DNA from: a virus
Virus record (IMG/VR): IMGVR_UViG_3300045120_000351
Coordinates: 1-57,336 of that record
Direction: 5' to 3' (one strand)
DNA length: 57,336 nt
Made by a program: the position numbers and the translations under genes. Positions 1 to 57,336 of this stretch are shown one piece after another. The notes beneath the pieces are model-generated. The model saw nothing but the letters and a program-made list of their open reading frames with translations. It was not told the DNA's origin and ran no database searches. Within the stretch, counting starts at the first letter, position 1; every line of letters starts with the position of its first letter.

Positions 1-98
1 AAGCAGAAGCGCCGCGCGCGGATGCGATGCTCCGGCGGCAAGGCCCGTTCAAACCGATGCTCCACGTCGGGATGCGCCAGAGCGATCAACGCCTGCAT
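1..98 (-). CDS. Partial hypothetical protein running off the left edge
   Basis: An ATG at 96-98 on the minus strand opens a frame that stays open for 32 codons to the edge of the window. The start overlaps the end of the upstream gene by 13 bases, in keeping with the tight packing of this operon. I do not recognise the product; the visible part is rich in Arg and His. If the molecule is circular, the frame continues in phase into the ORF on the minus strand at the right end of the window. Confidence 0.4.
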   Translation of the reverse strand, partial: MQALIALAHPDVEHRFERALPPEHRIRARRFC

Positions 99-937
99 GT
101 GCCATCCTCCAAATGATCTGCCAGCTTCACCATCCCGGCCCGCACGAGCTCGCCGGCTGACGCTGGGCGGATCCCACGGAAGGCCGAATAGCCGCTGACC
201 GTGCCGCCCAAGCACAGCCATAGCACCGCCTCCCAATAGTCGCCGAGCGCCGCCTCCGCCTCCCGCGCCACGCCGCAGGCCTCCAGGTTGGTCGCTGAGA
301 TCGGCTTGCGCAGGAAGGGCGCGGTGTGCACGCCATTGCCACCGCTCTGCCCGAGGCTCGGCGTCATGGTCTCGAGCGATGTGCGCAGCACCTCCGCCGC
401 CTCGTACTCCCGCGACGTGATCGAGCCGGTGCGCTGCAGGACCAACAGCGGGTCCGTGCGCACCGCGCGCCGCACCACCCGCTGGGGCGCCGTCGGATCG
501 CGCACCGTGGCAACGCTTACGTCAGCCTCGCGCAGCACCATGCCGCCGAGCCCGAGCACTGCCTCGAGCCGGATGGTGGGCCCGACGTCCACCCCGTAGT
601 GGGGCACCCGTTTGGGCCGCCGCCGATCGGCCCGCCGACTTGCGGCTATCAGGGCGGCGATCTCGGCCGGCGACCGCGTAGGAGGCGCCGGAGGGGGTCT
701 ACGCGGCGCGGAGGCATCCGCCGGCCAATTCCGCGTCTCAACCGCTACGGCCGCCTCAGCCCCTGTCAGGCGCCGGAGGACGAGGCGATATCGCGGCGAC
801 TGGATCTCGCCGGCGCGCCGCAGGGTCACGACCTCGAGCACCTGGTAGACCGTCTTGCCGGTTGGCGAGCGCACGCACATCCCCTTGGCGAGCCCCTCGG
901 CCGCCCGCGCTCGCAGTGTGATGATGCGCTCGGTCAT
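86..937 (-). CDS. Hypothetical protein, 283 aa
   Basis: I chose the ATG at 935-937 because it overlaps the stop of the preceding small gene (ATGA junction). The longer in-frame extension upstream runs antisense to nothing useful and has low-complexity Arg-rich composition. The N-terminal ~55 residues (start MTERIITLRARA) look like a small beta-rich domain. A Pro/Arg-rich linker follows around residues 70-110, then a mixed C-terminal region from about residue 120. No catalytic motif or family is recognisable. It is the second-to-last visible gene of the leftward early operon, so it is probably an accessory early function. Confidence 0.7.
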   Translation of the reverse strand: MTERIITLRARAAEGLAKGMCVRSPTGKTVYQVLEVVTLRRAGEIQSPRYRLVLRRLTGAEAAVAVETRNWPADASAPRRPPPAPPTRSPAEIAALIAASRRADRRRPKRVPHYGVDVGPTIRLEAVLGLGGMVLREADVSVATVRDPTAPQRVVRRAVRTDPLLVLQRTGSITSREYEAAEVLRTSLETMTPSLGQSGGNGVHTAPFLRKPISATNLEACGVAREAEAALGDYWEAVLWLCLGGTVSGYSAFRGIRPASAGELVRAGMVKLADHLEDGTCRR

Positions 938-1092
938 TTTTCGCGAATGGCTCCGTCGTTGCGCGCCACCATGATCCAGTCCTCGACCTCGTCCTGGAGG
1001 TTCTGCGCCAGCTGCATGGTCATTTCCTTGGTCACGCCGGTGAAGTCCGCGAGGAAATACTCGGCGAGCTCGTAGCTCTTCGGGTCGACCAT
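934..1092 (-). CDS. Small hypothetical protein, 52 aa
   Basis: ATG at 1090-1092, stop at 934-936. The start overlaps the upstream stop (TGATG) and the stop overlaps the downstream start (ATGA), which is strong positional support for a gene this short. The product is acidic and helical (MVDPKSYELAEYFLADFTG), with no known motif. Confidence 0.65.
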   Translation of the reverse strand: MVDPKSYELAEYFLADFTGVTKEMTMQLAQNLQDEVEDWIMVARNDGAIREK

Positions 1093-1307
1093 CAGTTGCT
1101 CCTCCCCGGCAAGCTGGCGTGGAAGGCAACAATTTCATCGCGCAACTTGGTCGCCGGGACATGCTGCAGCAGCGACAGCGCGCTGCCGGCGCCGGCGAAG
1201 AAGAGATTGCGCAGCCCCGGTGCGGCCGCCGCGCCGACGCCGTGCTTCTCGAGCACCTCCTCGAAGTAGCTCTGCCATTCCTCCTCGAGCGACGCGTGGA
1301 CTCTCAT
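1092..1307 (-). CDS. Small hypothetical protein, 71 aa
   Basis: The start at 1305-1307 (MRVHASLEEEWQSYFEEV) overlaps the stop of the methyltransferase-like gene upstream (ATGA), and its stop overlaps the next start. The protein is amphipathic and helical, with one Gly/Ala-rich central loop. It is likely translated by coupling with the methyltransferase. No family recognised. Confidence 0.65.
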   Translation of the reverse strand: MRVHASLEEEWQSYFEEVLEKHGVGAAAAPGLRNLFFAGAGSALSLLQHVPATKLRDEIVAFHASLPGRSN

Positions 1308-1867
1308 GGCGGGTCTCCGAATTTGACGAGCTCCATGACGTGCCGGTTGGGCACCAGGGCGATCACGTCGTGGTTGATCCGCCAGGCATAACCGCCCGCC
1401 CCCGCGACCTCGATGACCTGCTCGATCGAGGGACACGCGGGATACGGCGTGCCAGGCAGGAAGCAATGGGCGTCGTCGACCAGGATGAAATGCTGGTGCG
1501 GCGACGCCGCGATTGCCTGCAGTTCCTCGAGCGCTGGCCAGTCGTCCTGCACGCCAAACAGCCCCGGTGTCGCGTGCGCATCGAGCCAGCACAGCGCCGG
1601 CCCATCGAGCGAGGCCAGGATCCGTGGCAGCGCGAGGCGCGTGTCGGCTGTGAGGAACTCGACGTTGCTGTGCTCGGCACAGGATGCCAGCGCATCGTCC
1701 TGGAACTCGAGGCTGCAGTCGACCGTCACGACCCTGCGGAAGCGCTCTGCAGCCCACAGCGTGCTTTCGCCCTGGAAGGTTCCCGTCTCGATCAGCGTGT
1801 CGAGGTCGAACCTGCGCTGGAGGTGCGTGACCCACGCATCGATCGGCGGATAGCGGAGCGTGGTCAC
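1304..1867 (-). CDS. Class I SAM-dependent methyltransferase-like protein
   Basis: 187 aa from a GTG start that overlaps the upstream stop (GTGA). Residues 26-37 (IETGTFQGESTL) match the glycine-rich SAM-binding motif I of FkbM/macrocin-type O-methyltransferases. D50 lies at the end of the next strand (VVTVD), and CWLDAH (93-98) and ILVDDAH (128-134) resemble the acidic and metal-binding motifs of that group. Members usually methylate sugars or small molecules rather than DNA. Its place in an early operon, away from the structural genes, suggests modification of a host surface glycan or a metabolite. The substrate cannot be read from the sequence. Confidence 0.75.
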   Translation of the reverse strand: MTTLRYPPIDAWVTHLQRRFDLDTLIETGTFQGESTLWAAERFRRVVTVDCSLEFQDDALASCAEHSNVEFLTADTRLALPRILASLDGPALCWLDAHATPGLFGVQDDWPALEELQAIAASPHQHFILVDDAHCFLPGTPYPACPSIEQVIEVAGAGGYAWRINHDVIALVPNRHVMELVKFGDPP

Positions 1868-2013
1868 TGCCGCCGCTCCATCGATGCCTGCTTCTGCGCC
1901 TCATACGCGGCCTTGCGTTCGGCGCGGGACGTCGCGTGATCCAAGCCCCAGCGCTGCCACCACGCCTGGATCTCCTCCGGCGTCATTGCCGACGGCTTCT
2001 CGTCCTCGTCCAT
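1864..2013 (-). CDS. Small hypothetical protein, 49 aa
   Basis: ATG at 2011-2013, stop at 1864-1866, overlapping genes on both sides (TGATG upstream, GTGA downstream). The peptide is highly charged and helical (MDEDEKPSAMTPEEIQAW, then a Trp-rich and Arg/Lys/Gln-rich tail). It resembles short phage proteins of unknown role. Confidence 0.6.
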   Translation of the reverse strand: MDEDEKPSAMTPEEIQAWWQRWGLDHATSRAERKAAYEAQKQASMERRQ

Positions 2014-2186
2014 CACCAGTTCCTCCAGCCATCGATCTCGCCCGCCAGCTGCATCGCGTCCCCGCGCAATTCGTCGAGCACACGCGTCACCTCGGCTCGC
2101 TGTTCGTAGTTAAACCGATGCCCAACGATGTGCTCCACCAGGTCCACCGCCCGATCGACGATGATGATGCGCTGATCGTCGCTCAC
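2013..2186 (-). CDS. Small hypothetical protein, 57 aa
   Basis: GTG start at 2184-2186 overlaps the upstream stop (GTGA), and its TGA overlaps the next ATG. The product begins MSDDQRIIIVDRAVDLVEHI and is predicted to be helical and acidic. No family recognised. The coupled context is the main evidence. Confidence 0.6.
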   Translation of the reverse strand: MSDDQRIIIVDRAVDLVEHIVGHRFNYEQRAEVTRVLDELRGDAMQLAGEIDGWRNW

Positions 2187-2854
2187 GGCACGAACGCCTC
2201 GGCGCGCTTGTGGCCATTGGGCAGCGGGTTGATCTGGTCCAGCTGCTCGGGCGAGGCATACCGGGGCTGTGCTTGCCTCGGCCCACCATAGCCCAGCGCC
2301 TCAAGCTGCTCCTCGCGGGTCATCGCTCCGCCATCCAGCACGCGTTGACGCTCCACCGCGTAGCGCCGGCGATCGTCGTCGTCGTCGATATCGAGCGCCT
2401 CGATGATGTGCGGCGGCAGATAGCCGACGTGCTGCGGTGCCCAGGCGCGCACGAGCTTGCCGAGGAGCAGCAACAGATCGGTTGCACGATCAGCGCGTGG
2501 GCTCTCTTGGCACAGCTTGATCCGTCGCAGGATGCCCGCAGGGTCATCCCAGTCGCGGCGCAGGGCCTCCTGACGATCCTCCCATGCGGCACGGTCACGC
2601 TCGGTTTGCGTCGGTGGTGGCGGCGGAGGCGGCAACGTCGATGCCGAGTACTGCTCGAGCCCCGTGCGCAGTTCCTTCAGCGACGGCGATCGTTTCAGAC
2701 GCGTCGCGAGGTATGTGATCGCTTGATCAGTGAACAGTTCGTCGCTGATGTCTCCGAGCAGCGGAAGCATTTCGCGGAGGAGGGCTGATCCCGTTGCTGC
2801 GCTGCGCGGACGGATCGCGTGTGCCAAGCGATCCATGAACTGCTCTCGCATCAT
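2183..2854 (-). CDS. Hypothetical protein downstream of DUF1376 gene, possible replication accessory
   Basis: 223 aa. A clear Shine-Dalgarno (AAAGGAG) lies six bases before ATGATG at 2849-2854. The N-terminal 65 residues are helical, a run of Pro residues follows at about 75-82, and the C-terminal half contains an acidic DDDDD stretch near residue 160. It follows a DUF1376 gene, the position often held by replisome-loading or helicase-partner proteins in phages, but no diagnostic motif is visible. The first ~43 codons overlap the 3' end of the DUF1376 gene in another frame. Confidence 0.65.
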   Translation of the reverse strand: MMREQFMDRLAHAIRPRSAATGSALLREMLPLLGDISDELFTDQAITYLATRLKRSPSLKELRTGLEQYSASTLPPPPPPPTQTERDRAAWEDRQEALRRDWDDPAGILRRIKLCQESPRADRATDLLLLLGKLVRAWAPQHVGYLPPHIIEALDIDDDDDRRRYAVERQRVLDGGAMTREEQLEALGYGGPRQAQPRYASPEQLDQINPLPNGHKRAEAFVP

Positions 2855-3401
2855 GGGGGGCTCCTTTCAGATCGGATAAATCCGAGACAAGTCCCCCCCT
2901 CCCTTCGAGGGGGGGATTTAGGGGGGAATCTTTGGGGGTTGTAAGGGGGCCTGCCCCCTTAGCCTTACCTGGTTCTGGTTCTGGTTCTGGTTCTGGCACG
3001 CGCGCGCGGCCGCGCGGGGGAGCAAGCAAACCGGAAGCATTTGCTTGGGAAATGTCAGCAATTGCTTTCTCGCGCTTCCGGTAAGCCCCTGATTTTCCTG
3101 CATTACTCCTGGCCGACGAAACATCACGGCGATGCTGTATTTCAGCGTCGACGCGACGGTGTCGGCGAACCCCTCCGTCGACGTAAAAAAACGACATCGC
3201 GGCGGCGGAGGAACGGCGCCATTGCATCACCGACAGCTTGGCAATTCTGGCGAGCTTACCCTCGTCATTTGGGAGGCACCCATGCTTGAAACAGTGCATG
3301 ATCAACAGGATGTAAATCCCATGCTCAAACGTGGTCAGGTCCATCGTGTCGGCCAAATAATCACCGACATTCCAGCGCATCCAATGATCGTATTCGGCCA
3401 T
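2727..3401 (-). CDS. DUF1376 domain protein, probable replication-associated
   Basis: 224 aa. Residues 1-75 match DUF1376 (MRWNVGDYLADTMDLT, FEHGIYILLIMHCF, then MQWRR near 60), a domain of phage and prophage proteins usually next to replication genes; its biochemistry is not established. The C-terminal part from about residue 110 is low complexity: a Pro-Glu repeat (PEPEPEPEPG) from a CTGGTT microsatellite, then a segment encoded by two perfect hairpins, then 43 codons overlapping the next gene. That tail is probably a later addition or a frame run-on. The start lies two bases after the stop of the upstream DUF1376-HNH gene. Confidence 0.75.
   Translation of the reverse strand: MAEYDHWMRWNVGDYLADTMDLTTFEHGIYILLIMHCFKHGCLPNDEGKLARIAKLSVMQWRRSSAAAMSFFYVDGGVRRHRRVDAEIQHRRDVSSARSNAGKSGAYRKREKAIADISQANASGLLAPPRGRARVPEPEPEPEPGKAKGAGPLTTPKDSPLNPPLEGRGGLVSDLSDLKGAPHDARAVHGSLGTRDPSAQRSNGISPPPRNASAARRHQRRTVH
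2892..2961. repeat. Two strong G/C-run hairpins (REP-like) inside the DUF1376 gene
   Basis: The first hairpin is 2892-2916: ten-base arms (TCCCCCCCTC / GAGGGGGGGA) with a five-base loop. The second is 2942-2961: nine-base arms (TAAGGGGGC / GCCCCCTTA) with a two-base loop. They lie within the coding end of the DUF1376 gene and are followed by the CTGGTT microsatellite. The paired poly-C/poly-G palindromes resemble REP or MITE-like elements that land in intergenic DNA. On either strand the G-runs could also form a quadruplex. Confidence 0.75.
2969..2996. repeat. CTGGTT microsatellite, 4.7 copies
   Basis: Six-base tandem unit on the plus strand, read on the minus strand as alternating Pro-Glu codons in the DUF1376 protein. 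Being a multiple of three, copy-number change would alter protein length without a frameshift. Confidence 0.85.
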
Positions 3402-3403
3402 AA

Positions 3404-3901
3404 TCAGACAACACCTTGCCAGCCGTCGGGGCGATAGTCTGTCGCGTCGGGCCCCTTTGCTGAGTTGCAGCCAAGGCAGAGTGGTTGGAGGTTATCGATG
3501 GCGTCTGATCCTTCCAGATACAGCGCGAGAATGTGGTCTTTGACCGGAGGTCCGTCGCCACACTTGACGCATCGATGCCCGCAATAATCGAGTAATCTCT
3601 CCCATTGCTCTGGGGTATGTCGCCCCTTCGCCTGCGCTTGTCGTAGGCGATCGGTGCGGACTGATGCTGGATTGGGGCGATGTCGTCCTACGTCTTCATT
3701 GAGAGCAGCCCAAACCGCTCCGCCATCGCTGCTCCATTGCCGCGCCGTGACTCCCGCAACGCGAGCCAAGCCTTCCTCGGGAAGTATTCCGTTCAGCGCG
3801 CGGAACATTAACAGGCGCACGTACATCCCGTGTTGCAGCGTGCTGAAGTGCATGGTGCTGGTAAGATAATCCTCTGGGTAGATCAGAAGGCTTCTCTTCA
3901 T
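3404..3901 (-). CDS. DUF1376-like domain fused to HNH endonuclease
   Basis: 165 aa. The N-terminal ~60 residues (YPEDYLTSTMHFSTLQHGMY, then TARQW) are a second, divergent DUF1376-like domain, a paralogue of the neighbouring gene. The C-terminal half is a compact HNH nuclease: zinc-ligand pair C111/C114, catalytic DH at 122-123, N137, and second pair C142/C145 followed by N146 and K149. HNH enzymes nick or cut DNA using a beta-beta-alpha metal site. The fusion suggests a nuclease directed to the replication apparatus or origin, though a homing-type HNH insertion is an alternative. The start overlaps an 18-codon micro-ORF upstream (ATGA). Confidence 0.8.
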   Translation of the reverse strand: MKRSLLIYPEDYLTSTMHFSTLQHGMYVRLLMFRALNGILPEEGLARVAGVTARQWSSDGGAVWAALNEDVGRHRPNPASVRTDRLRQAQAKGRHTPEQWERLLDYCGHRCVKCGDGPPVKDHILALYLEGSDAIDNLQPLCLGCNSAKGPDATDYRPDGWQGVV

Positions 3902-3954
3902 GACACGCTCGCAATTAGCAGCACGACGAACGCGACGACGATCCAGAGCTTCAT
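3898..3954 (-). CDS. 18-residue membrane micropeptide (putative)
   Basis: ATG at 3952-3954 overlaps the upstream stop (ATGA), and its TGA overlaps the downstream ATG (ATGA). It thus bridges two genes exactly. The product, MKLWIVVAFVVLLIASVS, is almost wholly a hydrophobic helix. It could be a functional small membrane peptide, or merely a translational coupler that carries ribosomes across the gap. Confidence 0.45.
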   Translation of the reverse strand: MKLWIVVAFVVLLIASVS

Positions 3955-4607
3955 CGTCTGTCCTCCTCGGGGAACATCATCTTGAATTGCCGAGGGTCCG
4001 GCCGCGTGCGTGGGCGGCGGAGTTTCGGTGGCTGCTCCCAGACGCGCAGGTTGCGCTTGATAGCGTCCGAGGCCTCGATGATCTCCTGCGGCGGGTTGGG
4101 GAGATCGCCCAGCAACTGGAAGTCGTTGACGTCCCACACGATGCCGCCGCCCCGGAACCTCGGGTGAGGGAATGTCATCGGATCGCGCTGGGCCAGCACG
4201 TCAACCGTCTGCCAATAGAGCTTTGGCGCGATCTCCGGCGAGGAGCGTAGCGGGTGGTGTAGATGGATGAACGCCAAGTCGACCGGCACGCCGGTGCTGT
4301 TTATTCTGAGGAAGTCTTCCCACTCGGCATAGTCCATGCCGGTGCAGACAACGCCATCCTTCTGGTACACGTATGCGCCACGCTTGGCCTTTACATCGAC
4401 CAGGCGTGACTTCCGTCCCTTGACCAGGTCGAACAACTGCAGGTCTGGCATCACGAGACTGCCGCCGGGCCCAGTCGCCATCGTAGGACCGTCGCCGATC
4501 TGGGACGTATGCAGGACATACCAGCCGTGCCTGATGAACCGGACCTTGGAGTCCGTTTCGTAATAGTCACTGAGTGTGACCTCAGGCGATTGCTGGCTGT
4601 ATGGCAT
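3951..4607 (-). CDS. PD-(D/E)XK nuclease family protein
   Basis: 218 aa from the ATG at 4605-4607, chosen because it overlaps the upstream stop (TGATG); a longer start at 4625 is possible. Residues 54-55 (MPDLQLFD) and 71-73 (LVDVKAKRG) form the P-D...D-x-K signature of the PD-(D/E)XK nuclease fold, with an upstream acidic residue at E18 as a candidate third ligand. Such proteins in phages act as resolvases, recombination nucleases or host-DNA degraders. The C-terminal third is basic and Pro-rich. It lies directly downstream of an adenine methyltransferase, so a restriction-like pairing is conceivable but unproven. Confidence 0.65.
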   Translation of the reverse strand: MPYSQQSPEVTLSDYYETDSKVRFIRHGWYVLHTSQIGDGPTMATGPGGSLVMPDLQLFDLVKGRKSRLVDVKAKRGAYVYQKDGVVCTGMDYAEWEDFLRINSTGVPVDLAFIHLHHPLRSSPEIAPKLYWQTVDVLAQRDPMTFPHPRFRGGGIVWDVNDFQLLGDLPNPPQEIIEASDAIKRNLRVWEQPPKLRRPRTRPDPRQFKMMFPEEDRR

Positions 4608-5518
4608 CACACTGGCTTCACGCACAAACCGACGCTGTTGAACACGCCGAGGAACTTCTTCCCGTGCGGGCCGAAATAGAAAAACGCCTGTCCCTGTGTG
4701 GGGAGAACCGACTTGGCGTTAGGCACCTCAAAGTGGATCCTGCCCTCCGTGAAGCAAATCAGGTCGCACACACTCGCGGCCGATCTAAACCACGCGGTGT
4801 CGGTAGAGTTGTTAGTGAGCACGATCGCCTCGGTGACATGGCACGCCGCGAGCTCGTTGATCAGCTTGTCGATAAACTTGGGCGCAAGCTCACGATGGTA
4901 TGGCGGGTTCAACCACACGCGGCCGTGCCATTCATGCTCGAGGGAGTCGTCGTCAACGGTGAAGAACTTCGTCGCCTGCACGGTCTTCTGTGCATACTCT
5001 GACGTTGCTGGATCGAGCTCGATCTCGCCGAGTACCTCGCGGGCCTTCTCGATGTATTCAGCTGGCGTGTAGCGCTCGAATTCGCCGGTGCCCTCGGTGC
5101 CCCGGATCGTGCCCATGTTTTCCTGCTCGCAGATACGGATGCACCGCTTCTGCGCGTCGTCGAGCGCAGCATCGAGCTTGTCCTGATCGACCTGCCACCT
5201 GGTCTTCTTGTCGGCGGCGATCTTCTTGCACAAGCGTTCGCGCCAACGCCGGATGGTGCTGTTGCCGGGATCAGAGCCGGGTGCCTGTTCTGCCACCCGG
5301 CCTCCCGTCTCCCTCGACGGCAATACCGGGCGCCAGATGGCATAAGCGGCTTGGTTGTGCAGCTTTGCCTTGATCGCGGCCATCATCTTGGTCGGATCTT
5401 TGGCGCGCGCCCAGAGCTTCTCCGCAGCTTCGGCGACCGCGATGGTCTTGAGAGCCTCCTCCGCTTCAGCGTGGGTCGTGATCTCGCCTGGCAGGTCGAA
5501 TAGGCCGACGTCGTTCAT
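4607..5518 (-). CDS. Phage DNA N-6-adenine methyltransferase (Dam family)
   Basis: 303 aa. The catalytic region is in the C-terminal half: IELDPATS (167-173) precedes a FFTVDDD segment, and GRVWLNPPYHRE (199-210) contains the NPPY motif IV (204-207) of N6-adenine amino-methyltransferases, in the arrangement typical of the phage Dam family (PF05869). The N-terminal ~130 residues are helical and charged, perhaps for DNA or partner binding. The enzyme would transfer methyl from SAM to adenine in phage DNA, protecting it from host restriction or marking it for packaging or replication. The start overlaps the upstream stop. Confidence 0.85.
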   Translation of the reverse strand: MNDVGLFDLPGEITTHAEAEEALKTIAVAEAAEKLWARAKDPTKMMAAIKAKLHNQAAYAIWRPVLPSRETGGRVAEQAPGSDPGNSTIRRWRERLCKKIAADKKTRWQVDQDKLDAALDDAQKRCIRICEQENMGTIRGTEGTGEFERYTPAEYIEKAREVLGEIELDPATSEYAQKTVQATKFFTVDDDSLEHEWHGRVWLNPPYHRELAPKFIDKLINELAACHVTEAIVLTNNSTDTAWFRSAASVCDLICFTEGRIHFEVPNAKSVLPTQGQAFFYFGPHGKKFLGVFNSVGLCVKPV

Positions 5519-5805
5519 GTTGTCGCTCCTTCGGCACGCAGCGCCGCCAGGAACTTCTCCCGGTGCGCGACATCAAACTTGCTGAACGCCACCCACATAT
5601 CGTCGACGGTGATCACCTCGCCGGCGTCGAGCATGTCGCCAACCTTCACGACTGCTGCGTCGACGTATGGCTTGAAGCTGCCGCGCTTGGAGTTGGGCGT
5701 CATGTAGCGCTCGAGCGCCTCGGGCCAGTCTCTGGCGTTGTTGACCTGGCACGCCTGCTCGCCCCAGGTCCGCAGTAGAATCTCGCGTATCTTCTCCCGT
5801 CCCAT
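5515..5805 (-). CDS. Hypothetical protein, 96 aa
   Basis: ATG at 5803-5805 overlaps the upstream stop (TGATG), and the stop overlaps the Dam start. The product (MGREKIREILLRTWGEQACQ) is helical and charged with no known motif. Longer in-frame starts upstream run through the neighbour's coding sequence and were rejected. Confidence 0.65.
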   Translation of the reverse strand: MGREKIREILLRTWGEQACQVNNARDWPEALERYMTPNSKRGSFKPYVDAAVVKVGDMLDAGEVITVDDMWVAFSKFDVAHREKFLAALRAEGATT

Positions 5806-6017
5806 CACGCCGCCTCCGCCGCTCGCATGCCCGCATGGGCTGCGCATAAATTCCGATCGGAAACAGCACGCTTCAGCAGGACGCCGGCCTGGCGCACGGC
5901 GAGGCTGCCGACGATAACAACGACAGCTGGTGCACCGCACCGACAGCGCCGCGCCGTGAAGCGTGCGGCCAGGTCAGCCTGGAAGGAGTCGAGCTCGGCT
6001 TGCTGTGCTGGGCTCAT
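5805..6017 (-). CDS. Small Cys-containing hypothetical protein, 70 aa
   Basis: ATG at 6015-6017 overlaps the stop of the VRR-NUC gene (ATGA). The sequence contains a CRCGAP motif near residue 30 and a later C...H pair, suggesting metal binding, and a short hydrophobic stretch (VVVIVGSLAV). The family is not recognised. Confidence 0.6.
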   Translation of the reverse strand: MSPAQQAELDSFQADLAARFTARRCRCGAPAVVVIVGSLAVRQAGVLLKRAVSDRNLCAAHAGMRAAEAA

Positions 6018-6445
6018 GCCATCACCTGGTGCGGCCGCATCAGCCCCCAATCCGTGCACGTCTTTTCGACCTGCCAGATTGACCAGCACACCTGGACGTC
6101 GCAGCCGGCCCCGAGCAGGCCACGGATGAACTTCTTCTGGTCCTCGCTGAGTCTTTCGCTGGCGCTGCGCTTGAGCTCTATCGCGAAGGCCTCGGCGCGG
6201 TGCCAGAAAAGGTAATCGCAAATGCCGGCCTTGCAGCCGCGCGCCTTGCGTTTCTTCGCCTCACCGAAACCGATCGGCCTGCCATTGCGGCCGAGGGTGG
6301 GATCGAGGGAGTGCGCATGATCGATCGCTGTCCACTGGACCGTCGGCAGCAGGAGCCGCTCGAGCATGGCCGTGCAGTCGATCTGCAGGTCGTGCTCGTA
6401 TCGCTCCTCTACCGTGAGGGCAAATGCCGTGTGGCGGCTGCTCAC
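6014..6445 (-). CDS. VRR-NUC domain nuclease
   Basis: 143 aa. The core matches the VRR-NUC branch of the PD-(D/E)XK fold: GICDYLFW gives the catalytic D77, AIELKR supplies E90 and K92, and an amphipathic helix with Q103 (LSEDQKKFIRGL) follows, then a final strand (GCDVQVCWSI). Stand-alone VRR-NUC proteins are common in phages and act as structure-specific or Holliday-junction nucleases. Its early-operon position next to Dam fits a role in DNA processing during replication or recombination. Length is normal for the family. Confidence 0.8.
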   Translation of the reverse strand: MSSRHTAFALTVEERYEHDLQIDCTAMLERLLLPTVQWTAIDHAHSLDPTLGRNGRPIGFGEAKKRKARGCKAGICDYLFWHRAEAFAIELKRSASERLSEDQKKFIRGLLGAGCDVQVCWSIWQVEKTCTDWGLMRPHQVMA

Positions 6446-6454
6446 CGCACGCGG

Positions 6455-7051
6455 CTACAGCATCGCTTCGGTACTGCCGTTGGCGCTTTTCTTCTGGCGG
6501 CCTTGCTTGCGTGCTGCACCGTCGGCAGCTTCTTTGTCGGGCTCCATCTCGGCGGCTATCTTCTTTTGGCCGTTGAGCCAGACCTTCCGGCCGCGCGTCC
6601 AGGATTTATCCCAGGCGACGAATTCCGGCGTGCCTGCGTCGAAGGGATTGTTCTCACGCGAATGACCGGCCTCGCCGGCTTCATAACCTCGGCTTCCGGC
6701 AACCCACTCGCGTTGCTCCTCCTGCGTCTTCTCGTCGACCGCAGGCGCGTTGATCTCCGAGAACATCTGAAGCTGCGTCACCAATGGTGAGTCGAGCCAT
6801 TGGGCGTAGATGCGGACGTGTTTCAGCTGGAGCTCGGCTTCGTCGATGTCGATGTCGGTCCATTTTTCGATTACTTTCAGCGCATCGAGGTCTACTCCCG
6901 CGTTCTTGGCAGCTTTCTTCGCCCTGGCGACGGCGGTACCGGTCTCCGCATGAGCCTTCCTGGCCTCCTTGATCGTCTTGTAGTGCTCCAGGAACACGGC
7001 CGGCGGCACATTATGCGATGAAGCCTCGGCGACGGTTGTGGCTCGAGCCAT
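6455..7051 (-). CDS. Rmf/CrpP-like motif protein with coiled-coil N-terminus
   Basis: 198 aa, with a purine-rich Shine-Dalgarno (AGGGGGA) ahead of the start. Residues 18-65 are helical and charged (YKTIKEARKAHAETGTAVAR), somewhat like GapR-type DNA-binding proteins. Residues ~122-157 carry the pattern G-x2-A-x2-G-x5-NP-x3-GT...W-x-(W)-x2-G seen in ribosome modulation factor/CrpP-fold proteins. The C-terminus is basic and low complexity. Rmf-like motifs bind ribosomes or nucleic acid in other systems. The role here, possibly shutting down or redirecting translation early in infection, is inference. Confidence 0.55.
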   Translation of the reverse strand: MARATTVAEASSHNVPPAVFLEHYKTIKEARKAHAETGTAVARAKKAAKNAGVDLDALKVIEKWTDIDIDEAELQLKHVRIYAQWLDSPLVTQLQMFSEINAPAVDEKTQEEQREWVAGSRGYEAGEAGHSRENNPFDAGTPEFVAWDKSWTRGRKVWLNGQKKIAAEMEPDKEAADGAARKQGRQKKSANGSTEAML

Positions 7052-7069
7052 GTTGAGTTCCCCCTGATG

Positions 7070-7312
7070 TCACGCAGCGACTTTGAGCCGGCGTGTCCGC
7101 GATTGTTTTGGCCATATGTCCGGCCGGAGTTCGTGCTTTCGGATACCCAGTTTCTCTTCGGCCAGCATGCAAACTTGCAAGGACGGTCGACGGTCGCCAC
7201 GCGACCAGGAACGAATAGTCTGCATGCTTAAGGCGAGGCGTTCGGCGAACTCCTCTCGAGTCAGCCGATAGCGTTTGAGCACGGCATCTATGTCGAGAGT
7301 ACCTTCAGACAT
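7070..7312 (-). CDS. Cro/YdaS-like helix-turn-helix regulator
   Basis: 80 aa. Residues ~15-40 (LTREEFAERLALSMQTIRSW) form a helix-turn-helix, and the following LGIRKHELRPDIWP is typical of YdaS/Cro-like phage repressors. It is the first gene of the leftward operon and borders a 241-base divergent control region with two GTCAC-N5-GTGAC palindromes, its likely operators. It probably represses its own and the opposite promoter. No CI-like partner or integrase was seen. Confidence 0.85.
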   Translation of the reverse strand: MSEGTLDIDAVLKRYRLTREEFAERLALSMQTIRSWSRGDRRPSLQVCMLAEEKLGIRKHELRPDIWPKQSRTRRLKVAA

Positions 7313-7387
7313 TCCGCAACATGCAACCAGCTGTGATGTGCTGGCAAGCGGTTAGACTCGATCTTCATTGCACGTATGCCAATGATC

Positions 7388-7402
7388 GTCACAGCATGTG
7401 AC
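7388..7402. promoter_or_regulatory. Operator O1, GTCACAGCATGTGAC
   Basis: Palindrome with arms GTCAC/GTGAC and five-base spacer (six-base arms GTCACA/TGTGAC), located 76 bases from the Cro start. It has the same architecture as the sites at 7528 and 53599, so it is a probable binding site for the adjacent Cro-like protein. Confidence 0.7.
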
Positions 7403-7527
7403 GCGGAAAGTGCGATTGCTGATATTTTATTTCAGCGAATACTCATCATAATAACGGGTTACGCATCGACTCTCGGCTAAAAGATTATTGAGTTGCGCTG
7501 CACACTGCAGAAAACTAATTGACGCCC

Positions 7528-7542
7528 GTCACGGCCGGTGAC
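7528..7542. promoter_or_regulatory. Operator O2, GTCACGGCCGGTGAC
   Basis: Perfect 15-base inverted repeat, same arms and spacer length as O1. It extends to 17 bases (CGTCAC/GTGACG) and sits 11 bases before the exonuclease ATG, where a bound repressor would block transcription start or early elongation. Confidence 0.7.
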
Positions 7543-7553
7543 GTAAATGGGCG

Positions 7554-8513
7554 ATGGGGACATCGAGCAGCGAACTGCCGCCGCCTCGGATCACCGAGCC
7601 GGGAGTCTATGAGATGCCCGACCTGGAGTATCACTCGGACCCCGTCGCCGCCGCACCATCGCTCTCACGATCGATCGCCAAAAGGCTGGTCGAAGCCTCG
7701 CCGGCGCACGCATACGCGCAGCATCCACGCCTCGGCGGAACGCCACCAACCGGACCAGCGAGTGGCGAGGAGGAGATGGAGCTCGGCAGCGCCGCGCACG
7801 CGATGTTCCTGCAGGGGCTCGATATCGTCGAGCACATTCCATTCGACTCATACCGGACCAAAGACGCGAAGGAGATGCGCGACAACGCACGATCGCGCGG
7901 CATGATCCCGCTGAAGACCAAGGCGTACAATTCGGCGAAGAACTTATACGAGGCGCTCGAGGAATTCCGCGATAGGACAGGCTACTTCACCCAAGGCAGG
8001 CCAGAGCAGACCGTCATCTGGGACGAAGGTGACCACTGGGGCCGCTGCAGGATCGACTGGCTGCCCGACGATCCCGCCGCCCCCTTGTTGGATCTCAAAA
8101 CGACCGGCGGGCTGGCGACACTCGCCGGGTGGGGCAGGACCGCTTTCCAATTTGGTGCTGACCTCCAAGCCGCGATGTACCCGCGCGCCTGTGAGTTCGT
8201 GCGCCACGAGGCACCCAACGGGATGCTGTTCGTGGTCGCCGAGACCAGCCCGCCGTATGCGATCCGCGTGTTTGGCCTCGACGACATCGCGGTCGACGTG
8301 GGCCGGCAGAAGGCTGCGGCCGCACGCGCCATATGGATCCAGTGTCTCGCCCTCGGGCAATGGCCGAGCTATCCGCTCAATACCGAGTGGATCCTGCCGC
8401 CGCCTTGGGAAGTACGGAATTGGGAAGAGACCCGCATTGGTGGCATGGGCCGCGCCACCGAGGACACGGCCTTCATCGAAAAGATGATCCGGCTCGGATC
8501 GTGGGGCGGATGA
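7554..8513 (+). CDS. RecE-like PD-(D/E)XK exonuclease
   Basis: 319 aa. Family features (PDDEXK_3 / exodeoxyribonuclease VIII C-terminal type) are visible in order: an N-terminal GVYEMPDLEYHSDP, the loading-region S-x-S near 36-39, LGSAAHAMFL (77-86) with conserved Gly and His, CRIDWLPDD with D168, LLDLKTT with D180 and K182, and DLQAAMY helix residues. These enzymes degrade one strand from double-stranded ends to give 3' tails for annealing. It opens the rightward operon and is followed directly by a Sak4-like ATPase. No strong Shine-Dalgarno precedes the ATG, and an internal start at 7614 is possible. Confidence 0.85.
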   Translation: MGTSSSELPPPRITEPGVYEMPDLEYHSDPVAAAPSLSRSIAKRLVEASPAHAYAQHPRLGGTPPTGPASGEEEMELGSAAHAMFLQGLDIVEHIPFDSYRTKDAKEMRDNARSRGMIPLKTKAYNSAKNLYEALEEFRDRTGYFTQGRPEQTVIWDEGDHWGRCRIDWLPDDPAAPLLDLKTTGGLATLAGWGRTAFQFGADLQAAMYPRACEFVRHEAPNGMLFVVAETSPPYAIRVFGLDDIAVDVGRQKAAAARAIWIQCLALGQWPSYPLNTEWILPPPWEVRNWEETRIGGMGRATEDTAFIEKMIRLGSWGG

Positions 8514-9695
8514 ATGGCGGTAGCAGCGGTAGCGCCACAGAGTTTTACCTATCAGCGTGGCGTGCGCGGCAAATCTGCGCCCCTCATAATGATCTCGGGC
8601 CCACCAGGCACGGGCAAAACGTACTCAGCGTTGCGCCTGGCGCGCGGGATGGCGGGGCCTGGTGGCAGGGTCTTCGTCGCCGATACTGACAACGGCCGTG
8701 CACAATTCTATGCCGACGACTTCGCGTTTGAGCATTTGAATCTGCACGAGCCATTCCGTCCGGCGAAATTCGAGGAGGCCGCGCGCCAGGCGCAGCAACA
8801 AGGTGCTGCCGTGCTGGTGATGGACAATTTCATGCATGAGCACGCGGGGCCCGGCGGCATGCTCGAGTATCACGAGGAGATCCTCGAGCGACTGACCAAG
8901 GGCGACATCAGCAAGCGCGACAGCCTCAATATGATCGCCTGGGCGAAGGTGAAGCCCGAACACAAACACATGCGCGAACGGCTCTACCAGCTGAATGTTC
9001 CCGTGATTTTATGCTGCGGCGCCGAAAAGAAGATCGCCATGGTCAAGCAGACCGAGGGACGCGACAAAGGCAAGGTGATACCCGTCGACCAGGGCTACAT
9101 GCCGATCTGCGGCCAGGACATCCCGTGGGCCATGACAATCAGCCTGATGCTCGAGGACGTCGCCAGGCCGGGCGTGCCGCGTCCTATCAAAGCGCTGCTC
9201 CCCGCGCTGAAGCCGATCATCCGCCTCGATCAGCCGCTCGATGAAGCGACCGGCGCGGCGATCGGCGCGTGGGCAAAAGGGGGGCCCGCCGTTGAGCGAT
9301 CGACGACGGGCCCAAGTTCCCGAAAGGAGGAAACGAGCATGGCACCAACGCAGCCGGAGCCACCGTCGGAGCCACCACCATCAGTGCCACCGGCCGACGA
9401 TGTTGCACAGCGTCAAGATGATGACGCGGTGCCGCCGGCCGACGAGGCGCCGCGCCAGCCCAAGCGCAAGCCGGAAGAGGCGGATATCGAGGAGGGGGCG
9501 AAGACGCTCGGCGCGAAGTTCCTCGGCGTCGCGGATCGCCGGGGCTACCTGGCGCTGGTGGACGACAAAGATATCCGCAATCAAATCGGCTGGCTGAAGA
9601 AGAATAGACGAGAGCTATTTGAGCGCGAGGTCGACAAAGCCATGAAAGCGTCCTGGATAAGGACCGACACAACAAAGCAGGGGGAACGAGCATGA
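8514..9695 (+). CDS. Sak4-like RecA-fold ATPase (AAA_24), probable recombinase
   Basis: 393 aa, starting directly after the exonuclease stop. Walker A is GPPGTGKT (29-36), followed by FVADTDNGRA, and a Walker B-like VLVMDN (100-105). This matches the AAA_24/Sak4 group, which pairs with RecE-type exonucleases in phage single-strand annealing. After the ATPase domain (to ~residue 260) comes a Pro/Glu-rich linker (~275-325) and a C-terminal helical domain (~325-390, with KFLGVADRRGYLAL). A strong Shine-Dalgarno plus in-frame ATG at 9339 lies at the start of the linker and could yield a separate 118-aa C-terminal product. Confidence 0.8.
   Translation: MAVAAVAPQSFTYQRGVRGKSAPLIMISGPPGTGKTYSALRLARGMAGPGGRVFVADTDNGRAQFYADDFAFEHLNLHEPFRPAKFEEAARQAQQQGAAVLVMDNFMHEHAGPGGMLEYHEEILERLTKGDISKRDSLNMIAWAKVKPEHKHMRERLYQLNVPVILCCGAEKKIAMVKQTEGRDKGKVIPVDQGYMPICGQDIPWAMTISLMLEDVARPGVPRPIKALLPALKPIIRLDQPLDEATGAAIGAWAKGGPAVERSTTGPSSRKEETSMAPTQPEPPSEPPPSVPPADDVAQRQDDDAVPPADEAPRQPKRKPEEADIEEGAKTLGAKFLGVADRRGYLALVDDKDIRNQIGWLKKNRRELFEREVDKAMKASWIRTDTTKQGERA
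9324..9341 (+). promoter_or_regulatory. Internal ribosome binding site and in-frame start
   Basis: AAAGGAGGAAACGAGC followed by ATG (9339-9341), in frame with the ATPase gene at codon 276. This is one of the best Shine-Dalgarno matches in the window, at the domain boundary. It would produce a 118-aa protein (linker plus C-terminal domain) from 9339 to 9695. Confidence 0.55.
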
Positions 9696-9808
9696 GCACA
9701 ATGCGACGACGCAGGGTAAGGCGGGCGCTCCGGGAGTGGCGGCTCGATCTGCTCTTGGTGATCACCTCAGGCGTGGTGATAGCGGGCATACTGAAGGGGC
9801 TACGTTGA
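9692..9808 (+). CDS. Small basic single-span membrane protein, 38 aa
   Basis: ATGA overlap with the ATPase stop, and its TGA overlaps the next ATG. The N-terminus is very basic (MSTMRRRRVRRALREWR), followed by one hydrophobic helix (LLLVITSGVVIAGIL). This is typical of positive-inside small membrane proteins. Function unknown. Confidence 0.55.
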   Translation: MSTMRRRRVRRALREWRLDLLLVITSGVVIAGILKGLR

Positions 9809-10005
9809 TGGCATATCGTGACAACGAGCTCCACGACATGCAGCGTATCATCGCCATCCTGGCGGCGCTGCCGCCGTCGGCGCGGCGCCGGGTGCTGCAA
9901 TATGTTGCCGACCGCATCGAAATGATGACGCCCTTCCCGGCGCTACGAAAGCCCGCCGTCGAGGTGCTCGAAGAGCCGGATCTACTGAACGAGGAGACCG
10001 CGTGA
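9808..10005 (+). CDS. Small hypothetical protein, 65 aa
   Basis: Start overlaps the upstream stop (TGATG). Helical sequence (MAYRDNELHDMQRIIAILAA) with PPSARRRVLQYVADR, a pattern common in short phage early proteins. No known function. Confidence 0.65.
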   Translation: MAYRDNELHDMQRIIAILAALPPSARRRVLQYVADRIEMMTPFPALRKPAVEVLEEPDLLNEETA

Positions 10006-10238
10006 TGGACGCCGCAGAGATCGCAGCTGAAGCCCAGAGGTGGATGGCGCGCGCCAACGAGGTCAAGGCAGAGCCCGGCGACGTGCTGGCGATCATGTCC
10101 TTTGTGCTGGGGCAGTTGCTGCACGAGCATACGCCGGACGAGTTCCGCGCAGTGTTGGCGCTGGGCCTGCTGAACCGGCAGTCGATGCAGTACTTCCAGG
10201 AAGCCCGGGACCGCCACGCCCACGGCACGCTGCACTGA
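10005..10238 (+). CDS. Small hypothetical protein, 77 aa
   Basis: The ATG at 10005 overlaps the upstream stop (TGATG); a GTG at 10002 in the same frame is an alternative. The protein is helical and rich in Ala, with a central hydrophobic segment (LAIMSFVLGQLLHEH). No motif identified. Confidence 0.65.
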   Translation: MDAAEIAAEAQRWMARANEVKAEPGDVLAIMSFVLGQLLHEHTPDEFRAVLALGLLNRQSMQYFQEARDRHAHGTLH

Positions 10239-10453
10239 TGCCGCCGCCGGCGTTTACCCTGGAGCCGCGCCCAGGCTTCAACTGGCAGGCTGTGGGATGG
10301 GGCGGGCCCGACGAGCCCGTGAGCGAGACTTGCTCGTATTGCGACGCCAGGATCCCCGAGAACTTCATACCGCTGATCCTGTGGAACAAAGACGGCTGGT
10401 GCGCTCGCTTCTGCCGGAAGTGCTGCCGGAAATGGTGGGGGATGACCGGATGA
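10238..10453 (+). CDS. Small zinc-ribbon-like protein, 71 aa
   Basis: Start overlaps the upstream stop. Contains CSYCDARIPENF (C-x2-C) and a second Cys cluster CARFCRKCCRKWW near the C-terminus, the spacing of a treble-clef or zinc-ribbon fold. Probably binds metal. Partner unknown. Confidence 0.65.
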   Translation: MPPPAFTLEPRPGFNWQAVGWGGPDEPVSETCSYCDARIPENFIPLILWNKDGWCARFCRKCCRKWWGMTG

Positions 10454-10779
10454 GCAAGACACGCGCGCTGTGCGTGATGGTGCAGCTGGAGACCGACGAT
10501 CCACATATGTCGCCCAAAGCGCTCGAGCGAGCGCTGGAGGATGCCGACGCGACCGTGGACATGCGTCGTACGATACTGTCGCACATGCCGCAGGACATCA
10601 CGCGGCTGATCGCGATCTTCCCGGTCGAGCACGCCAGGCTTCTCATGATGGTGCACGAGATCTATGGCGCCAGCATCGTGGCGCATCTGCGTGAGCACGG
10701 CTTCGACGTGCCGGGCTTCGTCGAGCGGATGATCCTGGATTTTGCCCGGCCGCCGGCAAGCTACAAGAGACCGCCGTGA
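10450..10779 (+). CDS. Hypothetical protein, 109 aa
   Basis: ATGA overlap with the preceding gene. Sequence is alpha-helical (SPKALERALEDADATVDMRR) with no Cys cluster or catalytic motif. Its C-terminal ILDFARPPA resembles the ending of the 74-aa product at 10898 (ILDFAQLLQ), hinting at a shared interaction tail, but the resemblance is short. Confidence 0.65.
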   Translation: MSKTRALCVMVQLETDDPHMSPKALERALEDADATVDMRRTILSHMPQDITRLIAIFPVEHARLLMMVHEIYGASIVAHLREHGFDVPGFVERMILDFARPPASYKRPP

Positions 10780-10898
10780 TGCGGAGGATCAGTCGTGCTG
10801 AGTACTACGCCAATCGCCGGGTCTATCGCATGTGGCGCAGCGGCCGGATCTCGTTCACCGCGTTCGATTGGTGGCTACGGTCGATGAGTGGCGTGTGA
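10779..10898 (+). CDS. Tiny Arg/Trp-rich protein, 39 aa
   Basis: ATG at 10779 overlaps the upstream stop and its TGA overlaps the next ATG. The product (MRRISRAEYYANRRVYRMWR) is strongly basic with several Trp and Tyr. It could bind nucleic acid, but no family is known. Confidence 0.5.
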   Translation: MRRISRAEYYANRRVYRMWRSGRISFTAFDWWLRSMSGV

Positions 10899-11122
10899 TG
10901 ACGCCAGCGAACGATGAGGCCGCCGGCATAGCGCTGACCGAGGAGATCATGGGCGTCGTGCTGCCTATCCTGAACGGGAAGCCGACGGACCTGGCGATCG
11001 AGGCGCTGGCGGCAGCCTTCGTGTCGTCACTCGCCGGCGGCGTGACGGACGAGCGCGGCGCCCGCATTGTGCTGCACCGCTTCGCCGAGCGGATCCTGGA
11101 TTTTGCCCAGCTGCTCCAATGA
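10898..11122 (+). CDS. Small hypothetical protein, 74 aa
   Basis: TGATG overlap with the preceding gene. Helical protein (TEEIMGVVLPILNGKPTDLA, then AAAFVSSLAGG). Its pattern is similar in length and layout to the leftward gene at 15911-16162 (IHPILAGNPPEIVGVVLADL, then YLASHVVGG), so the two may be distant paralogues placed in opposite operons. Function unknown. Confidence 0.65.
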   Translation: MTPANDEAAGIALTEEIMGVVLPILNGKPTDLAIEALAAAFVSSLAGGVTDERGARIVLHRFAERILDFAQLLQ

Positions 11123-11349
11123 CCACCGGCCATATCATGTGGAAATGGACATTCGGCTATGACGCTGCCGATCCAGCGGGCGACGTGAGGATCGTGGCTT
11201 ACCGCTTCCACGACACCCCCGAGGACGACGGATCAGTTGCCATCGAACTCAACGCCGAAAACGGAAAAGAGGGGGCGGGATACGAGGTACGCCTCACCCG
11301 CAAACAGGCTCGCGAGCTTGCCCGCTTCCTGCTGTTGATAACTGAATGA
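11119..11349 (+). CDS. Small hypothetical protein, 76 aa
   Basis: ATGA overlap upstream. Beta-rich N-terminal half (MWKWTFGYDAADPAGDVRIV) and a helical C-terminus (TRKQARELARFLLLITE). No motif recognised. Confidence 0.65.
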   Translation: MTTGHIMWKWTFGYDAADPAGDVRIVAYRFHDTPEDDGSVAIELNAENGKEGAGYEVRLTRKQARELARFLLLITE

Positions 11350-11361
11350 GGAGGGAGATCG

Positions 11362-11748
11362 ATGTCGCGTTGGACCCACGCCGTCTGCGACATTTGCTGG
11401 GACGCACAGGAGCCTGGAGTGCTGCCGCTGCGCCTGGCGCGCCCGGTGATCGAGTATTGCGGCTGGTGCGCCCAGCGGACTGAGTCCGGCATCTATCGCC
11501 GGGAGGATCCGGCCGTGGTGCCGTTTCCTGACCGGCCGGCTGACGCGCGAGCCTACGTCGCCCAGTTCCGCCGCTTCACCATGCCGGGGGCGGAATACGT
11601 GGACACCCCGAGCCGCCGGATCGATCTCAGTCGGATGACCGACTCGGACGCGGTGTTTGTCGCCGGGGAATTCCGTCGGCTTCTGGCCGAGGCTACGGCC
11701 CGCCGGGCGGCCCGTCCCCCGCCGCCCCGAGGCCTGCGCCTGACCTGA
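11362..11748 (+). CDS. Zinc-binding hypothetical protein, 128 aa
   Basis: Good Shine-Dalgarno (AGGAGGGAGATCG) before the ATG. Two C-x2-C pairs (CDICWDAQEPG and YCGWCAQRT) form a probable zinc ribbon in the first 40 residues. The rest is charged with a basic Pro-rich tail. May act in nucleic-acid binding. Confidence 0.7.
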   Translation: MSRWTHAVCDICWDAQEPGVLPLRLARPVIEYCGWCAQRTESGIYRREDPAVVPFPDRPADARAYVAQFRRFTMPGAEYVDTPSRRIDLSRMTDSDAVFVAGEFRRLLAEATARRAARPPPPRGLRLT

Positions 11749-11940
11749 GTGGACAGAATCGGCGGGCGGGCGCACTTTTCGGGCCGGAGAAGTACTCATG
11801 CCCTAAAAAGCCGAAAGCCGCCCACTAGGGACGGCCCCGGATATTCCCAACTCGCAATTGGAAGCATCCGGCATGCTGCAGCGAAAAGCAAGCCCCGCTG
11901 CAGCGGCCCCAGTGGACGGCATCGGCATCGGAGGAAACCG
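11749..11940 (+). promoter_or_regulatory. 192-base leader with hairpin ahead of the winged-helix gene
   Basis: The run of overlapping genes breaks here. A perfect hairpin, GCTGCAGCG (11875-11883) with CGCTGCAGC (11896-11904) and a 12-base loop, lies 37 bases before the next ATG. An open frame continuous with the downstream gene has Arg/Ser/Pro-rich composition and no ribosome site, so I treat this as untranslated. It may hold a promoter or attenuator, but no consensus promoter is evident. Confidence 0.45.
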
Positions 11941-12510
11941 ATGACGCAGCGCCGCCCCAGTTCACCCAGCCAACGCCCATGGCATCGCGGCTCGCAGTTC
12001 GGGCCAGGCCGCCGCCGGCCGCTCGATCGCAACGACAGAGCGCGGTGGCGCTACATCGTCCACCACCACACCAGGGCTGGCAGGATCGGGCCCAAGGGCG
12101 CCTGGGCGCTGGAGCTCTTACCGGACTATCTGGCGCGCGACGGGCGCTGTGACCCCTCCCACGCTCGCCTGGCGGCAGACTCTGGGGCGTCGGTGAGTGC
12201 CGTCGAGCAGGCACTGAAGGACGCCAGGGCACTCGGGCTGCTCGACTGGGATCGCCGGCTTGTCAGGAACGGTTGGCGGGCAGAGCAGACGTCGAACGCC
12301 TACGTCCTGATGGTGCCCGTGGAGGGCGGGCCTCCGCCCGCAACACCGGCCCCTTTCAAGAGCATAAAGCTTGAATCTTCTTTCACCGTGGTCGCGACGG
12401 TCGCAGCGCTGCCGGTGCTGGATCCGGCCGCCGTGGCGGCTCGAATCGCCGCCAAGATCGCGGAGGAAAAGCGTGTGTGGCGGGCCCGACTCGCCTCGAC
12501 TCGGTTTTGA
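11941..12510 (+). CDS. Winged-helix DNA-binding protein, replication-initiator-like
   Basis: 189 aa. The start is fixed by GGAGGAAACCG directly before the ATG. Residues ~45-115 resemble the winged-helix domain of phage/plasmid replication or RepA-like regulators: GAWALELLPDYLARDGRCDP, LAADSGASVSAVEQALKDAR as the HTH, and LLDWDRR followed by TSNAYVL as the wing. The N-terminus is basic and disordered. The C-terminal ~40 residues form an Ala-rich charged helix. It could recognise the replication origin or act as a regulator. No separate origin repeats were found next to it. Confidence 0.65.
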   Translation: MTQRRPSSPSQRPWHRGSQFGPGRRRPLDRNDRARWRYIVHHHTRAGRIGPKGAWALELLPDYLARDGRCDPSHARLAADSGASVSAVEQALKDARALGLLDWDRRLVRNGWRAEQTSNAYVLMVPVEGGPPPATPAPFKSIKLESSFTVVATVAALPVLDPAAVAARIAAKIAEEKRVWRARLASTRF

Positions 12511-12533
12511 ATCATGGTTCTCTCCCTGTTCCC

Positions 12534-12572
12534 ATCCGCAAAACGCGATCCGCCGAGGAGGCATTTGCGGAT
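12534..12572 (+). promoter_or_regulatory. Hairpin upstream of the alpha-CTD-like gene
   Basis: Perfect nine-base arms ATCCGCAAA (12534-12542) and TTTGCGGAT (12564-12572), ending six bases before the GGAGG ribosome site of the next gene. The position could allow control of translation initiation. No U-tract follows, so it is not a typical terminator. Confidence 0.45.
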
Positions 12573-12591
12573 ATAACCGGAGGTTGTGAGG

Positions 12592-12993
12592 TTGGACGAT
12601 CCACTCAACTGGCCGCTGGAGAAACTGCGCCCGATGTCCACCCGCCTGTGGCGCTGCCTGACGTACGACGGCTGGACGACCGTGGGCGATATCGTCGCGC
12701 TCACCGAGCGGGAGCTCCGGCGCATCCAGGGCTTTGGCAACAAGACCGCGAAGGAATTGAAGGACAAGCTGGCCGAGCACGGCCTGTCGCTGGCGCGGGA
12801 TCCCGACGCACGCGACGCCCCCCGGCGCTATGGCCAATTCAGCGCGGAGGAGCGGGCGGGCATGTTTATGGCGTGGTGCGCCATGCACGGCTTCGGTTTG
12901 AGTGGCTGGCCGGAGGGCGCCGCCGAAAGACTGGCCGATCACATCCGCGCCGGAGAACGTCCGTTCCCACTGAAGGAGGAGGAGGTGCCATGA
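12592..12993 (+). CDS. RNA polymerase alpha-subunit C-terminal-domain-like protein
   Basis: 133 aa from TTG at 12592, chosen because GGAGG (12579-12583) lies eight bases upstream; an in-frame GTG at 12586 is only two bases from it. Residues 9-67 align along their length with bacterial alpha-CTD: RLWRCL for R-S-A-N-C-L, TTVGDIVALTERELRRI for the helix after it, and GFGNKTAKELKDKLAEHGLS for N-L-G-K-K-S...L-A-S-R-G-L-S. Residues equivalent to E. coli R265, C269, L270, G296, K298 and E302 are kept (R18, C22, L23, G49, K51, E55); N268 is Arg. The N-terminal assembly domain is absent. It may bind UP elements or activators and redirect host transcription. Confidence 0.8.
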   Translation: MDDPLNWPLEKLRPMSTRLWRCLTYDGWTTVGDIVALTERELRRIQGFGNKTAKELKDKLAEHGLSLARDPDARDAPRRYGQFSAEERAGMFMAWCAMHGFGLSGWPEGAAERLADHIRAGERPFPLKEEEVP

Positions 12994-13082
12994 GCGTTTG
13001 GTATTGCGACAAGTGCCGGATCGCCTGGGCGTGGCCCCCGCTCTGCCCCAGGTGCGGCGCGGTCGGGACGCGACAGCAATGA
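12990..13082 (+). CDS. Tiny zinc-ribbon protein, 30 aa
   Basis: ATG overlaps the upstream stop (ATGA), and its own TGA overlaps the next ATG (ATGA). Product has two C-x2-C knuckles: YCDKCRIAWAW and LCPRCGAVG, enough for a minimal zinc ribbon. Its coding phase is supported by both overlaps. Confidence 0.6.
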   Translation: MSVWYCDKCRIAWAWPPLCPRCGAVGTRQQ

Positions 13083-13282
13083 GGGGCTTGAGGGCCGAGT
13101 TCGTGCAATTCCCCTGCGAGGGCTGCGGCACGATCGTGACCATGTTTGGCACCGACAAGGTGCCGGATGGGCACTACTGCCTGACGTGCGGATTCATCGA
13201 GTGGTCGATCCCAGACCTGACGGTCAGGCAAGGCCTGCACGAGCACCTCGGCACGATGCGCAAGCTCGAGCTTCGGCCATGA
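13079..13282 (+). CDS. Small zinc-binding protein, 67 aa
   Basis: ATGA overlap upstream. CEGCGTIV and YCLTCGFIEW form a second zinc-ribbon pair, adjacent to the 30-aa ribbon protein. The two probably share ancestry or a partner. No enzymatic motif. Confidence 0.65.
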   Translation: MRGLRAEFVQFPCEGCGTIVTMFGTDKVPDGHYCLTCGFIEWSIPDLTVRQGLHEHLGTMRKLELRP

Positions 13283-13617
13283 GCGAGAGCGAGAAGCCCC
13301 TGATCGTGATCCACCTCGAGTGTGTGCGGCGTGGCGCGGTTGTGGCGCGCGGGTTCTTCGAGTGGGTGGAGGGAGCGCGGGACCGTTTCCAGCTTGCCAT
13401 CTTCTCGCCGCGCGCGAGCGACGATACCGGCGTGATCCTGATCAGCATGTGGTTGCATCAGGAGCGTAATATCTGGATCGCGGAGGGTGGACAGCGCCAT
13501 CCGACGGAGCCGCTGGAGATCCAGATTGGCCACGAGAAGCCCGCCGACGCGTGGCTGACGATCGATGACCCCAACGTCGACTGGGACAGCCCCTCGCTCA
13601 TCGGTGTCGGAAGATGA
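13279..13617 (+). CDS. Hypothetical protein, 112 aa
   Basis: ATGA overlap with the previous gene. Predicted mostly beta (LIVIHLECVRRGAVVARGFF, then RFQLAIFSPRAS), with an acidic C-terminus. No known family. Confidence 0.65.
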   Translation: MSESEKPLIVIHLECVRRGAVVARGFFEWVEGARDRFQLAIFSPRASDDTGVILISMWLHQERNIWIAEGGQRHPTEPLEIQIGHEKPADAWLTIDDPNVDWDSPSLIGVGR

Positions 13618-13793
13618 GCGACGCCGAGCGAATACTAGCGCTGCAAGAGATGGGCGACGCCGCTGCCGATTGCGTGCGGCGACTGGAGCGGCTATCGCGC
13701 TGGCTGGACGCCCTGACGGCCGACGAGGCGTTGGCATGGTCCCAGGCGCGGCAGGCGTGCGACCGGCTCTATCTCGCGGTCAACAAGCCATGA
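13614..13793 (+). CDS. Small helical protein, 59 aa
   Basis: ATG at 13614 overlaps the upstream stop (ATGA), and the TGA overlaps the next ATG. All-helical, charged sequence (MSDAERILALQEMGDAAADC, then RWLDALTADEAL). Possibly a small oligomeric regulator. Function unknown. Confidence 0.6.
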   Translation: MSDAERILALQEMGDAAADCVRRLERLSRWLDALTADEALAWSQARQACDRLYLAVNKP

Positions 13794-13900
13794 CGCTGGA
13801 GAGGCGCTGGGTGCTGCTCTGCGTCCTCTGGTACGTCTGCGGCCTCGCGACCGGCCTGCTTTGGGGCGGCATGCTCGCCAAAGCCAGGGGCATCTGGTGA
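13790..13900 (+). CDS. Single-span membrane protein, 36 aa
   Basis: ATGA overlap on the upstream side and GTGA on the downstream side. One hydrophobic helix with small-residue packing (WVLLCVLWYVCGLATGLLWG) after a basic start. Similar in design to the 38-aa protein at 9692. Confidence 0.55.
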   Translation: MTLERRWVLLCVLWYVCGLATGLLWGGMLAKARGIW

Positions 13901-14154
13901 CGGCCCCCGGCTATTGGATGTACGAGACGAGCGGTGTGCTGCGGCCTGCGGTCGAGGCCTATCTGACCGGCAAGGAGATGACGCCAGAGCAGATCGTCGC
14001 CATGCGCGCGTATATCCGGCAGTGGATCTTTGCCCCGGTGTGGACAGGCCCAGAGATCGAGAGCCTGCGCGCGATGGTCGCTGGCATCACGAGTCGAGAG
14101 CGGCTTGAGTTCTGGTTGGACGAGGCCGAGGCCTGCGGGATCGATCCGCTATGA
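13897..14154 (+). CDS. Hypothetical protein, 85 aa
   Basis: GTG start at 13897 overlaps the upstream stop. Helical protein (LRPAVEAYLTGKEMTPEQIV, then MRAYIRQWIFAPVWTG), with a ...REL/ERLEFWLDEAEA...GIDPL ending resembling short phage proteins of unknown role. Confidence 0.65.
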   Translation: MTAPGYWMYETSGVLRPAVEAYLTGKEMTPEQIVAMRAYIRQWIFAPVWTGPEIESLRAMVAGITSRERLEFWLDEAEACGIDPL

Positions 14155-14330
14155 GGTGTCGGTTCGGGCACCGGCTGCACAGCCGTAACGCGACGCTGGT
14201 GCGGCACAGCAAGACCGGCAAGGCGTGGCTGCGCTGCCTCGTCTGCCACGCCGCAAGGCAGTGGCGGTTTCGTCGTCGGAGTGACGAAGCCAAAACAGAT
14301 GGATCGGCGCGGACTAGCTCTCAGGACTAA
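14151..14330 (+). CDS. Small basic Cys/His protein, 59 aa
   Basis: ATGA overlap with the previous gene, TAA at 14328-14330. The pattern CRFGH...H...CLVCH is a potential zinc site with many Arg residues around it, suggesting nucleic-acid binding. It is the last gene of the rightward operon and converges on the leftward gene six bases away. Confidence 0.6.
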   Translation: MRCRFGHRLHSRNATLVRHSKTGKAWLRCLVCHAARQWRFRRRSDEAKTDGSARTSSQD

Positions 14331-14336
14331 GCAAGA

Positions 14337-14537
14337 TCAACGAGGTGCGTGTTCGTGGCAGTAGCACCGGGTGGCTGCCCTGACGCGTGTGGTCTCCCGG
14401 GAGATGTCCGGCACTCTGGTTATGACGATGACATCGGCCGCCTCGCCGCACACGGAGCATCGGTGGCTGGCGTGGAACTCCGCGAGCGCTGCCTCGTGCT
14501 TCGCCTCGGCGGCCGCCTTGCGCTCGGCGCGACTCAT
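14337..14537 (-). CDS. Small Cys-rich protein, 66 aa
   Basis: Last gene of a leftward run. Start overlaps the upstream stop. A basic helix (MSRAERKAAAEAKHEAAL) precedes CSVCGEAADV and CYCHEH, a likely zinc knuckle. Convergent with the rightward operon, with no clear terminator in the six bases between the stops. Confidence 0.65.
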   Translation of the reverse strand: MSRAERKAAAEAKHEAALAEFHASHRCSVCGEAADVIVITRVPDISRETTRVRAATRCYCHEHAPR

Positions 14538-14842
14538 GTCCGATCCTCGATCGGCTCGATCGTGTACGCGGTCAACGGGCGGTTGGGCTTGCCGTCAGTC
14601 CGCAGGGGCACGACGGTCGACTGCGTTTGCCAGCATTCCATGACTGCGCCGATGCTATCGAACCGCATCGCCTCGCTGCGTTTCTTCGTCATGACGAGGG
14701 AGCCGCGCCCGCCGTTGGCATTGGCATCGAACGATTGGAGCCAGGAGGTTTTAAGGCGGCCTGCAGCGACATCTGCCATGTGCCGCACCTTGTCGGCCTC
14801 AGACGCTATGAGATCGTCAGTGATCCGCATGAGCCACATCAT
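14534..14842 (-). CDS. Hypothetical protein, 102 aa
   Basis: I use the first ATG of an ATGATG pair (14840-14842), which overlaps the upstream stop. The product (MMWLMRITDDLIASEADKVR) is mixed alpha/beta with a basic middle. No family recognised. Confidence 0.65.
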   Translation of the reverse strand: MMWLMRITDDLIASEADKVRHMADVAAGRLKTSWLQSFDANANGGRGSLVMTKKRSEAMRFDSIGAVMECWQTQSTVVPLRTDGKPNRPLTAYTIEPIEDRT

Positions 14843-15189
14843 GTCGGCCGTGTCGGCTTGAATGTGATGGCGCCGGTGACCGGGTCCGTGCTGACCGGCC
14901 GCAAATACCCGCAGCACACCGCGCACATGATCATCGATGCCTCATCGAGGCGCTTGGCCACACCGTCGTGTAGCTGGAGCGCCAGGCGCCTCATGTAGTC
15001 CCGGGCCTCGGGGATCTCCCAGATCTCGCGCGGATCCTCATCGTAGCCCTCGAGCGCGAGGGAGATCGGCCCCACGGTCCTGGTCCGCAGCTGGTCGTTT
15101 AGCAGGGTGATGGCGTCGGTCAGCGCCTGGTCTGAAAGGCTGTCCTTACTGCCGACGACGCAGAAAAAGACGGTTGGCTCAGGCGTCAC
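14839..15189 (-). CDS. Hypothetical protein with C-terminal Cys pair, 116 aa
   Basis: GTG start at 15187-15189 overlaps the upstream stop (GTGA). First half is beta/alpha (TVFFCVVGSKDSLSDQALTD). The C-terminus contains MIMCAVCCGYLRPV, a possible half zinc site. Unknown function. Confidence 0.65.
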   Translation of the reverse strand: MTPEPTVFFCVVGSKDSLSDQALTDAITLLNDQLRTRTVGPISLALEGYDEDPREIWEIPEARDYMRRLALQLHDGVAKRLDEASMIMCAVCCGYLRPVSTDPVTGAITFKPTRPT

Positions 15190-15482
15190 GCCATCCCTCC
15201 GCGCTTTGCCAGATCGGGAAAGCCCGCCCGCGACTGGGCAAGCTGCGCCAGCGCGAGCTCGCGACGCTCTTCCGGCGACAGGCGCTCGAGCTCCGCCGCT
15301 GTCATGTGGCGCCACGCGTCGCCCTCCAGGATGTAGGGCATGCCGCAGTTCATGCAGACCGCGATGTCCCCCGGAATTGGGGGTTGAGGGGGCCCATCGG
15401 CTGGCGATGCGGCGTCCATCAGGTATCCGCACCGGCTACACAGCCAGGGGCGGAACCGGGTGACTTCGGACGGGTCAGGCAT
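15186..15482 (-). CDS. Zinc-ribbon hypothetical protein, 98 aa
   Basis: Start at 15480-15482 (MPDPSEVTRFRPW), overlapping the upstream gene by eight bases. Two C-x2-C pairs (CSRCGYL and CMNCGMPY) frame a Pro-rich loop, a classic ribbon. A charged helical tail (LERLSPEERRELALAQLAQ) follows. Confidence 0.65.
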   Translation of the reverse strand: MPDPSEVTRFRPWLCSRCGYLMDAASPADGPPQPPIPGDIAVCMNCGMPYILEGDAWRHMTAAELERLSPEERRELALAQLAQSRAGFPDLAKRGGMA

Positions 15483-15669
15483 CTTTGAGGTGCCAGTGCA
15501 GGTCCACGAAGTTGGTCGCGGCCGAGGTGATGCCGTTCCCATAGCGGACGAACGCGAAGAGCTCGTTGTAGCTCGTCAGCACGCCGACTTCGATCTTACG
15601 GCCGGGGAAGTCGCCCTGCTCGCAGTACACGACGATGCGGCCGAGGTCTGCCTGGGTGGGCGCAATCAT
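15475..15669 (-). CDS. Small beta-rich hypothetical protein, 64 aa
   Basis: Start overlaps the upstream stop (ATGA). The sequence (GRIVVYCEQGDFPGRKIEVG, then ELFAFVRYGNG) resembles small SH3-like beta barrels found in phage accessory regions. No function assigned. Confidence 0.6.
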   Translation of the reverse strand: MIAPTQADLGRIVVYCEQGDFPGRKIEVGVLTSYNELFAFVRYGNGITSAATNFVDLHWHLKDA

Positions 15670-15914
15670 CGCCAGGGTTCCGATCGACTAGGGAACTCCA
15701 GATCGTAGGCGGCGACCATAGCCTCGACGTCGCCCAGTGGCACCGGCAGTTCGGGTAGCGCGCCCAACCTGCCCGGGATCGCCCGCGTGCAAATCTCGAG
15801 CGCCTCCTCGTGCGTGTAGCGCCCCGCCCGCGCCAGGCTGCGGACGTAGCCACAGCGCTCGGGGCCCCACCAGCCCGAGTGCTGCACCGACCACACCAGA
15901 TACAAATCGGTCAT
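15666..15914 (-). CDS. Small hypothetical protein, 82 aa
   Basis: ATGA overlap upstream. Aromatic N-terminus (LYLVWSVQHSGWWGPERCGY) followed by YTHEEALEICTRA. This pattern is common among short phage proteins that act on unknown targets. Confidence 0.65.
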   Translation of the reverse strand: MTDLYLVWSVQHSGWWGPERCGYVRSLARAGRYTHEEALEICTRAIPGRLGALPELPVPLGDVEAMVAAYDLEFPSRSEPWR

Positions 15915-16162
15915 TGCTTGCGCAGCCTCTGCAGGATCTCTCGTTCATTGTGCGGGATCAGCCGCCGGACGGTCTCCATGTGCATCACGAGAAGCTCCTC
16001 GCGCAGCACTGCGGATTGCTTGGTGTCGCCTCCGACGACATGCGAGGCGAGGTATGTCGCTAAGAGATCGGCCAGGACCACGCCAACGATCTCCGGTGGG
16101 TTTCCGGCCAGGATCGGATGGATCTCAGCGATCAACCGCCGCGCCAGGTCTTCGTCTTCCAT
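15911..16162 (-). CDS. Small hypothetical protein, 83 aa
   Basis: First gene after a strong terminator, so it may have its own promoter or be reached by read-through. Helical (LARRLIAEIHPILAGNPPEI, then YLASHVVGG). Similar in layout to the rightward product at 10898, possibly a distant paralogue. Confidence 0.65.
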   Translation of the reverse strand: MEDEDLARRLIAEIHPILAGNPPEIVGVVLADLLATYLASHVVGGDTKQSAVLREELLVMHMETVRRLIPHNEREILQRLRKQ

Positions 16163-16380
16163 CGGGAACCCCGCAAATGAAAAAGGCTCCGGTCCTCCCG
16201 TTGGGGGCGAGGACCGGAGCCAGTGTAGACTCAGACGTGATCAGAAACATATCACAGCTTGTAGCGCGCGCAACGCGTAAGCGGTACTGACCAGTGGCAG
16301 TCGCCCGCGCCGGGTGTCGTCTGACCTTGCGCGGGGCCGCCGTCTGACCTCACCCCAAAGGGATCTTGGCCGTCAGCCTT
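16163..16380. promoter_or_regulatory. 218-base intergenic region between lysis and accessory genes
   Basis: Contains the terminator at 16180-16221 and, at 16251-16265, a sequence (ATCACAGCTTGTAGC) that partly matches the GTCAC-N5-GTGAC operators. A GTGAT...ATCAC inverted pair overlaps it. No gene and no clear promoter consensus seen in the remainder. Confidence 0.45.
16180..16221 (-). terminator. Rho-independent terminator of the late operon
   Basis: Perfect 13-base arms, GGCTCCGGTCCTC (16185-16197) and GAGGACCGGAGCC (16209-16221), with an 11-base loop. Reading leftward the stem is followed by five U residues. It lies downstream of the holin-like gene and should end late transcripts before the small accessory genes. 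Confidence 0.85.
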
Positions 16381-16632
16381 TCATGGTTTCGTCGGCGCGG
16401 GCGCCGGCACCAGCCCGTGCGGGAGTGCCTCCAAAGGGATGGTCTTGCTGCACGCCTCAAGCAGCGGAACCAGCACGCGCTCGCGGGAGGCGTTCTGGGA
16501 AGACAACAAATAGAATAGCGCTCCGATGTAGATTCCATTGAGGAGCAAGATCAAAAGTAGGCTGCTTGGCAACGCTCCGATCAGCTTATTACTGATGCCC
16601 GCGACCAGGCCGTGTTGCTGCTCTTCGGTCAT
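16381..16632 (-). CDS. Single-span membrane protein, candidate holin or lysis accessory
   Basis: 83 aa. N-terminal ~20 polar residues, one hydrophobic helix (SLLLILLLNGIYIGALFYLL, ~24-43), then a charged Pro-rich tail. Its ATG overlaps the stop of the lysin gene upstream (ATGA), and lysis genes are usually adjacent, so a holin, pinholin or spanin-like role is likely. Family membership cannot be shown by eye. Last gene before the terminator. Confidence 0.6.
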   Translation of the reverse strand: MTEEQQHGLVAGISNKLIGALPSSLLLILLLNGIYIGALFYLLSSQNASRERVLVPLLEACSKTIPLEALPHGLVPAPAPTKP

Positions 16633-17009
16633 GTGAGTGACGCCTCTGTCTCCACGACGCAGTACTGATCACCGTCATCGCATGCGGGGCCAGCGCCGGC
16701 CTTGAAGCGGATGATTCGAGGCGCGGTGGGATGCAACAACCACTGATCAACCACGGAGATTCCGTCGGCGGTCTGCTCGACATACAGAGCGCAATGAGAA
16801 CTTCCGTCCGTTTTGTTATCGTAGCGCCCCGAGGCGTTGAATGTGGCGATGACGCATCCCTTGGGGAGATCGGCCCCCTTCACCCGGATCCCCTGGCGCA
16901 GCTTGCTCGAGTGCGGCACCAGCGGATCGACCAGCTGCACGAGTTGCATGCAATGACCGTTTCCGACCACCTTGCCGATATATTTATGGGTGTCTGCTGC
17001 AACGAACAT
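16629..17009 (-). CDS. BPSL0067-family cysteine amidase, probable endolysin
   Basis: 126 aa. Start fixed by GGAGGCACC before the ATG at 17007-17009. Features of the BPSL0067 family (NlpC/P60-like fold): YIGKVVGNGHCMQLVQ with catalytic Cys20, a KGADLPKGCVIATF segment, GRYDNKTDGSSHCALYV with catalytic His72, and GISVVDQW. Such enzymes cleave amide bonds in peptidoglycan or toxin-type substrates. Placed at the end of the late operon next to a membrane protein, it is the best candidate lysin. It has no signal peptide, so release would need the holin. Confidence 0.8.
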   Translation of the reverse strand: MFVAADTHKYIGKVVGNGHCMQLVQLVDPLVPHSSKLRQGIRVKGADLPKGCVIATFNASGRYDNKTDGSSHCALYVEQTADGISVVDQWLLHPTAPRIIRFKAGAGPACDDGDQYCVVETEASLT

Positions 17010-17018
17010 GGTGCCTCC

Positions 17019-17222
17019 ATGAGTCGACGGAAACAAAAAGTGCGCCGCTCCGACGCCGAGACGCTGGCCAGGCAGGTCAACGACGAGCCGTGGGATCCGC
17101 CGCCAGGGATGGTCAAGGTGGTTTGCTCGGAGTGCGAGTATCTGTTCGCCTCGGACCTCAGGACGCCGCTCTGCCCAGAGTGCAGGAAGCCGCACATCCG
17201 CCACCGTGGGCCTCGGCTTTAG
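17019..17222 (+). CDS. Small zinc-ribbon protein on the opposite strand, 67 aa
   Basis: An isolated rightward gene between two leftward ones. Product starts MSRRKQKVRRSDAETLARQ and has CSECEYLF and LCPECRKPH, a convincing zinc ribbon with a basic N-terminus. Its TAG (17220-17222) overlaps the TAA of the fibre gene, and its start faces the lysin start. No Shine-Dalgarno is visible, which lowers confidence. Confidence 0.55.
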   Translation: MSRRKQKVRRSDAETLARQVNDEPWDPPPGMVKVVCSECEYLFASDLRTPLCPECRKPHIRHRGPRL

Positions 17223-18305
17223 AGCTCGGACATGGCGTCGTAGGTGCCGACGAACTGCCAATTCCCGGTGGCGATGATGGTAGTCTGAACCATCACGTCG
17301 CGAACGCTGAGAGCGGATGCAGTGAACGTGGTGTTCACGTTGAGATTACCTCCCGACGCGGCGACACCGACAGTCGGCGTAGCGCGCATAAGCGTTGGGA
17401 GATTGATGGTCATCCAGAGAGGGACGTTGCCGACGACATTCCCGCCAGCATAACTAAAGTTGCCTCTAATCCGGTAACGCTCGCACAGTGCCTGTTCATC
17501 GAGCCGGAGCTCCCATTGCGACGGCGTGTCGCCGGGTTCAAACATTGGCTTGGAGACAACGGCGCCGGTATTGAATTCGACTGTCACGTTGGTGCCACCG
17601 ACGATGCCGGTGACCGTGATCGGGCTGGCGGCATAAGTGCCAGCGTTGACACGGGCTTGGCCGCTCCCTGTCCAACTCAGGGTATAAGTCCCGCCCTCGA
17701 TATTAGCGCCATCGATGATCTGTTGGATGGTGCCAGCGGTCACGGTGACGGTCGTGGCAGGCCTCGCTGCCGTGAACGTAAGAGTGGCGCCACCCGCGCC
17801 TGTCTTCCATCGATCGAAGATATTGTAGAAGCTGCCGAGGAGATTGGAGCCGCTGATATAATTCCCTTGGTTGATTTGGAAGCCCGAGTTGATCAGGCGA
17901 TTGCGGTGTCCTGAGAGCGGACCCTGGTTCTGCGTCGGCGACGAGATGTCGTAAGGCACCTTGAGTCGGCCGCTCGCCGGGTCGCGGTAGACACTGCGTT
18001 CGCCTGGAATCTCCGGGTAGACGTAAACTGGAAGCGTATTGAAATTGATCTTGGCGGTGGACCCGGCTGATGTCCAAAGCACTGTGTCGCGCGTCAGCGT
18101 GCCTGCGCCAGTGTATGTGCCATACCCCCATTCCTGGCGTGTCATCCGCGATATAGAAGACCTGGCTCCCGCCTGCCCACCATCCTGCAGCGACACCAAA
18201 GGACCATGACAGGCGACCTTTCACAGGTGTGCCGCCGACAGTGAAAGCCCCAGTGCCAGGGGCCGGCACCAATTCTAAAACGAAGTTGCCGATTTTCTCT
18301 GCCAT
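17219..18305 (-). pseudogene. Tail-fibre tip paralogue interrupted by a frameshift
   Basis: Two frames together match the next gene from end to end. The N-terminal part (18305 to ~18138, MAEKIGNFVLELVPAPG, WSFGVAAGW) runs in one frame. At 18135-18138 the phase changes, and QEWGYGTYTGAGTLTRDTVL continues to 17219. Compared with the intact paralogue, about five bases are missing (ACG directly joined to CCAG). The downstream part contains the tip module (RNRLINSGFQINQ, GGTYTLSW, FEPGDTPSQWE, CERYRI). It may be a decayed gene, a sequencing error, or translated from an internal start as a ~325-aa protein. Confidence 0.75.
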
Positions 18306-18318
18306 ATCTTACATCCGA

Positions 18319-19434
18319 TCAGGAAAGCAGTTCGGCAATCGCGGTGTACTGACCGGCGAAGTGCCAATTGCCAATACCGTTGATGGCGGTCTGGACCTGG
18401 ACATCGCGATTGCTGAGAGGGGATGCAGTGTAGATTCCATTTACGTTGGTCGATCCGGTCGATGTAGCGGTGACACTCGGCAGGGCGCGCATGGTCGTCG
18501 GCAAATACATCGTGAACCACAGAGGCGTGTTGGCGATGTTGCTGTAGCCTGCGTACTCGAAATTTCCGACGATGCGATACCGCTCGCACAGCTTCTGCTC
18601 GTTGAGCCGCACCTCCCACTGCGTTGCGACATCGCCGGGTTCAAACTGCGGTTTTGAGACAATGGAAAAGTTGTTGAGTTCGATCTTCACGTCGGTGCCG
18701 GCGATGACGCCGTTGATGGTGAACGGACTGGCGAGGTACGCGCTTGTGACGGTGCCGCTGCCGCCTGTGTAGGTGATGCGTGCGGAGCCTGACCCAGACC
18801 ACGACAAGGTGTAAGTCCCGCCCTCGATATTAGCGCCATCGATGACTTGCTCGACGGTGCCGATGATGGTGACGATGGTGACAGGCTTCTGCGCCGTGAA
18901 GGTAAATCCGCCACCATTCGGCCCGGTCCTCCAGCGGTCGAACAGCGTGTACTGATGCGACGCGAGATTGTTGACGCCGCTGGTGTAGCCATTCTGGTTG
19001 ATCTGGAATCCCGAGTTGATGATCCGGTTGCGATGCCCCGCGAGTTGCCCCTGGTTCTGCGTCGGTGATGCGATGTCGTAAGGCGCTCGCAGCCGGCCGC
19101 TCGCCGGATCGCGGTACACCGAGCGCTCGGCAGGGGTATCGGGATAGACGTACACTGGCTGTGTGAAGTTGAGCTTCGCTGTGCTGCCGGCGCTGGTCCA
19201 CAGCACCGTGTCTCGCGTCAGCGAGCCGGCCGAGTAGGTGCCGAGACCCCACTCCTGCTTCGTCGTGTCATTGGCGAAATACATCACCGACGCTGGCGTG
19301 ACGAACCATCCGGCCGCAACGCCAAATGACCATGGCTGACGCCCGCTGACCGACGGCGTGCTACTGAGCACGAAGTTGCCGCTGCCGGGCGCCGGCACCA
19401 ACTCCACTATCATTGTGCCGACGCGCTCGACCAT
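18319..19434 (-). CDS. Tail fibre / receptor-binding tip protein
   Basis: 371 aa. N-terminal ~95 residues (VELVPAPGSGNF, WSFGVAAGW, TRDTVLWTSAG) are a fibre-base domain shared with the neighbouring paralogue. A linker DPASGRLRAPYDIASPTQNQ follows, then from ~130 the tip module: HRNRIINSGFQINQ, LFDRWRTG, GGTYTLSWSG, FEPGDVATQWE, LCERYRIVGNF. This module recurs in phage fibres and is thought to be a jelly-roll carbohydrate-binding unit. It lies at the distal end of the tail operon after the tail-tip protein, as host-recognition genes do. Confidence 0.8.
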   Translation of the reverse strand: MVERVGTMIVELVPAPGSGNFVLSSTPSVSGRQPWSFGVAAGWFVTPASVMYFANDTTKQEWGLGTYSAGSLTRDTVLWTSAGSTAKLNFTQPVYVYPDTPAERSVYRDPASGRLRAPYDIASPTQNQGQLAGHRNRIINSGFQINQNGYTSGVNNLASHQYTLFDRWRTGPNGGGFTFTAQKPVTIVTIIGTVEQVIDGANIEGGTYTLSWSGSGSARITYTGGSGTVTSAYLASPFTINGVIAGTDVKIELNNFSIVSKPQFEPGDVATQWEVRLNEQKLCERYRIVGNFEYAGYSNIANTPLWFTMYLPTTMRALPSVTATSTGSTNVNGIYTASPLSNRDVQVQTAINGIGNWHFAGQYTAIAELLS

Positions 19435-20210
19435 TACATGCGCTCAGTCAATTGGCCGGACCACGAGCGACGGTCAGCTGTGCCGTATGGAAACTTGATA
19501 TCGGCGGTTGATTTGAGGCGGCCGAATATCGCCTCGCTCGCCATGTTCGCGGACGTGTTGTCCGGCACCACCAGGATGTTGCCGCCGCCAGCTGCAGCAC
19601 GCAGCATCGCGTCGAGCGAAGGCCAGAGCTCGGACGTCGACCTCACGCCCTGCATGTCCAAGTCCCAGCGCCGGCGCTGGTAGCGATAGACCGGGTATTC
19701 CTGCCCGCCGCGTGACACGAGCTCGTCGGTCGTGACGTCGCGGCCGTAGCTGGTGGCGAAGGAAAGCGCCGACAGTGGCGACCACGCCGGGCCCGCGAAT
19801 GCCAGGGCGACGTTGACGAATCCGTCGGGGTTGCCGGCATCGGTGATGGTGACAGTGGCGTAGTCGCCGGTCACGCCGCCGGTGTCGACGACGATCTGGC
19901 CGCTACCGAGCACGGGACCGCTGACCTGGCGCGACCACTGCAGCGAGGCCGGGTTGGTGTAGACGGAGAAAAGCAGCGTCGCGCCGGAGGTAATGTTGGT
20001 GCGAAACAACCCGAGCAGCCGGAAGCTCTGCTGCGTCACCGGTGCAGTGATGGTGAGCACGATGCCGCTGCGGATCGTGGTCTGCCAGCCATCGGCAGCG
20101 GCGCCGCTGTCGCCCTGTATGTTGGTGACGGGAAACGCTGCAGCGGCGTTGTTCGACGTCACCACGCCGCTCTTCACAAAATTTGAGTAGCCCAGGAGTG
20201 CATAGGTCAT
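19434..20210 (-). CDS. Tail-tip associated hypothetical protein, 258 aa
   Basis: Start overlaps the tail-tip gene stop. Beta-rich protein (VLTITAPVTQQSFRLLGLFR, ATVTITDAGNPDGF), ending in a mixed region (YRYQRRRWDLDMQGV, ILVVPDN). The position between tail-tip hub and fibre suggests an adaptor that attaches the fibres. No catalytic motif. Confidence 0.75.
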   Translation of the reverse strand: MTYALLGYSNFVKSGVVTSNNAAAAFPVTNIQGDSGAAADGWQTTIRSGIVLTITAPVTQQSFRLLGLFRTNITSGATLLFSVYTNPASLQWSRQVSGPVLGSGQIVVDTGGVTGDYATVTITDAGNPDGFVNVALAFAGPAWSPLSALSFATSYGRDVTTDELVSRGGQEYPVYRYQRRRWDLDMQGVRSTSELWPSLDAMLRAAAGGGNILVVPDNTSANMASEAIFGRLKSTADIKFPYGTADRRSWSGQLTERM

Positions 20211-23200
20211 ACCAGGAGTCTCAAGGTTATCGACGAGTCCTCAGACTTGTAGCTGTAGCCAACGACCTGGCTCATCACAGTGCCGGTCAGGTCGCCAGCG
20301 TCAGCCGTGATGGAAACCACGTCGCCATATTCGAGCGCGATGCCCACCGTGAATGGCACCACGATGCCGTAGGTTTGGCGCCGCACGCCCCACAGCTTGA
20401 TGTATGTGTCAGCCGCCGCCTGCGCCGACAGCTGCGCGTTCAACACGACGCCGGAGTCGACGATCGAGCCGGAGATGATCGGCGGATCATTGGTGCGCGC
20501 GTTGGCTGAGTAGTTTGCTGGCGCATTCGACTGCGCGATGCTTTGCTCTGTGGCCAGATACTGCTTCCGCGTGGCGTCTACCAACGGGCTGAGATCGGTC
20601 GTTTGGACTGTGTAATTGTCGTTGTAACCAACCCTCATCCTATACGGTATGGGCGAGACGCCGGCAGGCAGCGCGATCGGTGTGATCGAGACGATCGTGC
20701 GGTCGTCGAGCGTAGCCTTGGGAGTGGGATGCGCAGGCAGCGCTGCGATGCAGTATGCGCGCAACAGTCCGTCCCTGCAGGCAACGAGCTTGACGCCGAG
20801 CGGCGCGAGGATGCGCGTGAGGAGCGTGAGCCCGTCGATCGAATCACCCGGAGCGAGGTACAGCGCACAGCCTGCACCAACCGGCGCGGTGGCACCGACG
20901 GCAGCGAGACTGTTGCCGTTCATCGCCAGAAGGCTTGCCGGCACGCCGCACAGCGTCGTCAGCGCGTAAGCCGCGACCGCGAGCGTGTCGGGGCTGACGG
21001 GCGCAGGCGTGCCCGGGAGCGTTGCGCCATTGACGTCACAGGTGATCGCGTAGGTTGGTGTGCTGCCGAGTTGAAAACAGCCGCGCGCCAGGCAGGTCCG
21101 GTAAGAGCCCGAGGGCGTGGAGCCCACGTAGAGATCAGGGACGTCGCCGGCGAATGCCCACCCGCCGCCTTTGCCGCCTTCGTAGAGCGTGGCCAGCTTG
21201 CCGATCGCGCCGTCGCTCACCTGGTAGATTAGGGCGGGCGGATCGATCAGCACCGGCGTGATGTTGTGCGCCGGGCCATACATCGTGATCGTCCCCTGCC
21301 CGCCGCCGATCACCAGCGGCTTCAGTGACCCCGTCAACGCCGTTGTCCCGTCGTACTGGCCGGTCCCGCCATAGGTCGCTCGGACCAGCGGCCGCTCGAG
21401 CCAGTAGGATGCGTCCCGCAGCGGGATCGTGATCTGCGTATCGTCGCTGGTGATGGTGCCAGCAACGCCGTTGAAGGCGGGGACCAGGCTCGCATAGGGC
21501 GGGTCGATCAAGATGTTCCGCGCCGTGTAGAGGTTGTCCGCGTCCCGCACGGCGGGTGTGGTGGCGGGCGGAATGAACGAAGTCATCGCGCCCCTGTCGA
21601 CCTCAAGCTGCCAGCCGCTGGTGTAGACGACGTCGCCGGCGATTTGGGGATAGATGCGCAGCACGAGCACAGGGGCAGTACTGCCGGCCGCGATCGTCGC
21701 CGTGCACGATACCCGCTGCCACTGATCGACCAAGGCCAGGCTGGTGTTGCTGTAGACCGCGTTGGCGACGCCGGTGCCTTCGATGTGGAGATGGCAGAGC
21801 GTTTTGTTGCTCGCCATGGAGGAGGGGATCCAGATCCAGGCAGAAGCCCTGAGTGCCATACCGGTCGAGGGGACCACGCACCCGATCATGCCGGAATTGG
21901 AATCGGTGCCGGTCGTCGTGCGCACATGCTTCCACACTGGTCTTGCCGCATAGACCGCTGGCACGTCTGTCGAGGCCGCGACACCGACACCGGTGATCGG
22001 GCCTGGCACCCCCGTCGACAGGACGTAGTTGGTCGCGGCGAGCTCGTTAAGCGTGACCGGCGCGTCGGTGATGGTGTAGGTCGCCGCCCGCGATACCGGG
22101 CCCGTGGTGGTGGGGACGAAGGAGGACGCCACCGTGCCGCCCTCAAGCTGCGGAGCCATCAGCCGCATGGTGAAGTCGATCGCGGCGCCACTCGCGTAGC
22201 TGATCCACAACGAGGGAGAGAGAGAGCGCGTCGTCGCCTGTGCGGTGACGATCGAAGCGATGCGACGGCTGCGCCAGATGACGTTTGTGTTGAGTGGCTT
22301 CGCGGTCTCTGCGGGGAACGCCAGGAACGCTCCGACGCTGTCGGTCTCCTGCACACCGAGCGTGAAGCTGACGCCGGCCTGCGATCCGGCAATGAACGAG
22401 GCATAGACGCTCACGGTCCAAGCCTGGCTCTGGCAGGCATCGACGCCGGCGCAGAAATGGAGGTTGGTCAGCGTGCTGGTCGCGGTGCCGAAAAACCGGA
22501 TGTCGATGAACTTGTATCCGGTCGTCGCGTCAGTGCCTGTTTGCGTGATCTGCTGCGAGATGCCGCCGCCCAGGTTGACGGACCACCCGTTTGGCAGCGT
22601 CCCAGGCGTGCCCACGACGAGCCCGGTCATGTCCGAGGTGGGTATGTAGTTCACGCCGCCGTCGCCGTGAGTCACGTCGCCAGCGGTCGTGGCGATGTAG
22701 GCTGTCGGCACCGTCCCACGCTCCAGCTGCGGCGCGCAGACGTCGAGCGTGAAGTCGACCGCGCTGCCCGTCGGCCAGTAGAAGATGAGCGAGGGGTTTG
22801 ACGTCGCGAATGGCTGGTTGCCGGTCGCCGGCATATTGGCCGTGCGGAAGAGCCTGGTCAGCGTCGTCGGGAAGCCCGGCAGGATGTTGGGCTGGGCGAC
22901 GCCGACGGCTATCGCGGTCGCATCGTAAAGCACCAGGTAGTGCGTCAGCTGCGTGAGGTTGGCGAACGAGCCGGCGACGAGGGCGACGTAGAGCGACTGC
23001 GCGATCGACTGGCTGTAGAGCAGACCGGACATGCTGCCGGTCGTGCCGTACGATACAGAGCCCGACGTCGCTGTGGTGATTCCGTGGAACCGCAACCGTA
23101 CCACCGTCGCGGCGCCGAGCCCGGGGAGCGTAGCACGGTAGCTCGAGACGTCGGTAGCCAGGCCAGGCACGTTGACGGTCCAGGCGGGCGGCATGGCGCC

Positions 23201-23806
23201 GCCGGATCCGATCGTGCCCGTCACCGAGCCGCCGCCGGCCGAGTTGCGGATGACGTTGGTGGAATTGGCGTCGATGGTGATCGCGCTCGCGTAGTCCTGG
23301 CGCAGTGTCGCCGGCGCGGCGGTTTGCACGACGTTGTTGGGATCGACGCGCGTCCCGGCCGCTGTCCTGGCGCTGGCATAGCCGTCGAAGGCCTCGAGCG
23401 TCTTCTGGCCGTACAGGATCTTGGTGGCGAGACTGTCGGCGAACCAGCCGCCGGTCAGGATGCTGTCATATCGGCTGTCGTTGTTGGCGAGCTTGATCGC
23501 GCCCCATCCTGCGCCGACAGCCGACGCCGCCGGGTCAAGGTTCACCAGCGCGTCGACGGCAAACGCCTCCTGCACCCGAGGAGGATATGCCTGAGGCCCA
23601 CCCGGATCGGAGGGGCGCGAGCAATACCCCGAGTCCGAGGCATAGATGGTCGCGTTGTTGGTGATGCCCCCGCCGCTCGCGCTTTCCTGCTGCGTCAGGG
23701 CGCCATGCGGCCGGGTGGCGTGCCCCAGCGTGAAGTTGGTGGATGTCACCCCCGAGGTGGCGGGCGCGGCGAGCGTCTGCTCGATCGCGAAGAAGTAGTT
23801 GATCAT
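20207..23806 (-). CDS. Large tail-tip/baseplate hub protein with inserted carbohydrate-binding-like modules
   Basis: 1199 aa, overlapping the tape measure stop (ATGA). The first ~170 residues (MINYFFAIEQTLAAPATSG) form an attachment domain. About 175-790 contains three tandem jelly-roll-like modules ending in related strings (APQLERGTVPTAYI, APQLEGGTVASSFV, WQLEVDRGAMTSFI), the pattern of carbohydrate-binding modules. The last ~400 residues (ARNILIDPPYASLVP, VSITADAGDLTGTVM) resemble siphophage tail-hub (central tail protein) regions. It should cap the tail tube below the tape measure and contact the cell surface. Confidence 0.75.
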   Translation of the reverse strand: MINYFFAIEQTLAAPATSGVTSTNFTLGHATRPHGALTQQESASGGGITNNATIYASDSGYCSRPSDPGGPQAYPPRVQEAFAVDALVNLDPAASAVGAGWGAIKLANNDSRYDSILTGGWFADSLATKILYGQKTLEAFDGYASARTAAGTRVDPNNVVQTAAPATLRQDYASAITIDANSTNVIRNSAGGGSVTGTIGSGGAMPPAWTVNVPGLATDVSSYRATLPGLGAATVVRLRFHGITTATSGSVSYGTTGSMSGLLYSQSIAQSLYVALVAGSFANLTQLTHYLVLYDATAIAVGVAQPNILPGFPTTLTRLFRTANMPATGNQPFATSNPSLIFYWPTGSAVDFTLDVCAPQLERGTVPTAYIATTAGDVTHGDGGVNYIPTSDMTGLVVGTPGTLPNGWSVNLGGGISQQITQTGTDATTGYKFIDIRFFGTATSTLTNLHFCAGVDACQSQAWTVSVYASFIAGSQAGVSFTLGVQETDSVGAFLAFPAETAKPLNTNVIWRSRRIASIVTAQATTRSLSPSLWISYASGAAIDFTMRLMAPQLEGGTVASSFVPTTTGPVSRAATYTITDAPVTLNELAATNYVLSTGVPGPITGVGVAASTDVPAVYAARPVWKHVRTTTGTDSNSGMIGCVVPSTGMALRASAWIWIPSSMASNKTLCHLHIEGTGVANAVYSNTSLALVDQWQRVSCTATIAAGSTAPVLVLRIYPQIAGDVVYTSGWQLEVDRGAMTSFIPPATTPAVRDADNLYTARNILIDPPYASLVPAFNGVAGTITSDDTQITIPLRDASYWLERPLVRATYGGTGQYDGTTALTGSLKPLVIGGGQGTITMYGPAHNITPVLIDPPALIYQVSDGAIGKLATLYEGGKGGGWAFAGDVPDLYVGSTPSGSYRTCLARGCFQLGSTPTYAITCDVNGATLPGTPAPVSPDTLAVAAYALTTLCGVPASLLAMNGNSLAAVGATAPVGAGCALYLAPGDSIDGLTLLTRILAPLGVKLVACRDGLLRAYCIAALPAHPTPKATLDDRTIVSITPIALPAGVSPIPYRMRVGYNDNYTVQTTDLSPLVDATRKQYLATEQSIAQSNAPANYSANARTNDPPIISGSIVDSGVVLNAQLSAQAAADTYIKLWGVRRQTYGIVVPFTVGIALEYGDVVSITADAGDLTGTVMSQVVGYSYKSEDSSITLRLLV

Positions 23807-26800
23807 GAGACCCGCGCCGGCGCCGAGGTGCCCTGTGCGACCTGCAGCCGCAGCGCGACGACCTCATCCTTCAGTTCCTGCAGCTGCTCGACCAGGATCG
23901 CGGTCTGCGACCTGGTCTCCTGCTGCAGCACCGATGCGGTCAGCATGTCCGGCGTCTGCGTGCTGATATCCGCCAGCGTGCTGATCACCTCGCTGAACGC
24001 CTTCACGTAGTCTATGCCGGAGCCGTACACCGTGTGGGCGGCCGCGAGGTACGTCTCGGAATAGTTCTGCAGCGTTTGGATCGCGCCGTAGTCGCCACTA
24101 CTGGCCAAGCCGGACTGGGTCTGGAACTGACTCTTGGCGAGATCGAGTTGTGCCAGCGGCGACAGTGGCGACTTATCCGACGTCTGCAGCGTCTTGGAGT
24201 ACTCCACCAGCGAGGCGATCGACGCCTCGGCCGTGCTCGTAAGCGCATCCTGTTGCTGCTTCTCGAGCTCCAAGCGCTCCTCGCCTTGCGCCTTCACCAA
24301 GGCATTGATCTTGTCGCCGTATTCCGCAGTGAGCGCATAGGCGTCGCCGTACGTGTTGGTCAGCGACAAATAGAGATTGGTGAGCTCTTCCCGGGCCGCC
24401 TCGTCCTGTTGCGCGAGCGCTGCGGCATTCTTGTCGGCCGTGCTGCCGGTGACCGCTGCGTGGGCGGTTTGGTAGCGCTGTGCAAAGCCCGCGTTCTGAT
24501 TCGCACTGTCGATCGTCAGCTGCCGCAGTTGCCGGTTGATGGTCTGCTGCGCCGATTGCATCTCGGCAGTTTGTGCTTCCTGCAGCGACCCGACCTTGCC
24601 GTAGTACTCCGCCGTGGTCGTGTAGGCATCACCGTACGTCGATGCCAGACCCTCCTTCAGATTCTGCATCTCTTCGACTTGCTGCACATAGAGTGCCGAC
24701 AAGGAGGCGCTTGCCACCGCGATCGGATCGCGGCTGATCGCCGCTCGCGCGGTGTCCCGCCGGGTGGTGAAGCCGATGTCCTGCTGCCAGCTGGAAATCG
24801 CCTGCTGCCGCAGCCGCTGGTTCAGAGTCTGCTCGAGCACCAGGCGCTCCTGGCCTTGCACCGCGATAAGGTTATTCAGCTTGCGATAGTACTCTTCAGA
24901 GACTGTGTAGGCGTCGCCGTAGGAGTCGCGCGCCTGGGTATAGAAGTCCTGCGTCTCCTGCTGCGCCGCGACATCGAACTTGTAATAAGCCGCCTGCGCG
25001 CCTGCAGCCGTCGGATAGAGCGCGGCCGATGCTGCCGCAGAGCGCACGGTCAGCCCCTGGTCCTGCCGCGTGCTGGCGATTTGCAGATTCAGGTTCTGCC
25101 GAGCGATCGTCTGATTAAGCTGCGCCATCTCGTAAGTCTGGGAGGTCATCAGATTGCCGAGCTTTTCGTAGTAGTTCGGATCGGCACTCTGGAAAGCGTC
25201 GCCAAATGTCTGCTTTTCGCTCTCTGTATAGGCGCGAAGTTCCGCCGCCTGGGTTCTCTGCAGGTTTACCTGCTGCGCGTACGCGATCTGATGCGGATCG
25301 CCGGAAAGCGTCGCTATCGAGGTGGTTGCCCTGGATCGCAGCGTCTCAAGCTGCTCGTAGCTCGCCTTCATCAGCGTTTCGGTCTGCTTATTGAATGCGG
25401 TGAGGATCGCGAGCCGCTCCTCGGCTGTGGCTTTGTCATCCTCGGCCATGCGGTTCTGGTAGTCGGCAGACGTCTCCGCAGCGTCGCCCCAAATGCCCAA
25501 CAAGGTCTGGGACAGTTGCTGGTGCGCCTGCTTCGCCTGGGTATCAAACGACACAAGCTGCGATGTCAGGGCGTCGTCTCGGCTGCCGGTGACGTTTGCG
25601 CGGGCCGCGAAGTACCGGGTGTTAACGGAGGCCGCCGTCGCATCGATCTGTTGGTTCGCCGCGATCTGGTTCTTCTCGTACAACTTCTGCCGCGCGGCGA
25701 GCAGATCGTCGTAGCCAAAGCCGAGTTGCTGCGCTGTGCCCAACGCTTCGCCATATTGCGCGGTGACCTGGTCCTGCGCGACCGCGAGCGAGCCACGGTT
25801 GCCCTGCGTCAGCGTCGGGAATGTCGCGGTGATGAAGGTCGCCGCTTTCTGCAGCGCGGGCTGCACATCGGTGTTCGCCGCGCCGGCCAGCGCACGCATG
25901 GCGATACCAGCGGTATCGCTCTCGGCCTTGGTGCCCTTCAGCGCATTCTCGAAATCCCGCAACGATGTCGTGACGCCACCGAGCTCTTCCGGCGACTGGA
26001 ACAGACGACCCTGGATGAACTGGTTGGTGAGTTGATCTGACGATGAGAACCGCAAGAACGGGAACGCAGCGCCAAAGTCGCTGTGCTTGCTTGGATCCTG
26101 GAATCCGCCGGGCGTATTCTGCCCGATCTGTAGATACGGAGCGCCGGTGTTCGCGCCTTCCAGGCTGCTAACCCGTAGACCGCCCTTGGTCAGCATGTCG
26201 TTGATCGCGGCAGCGGCACCGATCGCGGCGGCGCGCTCGCCGGAAGCGTTCACCCGCTGGGCCGTTGTGCCCCCGACCTGCAGCAACCCTTGGGCGTCCG
26301 TCGTGACCATGGTGGAGGAGAACGCGCTGGGGGCCTTCGGCCCGATCAGCCCGCCGGCCGCGCCGCCGATCGAGCCACCGATCAGCGCGCCGACCAGGAG
26401 CGAGGTGCCAAACGTGGCGGGGGCTAGCGCCACGGCGCCGATGCCGATCGCAGTGCCGAGGGCAGCGCCGACCTCTGGGCCAGGACCGGTCTTGCCGGTC
26501 GCCCCCTGCACATATGAGCCGATCAGCGAACCAGCACCGTAGCCCGCGCCAGCGGCCCCGATGACGCCGCCGAGCGTGACTGTCCCCGGCAGACCGGCGC
26601 CACCGGCCGCGAGCCCAGAGGTCACAGGTCCAGCCTGCGAGGAGACGACCAGAGGCGTGTTGAGGAAGCTCGTGACGCCACTGAGCGCCCCGCTCTCGCC
26701 GGTGAGCCCGAGCGATTCGCCAAGGTTGCCAAAGATGCTGCTGCCGCTGCCGCCGAGACTGAACGTGTCCGGGAAGAGCGCCTTGCCCACACTGAACAGC

Positions 26801-29800
26801 GTGCCGGCATTGGAGAGCAGGCTCGACGCGCTACTGCCAGCACCGCCGCCGGCCGCGCCCTGCCCCGCGCCGCTCGCATAGAGCCCAGCAAGGCCGCCGA
26901 TCGCGCCGCCACCAAACACCGAGCCAATGCCCGGGCCGGAGCCTACCGCCTGCGTGCCGATCAGCGGGCTTATGCCACTGACACTGCCGGCTCCGCCGCC
27001 GGCTGTCGTCGCGCCACCGCCCCCAATCGAGAACAGCTGGCCGCCGACGTTGATGAGTTGGGAGATTCCCCCAACCGAGCCGGCCCCGCCGCCGGCTGTG
27101 GTCGAGCCGCCGCTCAACAGCGAAGCAACTGACCCGAGCGTCGGCTGGTTCTGGCCAAACAGCGAATTCATAATGGGATTTAGAATCGCGAGATGCGCGA
27201 ATTGCTGCACGACCTGCGACAGCACGCCTTGCATCACCGAGCCCCATTTGACCGCAGAGCCCGAGCCTTTGACGAACGCGTCGGTGATGGAATTGCCGAT
27301 GGTGTCGAATGCGGAACTGAACTGCGACGCCAGGTAGCTAGCCGTCGCCTTCCTGTCATTCAATTGCTGCGTGAGTTGCTCCAGCGCGTCCTTCTCCGCC
27401 AGCAATGCTGCGCGTCTCGCCGGATCCAGCGACATGTTGTTCTTGTTAACCTCGTATTCGTCCTTCTTGTGCTGGATGGCGGCCTCGCGCGCATTGCTAT
27501 TCTCGAGCAGCGTGTCGGTTTCTAACTTGATGAGGTCGATCTGCTGCTGGATATCCTTAGTCTCTTGTATCGCCTTTAGGTTCGCCTGCTCGACGCCAAG
27601 CTGTTTGTACTCAGCGGTCATCTTCTCCAGTTCTGTCTTCCAGTTCTTGCTCGCTGGCGTGAGCCCATCCGCGATCAGCTTTTCCTGCGCCTGTAATTTG
27701 GCATTGATGTCGACCACGGCATCGTTGCCGGACAGGTAGGCTGTTTCCAGCGCCTTCGTCGCATCGATCTGCGCCAGCACCTTGTCCGTCTGCTTGGAGA
27801 GCGCGGATGTGTGCGAGGCTGTGCCCTTCTCCAGCTTCGCAATCGCGTCATTGTTGCCGTTGATGCCGGCCGTAAGCTGATCGTATTTGGCGGCATTCGC
27901 GGTGGTGCGCTCACCGACCTTATCCAACTCTGCGCGGTATTCGCGGTTCTGCGCGGTGAGCTTCTCGATATCTGCCGGCTTGCTGTGGCTAGCGGACTGC
28001 ACCGCCTGGGATGCGAGTGCCTTCTGCCCGGCGTAGTATTCCAGCGACGTCTGCTGCGCCAACACCTCGGCTATCGCATTTGGCGACGCGCCGGCGGCAG
28101 TCAGCTTGTCGGAGAGTTGCTTGTCCTTGGCAGCCTGCACAGCGGCTCTGTTCGCCGCAGTGTTGGCGTAGATCGCCTCAGTCTCGGCCTTGATGACCTC
28201 GATCTGCCCGAGGATGTTACGGCTGTCCTCCATCGCCTTGACGCTGGCAATCGCTGACGCGTTGTTGAGGTACGCCGTCGTCAGACGATCGACGTCGTCC
28301 GTGAACTTTTGAGTGGCTGGGGATTGTCCCTGCGCGATTTCCGCCTCGTATGCCTTGGCATGTGCGGTCGCCTGCAGGACCGCGTAGTCGCCCTGTGCAT
28401 ACGCGTTGGCGATCTCGTTCTGGCCCTTGGTGTTTGCCTCGCTCGCTTCGACCGCTTTGTCGGTCGCGGTCTTGAAGAAGTTGTCGGCGGCAATCGTCGC
28501 CTCGTCGAACGTCTTCTGCGCAATCCGCAGCCCTTTCTCCAGTACAGCGGTTTGCTCTGCGGTGCCGCCGGTCGAAGTGCCCATCTTCGCAATGGCAGCC
28601 TCTAACCCAGTGACCGACGCCTTCGCCTCATCAAGCTTGCCGAATGGCGACTTGCTGATCAGGTCGACCGTGGCCTCGAAGGTCTTGTTGAACTCGGCGA
28701 CCGCTTTCGTCGCGTCCACCGCCATCTGCTTCATTGCGTCGGTGAGACCCGGGAGTCTCTGGTCCGGCGTCGGCGTCTTCGCCGCCAGTTGTTCCTGGGT
28801 GCCGCCATAAGGCAGGAGTGCCTGCGCGCTGTTGGGGTCGTGGCCAGATCCCATCTTTTGGAGCTTGTCGACCAGCGCGTCCGCTGACTCCACCGCAACG
28901 GTTGCCAACCGCGACAACCCGCCTTGCGGCGCAGTGATCCCGTCGCCCTCCTTCTTCACCGAGGCGAACTTCTGCAGCAGGCTATCCATCGCCCTGCCAA
29001 GAGGCGTCATGGCATCGGCTGTGGAGCCACTCACGGTTTTCATGCGCTCCAGCACCGCGTTGTAGGCATCGCCGGCGTTGCCAGACAGTTCCATCTCTTT
29101 GATGGACTGCGCCATGGCGTCCGTCATGCCGAATAGGTGCTTCTGCGCGAATTCCTCGGCAGCCTTCCCAGGCTCTTGGATCGCCTTCTTGATGAATTTG
29201 TCAGCCGCTTCCGGGACCGTCACGCCCATGACTGTCGCCAGGTCTTTCGACAGGCTGACGAGCTTCGCGATGTCTTCCGTGGAGCCAGCAAAAGCAGAGT
29301 TGGGCGCTGACAGGATGTTGCCGGCGGCCGCCAATCCCTCCGCGCGACCTACTGGGCTGGTAGCGGCAGCTTTGCTCGCTGCTTGCTCCGCTTGTTTGGC
29401 GAGGGCAGCGTAGTCCTCATGCGTCGCCCGCAGGGTCTGCTGCAGGGTGAGCATCGACGTGTTGCTGTGCTCGGTGGCGAGCGCCATGGCTCCGAGGCCA
29501 GCGGTCAGCGCACCGACGGCGGCAACCCCAGCGCCGAGCGGGGATCCAAACCACCCGACCACCTTCTTGATCGCATTGGTAACGACGTCGAAGCCCGTGC
29601 CGGTCGACAGAGCCACGTCGACCAACTGGTGCCCCTGCTCCACCAGCGCCGTCATGAATGGAATGCCGGACTCCAGGCTCGAGAAGAATTGGACGGTCTG
29701 GACACCCAATTGTCTCGTCGCGAATGCAGCCTGGCCGTGGCCGCCCGCATATGCGCTCGACGCGACAGTCCCTTTCGCCAGCCCCGCATTCAGCTTGTCG

Positions 29801-31263
29801 AGCTCGGTGTTGTACCGCTGCGTGCTTATGAACGGCGACGCAAGATCCAGCTCTTTTTTCGCTGCCGCATAGCGCATCGACGCAGCGTACACTTCGTCAT
29901 ACTTCGCGCGCGCGGCGTCCAACTCGCCAAGCTGCGTCCTACCAGTGTCTGACGTTGAACCAAACGCGGCCTCGAGATCGGCGCCGCGACTTTGGAATTG
30001 CGCGTCGGACATCCGGTTGCCAACGCCGGCGAACGCATTGGCCTTCTGCTGAAATGCCTCGGCGGCCGCAGCGGTGCCACGGATCGCCTCAACCGCTGCC
30101 TCGTGGTCCCTGACGAGCCTGGCGAGCGCCTCCTCCTGCAATTCAATCGACGGCAGCAGGCCGAGGCGGATCGCCTTGGCCAGCGCATCGGTGCCCTCGG
30201 TGAACTTGAGGTTGGCTGCGAACAGTGGATCGAACCGACTTTGGAGATCATTGAGCGACGCGGCATAGGCGTCGATGTCGTCCTTGCGCTTCGCAGCGTC
30301 GGCTTCCGAGTAAGGCGTGCCGAGGCCGCTGACGCTGGCCCCGCCCCTACCCGCCGACTTGCTCGGATCGCCCAGCGTCTGGTTGAAAGACGCCTGCGCC
30401 AGTTTGGCGAATGACTCAGCGGCCTTGTCGGCTGCGATCCCGGCGTCGATGACAGCCTGGGCGTCTTTCTTCATCGCCTCGAAGTGCGCGTCGGCTGCGG
30501 CCTTCGCGTCGGCTTGCTTCTTCGCCAGGGTGTCAGTGCCGACGAATAGCTTTTCAAACTTGGCGTTGAGCTCGTCCAGCGCGCGCGCCTGCGCCTGGGG
30601 GCCTTCGATCGCGCCAGTCTTGAAGGCCATGTTGAGCAGCGCGAACTCTTTCTCGTACTGCATTGAGATCGAGTAGACGCTGTCGAAATGCCCGCGCAGC
30701 GATGATAGCGACTGGCCAAAGATCGCCGCCTCGGCCGAGCCCTTGGTGAACGCCGCTGCCGTCGCGGCGGCCGATGTCGCCAGCCCGAGGAGGAGCTCGT
30801 CGCCCTCGGCCAGGCCGGCCTGCCAGAGCTCGTTCGACTGTCGCGCTGCCTCCTGCGCATCGCGCATCGAGGCCAGCGAGGCCTTCAGCTTGTCGACGCC
30901 CTCGGTCTGCTTCGCCAGCACGCGGCCGATGACTTCCGGGTCAGCCACGCCCTTCGCGAGCCCGGCGGCCGCGAGCCCCTGGACGCGGACGAGCTCTTCC
31001 TGGGCCGCCTTCAGCTTCACGGTGGCGGCCGTGACAGCATCCTGCCGGGCCGCCACACGCTCCCACGCGGCGGCGGCGGCGGTGACCTTGGCACCGGCAG
31101 ACCCGGCCGCCTCGCCGGCTCCCTGCACCGCCTTACCGGCCGCCTCGGCCGAGCCGGTCAGCTTGGCCAGCGCAGCGGCGATGGCTTCCGCCTGCGCGGT
31201 AATGTCGTCCTGCAGACTCAGTCTGGTGATGAAGTCGTCGGTGACGGTTTCGTTGGTTGCCAT
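23803..31263 (-). CDS. Tail tape measure protein, 2486 aa
   Basis: The longest gene. N-terminal ~560 residues are coiled coil. A hydrophobic segment lies at ~565-595 (GVAAVGALTAGLGAMALA). More coiled coil follows. Residues ~1311-1370 (FDTIGNSITDAFVKGSGSAV, then LAILNPIMNSLFG) match the lambda-type tape measure C-terminal domain. Then come Gly-rich (~1371-1511) and glycine-zipper (~1568-1645) stretches. From ~1895 to 2330 five ~95-residue repeats each contain (Y/F/W)GDA followed by EYYxK. Length predicts a tail of roughly 0.37 micrometre by the ~0.15 nm per residue rule. It acts as ruler and scaffold inside the tube. Confidence 0.9.
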   Translation of the reverse strand: MATNETVTDDFITRLSLQDDITAQAEAIAAALAKLTGSAEAAGKAVQGAGEAAGSAGAKVTAAAAAWERVAARQDAVTAATVKLKAAQEELVRVQGLAAAGLAKGVADPEVIGRVLAKQTEGVDKLKASLASMRDAQEAARQSNELWQAGLAEGDELLLGLATSAAATAAAFTKGSAEAAIFGQSLSSLRGHFDSVYSISMQYEKEFALLNMAFKTGAIEGPQAQARALDELNAKFEKLFVGTDTLAKKQADAKAAADAHFEAMKKDAQAVIDAGIAADKAAESFAKLAQASFNQTLGDPSKSAGRGGASVSGLGTPYSEADAAKRKDDIDAYAASLNDLQSRFDPLFAANLKFTEGTDALAKAIRLGLLPSIELQEEALARLVRDHEAAVEAIRGTAAAAEAFQQKANAFAGVGNRMSDAQFQSRGADLEAAFGSTSDTGRTQLGELDAARAKYDEVYAASMRYAAAKKELDLASPFISTQRYNTELDKLNAGLAKGTVASSAYAGGHGQAAFATRQLGVQTVQFFSSLESGIPFMTALVEQGHQLVDVALSTGTGFDVVTNAIKKVVGWFGSPLGAGVAAVGALTAGLGAMALATEHSNTSMLTLQQTLRATHEDYAALAKQAEQAASKAAATSPVGRAEGLAAAGNILSAPNSAFAGSTEDIAKLVSLSKDLATVMGVTVPEAADKFIKKAIQEPGKAAEEFAQKHLFGMTDAMAQSIKEMELSGNAGDAYNAVLERMKTVSGSTADAMTPLGRAMDSLLQKFASVKKEGDGITAPQGGLSRLATVAVESADALVDKLQKMGSGHDPNSAQALLPYGGTQEQLAAKTPTPDQRLPGLTDAMKQMAVDATKAVAEFNKTFEATVDLISKSPFGKLDEAKASVTGLEAAIAKMGTSTGGTAEQTAVLEKGLRIAQKTFDEATIAADNFFKTATDKAVEASEANTKGQNEIANAYAQGDYAVLQATAHAKAYEAEIAQGQSPATQKFTDDVDRLTTAYLNNASAIASVKAMEDSRNILGQIEVIKAETEAIYANTAANRAAVQAAKDKQLSDKLTAAGASPNAIAEVLAQQTSLEYYAGQKALASQAVQSASHSKPADIEKLTAQNREYRAELDKVGERTTANAAKYDQLTAGINGNNDAIAKLEKGTASHTSALSKQTDKVLAQIDATKALETAYLSGNDAVVDINAKLQAQEKLIADGLTPASKNWKTELEKMTAEYKQLGVEQANLKAIQETKDIQQQIDLIKLETDTLLENSNAREAAIQHKKDEYEVNKNNMSLDPARRAALLAEKDALEQLTQQLNDRKATASYLASQFSSAFDTIGNSITDAFVKGSGSAVKWGSVMQGVLSQVVQQFAHLAILNPIMNSLFGQNQPTLGSVASLLSGGSTTAGGGAGSVGGISQLINVGGQLFSIGGGGATTAGGGAGSVSGISPLIGTQAVGSGPGIGSVFGGGAIGGLAGLYASGAGQGAAGGGAGSSASSLLSNAGTLFSVGKALFPDTFSLGGSGSSIFGNLGESLGLTGESGALSGVTSFLNTPLVVSSQAGPVTSGLAAGGAGLPGTVTLGGVIGAAGAGYGAGSLIGSYVQGATGKTGPGPEVGAALGTAIGIGAVALAPATFGTSLLVGALIGGSIGGAAGGLIGPKAPSAFSSTMVTTDAQGLLQVGGTTAQRVNASGERAAAIGAAAAINDMLTKGGLRVSSLEGANTGAPYLQIGQNTPGGFQDPSKHSDFGAAFPFLRFSSSDQLTNQFIQGRLFQSPEELGGVTTSLRDFENALKGTKAESDTAGIAMRALAGAANTDVQPALQKAATFITATFPTLTQGNRGSLAVAQDQVTAQYGEALGTAQQLGFGYDDLLAARQKLYEKNQIAANQQIDATAASVNTRYFAARANVTGSRDDALTSQLVSFDTQAKQAHQQLSQTLLGIWGDAAETSADYQNRMAEDDKATAEERLAILTAFNKQTETLMKASYEQLETLRSRATTSIATLSGDPHQIAYAQQVNLQRTQAAELRAYTESEKQTFGDAFQSADPNYYEKLGNLMTSQTYEMAQLNQTIARQNLNLQIASTRQDQGLTVRSAAASAALYPTAAGAQAAYYKFDVAAQQETQDFYTQARDSYGDAYTVSEEYYRKLNNLIAVQGQERLVLEQTLNQRLRQQAISSWQQDIGFTTRRDTARAAISRDPIAVASASLSALYVQQVEEMQNLKEGLASTYGDAYTTTAEYYGKVGSLQEAQTAEMQSAQQTINRQLRQLTIDSANQNAGFAQRYQTAHAAVTGSTADKNAAALAQQDEAAREELTNLYLSLTNTYGDAYALTAEYGDKINALVKAQGEERLELEKQQQDALTSTAEASIASLVEYSKTLQTSDKSPLSPLAQLDLAKSQFQTQSGLASSGDYGAIQTLQNYSETYLAAAHTVYGSGIDYVKAFSEVISTLADISTQTPDMLTASVLQQETRSQTAILVEQLQELKDEVVALRLQVAQGTSAPARVS
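24330..25500 (-). repeat. Five ~285-base coding repeats in the tape measure gene
   Basis: The motif (Y/F/W)GDA recurs near 25485, 25195, 24915, 24630 and 24345, a regular 285-base (95-residue) period, each followed by an EYY-K segment and Q/E-rich helix. The repeats are divergent in DNA, so they are old, and in-frame gain or loss would change tail length. Confidence 0.7.
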
Positions 31264-31265
31264 CG

Positions 31266-31958
31266 TCAGCGCTCAGTCAACCGCAGCGCGGGATACGTTA
31301 TCTCCTGGCCTTGATACCGGCCGCGCCGGAGGTGGTATGGCACTTCCCATCCGCGCGCACCGGCACCACCGGGGATCGTGACGAACAGTCGCTCGATCAA
31401 TGCCCCTTTGAATTTCGACTGTGCCCATGCGCGCGTGCGCTCAGTCACAACGAGCTCTGGGTGGGAATAACTGGTCAGCCGTCCGCTGCGGCCGCCGGAA
31501 CGGCCTTGCTCCTCCAAACGACGCGCGTATGGCGCGAAGTTGGAGATGACGACTTTGGAATTGTGGGGGATTGTTTTGCTGAGATCGGTGACGACGACGC
31601 CGTCGACCATGAGAAACCATGCGTCAGCATAGTCGCCGTCTTTGCGCGGCGAGATCGTCTTGGCGTAGTCCAAGATCGCGCGCACGACACCGTCCAGCAA
31701 CCGGAACTTAATCTCGACGACGCCACCACGGAAGGTGATGGTCGAGAGATCGCCGGTCTTCTTCCCATCGACGAACATGTCGTAGAGGGGGAGCTCGCCG
31801 CCGCGTTTCATCTCCTCGAGCCGCTGCTCGAGATGGCGTTTGACACGGGCGGATGCGTCGGGTGACTGAGCACGTCGCTCAATCATCCGACGCACATTCT
31901 TCATCAGGTTAGGCCCGGCTAGTTCCAGGCCGTTGGTGGCTCTCGCGAAGCTGGGCAT
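31266..31958 (-). CDS. Tail protein upstream of tape measure, hypothetical
   Basis: 230 aa. N-terminal helices with RMIERRAQSPDASARVKRHL, then a beta-rich region (ISNFAPYARRLEEQG) resembling minor tail or tail-completion proteins. Located between the frameshifted chaperone and the tape measure. Starts at the base where the chaperone frame ends. Function inferred from position. Confidence 0.65.
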   Translation of the reverse strand: MPSFARATNGLELAGPNLMKNVRRMIERRAQSPDASARVKRHLEQRLEEMKRGGELPLYDMFVDGKKTGDLSTITFRGGVVEIKFRLLDGVVRAILDYAKTISPRKDGDYADAWFLMVDGVVVTDLSKTIPHNSKVVISNFAPYARRLEEQGRSGGRSGRLTSYSHPELVVTERTRAWAQSKFKGALIERLFVTIPGGAGARGWEVPYHLRRGRYQGQEITYPALRLTER

Positions 31959-32760
31959 CAGCGCGGGCTCCGGCGCGCTGCCGCTGCGTCATTCGCGTTA
32001 CGCTCCGCCCACCAGGTGAGGTACTCGGAGTCCATCGCCTGCACCACGCGGTCGAGCATGAGATATTCTCCGCGTGTGAGGTGGTGATGCTCCGCCCACG
32101 TCCGCACCAAGCCCCACGGGATAGCGCCTGGCACCATCGGGCCCATGCCGCCGCCGTAGTAGGGACGATCCGGGTGTAGCCGATGCCAGGCACGCCATAT
32201 CCAGTGGAAGGCAGGCTCGATGAACGGGGCTGGTGGCAGGTCGTCGTCGCGAATGTCGGGCCGCTGCCCTGCAGCGATCATCCGCTGCCTGATCTCAAGC
32301 ATGCGGCTCCGCAGCGTGCCGTAGCTCAGTTCGAGTCGAAGCCCCTCTCGGAGTTTTTTGCTGCAGCCTCGACCTGGGCGAGCGACCGCGCGTTGACGCG
32401 TCCCGCAGCCTCCCAGCACGCGCGGAGCAGCCGCGAATACTCCTGCCGGTGCAGCAACTGGTGGAACTGCTCGAGCGTCACCGGCTCACCGTCCTTGTCG
32501 TATAAGTTGCGCACACCGATGACGATAAACTCTGCCATCAGTCCCGCATTGATCCGCCGTCCCTCGGCGTTTGGTATCCTCTCTCGCTCTCCGTTGTAGG
32601 CTTCAGCTGCAGCGATCAGCCGCGCAGTGCGGGCGTCGGTGAATTCATCAGTGAAGCCGCGCGTCTGGATCTCGAGATCCCCATAGGCTTCGCTGACCCG
32701 GATCCAGGCACCATCGCTGATGGCGCGGATATCGGTTTGGAACTCGTTAAGATTGGCCAT
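31958..32760 (-). CDS. Tail assembly chaperone G-T fusion made by -1 frameshift
   Basis: Ribosomes reading the upstream chaperone frame meet A AAA AAC (plus-strand 32353-32359) in the correct phase for a canonical -1 slip. After slipping they read KKLREGLRLELSYGTLRSRM and continue to 31958, giving a fusion of about 267 aa. The T part has no plausible start of its own near its 5' end. Lambda G/GT-type fusions bind the tape measure and recruit tube subunits, and the position just upstream of the tape measure fits exactly. Confidence 0.8.
32326..32760 (-). CDS. Tail assembly chaperone (G-type)
   Basis: 144 aa ending at the TGA at 32326-32328, shortly after the slippery site. Begins MANLNEFQTDIRAISDGAWI and is helical and acidic. 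It follows the tail-tube genes and precedes the tape measure, the standard chaperone position. Most ribosomes should make this short form; a minority make the G-T fusion. Confidence 0.8.
   Translation of the reverse strand: MANLNEFQTDIRAISDGAWIRVSEAYGDLEIQTRGFTDEFTDARTARLIAAAEAYNGERERIPNAEGRRINAGLMAEFIVIGVRNLYDKDGEPVTLEQFHQLLHRQEYSRLLRACWEAAGRVNARSLAQVEAAAKNSERGFDSN
32353..32359 (-). other. Programmed -1 frameshift slippery heptamer A AAA AAC
   Basis: In the chaperone frame the codons are GCA AAA AAC, giving the X XXY YYZ arrangement used by many phage and bacterial -1 frameshift signals. The -1 frame is open for 131 further codons. No obvious strong stem-loop follows, though the downstream GC-rich DNA could supply one. 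Confidence 0.8.
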
Positions 32761-32787
32761 GTGCTTCCTGTCCTGTGGAAGGTGAAT

Positions 32788-32859
32788 GGCGCGTGACCGG
32801 CGCCCAGGACGGCGCTGATCACGCGCCGACGGGCGGGAAGGAGTTCCAACTCCCGCCCG
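32788..32859 (-). other. Two tandem RNA hairpins after the tail-tube gene
   Basis: GGCGCGTGA (32788-32796) pairs with TCACGCGCC (32819-32827), and CGGGCGGGA (32830-32838) pairs with TCCCGCCCG (32851-32859). They lie between the tail-tube gene and the chaperone, with no U-tract. They may partly terminate or stabilise the tube mRNA so that tube protein exceeds chaperone. Confidence 0.6.
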
Positions 32860-32893
32860 CCATCAGCGCCAGTGGGCGACGCCGATCTCTGGA

Positions 32894-34105
32894 TCAGTTG
32901 GGAGGTGGGTGCCGATCGATCTGGAAAGTCCCGCCCAGAGTTGGGTCGGGATTGACCTCAAATGTGACGTCGACAAACACCGCAGTGCCGGGCCCGGTTG
33001 AGTTGATTTTCACGAACAGCGTGACTTGCTGGAACGACATCACATAGGAGTTGCCGACGCTGTCCTTCAAATACAGCTGCATGTCGGCCGAGAAGGATGT
33101 CTCGAAGAAGTTGTACAGCGTGAAGTCCTTGCAGTACATTCGGAACGCGCCGGAGGCTGTGAAGGTGCCGCCGAGCATACCGTCCGCGCCCGCTGTGCCG
33201 CCGAGGCTAAACTCCGGTGCGGCGCCGGTGTTTTCCAACGTCATCGACAGCTGGTCGAGCAAACCTGTGACGGTGCCGACGTTGTAAGCGATTCTGACAA
33301 ATCCGCCGACAGGATCGATCACCGGGCCGGATGGCGCCACGATCGTCGCGCCGGTTGACGCTTCGGCCGTCGTGGAGACTTCCGATTGGGCCATGAGATC
33401 AATGGCGCCGGTGAAGAAGTTCCCGACCGATGCGCCCAGCGTCATCCTGGTCACATAGGAGCCGCCGTAGCGCAGGAACTTGGTCGAGGAGAACTTCTGT
33501 TGGAGGAAGAGGCTCTTGAAGGTCGTGCCGTTGTTAAGCCGCGAGCCCGTGATCTTGACGTTTGTCCCGGTCGAGGTCTCGGTGTTGGCGCCTACCGCAA
33601 CACCAGTGACGGTCATGTTCTGCAGGGACGGCATCGTCACTACGCGCCACCAGGTGTTGTAGCCAGCGAGCACGAAGCCAGACACCCGTATATACTGTCC
33701 GACCGTGATGTTGGCGAACTTATTGGCCAGCGTCGACGTGATCGTCTGCGTCGCGGTGCCGGTCGATGTCATCGTGATGTCAGTGCCGATCGATGCCACG
33801 CCTGCTGCCGCACTCCAATCGCCCTGCATGCAGGACGCGAAGAAGTCATCATAGTTGCCGTAGCTGAACGCGTAGTTGATCGTGCCGCCGCTGCTCTGCG
33901 AGACGGTGATCGCCTGCGTCACCTCCCGCATCACGTTGATCTCGGACGGTCGTGCGCGTGTCTTCGTCAGTGCGAGCGTGTCCGAGGTGTATCGTATCGC
34001 CTGGAACGGCACGAGCGGACGACTGCCCCAGGTGGTTTCTACCCCATAACTTAGCTGCGTTTGGTTGGACTCGATGCCAGCCTGATAATTGCCTGTCGCG
34101 GCCAT
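32894..34105 (-). CDS. Major tail tube protein, copy 2
   Basis: 403 aa, with GGAGG eight bases before the ATG. Matches the siphophage tube-protein type (phage_tube_2): AATGNYQAGIESNQTQLSYG, AIRYTSDTLALTKTR, PSEINVMREVTQAI, VGNFFTGAIDLMAQ, LSMTLENTGAAPEFSL, DVTFEVNPDPTLGG. Closely related along its whole length to the next gene, though mid-regions differ. Tube proteins polymerise into hexameric rings around the tape measure. The second copy could be a minor or terminal ring variant. Confidence 0.8.
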   Translation of the reverse strand: MAATGNYQAGIESNQTQLSYGVETTWGSRPLVPFQAIRYTSDTLALTKTRARPSEINVMREVTQAITVSQSSGGTINYAFSYGNYDDFFASCMQGDWSAAAGVASIGTDITMTSTGTATQTITSTLANKFANITVGQYIRVSGFVLAGYNTWWRVVTMPSLQNMTVTGVAVGANTETSTGTNVKITGSRLNNGTTFKSLFLQQKFSSTKFLRYGGSYVTRMTLGASVGNFFTGAIDLMAQSEVSTTAEASTGATIVAPSGPVIDPVGGFVRIAYNVGTVTGLLDQLSMTLENTGAAPEFSLGGTAGADGMLGGTFTASGAFRMYCKDFTLYNFFETSFSADMQLYLKDSVGNSYVMSFQQVTLFVKINSTGPGTAVFVDVTFEVNPDPTLGGTFQIDRHPPPN

Positions 34106-34130
34106 AGCCGGTGCCTCCTATCCCGCTGGA

Positions 34131-35348
34131 TTACGAATTGGCCAAGCGGTCAATGATGACGGTGCCGCCAGTCACTGGCGCCGGATTGGCCTCGAAGGTG
34201 ATCTCCGCGTAGACCGGTTGACCTGGGCCGCCGGCGTTGAGCTTCACCATCATGAAAGTATTGGGGAAGGTGAATGCGTAGGCATTGCCAACATTGCTCT
34301 GCACGATGAATGACAGAGATCCCAGCGTCTCCCCGGTGAAAAAGTTGTAGTTGATGAAGTCGTTGAAGTACATGCGGAAGCTGCCGCTTGCCGTGAATGT
34401 GCCACTGAGCATGCCGACGGCAATCTGCCCGCCGAGCCCGTATTCGGGCGCGGCCCCAGTGTTCTCGAGGGTGATCGCCATCTGATCGAGCGTGCCAACC
34501 ATCGGCTGCCCGTTCCAATAGCAGCCCACGAAGCCTGAGACGGGATCCATGACCGGTGTCGTTGGGGCGGCGATGACCGCGCCGGTCGAACTGTCCGCGA
34601 CCAGGTTGTCTTCGTCCTTCGCGATGACATCGATGGCGCCGGTGAAAAAGTTGCCGACGGAACCGGAGACGGTCAGCCGCGAGACGTAGGTGCCGGGATA
34701 GACGAGATACATTGTCGGCGAGAGCGACTGCTGCATGAAGAGAGATTTGAAGGTGACGCCGTTTGCTATCGTGGAGCCACGCACATGCGCTGCAGTGGCG
34801 GCGGGTGTTTCCGTGACCGCTAAGGTGCGCTGCGGCCCGTCCAGTGTCAGATGCGAGTCATCGGTGTGCGCCTTGACGTACCAGAAGCCGTTGTTGGCGG
34901 CGTTGGTGAAGCCGTAGAGCTTGATCCACGAGTTGACCCCAAGCGTCGCGAACTTGGTGCCGAGCGTCGACGACAGCACCACGGTGTTGTTGGGGGACAC
35001 GCCGGTGCTTGTAAGGATGATATCGGCGGCGATGCCGTTGATGACCTGGAAGGCCTGCCAGTCTTTCTGCAGCACCACACTGAAGAAATCATCATAGACG
35101 CCGTATGCCAGGGCGTAGTTGATCGTGCCGCCCGCCGTCTGTTGCGTCGTGACACTCTGCGACGCCTCACGAGTGATATTGATTTCCGACGGGCGCTGCC
35201 TGGTCTTCGTTTCGGCCAAGGTGTCGGACATATACCGGATCGCTTTGAAGGCGACGGCCGGAGCAATGCCCCAGGTGAGCTCATTGGCATACGAGATTCT
35301 GGTTTGGTTGGCTTCAATGCCGGCCTGATAGTTAGCAGTCGCGGGCAT
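34131..35348 (-). CDS. Major tail tube protein, copy 1
   Basis: 405 aa, with AGGAGAGAACC before the ATG. Same blocks as its neighbour: TANYQAGIEANQTRISYANE, SEINITREASQSVTTQQ, GTINYALAYG, VGNFFTGAIDVIAKD, MAITLENTGAAPEYGLGG, ITFEANPAPVTGG. It is separated from copy 2 by only 25 bases, so the pair is a tandem duplication that has diverged. Either may be the main tube protein. Confidence 0.8.
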   Translation of the reverse strand: MPATANYQAGIEANQTRISYANELTWGIAPAVAFKAIRYMSDTLAETKTRQRPSEINITREASQSVTTQQTAGGTINYALAYGVYDDFFSVVLQKDWQAFQVINGIAADIILTSTGVSPNNTVVLSSTLGTKFATLGVNSWIKLYGFTNAANNGFWYVKAHTDDSHLTLDGPQRTLAVTETPAATAAHVRGSTIANGVTFKSLFMQQSLSPTMYLVYPGTYVSRLTVSGSVGNFFTGAIDVIAKDEDNLVADSSTGAVIAAPTTPVMDPVSGFVGCYWNGQPMVGTLDQMAITLENTGAAPEYGLGGQIAVGMLSGTFTASGSFRMYFNDFINYNFFTGETLGSLSFIVQSNVGNAYAFTFPNTFMMVKLNAGGPGQPVYAEITFEANPAPVTGGTVIIDRLANS

Positions 35349-35401
35349 GGTTCTCTCCTATTGTTAAGTGTGCTGCACGCGACAGCAGGCCGCGTCGCTG
35401 C

Positions 35402-35866
35402 TTAGGCGATGACGACAGAGTTGGAAGCTGGCGCGGCGACCTGGCCTTGCTCGTTGACCGCAGTGACGACGCACGTCGCGGTCTTGCCGACGTCACTCGG
35501 CTGGCAGACGTAGTTGGGCTCTTGCGTGCCGGGATTGATGCCGCCGATCGACCATCTGTAGAGGTACGAGGTCGGGGTTCCTGTCCAATTTCCCATTGTG
35601 CAACTCAGGACATTTGCTGACTGCGACAGGAACGGGACATCGACGTTGACCGGCGCTTCCACCGTGAGATCGGGCTGCGCCGATGGCGGGCTGATATGCC
35701 GCGCATTCACGCTCTCGTAGACCCAGAAGCCGTAGCGGTTGCCGTCCTGCGCGAGCTCGATGCAGCGGAAGCACGCATCGTCCGCGCTGGTCTCGACGAT
35801 CTCGCCAGTTTCCGCGAACGAGCCGGAGCCCGGCGGGGTTTCCGCCAGGATATGGTACTGTTGCAT
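35402..35866 (-). CDS. Virion protein with Ig-like domain
   Basis: 154 aa. Residues ~1-65 are a small alpha/beta region (IVETSADDACFRCIELAQDG). The C-terminal ~85 (VNVDVPFLSQSANVLSCTMG, then YLYRWSIGGINPG and TATCVVTAVNEQG) form an immunoglobulin-like beta sandwich with two Cys in the expected places. Ig-like domains decorate phage heads and tails and bind surface glycans weakly. It sits just before the tail-tube genes. Confidence 0.7.
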   Translation of the reverse strand: MQQYHILAETPPGSGSFAETGEIVETSADDACFRCIELAQDGNRYGFWVYESVNARHISPPSAQPDLTVEAPVNVDVPFLSQSANVLSCTMGNWTGTPTSYLYRWSIGGINPGTQEPNYVCQPSDVGKTATCVVTAVNEQGQVAAPASNSVVIA

Positions 35867-35879
35867 GATATTGGTTCCT

Positions 35880-36308
35880 TCAAGGTGGGGCGATTAGCCG
35901 GTCCTGGTACTGGTAGTTCACGATTACTGTGAGGCGGCGGTACATTCCGTCGTCTTTATTTGCCATCGGGTCGGCTGACTGGTCATTGCGATAGACCAGA
36001 CCCTTTGGGGTCGTGGTGTTGATCCCGCGAAATGCCTCCTGGAAGGCCTTGGCTTTCACCAGGGCATCGCGCCAGCCGGTGCCGATCGGGACCATGATGT
36101 GCAGGTAGCCTTGGCCGTATTCGATCCAGGCGTTGTCGCCGAGCTCCAGCTGCACTGAGCTCTGTGAGGCTACCTCGATGTCGAGCCAGGTTTGCGAAGG
36201 CTCCGGCCGCGCGCCGGCCGGCTCGTTTGGCATCTCGAAGGTGATGCCCAATTGCGTCGCCACCGCCTGCACGCGCGGTATGAAATCATCCCAGACCACG
36301 GGGGACAT
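35880..36308 (-). CDS. Tail terminator-like protein
   Basis: 142 aa, resembling the DUF4128/tail-terminator group: short helix with QAVATQLGITFEMPNE, strand VQLELGDNAWIEYGQG, LHIMVPIGTGWRDAL, and RLTVIVNYQYQDR at the end. Tail terminators cap the growing tube and join the head. The order connector, closure, terminator, tube supports the call. Confidence 0.7.
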   Translation of the reverse strand: MSPVVWDDFIPRVQAVATQLGITFEMPNEPAGARPEPSQTWLDIEVASQSSVQLELGDNAWIEYGQGYLHIMVPIGTGWRDALVKAKAFQEAFRGINTTTPKGLVYRNDQSADPMANKDDGMYRRLTVIVNYQYQDRLIAPP

Positions 36309-36311
36309 CGA

Positions 36312-36647
36312 TCATCCGCCCAAGGTCTTGAGTGTGTAGACGGTGTCCTCGTCGAGGCGATCGATATTCACATTCGCCAGGACCGTCCGCACCGCGCCGT
36401 TTGAATAGACGATCTGGTCGCCTTGCCGGGGCGGAGCCGGCCATTGCACCGCGCGCATCTCTCGATCGGTGATCTGAATCTGATCGGCGGTCTGCTGCAC
36501 GTTGCCGACGAGCACGCTCTCGACGCCACGCCGCACGTTGCCGAGGCACTGCACCGAGAACGCGACCTGGCGCGTGCCAGTGAGCCGGCGGATCGTGAAG
36601 GTGTCGCCGTTCCGCGCGCACAAGCTCATGAAGCTGTCCGCGTTCAC
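36312..36647 (-). CDS. Head closure / neck-type protein (putative)
   Basis: 111 aa, beta-rich (FTIRRLTGTRQVAFSVQCLG, QGDQIVYSNGAVRTVLANVN), the size and fold expected of head-tail joining stoppers. Overlaps the upstream stop (ATGA). Position between connector and tail terminator is the main support. Confidence 0.6.
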   Translation of the reverse strand: MNADSFMSLCARNGDTFTIRRLTGTRQVAFSVQCLGNVRRGVESVLVGNVQQTADQIQITDREMRAVQWPAPPRQGDQIVYSNGAVRTVLANVNIDRLDEDTVYTLKTLGG

Positions 36648-37090
36648 TTAGGCAGCACTCGAGCCGACAGGACCGTGTTGGCGTAGGTGCCGGAGACGAT
36701 CACCATCAATCGGAGCCGATCGCCGAGGACGTGGCAGACCAAGCCGTCGGGCAGCACGTCATTGCCAGTAGAGTCCACACCGCCGGCGCTGGGATCCACC
36801 ACCGCCGTGGTGCCGCCGTAGAGCTCGAAGACGACCGTGCGCGCCGCCCCGGCAAAAGACACCTGGGCGACATCGAAGGCCGGCGTGTCGTCGCCCAGCG
36901 CCGTCTGCAGCAGGGCTTTGACGCTGCCGCCGTTGCTTGAGCCCCACAGGAAACGGAGCTCCACCGCCACTTGCTGCATTCCGGCCAGGCCGGTCGTCCA
37001 AACGCCGGTGAACGTGCCGGGCCCGGCGATGACAAAGTCGGCGTCCCCGCCCTCGGGCTGGAGCGCGAAGACCTGGGAAGCCTGGAGCAT
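36644..37090 (-). CDS. Virion-associated hypothetical protein, 148 aa
   Basis: Beta-strand-rich throughout (LQPEGGDADFVIAGPGTF, LRLMVIVSGTYANTVLSARV) with no Cys/His motif or catalytic residues. Probably a structural or decoration protein. Family not recognised. Confidence 0.65.
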   Translation of the reverse strand: MLQASQVFALQPEGGDADFVIAGPGTFTGVWTTGLAGMQQVAVELRFLWGSSNGGSVKALLQTALGDDTPAFDVAQVSFAGAARTVVFELYGGTTAVVDPSAGGVDSTGNDVLPDGLVCHVLGDRLRLMVIVSGTYANTVLSARVLPK

Positions 37091-37102
37091 CGTTGCCTCG
37101 GA

Positions 37103-37294
37103 TCAGTGGAGAGGGCGCAGGATCGATGCGCAGCAGCTGACGATCATCCGCGAGACCACGGTCTCGAGGCGGTATTGCTGGTCGGAGCAGTCGGGACAGA
37201 TCCTGCCGAGCTTCAGCACAACCGCCGGCTCCGGCTCGCAGGACTCGCAGTGGATGACGACGCGGTCACCCGGGGACAGAAGCTTCGCGGTCAC
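37103..37294 (-). CDS. Small Cys-rich protein, 63 aa
   Basis: Start overlaps the connector stop (ATGA). CESCEPEP and ICPDCSDQQ suggest a zinc ribbon, with a later CC pair. Unexpected inside the head-completion genes; its role is unknown. Confidence 0.65.
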   Translation of the reverse strand: MTAKLLSPGDRVVIHCESCEPEPAVVLKLGRICPDCSDQQYRLETVVSRMIVSCCASILRPLH

Positions 37295-37953
37295 AGCCGC
37301 ATTTCCCGGTAAGGCTCGAGCAGTGCTGCGGCCGCCGGGACGATCGCCGCGCTCTCGCCGGCCATGGGCACCATGTAGGTCGTGGTCAGCACGTTGGGCA
37401 CGGACTCGGAGCGGATCGATCGATCGCGCGTGCCGGTCGATTTGTGGTGCTGCAGCTGGATGAGCGCCGCCTGCTCGAGGTCGGGCGGCACGTCTTCGCC
37501 CGGCGTGTAGCCGCCGGTGTATTGCACCACGACGGTGCTCGGATATGGCAACCAGTAGTAGCCCGGGTAATCAAACCACGGGATCCAGCAATACTGCACC
37601 TCGTCCCACCGCCGCAGCAGTCCGGCCTCCGCATCGAGGTGCCACTGGTCCGGCGTCATCACCACGTCGTTCCACACCACCGACAGGATCTCGACGTTCG
37701 GATAGAGCACCAGCAACAGGTCGGATCGCACGCCGGCCGAATGCCCGACGGTGGTGGTGAAGGTTTGCTGCAGCGTCTCCTTGATCAGCCTACGACCGCA
37801 GTAGCGCTCGATCGCCGCCGACTCAGCCGTGATCCAGCGCTTCAGGCGTGCATCGTACGACCCACCCGTGATGCCGAGCTCCTCCTTCGCGATGTCGAGC
37901 GTCGTCAGATCCCGGCTCGTGGCCTTGGTGATGACGTCGGTCACCGAGCGCAT
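37291..37953 (-). CDS. Head-tail connector protein (HK97 gp6-like)
   Basis: 220 aa. LTTLDIAKEELGITGGSYDA, RWITAESAAIERYCGR and DLEQAALIQLQHHKS are the helical blocks of phage_connect_1/gp6-type adaptors, which form a ring on the portal. An aromatic central insertion (WIPWFDYPGYYWLPYP) is prominent. Overlaps the methyltransferase stop by one base. Confidence 0.75.
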   Translation of the reverse strand: MRSVTDVITKATSRDLTTLDIAKEELGITGGSYDARLKRWITAESAAIERYCGRRLIKETLQQTFTTTVGHSAGVRSDLLLVLYPNVEILSVVWNDVVMTPDQWHLDAEAGLLRRWDEVQYCWIPWFDYPGYYWLPYPSTVVVQYTGGYTPGEDVPPDLEQAALIQLQHHKSTGTRDRSIRSESVPNVLTTTYMVPMAGESAAIVPAAAALLEPYREMRL

Positions 37954-38663
37954 TATGGAGCCCTGGCGAAAGCGAAGCTCGCGATGCCCTCGCGGCCGAT
38001 CCGCGTTTCCGCCTCGTTATGCTCGAGCGCCTGCCAGCCCAGCGTGGCCATGATCTTGAGGAAGCCGTACGCTGAGAAATACCAAAAGTGCTCGTCCTCT
38101 CGATAATGCCGGGAGGACAGCACCTCGTGTGGTCCGGTGAACACCGGCAGAGACACAAACACGCGGGCCGTGACGCGAGCCAGGAGCTTATCGAACTCGG
38201 CAATGTGCTCGAGGACATCCCACAGCGACACAGCCTCCACAGGCTCTCTGTAGGGGTCGCAGAAGAGCTCCTTGTCTTTCAGCCAGTACACGCCGCACGG
38301 GTTGATGTCGTAGCCCTTGGTGTTTGGCCTGGCGGAGACGAAGGCGCCGGAGCCGATGCCGACATCGACCAGTGGACCTTGCCAGTGCCGCTCGACGAGC
38401 TCGAGGCGCGCCTGCGTGATGCGCCGGCCCATGTCGGTGGCTTGGTAGCCCATGTATTTGGCGAAGTAGCGGACGTCGTAGGGCGCCTGCGGATCCTCGA
38501 CCGGGAAGTAGCCGACGCCGAGATCGGGAAACCAGGTCAGCCGTTTGCGGCCGAGGCACTGGAAGAGTGTGGGTCGGGTAATCGCATCCGCCGCCTCCAG
38601 CGATTCCATTGCTGCAGTAAATCTGGAATGCGCCGAGCGCAGCGATGTTTCATGTCCAAGCAT
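37953..38663 (-). CDS. Class I SAM methyltransferase (Methyltransf_23-like)
   Basis: 236 aa, with AAAGG eight bases before the ATG at 38663. VDVGIGSG (99-106) is motif I, YDINP (118-122) the acidic end of strand 2, and SLWDVLEHI (146-154) the post-I motif typical of sugar and lipid methyltransferases. The N-terminal 90 residues include a RYFAKYMGYQATDMGRR cap. It overlaps the glycosyltransferase by 127 bases and sits between connector and capsid, so it probably acts on the same glycan as that enzyme. Confidence 0.8.
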   Translation of the reverse strand: MLGHETSLRSAHSRFTAAMESLEAADAITRPTLFQCLGRKRLTWFPDLGVGYFPVEDPQAPYDVRYFAKYMGYQATDMGRRITQARLELVERHWQGPLVDVGIGSGAFVSARPNTKGYDINPCGVYWLKDKELFCDPYREPVEAVSLWDVLEHIAEFDKLLARVTARVFVSLPVFTGPHEVLSSRHYREDEHFWYFSAYGFLKIMATLGWQALEHNEAETRIGREGIASFAFARAP

Positions 38664-39517
38664 CTGCAGAACCTTTCGGGCATCGCGAAGCCAATGCGCT
38701 CGGTGTTCATTCGCGGGTCGAGCAGTCGCTCGGGAGCATTCATGCCGCCATTACCGCCGAGGACCACGAACGTCGGCGTCTGCAGGGCGACTGCGGCGGG
38801 GACGATCCAGCCGACACCTCCGACGACGATGGCCGCGTCTCGCACGCTCGCCATTAGTTGGCGGATCGATAGTTCGCCGTGGGTCAGCGCCAGGTTGTGC
38901 GGCGGCACCGGGCCATCGATCCATTCGGCACCGTGCTTTTCATCGCACAGCACGATGACCGCGTAGCCGCGTTGCTTGAGATCGGCCGCGATCTCGCAGA
39001 CGTATTCCGGCAGCGGGTTGCGCGCCTCGTTGTCCCATTCCGTCCGGCGCATCACCGGGCGGATGATCGCCATCGGCGCGCCGAGTGTGTCGAACGGGCA
39101 GGGGCCCATGTCTGGTAGATCCCACGCCGGTGTGGAGACTATGTGCGTGCGCGGGAGCTTCCGCTCCATGATCGCCGCGACGTTGCTCGTAGGGAGTTCC
39201 AGCGCGCCATACCCCAACGCCACCGTTTCAGCGTTGCCTGGAGGTTGATGCCACTGCGTGTTCTGTTGCCGCGCCAAGTTGCGCAATTGCGTGCGAAGCT
39301 GTTTGTGGCCGCGCACTAGCCACACGGGTAAGTCCGTGTAGAACTCCGGCCAAGGTGTTTCGAGGAAGATCTCCCGCTCTGCAGCCTGGGCTGCGATGAA
39401 TGGGCGGGCATACAGTGAGTCCCCAATCCCCCATGGACTTTTGATGAAAAGAGGTCGGGCGTTATCGACGCCGTTTGCCGACAGGCTTCGGGCCATGATT
39501 GACAGGCTTCGGGTCAT
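38537..39517 (-). CDS. Glycosyltransferase family 9-like protein
   Basis: 326 aa. KSPWGIGDSLYARPFI near residue 30 resembles the GT-B N-domain start of heptosyltransferases (K..G.GD), and IRQLMASVRDAAIVVGGVGW followed by ALQTPTFVVLGG matches the donor-site region where GT9 enzymes read S-x-N-D-T-G...P-x-V-x-L-F-G. Such enzymes add sugars to lipopolysaccharide cores. In the head gene cluster a virion-glycosylation role is an alternative. The 5' end carries a 21-base duplication and overlaps the previous gene by 56 bases. Confidence 0.7.
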   Translation of the reverse strand: MTRSLSIMARSLSANGVDNARPLFIKSPWGIGDSLYARPFIAAQAAEREIFLETPWPEFYTDLPVWLVRGHKQLRTQLRNLARQQNTQWHQPPGNAETVALGYGALELPTSNVAAIMERKLPRTHIVSTPAWDLPDMGPCPFDTLGAPMAIIRPVMRRTEWDNEARNPLPEYVCEIAADLKQRGYAVIVLCDEKHGAEWIDGPVPPHNLALTHGELSIRQLMASVRDAAIVVGGVGWIVPAAVALQTPTFVVLGGNGGMNAPERLLDPRMNTERIGFAMPERFCRCLDMKHRCARRIPDLLQQWNRWRRRMRLPDPHSSSASAANG

Positions 39518-39794
39518 GATTGGGCTTCGCCTTTGGCTGTGGCGGCACCGGTGGCGGCGGTTGCTGTTTCGCCTCCGGTGGCGGCACTGACATCCTTGCC
39601 GTTTCCGCTAGCGACTGCAGTGGCGGCGGATCTGCCACGACCTTGATCTTCTCGTTGTCGTCCAGCACCGGCACAGCCAGGCCGGCGAGCTCAAGCTCAG
39701 TGGCGCGATGGCCGTGAGCTTGAAACCGCTGACCTGGCTCCACCACGCCCTCATGGTCGTAGTTGATCCAAGGCTTGAGGGCTTCCATCAGCAT
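39462..39794 (-). CDS. Capsid-adjacent small protein with Pro/Lys-rich tail, 110 aa
   Basis: Residues 1-50 (MLMEALKPWINYDHEGVVEP, then RATELELAGLAVPV) are a compact domain; from ~65 the sequence is a Pro/Lys-rich tail with duplicated NH-D/G-PKPV. Likely a head minor or decoration protein following the capsid gene. Family uncertain. Confidence 0.65.
   Translation of the reverse strand: MLMEALKPWINYDHEGVVEPGQRFQAHGHRATELELAGLAVPVLDDNEKIKVVADPPPLQSLAETARMSVPPPEAKQQPPPPVPPQPKAKPNHDPKPVNHGPKPVGKRRR
39480..39521. repeat. 21-base tandem duplication at an overlapping gene junction
   Basis: GACAGGCTTCGGGCCATGATT is followed by a copy with one change (T for C). Being 21 bases it keeps both overlapping frames open, giving duplicated seven-residue blocks in the 110-aa protein and two alternative starts for the glycosyltransferase. 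Confidence 0.85.
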
Positions 39795-39815
39795 CTCAGT
39801 ATACCCTAACTATGG

Positions 39816-41012
39816 TTATGGTATATTCCCGTAGATAAAGGCCGCGGGACGGTATACTGCCAATGCTAATCTCTCTTCACCTCGTATAGTTACCATGTTC
39901 CTAGTAAAGTCATCCATATTCTCTGTCGATATTAGTATCTCTATTGACAGTCGGTCGAAGATCTGCGCGCCCAACTGGAAGGCTCCGGTCAGGAACTTGC
40001 CGGCTTGCATGGCTTGGGTGTCGACGACCGGCAGGTTCCAAAGCCGCTTGCCCAACACACCGGTTGGATCCCCGACAATGTATCTGCCCTGCGTGTCTTT
40101 CGTCAGTTCGATGCGACCCCAATCGGTAGGATGCAGCACGTAGCCGCTCGCCGGGTAGAGCGCGAGCGTCGCCTGCAGTGATGCCAACCGCAGGGTATCG
40201 ATCGCAGTCGGCAGCGCTGGTGTGAAGGCGGCACTGTAGGCAGTGGCTTGCGGAATAATTCCTGCCAGATGCTGGCCGGTCCCGTCCCCGTAGAGCAGTT
40301 CTGCCTCTTCCACGAATTGCAGCCCGTAAGTCAAGCGACCGTCAATGACGCTCCTCAGTTGAGGCGCGTCGTCCATGATCTGTCTCGATGCTTTCATAAA
40401 GTGAGCAATAGTTCGCACCGGGACCGACTTTAAGTCAAACGTGATGTTTGACTGTGGCTTGAGTTGCCCTTCCGACACCACTGCAGCGCCGGTGACGTTT
40501 GGATCATCGGTCTCAACCGCGTACTCGATTGCGTTTGAGCTCGTGGTCCCCGGCGTGATCAGGTTTCGGACGACCATCTGCCGCATCGGGGGCGTAACCA
40601 TACCCACGCGATCGGCAACCACCAGCGACGTCGATGGCGAGCGGCCCGCACCCCATGTCGGATTGCCCGACGTGATGTCCTTGAGTTCGATCGACATCCT
40701 GGCTTGGCCGTTCTTCTGCACCATCAGGTTCTTCACGCCTTCGTTCTCGAGCACGAGGTCGCCAAGGGACTTCAACTCGGCGTTGGGATCGGTGTGTCCC
40801 CGCACCATCTTCTGCTCGATGCCGGTAAGACGCTCACTGATCGTGTTCATGTCCGTCAGCGCCTTGTCGGCCTTTGCCTTGGTTTCCTCAGTGGCGGCGC
40901 CAAGGTTTTTGATCTCGGTGGCGTGCGTCTCACCGATCTTCATGACGTCTTCGGTCGCCTTCTTGAGGTCGACAACAAGCTTCTTGAGTTCTACTTCTGG
41001 GTCATCTGCCAT
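39816..41012 (-). CDS. Major capsid protein, HK97 fold
   Basis: 398 aa. Residues ~1-70 form a charged coiled coil (delta-domain scaffold, LTGIEQKMVR). The mature shell region contains ITPGTTSSNAIEYAVETDD, GQLKPQSNITFDLKSVPVRT, ASRQIMDDAPQLRSVI, the LLYGDGTGQHLAGI loop and LWNLPVVDTQAM, all standard for phage_capsid (PF05065). The prohead protease directly upstream should remove the delta domain near residue ~100. Confidence 0.9.
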   Translation of the reverse strand: MADDPEVELKKLVVDLKKATEDVMKIGETHATEIKNLGAATEETKAKADKALTDMNTISERLTGIEQKMVRGHTDPNAELKSLGDLVLENEGVKNLMVQKNGQARMSIELKDITSGNPTWGAGRSPSTSLVVADRVGMVTPPMRQMVVRNLITPGTTSSNAIEYAVETDDPNVTGAAVVSEGQLKPQSNITFDLKSVPVRTIAHFMKASRQIMDDAPQLRSVIDGRLTYGLQFVEEAELLYGDGTGQHLAGIIPQATAYSAAFTPALPTAIDTLRLASLQATLALYPASGYVLHPTDWGRIELTKDTQGRYIVGDPTGVLGKRLWNLPVVDTQAMQAGKFLTGAFQLGAQIFDRLSIEILISTENMDDFTRNMVTIRGEERLALAVYRPAAFIYGNIP

Positions 41013-41016
41013 CGGA

Positions 41017-41922
41017 TTAACCTTTGCTGGTGAGAGATGACACGATCAGGGACAGCTCCTTGAGTGTCGCTGCGCGTGCTTCCGCTTCCGCCTTCTTCTC
41101 AACAGCCTCATCCCGAGGCGCCTTGAATCCCGTGACCTCGGCGATGGTCTCGGACTGCGAACGTGAGAGCTTGAAGCTCACCCGGAGCCAGGCTTCCAGT
41201 TCGCGAAGTGTGGTGGGCGCGGACAGCGTCGTGCCAGGCGGGACGTCCACGCCTGTCAGCGCTCGATGCGCGTCCATGAGATGCCCCAGTAGCTCCAGGC
41301 GTTGCTCGCCGGTGGGGCTGTTGGTGCCGGCCAGAGTCGTATGATGCAGGCGTATGCAGGCCGCCAGCGCCTCGATGCATGCCGGCGCATTGATGACGTT
41401 CTGGAGGGCGGAATTCATCTGCAGCACCTGGGCCTGCTTGTTGGCAGGATCCCTCACGATATCGACGGAGTGCAGCACCAGGTTGTTGATCGTGCGCCGA
41501 GGCTCGCCAGCCGTCTTGGAGCGGACATCGCCGCCCTCCGGCACGTTGAAGGCTATGGAGAGTGCCTTGACCGCTCCATCCAGCATCAGCGCTCGAATGC
41601 GCTTGCCGTAGTCAGTATCGAGGGCACTCAGCTTGCCTCGGACAAACAGACCCTTTGAGTCCTCCGACATCTGTTGCCATACGCCGACGGGCAGCAGGTC
41701 GCCGCCAAGCTGGTAGGGCGAATGCTCGATATACATGCCGGGCATCGTCCCGGCCGCCTCATGTGCCGCCAGCGTCTCTTTGAATGCGCCGGCGCTGATG
41801 ACATGGCCGTAGGAGTCTTCATTGCCTGTCGCGGCGCCATAGCCAGAGAACACGCCGGCCGTACCACCGTCGCCGTCGAATTTGAGCTCGACCGGCATAG
41901 CTAGGAATTCGGGCACCAGCAT
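41017..41922 (-). CDS. HK97-family prohead protease (S78)
   Basis: 301 aa. GVFSGYGAATGNEDSYGHVI is the family's first block, with catalytic His67 in MYIEHSPYQLGG and catalytic Ser122 in KALSIAFNVPEG. After ~170 residues of protease domain the C-terminal ~130 are helical and may serve scaffolding. Order portal-protease-capsid is classic. Internal start MPVELKF at 41898 is possible. Confidence 0.9.
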   Translation of the reverse strand: MLVPEFLAMPVELKFDGDGGTAGVFSGYGAATGNEDSYGHVISAGAFKETLAAHEAAGTMPGMYIEHSPYQLGGDLLPVGVWQQMSEDSKGLFVRGKLSALDTDYGKRIRALMLDGAVKALSIAFNVPEGGDVRSKTAGEPRRTINNLVLHSVDIVRDPANKQAQVLQMNSALQNVINAPACIEALAACIRLHHTTLAGTNSPTGEQRLELLGHLMDAHRALTGVDVPPGTTLSAPTTLRELEAWLRVSFKLSRSQSETIAEVTGFKAPRDEAVEKKAEAEARAATLKELSLIVSSLTSKG

Positions 41923-41932
41923 CTGATATCTC

Positions 41933-43219
41933 CTAATCTGCCGGCGGTTGCTGACCGGACGGCTCCGGTGACGGCTTGAAGCCTGGCGCGAGCGGCTGGA
42001 GCATGCGCAGCATCGCCTCCTTGCCGAGCATCTCGATGGGTATGAGGTTGGTCTGCACAGTCAGGTCGTCGCCGCCAGGCAGCGGCTCGACGTTGTCCAG
42101 CGCGCGGAGCTCGTTGCGGGTTCTCAGCCCATGATCGGCCATGGCTGTCATCAGTGCAGCACGGCCGGCGCTATCCGCGCGCAGCAACGCGTCGACGTTG
42201 AATTCGGCATAATAGGTGTTTCTCTCGCCTGGCCGCAGCAGGTCTTTCCTGATTGACTGCTCAATCGACTTCAGTATTGGTCGCAATGTATACGTGAGAA
42301 ACCACAGGTTCATCTGTTCTAACCCTGTTCCCCACGCCGTGCTTTTCTCCATATGACCTATCATTACTGGCTGCACACCAAACCAGCGGCAAACTTCTTC
42401 TACGGAAAACCCGCGCGACGCCAACAGCTGCGCATCCTCGGGCTTCATCGAGATGGCTTCGACCGTGACTCCCCCTTCTAACAAAGCCCAGCCGCCGGTG
42501 TTGATTCCGCCTACCAGCCTCTCGGATGTCTCAGCCTCGAAGCGCTTGCGCTTGTCCTCCGGCAGGTATTTGTCCGACTTGAAGACCATGGATGGCCGGA
42601 GACCGTTTCGGAAGAAACTTGCGGCACTCTTGTCGGCCGCCATCGCAATGCCGAGCGTCTCGCGCGCGTGCCCGACGATCGACATTCCGTTCCAGCCGTC
42701 GAGCGAGAAGCCCTTGATGTGCATCACCTCGTTTTCGGCCAGGGTTTTGATCACGCCATTGAATGAGTAGGTGTAGGTGATCGAGCGATCGTCGTTGCGC
42801 TTTGCAGTAAGGCGATCCGGCATCATCGGCTCGAGCGCGACGATGCGGGCGCCAATGCGCTGGATCCAGATGAAGGCATTACCCCACAGCAGGATGCAGG
42901 CGATCGTCGCTTCCCAGAAGGTGACGGCTGTCATCTCCGCATTCGCCTGGTCGTGCAGCAACACGTAGAGCGGATGATCGCGCGCGATGGTGCCTCGGCC
43001 TTGCGTGTCGGACAAATAAATGTGGCAGGGCAGCGTGGCGATCGTGCTGGCGATCAGCCTGGCGCACGCGAACACCGTGCCAATTTGCAGCGCGGTCCTG
43101 GGCGAGACGACTTCACCCGAATATGTCGGGCCTCCTCCTAACCATGAGATCAAGCGATTGTCCGTTAGCCCAAGGCCGCGCGCGATGGTGCTGACAGCCT
43201 TTGTGAGCAGTCCCGCCAT
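41933..43219 (-). CDS. Portal protein, HK97 family
   Basis: 428 aa, with GGGAGG before the ATG. Family blocks: TALQIGTVFACARLIASTIA, LPCHIYLSDTQGRG, HPLYVLLHDQANAEMTAVTF, GNAFIWIQRIG, MHIKGFSLDGWNGMS, NLWFLTYTLRPILKSIEQSI and a Pro-rich C-terminus. Forms the dodecameric packaging and tail-joining ring. Confidence 0.92.
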   Translation of the reverse strand: MAGLLTKAVSTIARGLGLTDNRLISWLGGGPTYSGEVVSPRTALQIGTVFACARLIASTIATLPCHIYLSDTQGRGTIARDHPLYVLLHDQANAEMTAVTFWEATIACILLWGNAFIWIQRIGARIVALEPMMPDRLTAKRNDDRSITYTYSFNGVIKTLAENEVMHIKGFSLDGWNGMSIVGHARETLGIAMAADKSAASFFRNGLRPSMVFKSDKYLPEDKRKRFEAETSERLVGGINTGGWALLEGGVTVEAISMKPEDAQLLASRGFSVEEVCRWFGVQPVMIGHMEKSTAWGTGLEQMNLWFLTYTLRPILKSIEQSIRKDLLRPGERNTYYAEFNVDALLRADSAGRAALMTAMADHGLRTRNELRALDNVEPLPGGDDLTVQTNLIPIEMLGKEAMLRMLQPLAPGFKPSPEPSGQQPPAD

Positions 43220-43281
43220 GCGACGCCTCCCGACCCTGTGCGTATGCCGGCCCGCGCCGGGTCAGGCCTTCGTGGCGCCTC

Positions 43282-43533
43282 TTACTCGACCGCTGCCGTC
43301 GTCGACTGGCTGCTCTTATCCGGCTCACGCAGCGTGCTGGCATGTGCCTGTATCGCGTCGTTTACCTGTCGGCTGATGTCGAGCATGAGCGGATTGACCT
43401 CGATCCAGGGGTTTTTCGCGATGTATTGCGTCACCCGCTCCCAAGTGCCGATCGGCAGCGTGACCATGGCGGGCCATTGCGTGACGTCCTGCGGGGGCTG
43501 CTGCGGCTGTTGCTGCGGCATGTTGGTGTCCAT
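43282..43533 (-). CDS. Small Gln/Pro-rich protein, 83 aa
   Basis: Start at 43531-43533 after AAAGGATCGAAGT. N-terminus MDTNMPQQQPQQPPQDVTQW is disordered; the rest is helical. Lies between the fibre and portal genes. Could be a fibre chaperone or minor head protein. No match known. Confidence 0.6.
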   Translation of the reverse strand: MDTNMPQQQPQQPPQDVTQWPAMVTLPIGTWERVTQYIAKNPWIEVNPLMLDISRQVNDAIQAHASTLREPDKSSQSTTAAVE

Positions 43534-43546
43534 TACTTCGATCCTT

Positions 43547-46500
43547 TTAGGTAGGAGAGGTGATCTCCGCGAAGAGATAGTAGGAGCCGTTGTAGTTGAA
43601 GGACGCCGCAGCAGTGACATTTGCCTGGATAATCAGGTCGTGAGTATCCGGCATCGACTGACTGAAGCCACTAAGGTTGTTTGAACTGTTCTGGAGTACG
43701 GTGATGCTTGGAGTGACCCGCATACTCGTCGGCAGAGAAATCGTCGTCGCAAAAGCCATCCCGGCAGTTCCATACCCGGCGTAAAGGAATGACCCTTGTT
43801 GATAGTACCGCTCGCAGAGCGTCTTCTCATCGAGGCGCATTTCCCACTGCGTTGCGACAGTGCCCGGTTCCAGTTGAGGCTTCAGCACGGTTCCGGCCTG
43901 GAACTCGACAATTAGATTAACCGCCGCAGCCAAGCCGGTGACGGTGATGGGGCTGGCAGCATAGGTTCCGGCGTTGATTCTGCCGGTTGCCGTGCCTTGC
44001 CACGAAAGGGTGTAGGTGCCGCCCTCGATTAGAGCGCCTTCGATAATTTGCTGCACCGAACCGGAACTGATGGTGATCGTTGCGGCAGGGTTTGTGACGT
44101 TGAAAGTCCAGCTGTGACCGTTCACGCCACTTCGCCACATATCGAGCGACGAGACGAACGAGTAGCCCGCGCCATTATTAACCGGACTGGGCGATCCTCG
44201 TTGGTTCACCCGGAAGCTGCTGTTGATGAGGCGGTTGCGATTTCCGGCTGATGGTCCACCCCCGCCTGCTGCGCCGGTGACAAATGCCGTGGTCGCGAGT
44301 TGCGTCGTGGCCGTGCCGACGGCAGCAGTTGGCGCAGTGGGTGTTCCTGTCAGTGCTGGCGACGCCAGCGGTGCCTTGAGGTTGTCGGCAGTGGTGACGA
44401 ATGCGGTGGTTGCCAGGGTTGTGCTGCTTGTCCCGGCGACCTGTGTGACGCCGATCGCCCCGGTGGGCAAAGACGGCGCTCCGGTGAACACTGGGCTGGC
44501 AAGGGGTGCATAGGGCGCCAGGAGCGTGGTGAAGCCCGCCCCGCTCACCGCACCGGTTGCTGCCAGCGTCGTGAAAGAGCCTGTGCTGGGCGTCGTGGCG
44601 CCAATGGCGGCTGCGTTGATGCCGGTGGCTGATATCTGAGCCACGTCGATGGCGTTGACGACAAACCAATGCGAGGCGAGGTTCGGCGCGACATGGTTGA
44701 AGCGGTTGCTGGTGACGTTGAAGCCGTAGACCGTGCTGTAGAGCGCAATGTGACTTGAGAGGTCGGTCGTGCCGCCGGCAGCGACCACGTTGCCGAAACT
44801 GATGCCGCCGCCGCCAAAGATCACGCCGCCACTAAGCTGGATCAGTCCCGTGCCAGTGGAGCTAATGACCGTCGTCGCAGTCGGCAGACCGGTCGTGACG
44901 ACTAATGCGTTGCGAGTGCCATCACCAAAGCGAACCGTGGCGCCCGGAAGCAGGTTTTGGGCCGGAAACAGAGCAGCGCCGGTCGACCAAAGCTCCCCGG
45001 CGTAGCTCATCGGGTAGACGTAGCTGTTGCTGCCCGCAGCGAAGATCACATTGAAGCCGCCGGTCGTGCCGTTGCGTAGCACCCAGGACTTGTGCATCGC
45101 GTTGACGGGTATCGTCACCGTGCGATCGGCCGTCAGCGCGCCTGAGACGTTGATGATCCTCGCGTTCGCCTGGGCGGTAGTCATCGTATAATCGGCGTCG
45201 CCAATGTTCGTCGCGACGTAGCCCGCTGCTTCGCGCGCAACGAACTGAACCGTGGCTAGGCTAGTGTCTTCGTCTCCAATCGCCTGTGTGACGCCCACCG
45301 CGCCAGTCGGCAAAGTCACTGTGCCGGTGAAGGTGGGCGAGGCCAGCGGCGCATAGGGCGACAACAGCGTGGTGAAGCCAGCACCAGAGACAACCCCGGT
45401 TGCCGACAACGTGGTGAAAGCGCCTGTGCTTGGCGTCGTGGCGCCGACAGCGGCGCCATTCAGCCCGGTGTTTGAGATCGATGCCGTTCCGCCGACAGCA
45501 AGTATGCCACTGACTAGGCAGTTGTTTGTGACGTTAAGTGCGTAGCCGGCGGCAGTGAATGTGACGCCGCCGGTTATGTTGACGCCGCCAATGAGCGGGA
45601 CGTAGGCAGCGGCAGCGGCCAGGACGAACGCCGTCGTGGCGATTTGCGTCGTGTTCGTGTTGGCGGCAGCAGTTGGCGCTGCAGGTACGCCTGTGAACGT
45701 CGGCCCCGCCAGCAATGCTCCACCGACACCGGTCACATCCGCTGCGGTTAAGACGACCGCGCCAGAGCGCGTATTGAATGCGGTGACGCCTGCGGCGACG
45801 ATATCTGCCGCAGTCACGAACGCGGTGGTTGCGTATTGCGTCGTGTTCGTGCCGGGTGCGGCAGTTGGACCGGAAGGTACCCCTGTGAACGTGGGCGACG
45901 CGAGTGGCGCATAAGGCGCCAGGAGGCTCGTGAAGCCTGCGCCGGAAACCGCACCAGTTGCCGTCAGGGTGGTGAAAGCGCCTGTGCTTGGCGTCGTGGC
46001 GCCCACGGCGGCGGCATTTAGACCCGTGCTGGAGAAGTTGCCGACATCGATCGCGTTGACGACAAAGACATGTGTGGCAGCGGTCGGAACGAGGTAGTTG
46101 AGCCGACTGCTTGGAGAGGCGACGACGTTGAAGCCGTAAAGGCCATTGTAGAGGTTTATATGCCGCGAGAGATCGGTGACGCCGCCAGGAGCGACCTGGG
46201 TGTTAAGGAAAATGCCACGATAGAAGGTGAACAGGCCAGAGGACCGCGTGATGCGAGCGTGGGTGGCGATGAGCGCGCCAGTGTCGCTGTAGGCGTTGAA
46301 ATCGAGGTCGGTCCCTGCGTTGCTGCCATCTTGTGGGGTTGCTGTCAGGTTGCCGCCGACGACCCAATTGAGAATACCGGAAGTGAGTACGCGGAAGCTA
46401 CGCCAAGTCCCGGTCGCTCCATCCGCATAGAAGCCGTTCGCCTGGACATATCCGAGGTCAGCGAGCGTGATGACTGGGTTGGGCGCGGCCTGACCACCAG

Positions 46501-47815
46501 TCGACCATTTGAGGCCGGTCGGCGTGTCGTTGACGTTGTCGTAGTAGAGATTGCGGTTTGCTGTGGCGACGAAGCCGATGCTTTGATTGACGTTCAGCCG
46601 AATGGCGTTCGCGGTGAACGTGCTGTTCAGAATGATGCCGTAGGCCGTCGTGGTGGCGCTGAGAAGGAGTTGCTGGGTGCCGGTGCCGCCGACAGTCCCG
46701 CTGATCTGCAAGCCCTGCGCGATATTGCCGCCAGTCGCGAGCGGCAGATAGAGCGCCGCAGCGGCGGCGACGAATGCCGTGGTCGATAGCTGCGTCGTGT
46801 TTGTGCCAGGGGCAGCAGTCGGCGCGAGAGGCACGCCGGAGAAGCTGGGCGACGCCAGCAAGGCTCCACCGACGCCGGTCACGTCAGCAGCAGTCAGCGT
46901 GACCGCGCCCACTCTCGTGTTGAAGCTCAGAACCGCCGCTGCGTTCGCAGCCTGGACAAATGCCGTCGTGGCCAAGGTCGTGCTGTTCGTGCCGGCGACC
47001 TGGGTGACGCCGATCGTGCCGGTGGGCAAGGTCGGTGTGCCGGTGAATACCGGACTGGCAAGGGGCGCATAAGGCGCCAGAAGGCCCGTGAAGCCCGCCC
47101 CGCTGACCGTGCCAGTTGCAGCAAGGGTCGTGAACGAGCCGCTGGACGGCGTCGTGGTGCCCACGGCGGTGGCATTCAGACCGGTCGAGGTTATCGAGGC
47201 GACATCGTTGCCTGCACTGACGAAGAAGTGGGCGCCGCCGACATGGTTGAGCCGTCCGCTGGTGACCGAGAAACCGTAGCTCGTACTCCAGAGAGCTATG
47301 TGGCTTGAAAGGTCAGTTGGGCTGGCACCAAGCACGGCGCCAAAGGCAAGACCGCCATTGCCGACGTTAATCTGGCCAGTGGAGCGATTGATCCGCAACG
47401 CATAGGAGCCGATGAGAACGCCAGCGTCATCGTAGGGTGAGAGGTCGAGGTCGCCCCCGAGGTTCGCTCCGCTCTCAGCGGTGTTGGTCGTGTGCCAGCC
47501 CCAGCGGTTTACACCCGCCGTCTGCCAATAGATCCCGCGCCCCGTGTTCGTCGCCGCGCCATTCAGATACAGCGGCTGCGGGAGCGTATTGGTGCCGAGG
47601 GTCAGGGAGCCGGTGAGAATACCCCCGGTGGTGGGAAGGAAAGCACCAGGTCCAGCAATCGGAAAGATCGTGGTCGCCTGGTTCGCGCTATTTCCACCGC
47701 CGTAATAGAGAATGTTGGTCTGCTCGTTGAATGCGAGTTCCGCTGCAGCGAGTGTTGCCGGTGCGCCTGCGGCTCCTCCGACCGCACGACGTTTGATGCG
47801 GAATGTGTCGGCCAT
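43547..47815 (-). CDS. Long tail fibre with repeats and shared tip module
   Basis: 1422 aa. N-terminus (FRIKRRAVGGAAGAP, AELAFNEQTNILYYGGG) is a fibre-attachment domain like that of the major tropism determinant and of the next gene. The shaft has four ~70-residue long repeats (TPSTGAFTTL, VSGAGFTSLLAPYAPLASP, FTG) and seven T-x-LATTAFV-type motifs, typical trimeric fibre repeats. From ~1192 the tip module (NRNRLINSSFRVNQ, GGTYTLSW, LEPGTVATQWE, CERYY) matches the distal fibres at 17219-19434. Placement between terminase and portal is unusual. Confidence 0.85.
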   Translation of the reverse strand: MADTFRIKRRAVGGAAGAPATLAAAELAFNEQTNILYYGGGNSANQATTIFPIAGPGAFLPTTGGILTGSLTLGTNTLPQPLYLNGAATNTGRGIYWQTAGVNRWGWHTTNTAESGANLGGDLDLSPYDDAGVLIGSYALRINRSTGQINVGNGGLAFGAVLGASPTDLSSHIALWSTSYGFSVTSGRLNHVGGAHFFVSAGNDVASITSTGLNATAVGTTTPSSGSFTTLAATGTVSGAGFTGLLAPYAPLASPVFTGTPTLPTGTIGVTQVAGTNSTTLATTAFVQAANAAAVLSFNTRVGAVTLTAADVTGVGGALLASPSFSGVPLAPTAAPGTNTTQLSTTAFVAAAAALYLPLATGGNIAQGLQISGTVGGTGTQQLLLSATTTAYGIILNSTFTANAIRLNVNQSIGFVATANRNLYYDNVNDTPTGLKWSTGGQAAPNPVITLADLGYVQANGFYADGATGTWRSFRVLTSGILNWVVGGNLTATPQDGSNAGTDLDFNAYSDTGALIATHARITRSSGLFTFYRGIFLNTQVAPGGVTDLSRHINLYNGLYGFNVVASPSSRLNYLVPTAATHVFVVNAIDVGNFSSTGLNAAAVGATTPSTGAFTTLTATGAVSGAGFTSLLAPYAPLASPTFTGVPSGPTAAPGTNTTQYATTAFVTAADIVAAGVTAFNTRSGAVVLTAADVTGVGGALLAGPTFTGVPAAPTAAANTNTTQIATTAFVLAAAAAYVPLIGGVNITGGVTFTAAGYALNVTNNCLVSGILAVGGTASISNTGLNGAAVGATTPSTGAFTTLSATGVVSGAGFTTLLSPYAPLASPTFTGTVTLPTGAVGVTQAIGDEDTSLATVQFVAREAAGYVATNIGDADYTMTTAQANARIINVSGALTADRTVTIPVNAMHKSWVLRNGTTGGFNVIFAAGSNSYVYPMSYAGELWSTGAALFPAQNLLPGATVRFGDGTRNALVVTTGLPTATTVISSTGTGLIQLSGGVIFGGGGISFGNVVAAGGTTDLSSHIALYSTVYGFNVTSNRFNHVAPNLASHWFVVNAIDVAQISATGINAAAIGATTPSTGSFTTLAATGAVSGAGFTTLLAPYAPLASPVFTGAPSLPTGAIGVTQVAGTSSTTLATTAFVTTADNLKAPLASPALTGTPTAPTAAVGTATTQLATTAFVTGAAGGGGPSAGNRNRLINSSFRVNQRGSPSPVNNGAGYSFVSSLDMWRSGVNGHSWTFNVTNPAATITISSGSVQQIIEGALIEGGTYTLSWQGTATGRINAGTYAASPITVTGLAAAVNLIVEFQAGTVLKPQLEPGTVATQWEMRLDEKTLCERYYQQGSFLYAGYGTAGMAFATTISLPTSMRVTPSITVLQNSSNNLSGFSQSMPDTHDLIIQANVTAAASFNYNGSYYLFAEITSPT
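44380..47175 (-). repeat. Interspersed coding repeats of the fibre shaft
   Basis: Four long copies of ATTPSxGxFTTL...VSGAGFT-xLLAPYAPLASPxFTG begin near 47170, 46010, 45455 and 44605, with shorter TTAFV units between. Nucleotide similarity between copies is high enough to be seen by eye, so recombination between them could change shaft length. Confidence 0.8.
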
Positions 47816-47829
47816 TTGTAGTTACGGCG

Positions 47830-49392
47830 TCAAAATGTGCCGCCGTCCAAGGTCACTCCATCAATGGTCCCGCCAGTGATGGCGACCGCAGACGCAGCCT
47901 GCGTCGACATGGTCCCGAGGCCAGTGATGTCGGTGTTTGGAATGGTCGCAAAGCCGGTGAATGCAGCGACGCCATTGCCTTTGAGATAACCGGTCAACGT
48001 GACTGCGCCGCTGCCGCCGCGATTGACCGCGATCGTCGTCGCATTCCATGTGCCGGTGGCGACCGCGCCAAGCGTCGTGATCGAGGCCTGCCCGACATAA
48101 TTCGGATCGATGTCGATGCTGTCGGGGTTGGCGAGGATGCGATTGGCAGTGCCGATCACGTCGATCTGGTTGCCGGTTTTGGTGAGGCCTGCGCCCGAGA
48201 TGATCTGGCCGGCGCCACTGAACTGGACAAATGTGATCGGTGTCGTGCCCAGCGTGCCACCAGGATCGGAAGTGCAGACGTAGCCGTTGTCGGCGTTGGT
48301 CGTGCCAAGCTCAACGAAAATATAGGTAGCCGGAATCTCGGCCCATGTGTCCATGTCGGTCGTGCGCGTCCACGCGCCGACTGCGGCGGCGTAAATGCCG
48401 TTGTTCTGCGCGAGCGTCTGATCCTTGACAAGCACACGGTCGCCGGCGACGGCGGTGATACCGTCGATCACCAGCAAGCCACTCAGCGCTGCCAGGTTTG
48501 TCGTCGTCGCCATGCGGCAAGGGTTGCTGACGTTGAGCCCTTGAATCGCTCCGTCTACGTAGTTTTTGGTCGCCGCGTCTTGCGGACTCGTGGGGTCCAA
48601 AAGTGCGGTGATCTTGCGACTGCCCCAGGCGACGTCTGCAGTCGGAGGCTGGAACTGATCCTGCCGCAGGCCTTTGACAAATGCCGTGGTCGCCAGCGAG
48701 GTGCTCGAGTCAGCATTTGCAGGCGATGGTCCGGTCGGGTTGCCTGTAAAGACCGGGCTGGCGATCGGTGCGTACGCCTGCACCTTCACAAATGCGGTCG
48801 TTGCGAGTGAAACGCTCGAATCGGCCGTGGCAGGCGTGGGTCCGGTCGGATTTCCAGTGAAGACCGGCGAGACGGTCGGTGCGCGCGAGGTGTCGATCGG
48901 GTGTACGTGGTCCGCACGCGCGAATGTCGTTCCGACACCGACTGCAACCGCGCCGTCCATCACCGGATTGGTCGAGGAGGGCAGCGGCACGCTCGCAACA
49001 GTCGCGTAGGACTGTGCTTTGACGAATGCCGTGGTCGCTATCGATGTGTCGTTGTCAGCCGTCAGAGGAGTCGGCGCTTGAGGATCACCTGTGAAGACCG
49101 GATTCGCCAGCGGCGCGCGCGACGTATCTACGGGATGGACGTGGTCGGAGCGGCTGAAATTTGTTGACGTGCCAGCTGCAGCTGCAGCGTTCATCAGTGG
49201 GTTGGTATTTGACGCGATCCCGCTGCCGCCAACAGGCACGACGACCGTCGCAGACCCGCCCGATCCGCCGGTGCCTTCGCCGTAGTACAGAATGTGGTCG
49301 ACTTCGTTGTAGGCGAGCTCGGCATTCGCCAGCGACGACGGCGCGCCAGGCGCACCGGAAGTCCTGCGCTTAATGCGGATGACATCTGCCAT
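47830..49392 (-). CDS. Second tail fibre with HVHP-type repeats
   Basis: 520 aa. N-terminus VIRIKRRTSGAPGAPSSL, AELAYNEVDHILYYGEG is homologous to the previous fibre. Repeats contain RADHVHPIDTSRAP followed by PVFTGNPTGPTPATADSS and SLATTAFVK, a known fibre-shaft pattern; the C-terminal ~200 residues (PGGTLGTTPITFVQFSGAGQ) carry a different distal part. Probably pairs with the 1422-aa fibre as upper or side fibre. Confidence 0.8.
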   Translation of the reverse strand: MADVIRIKRRTSGAPGAPSSLANAELAYNEVDHILYYGEGTGGSGGSATVVVPVGGSGIASNTNPLMNAAAAAGTSTNFSRSDHVHPVDTSRAPLANPVFTGDPQAPTPLTADNDTSIATTAFVKAQSYATVASVPLPSSTNPVMDGAVAVGVGTTFARADHVHPIDTSRAPTVSPVFTGNPTGPTPATADSSVSLATTAFVKVQAYAPIASPVFTGNPTGPSPANADSSTSLATTAFVKGLRQDQFQPPTADVAWGSRKITALLDPTSPQDAATKNYVDGAIQGLNVSNPCRMATTTNLAALSGLLVIDGITAVAGDRVLVKDQTLAQNNGIYAAAVGAWTRTTDMDTWAEIPATYIFVELGTTNADNGYVCTSDPGGTLGTTPITFVQFSGAGQIISGAGLTKTGNQIDVIGTANRILANPDSIDIDPNYVGQASITTLGAVATGTWNATTIAVNRGGSGAVTLTGYLKGNGVAAFTGFATIPNTDITGLGTMSTQAASAVAITGGTIDGVTLDGGTF

Positions 49393-50019
49393 CTAAAAAC
49401 TCCCCCCGTCCAAAACCTGGACGTTCCAGTCCTCGAGATCGGCCGTGTAGAGCAAGACATCGCCGATCTTGCGCGCGACGCTCTGCACGATGTCGTCCTT
49501 GTGGCCAGCCAGGACAGCGGCCTGCACAAACTGCGCATTCGCTATCTGGGTGGAATTCGCCGTGGTCGGAGGCGTCGGTGTCGTCGGCACGCCAACCAGC
49601 GTTGGTGAATTCAGGGGCGCATACGGTGCCAGCAAGCCCAGTGCGCCCACCCAAGCCCGATTGAGTCGACCGTAAATTACCCCGTCCATTTGGACGTCTT
49701 CGATGCCTGTCTGCCAGGCGGCTATGGCATCGACGCGGACGGGCGCAGGCGGCGTCACGATGACGTCGACGGTGATAGGTAGGGGCGACTGGACATCGAC
49801 GCTGGCGGGGCCAGGAGCGACCGCAGCGTCGACGGTGACGACCGGCGGCATCAGGGTGACGTCAACCGTTGGCGGCGGCTGCGTAGGCGGTAGATCAACC
49901 TGCACGACCGGCGGCACCGGTGACGTGATGTCGACATGCCCACCGTCTGTCGTGATTTCGATTGTCTTGATCGGCTGCGTGAGCGCGACGTCGACAACAA
50001 CGATGGTGGAGCCGCTCAT
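49393..50019 (-). CDS. Short fibre-like protein, Val/Pro-rich
   Basis: 208 aa. Residues 1-95 are repetitive V-D-V/T-x-P-P strings (VDLPPTQPPPTVDVTLMPPV) that suggest an extended beta shaft. Residues ~125-170 carry one fibre repeat (LLAPYAPLNSPTLVGVPTTP, STQIANAQFVQAA). The end (DVLLYTADLEDWNVQVLDGG) resembles the start of fibre distal domains. It probably assembles with its downstream neighbours. Confidence 0.75.
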   Translation of the reverse strand: MSGSTIVVVDVALTQPIKTIEITTDGGHVDITSPVPPVVQVDLPPTQPPPTVDVTLMPPVVTVDAAVAPGPASVDVQSPLPITVDVIVTPPAPVRVDAIAAWQTGIEDVQMDGVIYGRLNRAWVGALGLLAPYAPLNSPTLVGVPTTPTPPTTANSTQIANAQFVQAAVLAGHKDDIVQSVARKIGDVLLYTADLEDWNVQVLDGGSF

Positions 50020-50414
50020 CCCGGCCGGCCTGGCATCGCTGCGCGCTGCTCCGGCGCCGCGAGAAGGGTGCCGGTGCCCGAGTCAGTCACGTCCATGGTC
50101 ACGCTGACGGCGCCCGCCAGGATCGTCTGCACGTCGCCAGACGGGTAGGTCAGCTGGAGATCCCAGGTGCCACCGGTTTTCGGCAGCAACGTGGTCTTCG
50201 CCGACGTCAGCACGCCGAGCAAGATGTTGGGCATCTGCACGGTGACATCCATGGTCGTTAGAATCGGCCCGCCGGACACCGTGCGGACCTCCGCTTTCGG
50301 AATCACACCGGTCAGATCGGCCGGAAGCGTCTTCGCCTGGTCCTGCCAGAGCACAAATTGCCACCGGTATGTGTCGCCATGGTAGACCGCGATATTGAGC
50401 GTCCCAGGCGTCAC
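50016..50414 (-). CDS. Beta-sandwich fibre-associated protein (BppU-like)
   Basis: 132 aa. GTLNIAVYHGDTYRWQFVLW and PADLTGVIPKAEVRT, followed by TGGTWDLQLTYPSGDVQTIL, fit the small beta-sandwich domain used in baseplate or upper-fibre proteins. Its ATG overlaps the upstream stop. Family match is by pattern only. Confidence 0.6.
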   Translation of the reverse strand: MTPGTLNIAVYHGDTYRWQFVLWQDQAKTLPADLTGVIPKAEVRTVSGGPILTTMDVTVQMPNILLGVLTSAKTTLLPKTGGTWDLQLTYPSGDVQTILAGAVSVTMDVTDSGTGTLLAAPEQRAAMPGRPG

Positions 50415-50677
50415 TGCTGCGCTCCTGCGGGCGGCGCCGGCGCCACTGCTGTTTCGACATCATCCACCGTCGAACTGGCAGCATTCCGATGCTCGATCCA
50501 CATCGCGCCGCAGGTATCGCACGTCTTCGTCGTCGAGAACGTGTTCGGATCCGAGTTGGTGACGTTGCCATTGCCGTCGTGCACCGCAACCCACTCGATC
50601 TGGGTCATCGTCTGGTCTACGACCGTGATGCGGCACTCGGACGGATCGCGATGGCAGTCAGGATGAGCGTGCGCCAT
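50411..50677 (-). CDS. Small Cys/His protein, 88 aa
   Basis: N-terminal HPDCHRDPSEC and a later CDTCGAMWIEH motif suggest metal binding. C-terminus Ala/Pro-rich. Lies between large terminase and the fibre cassette. Unknown role. Confidence 0.65.
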   Translation of the reverse strand: MAHAHPDCHRDPSECRITVVDQTMTQIEWVAVHDGNGNVTNSDPNTFSTTKTCDTCGAMWIEHRNAASSTVDDVETAVAPAPPAGAQQ

Positions 50678-50689
50678 TGATATTCTCCG

Positions 50690-52426
50690 CTAACCGGTGA
50701 CTGGCCCACTCAAGAAGCGATCGATGCCCTCGATGTCTTCGTCTTCCATCGATTTGGCGATGCACATGATCAGAGAGACGATGCCGTCGACGCGGGAGGT
50801 GCTGTTCTTCTTCGACGGCATGAGATTGTCGTTCTCGTGCAGCACGACATGAAGATTCGAGGCCATCCACGCCAAGACTTCGTTGTCGCCATGATCAAGC
50901 TGCTCGGATAGCAGCATAGCCTCCAGCTGCTTCGTCGGCGCCGAGTAGTTCCTGACATTTTGGGCGAATTCAAAGACCGGCAGACCGTTATTCTCGAGCG
51001 CAACCGCCAGCTGGACGGCGTTCCACCGGTCATAAGCGATGGCGCGGGGCTCGTGGAGGCGGCAGTCCTCGAGAATGACGCGCTGGATCTCGTTATGGTC
51101 GATCACGTTGCCGCCGGTGGCGTCGATCAACCCCTCGTCGATCCACCGCTGATACTGCACCCGGTCTCGATCCGACTTGTCCTGGACCGTGTCACCAGGC
51201 ATCCAAAACCGGCAAACCACCTTCCAGGTCCGTTCCTCGTCCCTCGGCGGGAATAATTTGACCCAAGCCGACAAATCTATCCTCGAAGAGAGGTCAAATG
51301 CGCCGTAAAACGGCCTTCCCTGGAGCTCCGCAGGGTCAAACGGGCCGCCGGAATTCTTCCGCCACACCGCCATGTCGATCGCCTGCGCGCTATCCGATGT
51401 CCTCATATTCAAACGCAGCCGCTTGAAGGCGATCAGCGACGGCGGAGACCTCGAGGCTTTGAGCGCCTGGCGCCGCAAATCATCCATTTTGACCGATATT
51501 CCGAGGTTCGGATTGGCCTTTATCCAGACTTTTGGGTCATCCCAGCGGTCTTCTGGGTCCAAAGTGGCAATATAGGCGAAGTAGCTGTCGTCTTTTACTG
51601 ATCCGTCGAGCACCTGTGCCGCATAAGTAGTTTCTGCGGCGTAGACGGTCTGCGTGTCGCTCGATCCGGCCGTGGTGATGATCCAGAGCAACGGTTGTCG
51701 CCGGCTACCCATCGCGGTGTCGAGGACATCGAGCACAGCGCGCGATTTGTGCCGGTGGAGCTCGTCGATGATGACAAAATGCGGATTTAGGCCGTCCAGA
51801 GTGCGTTCATCGGACGAAAGCGGGATGAAATTGGACCCGGAGGGCTCGTGGACGAGGACTCTCTGGAGCACACGCACCGAGCTCTTCAACCGAGGCGACC
51901 CCAGCACCATCCGGCGGGCTTCGTCGAAGACCAAACGGGCTTGATCGCGCTTGGTCGCGGCGCTGAATACCTCGCTCCCGGGCTCCTTGTCGCCCATCAA
52001 ACCCTGCAAAGCGACCGCTGCAGCGACCGTGCTTTTCCCGTTTTTCCGGCCTAATTCGAGATATGCGACCCTGAATCGGCGCAAACCGTCGGCCCGCATC
52101 CACCCAAACACGGATCCGTGGATGAATTGCTGCCAGGGAGAGAGAATAATGGGCTGGCCGGCCCACTCACCTTTGCTGTGACGGAGGAACCGGTTGAAAT
52201 CGATGGCGTGCTGGGCAGCTTCGGGGTTCCACGCCAGCCCTCGCTTGTGCCCGTCCCTCAGGTCGCGGAAGTGACGCTCGCAGGCGAACCTTACCAGCCG
52301 GCCGGCGACAATCTTCCCTTTGAGGACATCCCAGGCGTAGGCGCTGACAGGGTCAGTTGACGGCCTTTGTGTTGGGAGCTCGACGGAGGTACTCCTCGAG
52401 CGTTTCTTCATCGGGGGACGGGACAT
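50690..52426 (-). CDS. terL: Terminase large subunit (Terminase_1)
   Basis: 578 aa. ATPase: Q-motif region LSPWQQFIHGSVFGW, Walker A GRKNGKST (126-133), Walker B FVIIDE (217-222), coupling motif IITTAGSSD. The C-terminal nuclease half has YGAFDLSSRIDLSAW and later acidic residues. The motor cuts concatemers and pumps DNA into the prohead through the portal. Overlaps the small subunit by 74 bases. Next to an HNH gene, as in many cos-type HK97-like phages. Confidence 0.93.
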   Translation of the reverse strand: MSRPPMKKRSRSTSVELPTQRPSTDPVSAYAWDVLKGKIVAGRLVRFACERHFRDLRDGHKRGLAWNPEAAQHAIDFNRFLRHSKGEWAGQPIILSPWQQFIHGSVFGWMRADGLRRFRVAYLELGRKNGKSTVAAAVALQGLMGDKEPGSEVFSAATKRDQARLVFDEARRMVLGSPRLKSSVRVLQRVLVHEPSGSNFIPLSSDERTLDGLNPHFVIIDELHRHKSRAVLDVLDTAMGSRRQPLLWIITTAGSSDTQTVYAAETTYAAQVLDGSVKDDSYFAYIATLDPEDRWDDPKVWIKANPNLGISVKMDDLRRQALKASRSPPSLIAFKRLRLNMRTSDSAQAIDMAVWRKNSGGPFDPAELQGRPFYGAFDLSSRIDLSAWVKLFPPRDEERTWKVVCRFWMPGDTVQDKSDRDRVQYQRWIDEGLIDATGGNVIDHNEIQRVILEDCRLHEPRAIAYDRWNAVQLAVALENNGLPVFEFAQNVRNYSAPTKQLEAMLLSEQLDHGDNEVLAWMASNLHVVLHENDNLMPSKKNSTSRVDGIVSLIMCIAKSMEDEDIEGIDRFLSGPVTG

Positions 52427-52871
52427 ATGGCTTCGATCCCAACTCCTCCCCGCCCATCGTCAGCCCGATGCGCGGCCGCGCCGTCGGTGTGAAGCCGAGC
52501 TCCCCTGCCGCACGCATCATGATCTGCGCCTGGCGGTTGAGCATGCCGAGGAACGGCGACTGCACCTCGGTCCCGTTTTGCGTGATGACCGTCAGCCCGC
52601 GCACGGCGAGCTCTTTAACGATCTTGCGGTGCAGGCAGTGGGCGACCACCCAAGCCTCAAACACCGAGGCGTCGATCAGCTTGAGCATGCCAGGCGGCGA
52701 CTGCCCCAGCGCATCGTTCCACACCGCGCGTTGCTCGGCGTCGAAATGCGCCGGCGATGAATCGGACTCTACCGACAGTTCACCTTCCGGGATCGGCTCT
52801 CGCTCATTGATCGGATACTGACTGTGGTGCAGTTTCTTGAGCACCGAGGGCTTGGGCTTGCGTCCGCGCAT
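52353..52871 (-). CDS. terS: Terminase small subunit (P27 family)
   Basis: 172 aa starting MRGRKPKPSVLKKLHHSQYP, the typical P27-family basic N-terminus. DAEQRAVWNDA, VFEAWVVAHC and NRQAQIMMRAAGELGFTPTA are helical blocks of the family. It binds the packaging site and directs the large subunit. An unusually long 74-base overlap joins it to the large subunit gene. Confidence 0.88.
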   Translation of the reverse strand: MRGRKPKPSVLKKLHHSQYPINEREPIPEGELSVESDSSPAHFDAEQRAVWNDALGQSPPGMLKLIDASVFEAWVVAHCLHRKIVKELAVRGLTVITQNGTEVQSPFLGMLNRQAQIMMRAAGELGFTPTARPRIGLTMGGEELGSKPYVPSPDEETLEEYLRRAPNTKAVN

Positions 52872-52937
52872 GGGCGTTTCCCCTTTCGGCTCTCGGTGAC
52901 GGGTGGTGTGTTCCGCCGGGGGCCGCCACCCGTTTGT

Positions 52938-53156
52938 CTAGAGGACAATACGGATGCTGGGCAGACCGAGCAGCAGTGCGATCAGCATGTAAAGCGCGAT
53001 CAGCGCGACGACGAGCAGGTAGAGCCGCTGCACGGTCCAGTCGATCGGCCATTGAAACCACTTCGCGACCATCACAATTATCGCCCCGACCAGGACCAAC
53101 ACCGCGATGACGATCGCAATATTGATGATGCCGAGCAGCAAACCGCCAACGGCCAT
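52938..53156 (-). CDS. Two-span membrane protein, holin-like candidate
   Basis: 72 aa from the ATG with GGAGG five bases upstream. Two hydrophobic helices (GLLLGIINIAIVIAVLVLVG and LYLLVVALIALYMLIALLLG) are separated by a basic/aromatic loop. Size and topology fit a class II holin, but it is far from the lysin gene. It could instead act in superinfection exclusion or DNA entry. Confidence 0.6.
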   Translation of the reverse strand: MAVGGLLLGIINIAIVIAVLVLVGAIIVMVAKWFQWPIDWTVQRLYLLVVALIALYMLIALLLGLPSIRIVL

Positions 53157-53174
53157 ATCAGCCTCCATCGGGCG

Positions 53175-53462
53175 TCATTTCCACGCCCTTCCCTTCTCGC
53201 GGTGCTTTTTCGCGTCGCAGTCGGTGCAGAGCAGCTGCAGATTCCACTCGGCGTCGGCCCCGCCATCACGCCGGGCCTTGATGTGGTCGACACGCCAAGA
53301 ATCGGGCCTGCCGCACCGGCGGCAGATACCGCCATCCCTCTCACGCACGGCAGAGCGGAGCTTTTTCCAGGCCTGTGAGCCGTAAAAAGCGTGGTCCTGA
53401 CTGAAGTATTTGGGGGTCGGGAGCCACCCAATTGGACGGTGTTTTGGGGGCATGTAGGGCAT
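53175..53462 (-). CDS. HNH endonuclease next to terminase
   Basis: 95 aa. The start is set by GGAGG eight bases before the ATG at 53460-53462. CRRCGRPDSWRVDHIKARRD holds the first zinc pair and catalytic DH, followed by N (WNLQLLCTDCDAKKH) and the second zinc pair. HNH proteins beside terminase are needed with the large subunit for specific genome cutting in cos phages such as HK97. First gene of the late operon. Confidence 0.9.
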   Translation of the reverse strand: MPYMPPKHRPIGWLPTPKYFSQDHAFYGSQAWKKLRSAVRERDGGICRRCGRPDSWRVDHIKARRDGGADAEWNLQLLCTDCDAKKHREKGRAWK

Positions 53463-53627
53463 ATCTGACACCTCCTTGGGTGGCGGATTGCCGCATTCTG
53501 ACAATAAAAGGCCCTAACGGCTTCCCATTTGTCAATGGCTTACCGCATCTTGTGGTCTCGGAGGGTCACATCACACAAGCGAGAAAAGGCTTGAATCCGT
53601 CACAGCTTGTGATGTTTTCTGGCCAGC
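53463..53627. promoter_or_regulatory. Divergent late/accessory control region
   Basis: 165 bases between the leftward late operon and the rightward accessory operon. A perfect -35 hexamer TTGACA is present leftward at 53530-53535 (minus strand), with AT-rich TTTTAT about 20 bases beyond, a weak -10 candidate. It holds an operator-like site at 53599-53613, and a direct GTCACATCACAC at 53565-53576. Confidence 0.6.
53599..53613. promoter_or_regulatory. Operator O3, GTCACAGCTTGTGAT
   Basis: Differs from O1 at two of 15 positions and keeps the GTCAC-N5-GTGA architecture. Located 15 bases before the ATG at 53628, so binding here would affect the rightward accessory operon and perhaps the late promoter. 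Confidence 0.65.
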
Positions 53628-53834
53628 ATGGAACAGAAACACCCCGACGAAACGACCATTGTTGAGCTCCGCGCAGCACTGGCCGAGGCCCGCAGGACGA
53701 ATCTCGAGCTCGCCAGGCTAAATGCCGATCTCGACAGGCACAACAAAGAGTTGCGGCAGGCCGTTGACGCCCTGCTGCAGCCCGCAGCGTCCGAATTGTT
53801 GGCGCAGAACATGGCGCACCCGTCCCGGCAATGA
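53628..53834 (+). CDS. Small coiled-coil protein, 68 aa
   Basis: Starts MEQKHPDETTIVELRAALAE and continues as heptad-rich helix (RRTNLELARLNADLDRHNKE). First gene of the rightward accessory operon, directly behind operator O3. Resembles small dimeric regulators or adaptors. Confidence 0.65.
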   Translation: MEQKHPDETTIVELRAALAEARRTNLELARLNADLDRHNKELRQAVDALLQPAASELLAQNMAHPSRQ

Positions 53835-54172
53835 CCCGCGAGACGGTGCAATGGTGCACGGTCTGCGGCTGCAAGACGTGGTTTCTCGATGGCGTGTGCG
53901 AGTGGTCTGACGGGCCAATCTCGCCGGCCAATTGCATCGCGTCGGATCGCAGTTCATCCGCATTGGATCACAGACTGCAACAAGCTCGCCGGGAAATCGA
54001 GCCCGAGATCGAGCACACAGTTGCCTGGTTTTACGAGAAATCCGAAACCACCGAGGCTATCTGTCGCCGTTGCGGCCTGTGGCGGCGGGCCGACGGTAAT
54101 TGCTGGCGGCGCATGGAGGATTGTCCGATGGTTGAGGAGACCGTGGCGCGTGAGGGGCAGGTTGATGAGTAG
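53831..54172 (+). CDS. Cys-rich hypothetical protein, 113 aa
   Basis: ATGA overlap with the coiled-coil gene. CTVCGCKTWF near the N-terminus and CRRCGLWRRADGNCWR near the C-terminus give two zinc sites flanking a central helical segment (LQQARREIEPEIEHTVAWFY). Unknown function. Confidence 0.65.
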   Translation: MTRETVQWCTVCGCKTWFLDGVCEWSDGPISPANCIASDRSSSALDHRLQQARREIEPEIEHTVAWFYEKSETTEAICRRCGLWRRADGNCWRRMEDCPMVEETVAREGQVDE

Positions 54173-54183
54173 GAGGCGGCGGC

Positions 54184-54372
54184 ATGGAACCTGACCCGCG
54201 CCCTTGGTGGCGGCGTCTGCTGTGCCGTTTTGGCCAGTGTGCGTGCCGCCACTATGAGGACGCTGGAGGCTGCGGCGGGCAGTGCGTCCGGTGCGGCAGG
54301 ATCGTCGGATACGTCACCAGAGCGCAGCTACGCGCCTATGCCGACCGGGAGATTGCCCGACACCGGAGATAA
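54184..54372 (+). CDS. Small Cys/Arg-rich protein, 62 aa
   Basis: Product MEPDPRPWWRRLLCRFGQCA continues with CGGQCVRCGRIVGYV, a zinc-knuckle-like motif. Strongly basic. Short spacing from neighbours supports translation. Confidence 0.6.
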   Translation: MEPDPRPWWRRLLCRFGQCACRHYEDAGGCGGQCVRCGRIVGYVTRAQLRAYADREIARHRR

Positions 54373-54375
54373 GGC

Positions 54376-54642
54376 ATGAGCCAAGACCTAACCGATATCG
54401 TCACCATGATGCTGAAGGTTGACGCCAACCACGACCCGTCAGAGGCGAACGATCTGCTGTCGGCCGGGGCGCGGGAGATCACGCGGCTTCGCACGGCGCC
54501 GATGGCGGTGCGCCCGCAACGGACGTGGGCGCAGTGCTACGGAGCGGGCATAGGCGCCGATCTAGAGAAGAAGCCGCGTGTTCCGCCTGCCGATTACACG
54601 GAGTACGAGCAAGCGTGTTGGTTTGCGGGGTACGACCGATGA
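54376..54642 (+). CDS. Hypothetical protein, 88 aa
   Basis: Begins MSQDLTDIVTMMLKVDANHD, helical first half, then TWAQCYGAGIGADLEKKPRV and YEQACWFAGYDR. No known family. Starts three bases after the previous stop. Confidence 0.65.
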   Translation: MSQDLTDIVTMMLKVDANHDPSEANDLLSAGAREITRLRTAPMAVRPQRTWAQCYGAGIGADLEKKPRVPPADYTEYEQACWFAGYDR

Positions 54643-54815
54643 TGAGGTGCGGCCACGGCAAGACGATGCACGAGGAGTGCCTCGCCTGCGCCATGATGTT
54701 CCGCATCGAGCAGCGGAAGGACGCTAAGATCGCAGCGCTGGAGGCGGAAGTGGCGCGGCTGCGGTTGTCGGCAAATCTTACACCTTGGTCGAAACCATCA
54801 ACTTCCGCCCCGTAA
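54639..54815 (+). CDS. Small Cys/coiled-coil protein, 58 aa
   Basis: ATG at 54639 overlaps the upstream stop (ATGA). MMRCGHGKTMHEECLACAMM is a potential metal site, followed by a short charged helix (AKIAALEAEVARLRL). Role unknown. Confidence 0.6.
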   Translation: MMRCGHGKTMHEECLACAMMFRIEQRKDAKIAALEAEVARLRLSANLTPWSKPSTSAP

Positions 54816-54916
54816 CCCGTTGATTTGTGGTCGGACGATAACCTTGGCGAGCTTGTTGCGACCTGTGATCCAATGCAGTCGTCCCAATCCGGGGCAACCT
54901 TTGCAAAGGATCTCCA

Positions 54917-55627
54917 ATGCGACACTTCCTACTCGCAGCAACCGCCCTCGGGGCAGTGGCGTTCGCTACCCCCGCCGGCGCCGTGCTGCAAATCTCCGCT
55001 GATATCAACGGCACCTCGTTCACTTGCGCGGACCAAGCCGCTTGCGACACCAACGCGGCCGTCGGCCAGCTTGCCATCGCCAACCAGACCATCGGCGGCG
55101 TCGAGTTCCTGGGTAGCGCCCAGACCCAGGTGATCGGCCCGACCAACTCGCTGAACACCTCCTCCTTTCAGGTCATCAACGACAACGCAGGCGCCGTGCC
55201 CATCACGATCGCCATCAGCGGGACCAATTTCGCCGGCCCCGTTGCCGCGTTTACCGCCAGCGGCTCTGGCACCTTCCAGAGCGCGATCGGCTCCAACGTC
55301 ACCATGACTTTCTTCGGTGACGCGGCGAATACTCAGGGTGCCACGAGCCCGACCGATCTCCCGGGCACGCTGCTCGCGACGATCACGCACGCCGCGACAC
55401 TGGCGACCGACGCGTTTGCCGATAATGCAAATGGCCCGTTCGCCGCTGCAGGGCTCTACAGCATGTCTCTGGGTACCGTAGGCACGCTGACGGCTGGTGG
55501 CTCGCTGGTGGGCCGGTCGCAGGCGATCGTCACTGAGCAGGTTGTGCCAGAGCCGGCCTCGCTGGGCTTGCTGGGCGTCGGTCTGCTTGGCCTCGGCTAT
55601 GTCGCGCGGCGGCGGCAAGCGACCTAA
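54917..55627 (+). CDS. Secreted PEP-CTERM sorting-domain protein 1
   Basis: 236 aa, with AAAGGATCTCCA before the ATG. A Sec signal peptide (MRHFLLAATALGAVAFATPA, with AGA as cleavage site) is followed by a Ser/Thr/Ala/Gly-rich beta-type body with one Cys pair near 37-43. The C-terminus is a complete PEP-CTERM signal: PEP at 211-213, a hydrophobic helix with LLGVGLLGLGYV, and an RRR cluster at 231-233. In bacteria such signals are cut by exosortase and the proteins go to the cell surface or matrix. The window has no exosortase, so the host one must be used. Confidence 0.85.
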   Translation: MRHFLLAATALGAVAFATPAGAVLQISADINGTSFTCADQAACDTNAAVGQLAIANQTIGGVEFLGSAQTQVIGPTNSLNTSSFQVINDNAGAVPITIAISGTNFAGPVAAFTASGSGTFQSAIGSNVTMTFFGDAANTQGATSPTDLPGTLLATITHAATLATDAFADNANGPFAAAGLYSMSLGTVGTLTAGGSLVGRSQAIVTEQVVPEPASLGLLGVGLLGLGYVARRRQAT

Positions 55628-55712
55628 CAACCCGATCATAGGCGTCGCCCTGAGTTGCGTGATCGGCGCGCTGCTCTGGGCGATCGTCCTGATGATCTAC
55701 CTCGCCTTCTGA
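55599..55712 (+). CDS. Small membrane protein between the PEP-CTERM genes, 37 aa
   Basis: ATG at 55599 lies inside the end of the first PEP-CTERM gene in another frame. Product has a basic start (MSRGGGKRPNNP) and one long hydrophobic helix (IIGVALSCVIGALLWAIVLM). No clear Shine-Dalgarno. May help membrane handling of the PEP-CTERM proteins, or be spurious. Confidence 0.45.
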   Translation: MSRGGGKRPNNPIIGVALSCVIGALLWAIVLMIYLAF

Positions 55713-55725
55713 AGGGAAACGACAC

Positions 55726-56532
55726 ATGAAACGCTTACTCTGTACCGCCACCATCGTGGCTGGTGCCGCCTTCTTCCACCCGCCCGCTGCGCACGCCATG
55801 CTGATCGACGATCCGCTGCACGGCCAATGCGTCGTCGGCTCGGCGTTGTGTACTGAAGTCATCGATCCCAGCGGTAACAAGGTCACCACGCTGTTGACCT
55901 CGCCGGGATTCGATGGTGCCAACTACGGGTTTACCATCTCGCCCGGCCCGCAAGGCCCGCAGCCGTTCGCGCTGGTGTTCGCGGTGCCGTCCAATCTGCC
56001 GCAGCCGTCGTTGATCACCACCGGCACGATCAACGGTGTCGCGATCCCGATGTCTGGTACGACCTTCAGCGGTCTCTGGACCAGCGGCTTCCTCGACGCG
56101 CAAACCTCGATCGGAATCGACTTCCCTGGTGCCAAGCCCACCAATCCGATCGACAATTTCCTACCGTTCACCAAGCTGACCGACACCACCGCGACCGGCT
56201 ACGATCTCTATGTCACCGGTCTTGGTAGTCGCACAATCCAGGCTAACAGCGCCGCCAACACCGCTGCGGGTATGCTCGCAGCGATGGACCTAACGACGCC
56301 GAACCTGCCGGTCGGTTCCATCATCTTTGGTTTTTCCAAGGATGATAGTGGCGACTGGATCGCAACCGCCTCGTCGGGCGCGTTGTGGGTAGATGCCACG
56401 ACGGTGGATTGTCCTGGCTGCGGGATCACCCCGGTCATCGTCGACACACCGGAACCGGCATCCCTCGCCCTCCTGGGCTTTGGCGTGCTCGGTCTCGGCT
56501 TCGTAGCGAATCGTCGCCGCAGTACCCCCTGA
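55726..56532 (+). CDS. Secreted PEP-CTERM sorting-domain protein 2
   Basis: 268 aa, with AAGGGAAACGACAC before the ATG. Signal peptide MKRLLCTATIVAGAAFFHPP ending at AHA, then a beta-rich body with Cys pairs (CVVGSALC, DCPGCG). C-terminal PEP-CTERM signal: PEP at 242-244, hydrophobic LALLGFGVLGLGFV, RRR at 263-265. It differs from protein 1 outside the sorting end, so the pair is not a simple duplication. Followed by a strong terminator, so the two form the end of one operon. Confidence 0.85.
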   Translation: MKRLLCTATIVAGAAFFHPPAAHAMLIDDPLHGQCVVGSALCTEVIDPSGNKVTTLLTSPGFDGANYGFTISPGPQGPQPFALVFAVPSNLPQPSLITTGTINGVAIPMSGTTFSGLWTSGFLDAQTSIGIDFPGAKPTNPIDNFLPFTKLTDTTATGYDLYVTGLGSRTIQANSAANTAAGMLAAMDLTTPNLPVGSIIFGFSKDDSGDWIATASSGALWVDATTVDCPGCGITPVIVDTPEPASLALLGFGVLGLGFVANRRRSTP

Positions 56533-56583
56533 TGCGACGATTATCGCCGCGCTGACGTGCAAGGACAGTGGGGCGATAGGATG

Positions 56584-56610
56584 GGGGGCGGCACCGCCAG
56601 TGCCGCCCCC
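56584..56610 (+). terminator. Terminator after the PEP-CTERM operon
   Basis: Perfect ten-base arms GGGGGCGGCA (56584-56593) and TGCCGCCCCC (56601-56610), loop of seven, followed by the T-containing TATTCATTTG. Moderately strong intrinsic terminator just before the ribosome site of the next gene. Confidence 0.7.
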
Positions 56611-56632
56611 TATTCATTTGTGGAGGAAACCA

Positions 56633-56944
56633 ATGGCCGACAGGCAATACCTGGAACTGCTGTCCCGCAAGCTCGCTGACGAGGGACGGCTCGTCGAAGC
56701 AGGCTGGGTGGCGATGCGGATTCAGTGTGTGCCGCACAACGCTCCAGTCTGGCAGCTGCACGACATGCGGATGGCTTATATGGCCGGCGCGCAGCACCTT
56801 TTCGCGTCCATCATGACCATCCTGGACGACGGCGTGGAGGAAACCGAGGCCGATTTGACGCGAATGGACCTCATCGCCAAGGAATTGGAGGTGTTCGCGG
56901 AGGAGCTCAAGCTCCACATGGCCAAGGTCGCAGGGCGAGGCTGA
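56633..56944 (+). CDS. Hypothetical protein, 103 aa
   Basis: Start defined by GGAGGAAACCA before the ATG. MADRQYLELLSRKLADEGRL then MRIQCVPHNAPVWQLHDMRM and an acidic helical C-terminus. Resembles short phage proteins of unknown role found near regulatory ends. It lies after the terminator, so may have its own promoter or be reached by read-through. Confidence 0.7.
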   Translation: MADRQYLELLSRKLADEGRLVEAGWVAMRIQCVPHNAPVWQLHDMRMAYMAGAQHLFASIMTILDDGVEETEADLTRMDLIAKELEVFAEELKLHMAKVAGRG

Positions 56945-56980
56945 GGCCGGAATCGACTGGAAATCGACCGGTTTGGGCCG

Positions 56981-57029
56981 TTTAGGCGGTTTTCGGCGGT
57001 TTTCGGCGGTTTTCGGCGGTTTTCGGCGG
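56981..57029. repeat. 10-base tandem repeat GGCGGTTTTC
   Basis: Four perfect units from 56985 plus a partial fifth; a diverged half unit precedes them. The period is close to one helical turn, as in iterons or protein-binding arrays. Confidence 0.85.
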
Positions 57030-57290
57030 CCGCCGGTGAACCGATTCCCGATTGACCCCTGCTGTTCCACCACCCCCGGCGAAAATATCGATTTTGCGCA
57101 AGCCCCCACCCGGCCCGGTGGCGGGGGGTAGCGTATATACTTTTAACCCCCCCCCCATGGTCGCGCGCATGCGCGCGCGCGCGGATAAAGTGGCGGATAT
57201 CCGCCATATTTTGCCCGTTGCGTGGCGGGCGGGCGGGCGGGCGGGCGGGCGGATTTTACCCCGTTTTGGCGGGCGGGCGGGCGGCCGGCC

Positions 57291-57336
57291 GGCATCGGGC
57301 GGCATCGGGCGGCATCGGGCGGCATCGGGCGGCATC
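57291..57336. repeat. 10-base tandem repeat GGCATCGGGC at the window end
   Basis: Four full copies and a six-base partial, running to the last base. The window ending inside a tandem array suggests the assembly stopped there or the array is a true terminus. Confidence 0.85.

Follow-up and report, generated by a model that had tools for sequence, protein, structure and literature searches.

The question raised by this locus is why a phage genome should carry two adjacent genes whose products bear the sorting signal of bacterial exosortase substrates, and what these products could do for the phage. The window, i.e. the whole stretch of DNA analysed here, is an entire IMG/VR virus record of 57336 bases. 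It encodes terminase subunits, an HNH gene, an HK97 portal and an HK97 capsid as well as head-protease, tail and recombination genes, which agrees with the sequence-only reading of what is otherwise a phage genome.

The PEP-CTERM genes and their spread over viral contigs

The coordinates, strand and reading frames previously assigned to the two genes, here called P1 and P2 (Table 1), proved exact, and the complete C-terminal exosortase signal read in both is recognised by two models: PF07589 (Pfam, cut-off 20.7) gives 28.6 bits for P1 and 28.4 bits for P2, while TIGR02595 (NCBIfam, cut-off 16) gives 24.4 and 21.6 bits, respectively. No match to the PEP-CTERM model was found in 14 control genomes. 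The genes lie on the same strand, separated by 98 nt; P1 begins with MRHFLLAATALGAVAFATPAGA and ends with VPEPASLGLLGVGLLGLGYVARRRQAT, P2 begins with MKRLLCTATIVAGAAFFHPPAAHA and ends with TPEPASLALLGFGVLGLGFVANRRRSTP. The claim of Sec signal peptides is borne out: called by reading and a crude hydrophobicity rule instead of SignalP, both N-termini are signal-peptide-like, and residues 1-22 of P1 read as an ordinary signal peptide (the structure model has a helix at residues 5-12 of this region), but the automatic rule did not flag that of P1.

Table 1. Positions of the features discussed in the text.
Feature	Record	Position	Strand	Description
Motif 1-like 17-nt sequence TGTCGGCAAATCTTACA	window	54766-54782	+	like published PrsR enhancer site
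Sigma-54 -24/-12 site TGGCGAGCTTGTTGC	window	54845-54859	+	GG-N10-GC; 57 nt ahead of P1 start
P1	window	54917-55627	+	PEP-CTERM protein, 236 aa: signal peptide, beta-sandwich ectodomain, sorting signal
P1 PEP-CTERM sorting signal	window	55544-55615	+	PF07589 match
P2	window	55726-56532	+	PEP-CTERM protein, 268 aa, orphan ectodomain
P2 PEP-CTERM sorting signal	window	56443-56517	+	PF07589 match
Hairpin past P2	window	56579-56615	+	16 bp, terminator-like, weak T tract
Gene X	window	56600-56944		no known family; beyond cassette, orientation reversed relative to G012 and G013
Inverted repeat ATCACACAAG...CTTGTGAT	window	53570-53615		divergent region between HNH and + strand genes
Low-complexity repeats of TTTTCGGCGG, GGCGGGCGG, CGGCATCGGG	window	57000-57336		right end
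Phage protein, 198 aa	window	6458-7051		sub-cut-off match to ribosome modulation factor (PF04957)
Beta-helix protein (PF13229)	L005; L007; L009; L010	11720-13042; 12201-13355; 11704-12852; 11765-12913		
Beta-helix protein (PF13229)	L053; L250; L264	76-1290; 12940-14022; 2626-3714		
Leader CAGGGGCTTCACGTC	L139, L141, L143, L150, L155, L158, L175, L190, L193, L241			

P1 is a real, conserved gene, since dN/dS among its relatives is roughly 0.06-0.3, i.e. they are under purifying selection. For P2 a single, weak relative (31% identity) was found; the candidate L013 was rejected as a short match inside an unrelated ORF, and the fold model of P2 (pLDDT 32) was discarded.

Relatives of P1 that are about 70% identical occur on ten viral contigs, and with an alignment as the query the number rises to 25 (43-72% identity). 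PF07589 was above its cut-off in 13 of the 44 related viral records of our first set, nine of which carry two such genes, so the objection raised in advance, that such genes might be absent from all related phages, does not apply. A PEP-CTERM DNA pattern matched at least 119 viral-contig stretches, and 49 of 50 records from this and related scans passed PF07589; two such genes in tandem are common among the PF07589-positive records. The search of viral contigs with terminase and portal that the sequence-only reading had proposed was likewise productive: four records (G003, G027, G029 and G037) carry a PF07589 gene along with a relative of the window's terminase, in G029 the PEP-CTERM gene lies between terminase and portal, in G048 it ends 2 bases ahead of the portal gene, and a terminase-like gene (identified by reading only) adjoins the tandem pair of both G051 and G052. 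In several phages the PEP-CTERM gene lies amid late structural genes. The terminase matches phrog_2 in 31 of the 61 virus records and is of the phrog_9 type in others. Judged from these sequences, PEP-CTERM genes occur across several phage lineages.

No relatives of P1 were found in 84,980 bacterial and archaeal species genomes, the candidates having been drawn with two short peptide patterns of limited reach (two such patterns gave 25 viral loci). None were found in the cultured phages of INPHARED, plasmids gave a chance match only, and cultured phage records matched neither P1 nor P2. The PEP-CTERM tail alone had no matches in phages and plasmids, but this search is uninformative because plasmids must carry such genes; the query was probably masked by the low-complexity filter. 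Phage PEP-CTERM genes repeatedly have a gene for a right-handed beta-helix protein (PF13229) as neighbour, in many cases convergent with them, and the copies tested had no match in PHROG or INPHARED.

A predicted promoter, a hairpin and the occurrence of the cassette among relatives

In the PrsR/RpoN box published for proteobacterial PEP-CTERM genes, a 17-nt motif 1, which ends in TTTACA and is the enhancer site of PrsR, stands first; a sigma-54 site comes 62.8 +/- 10.6 nt behind it and lies 71 +/- 38.5 nt ahead of the start (Haft 2006, PMC1569441). The motif 1-like sequence of the window ends in CTTACA, i.e. one of its final six bases deviates (the published motif was compared at its 3' end only), and 62 nt separate it from a sigma-54 site that is one of just two strict sites in the window. 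A composite fixed beforehand in the published terms occurs once in the window, as against 0.14 times per shuffled window. By its sequence the region 54766-54859 matches the published box in order and spacing and is a predicted promoter.

The same association is found in the wider collection. Non-redundant strand sequence totalling 4.31 Mb holds 146 strict sigma-54 sites. A PEP-CTERM gene starts 20-150 nt downstream of 13 of these, against an expectation of 0.58 (binomial p ~4e-14), i.e. such sites are about 20-fold enriched ahead of PEP-CTERM genes. A TTTACA-like motif is present with 6 of the 13 sites as compared to 13 of the 133 others (p 0.002). A fuller composite, which is partly circular as it was built after five sites had been seen, was found seven times in 3.04 Mb and not at all in shuffled sequence; in six cases a PEP-CTERM gene follows shortly after, and one of these six sites is new. 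The majority of phage PEP-CTERM genes are without a clear box. The PEP-CTERM genes of phages of about 42 kb have a common leader directly ahead of the start codon, which differs from the box. Elsewhere in the window, the inverted repeat at the divergent region is perhaps an operator.

The hairpin past P2 has a z value of -5.9; its T tract is weak and a stricter scan did not list it. A terminator-like hairpin stands behind the last PEP gene in 19 of 64 cases, as opposed to 12 of 600 random stretches. On sequence grounds P1 and P2 form a self-contained cassette that consists of a host-type predicted promoter, two genes and a terminator-like hairpin.

The similarity of the nearest relatives, G012 and G013, extends over most of the window (identities of 75% and 73% for terminase and of 88% and 85% for capsid, respectively), but neither contains a PEP-CTERM gene; in both, gene X stands close behind the HNH gene. 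In G003 and G037 the PEP-CTERM pair is found in a different region of the genome. The cassette therefore behaves as a moron, i.e. a unit with its own promoter and terminator that is absent from syntenic relatives, even if the T tract is weak and the insertion is not clean: gene X is reversed and lies beyond the cassette in the window, so that an inversion or a more complex exchange must have occurred.

Host, ectodomains and the possible role of the proteins

As had been noted, there is no exosortase gene in the window, and none is encoded in any of the 61 virus records, which rules out a phage-borne enzyme among them, makes processing by the host the likely route and implies dependence on the host exosortase. 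Judging from the PEP-CTERM box, this host would be a proteobacterium that has PrsK/PrsR. A host search with the terminase of the window gave no match among genome contigs, and capsid and terminase had only distant matches, in phages and plasmids of many hosts. A tyrosine integrase was found in only 5 of the 61 records and not in the window, which favours a function in lytic growth over lysogenic conversion, although lysogeny by other routes is conceivable. PADLOC gave no match to a defence system.

Two large ectodomain families can be told apart, A with 30 distinct sequences and B with P1, besides several small ones; with the tail removed the ectodomains match no NCBIfam family. The second gene of the tandem pair is the variable one: unrelated ectodomains are found behind similar P1 genes, and what these second proteins have in common is the signal peptide and the sorting tail. 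A search of solved structures with the sequence of P1 gave no match. P1 is modelled as a beta-sandwich of the jelly-roll type (pLDDT 79.6). Among solved structures the model comes closest to surface glycan-binding protein B, CBM61 and parts of phage tailspikes, with Z about 8-9. The modelled fold resembles carbohydrate-binding modules, but glycan binding is a lead only, because Z values of 7-8 are common background (7kwc gives Z 9.3 and CBM61 Z 8.5, with rmsd 3.1-3.3).

The explanation we prefer is that the cassette is an accessory unit, a moron, by which phage proteins would be shown on the infected cell via the host exosortase, with a block of adsorption as the possible benefit; taken as a whole, we give this reading a little less than an even chance. 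A predicted promoter like those of the host PEP-CTERM regulon, in which a PrsR enhancer site is combined with a sigma-54 site, would drive P1 and P2, and the hairpin would end the unit. Sec would export the proteins, the C-terminal helix would retain them in the membrane, and after processing by the host exosortase they would come to be displayed on the infected cell, in its outer envelope or exopolysaccharide. At that site P1, whose modelled fold is glycan-binding-like, and the variable P2 could coat or mask surface polysaccharide and thereby keep further phages, as well as progeny that encounter debris, from adsorbing. Host processing and display is what we infer from the genes; blocked adsorption as the benefit is a conjecture. 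Several findings speak for this reading, namely the models passed, the P1 family on 25 viral contigs with no relative among the 84,980 genomes, the PEP-CTERM genes of related viral records, the lack of an exosortase in the 61 records, the PEP-CTERM box, the hairpins, the lack of the cassette in G012 and G013, the P1 model near glycan-binding modules, the small number of integrases and the precedent of T5 Llp. Against it, the majority of phage PEP-CTERM genes show no clear box, a host-controlled promoter is an odd and unexpected choice for a lytic phage, the position among structural genes in several phages is late for exclusion, and the similarity of the modelled P1 fold is near background.

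Masking of surface glycans is favoured, and remodelling of the matrix is a close rival. According to the latter, P1 and P2 would resemble the floc protein PepA in their action and either bind exopolysaccharide to the cell or loosen its attachment, so that aggregation and the spread of progeny are changed rather than adsorption. PepA is RpoN-dependent and PEP-CTERM-sorted and moves exopolysaccharide from the soluble to the bound state (PMC9850573), the predicted promoter of P1/P2 is of the same type, the P1 model is near glycan-binding modules, and the beta-helix gene recurs beside the cassette. On the other hand, the ectodomains without tail match neither PepA nor any other NCBIfam family, and on balance we consider this role possible yet rather unlikely.

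It is improbable that P1 and P2 are mere passengers, i.e. host PEP-CTERM genes acquired with their own promoter and carried temporarily without benefit to the phage. The host-type promoter and terminator would fit, as would the fast evolution and spread of bacterial PEP-CTERM genes (PMC1569441) and the fact that G012 and G013 manage without them, but the P1 family is conserved under purifying selection and recurs in unrelated phages while it was not found in genomes. Finally, an assembly chimera, in which 53.5-57 kb would be host or foreign DNA wrongly joined onto a phage contig, was named at the outset as a reason for doubt and might be suggested by the inversion of gene X relative to HNH and terminase as compared to G012 and G013 and by the low-complexity contig end, but it is hardly credible because 25 viral contigs carry P1 relatives, in several cases along with terminase or portal, and because the cassette sits between phage genes (HNH/TerS on one side, gene X on the other) and resembles the remainder of the window in GC and GC3.

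Returning to display by the host exosortase, a broader version can be offered with more reserve: several unrelated, mostly lytic lineages may have taken over the host exosortase route and partly the PrsR/RpoN regulon, so as to coat the cells they infect with proteins specific to phages; the first of these would be conserved and the second exchangeable, which would suit phage-phage contests.

Comparison with known systems

It is instructive to compare the cassette with the bacterial PEP-CTERM/exosortase (EpsH) system under PrsK/PrsR-RpoN control (PMC1569441). The two are alike in the sorting signal and the signal peptide, in the order and spacing of the box and in having modular, fast-evolving ectodomains. 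Unlike the EpsH system, P1 and P2 are phage-encoded and in tandem, the phage is without exosortase, and the ectodomain families were not found in bacterial genomes. PepA (NF033554; PMC9850573) shares the sigma-54 promoter, the signal peptide, the PEP-CTERM tail and a following hairpin; it is, however, a host gene with a role in flocculation, and the ectodomains of P1 and P2 are not homologous to it by NCBIfam. Homology is confined to the tail: P1 reaches 26.6 bits against the whole-protein threshold of 80 bits for NF033554, and there is no match once the tail is removed.

On the phage side, Llp of T5 is a phage-encoded envelope protein that stops adsorption, and like other superinfection-exclusion proteins it is small and located in the outer envelope (PMC9586334), as proposed for P1 and P2. 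Llp is a lipoprotein that acts on FhuA, whereas P1 and P2 are predicted to undergo sorting of the exosortase type. A further precedent is found among cell-derived genes on Yellowstone viral contigs, where 13 cases of TIGR03118 proteins with an exosortase-type C-terminus were ascribed to horizontal gene transfer in one line (PMC11003980). The C-terminus and the viral setting are as here, but the family is different, and pairing, regulation and context are not described. That line was the only mention of phage-encoded PEP-CTERM proteins in the literature searched, which comprised few subscription papers, and no paper in it dealt with PEP-CTERM in viral contigs or as auxiliary genes. Phage surface proteins that alter adsorption are thus a known kind; what is new is the exosortase-type sorting, the promoter of a host regulon and the wide spread among phages. 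Judged by sequence, the host-type PEP-CTERM-box promoter, the hairpin, the spread over phage lineages and the variable second gene go beyond the sequence-only reading. If display proves true, phages of matrix-forming environmental bacteria own a surface-display route that parallels phage lipoproteins. The function of exosortase substrates is largely unsettled even in bacteria, and the ectodomains could then serve as tools both to study it and to find receptors.
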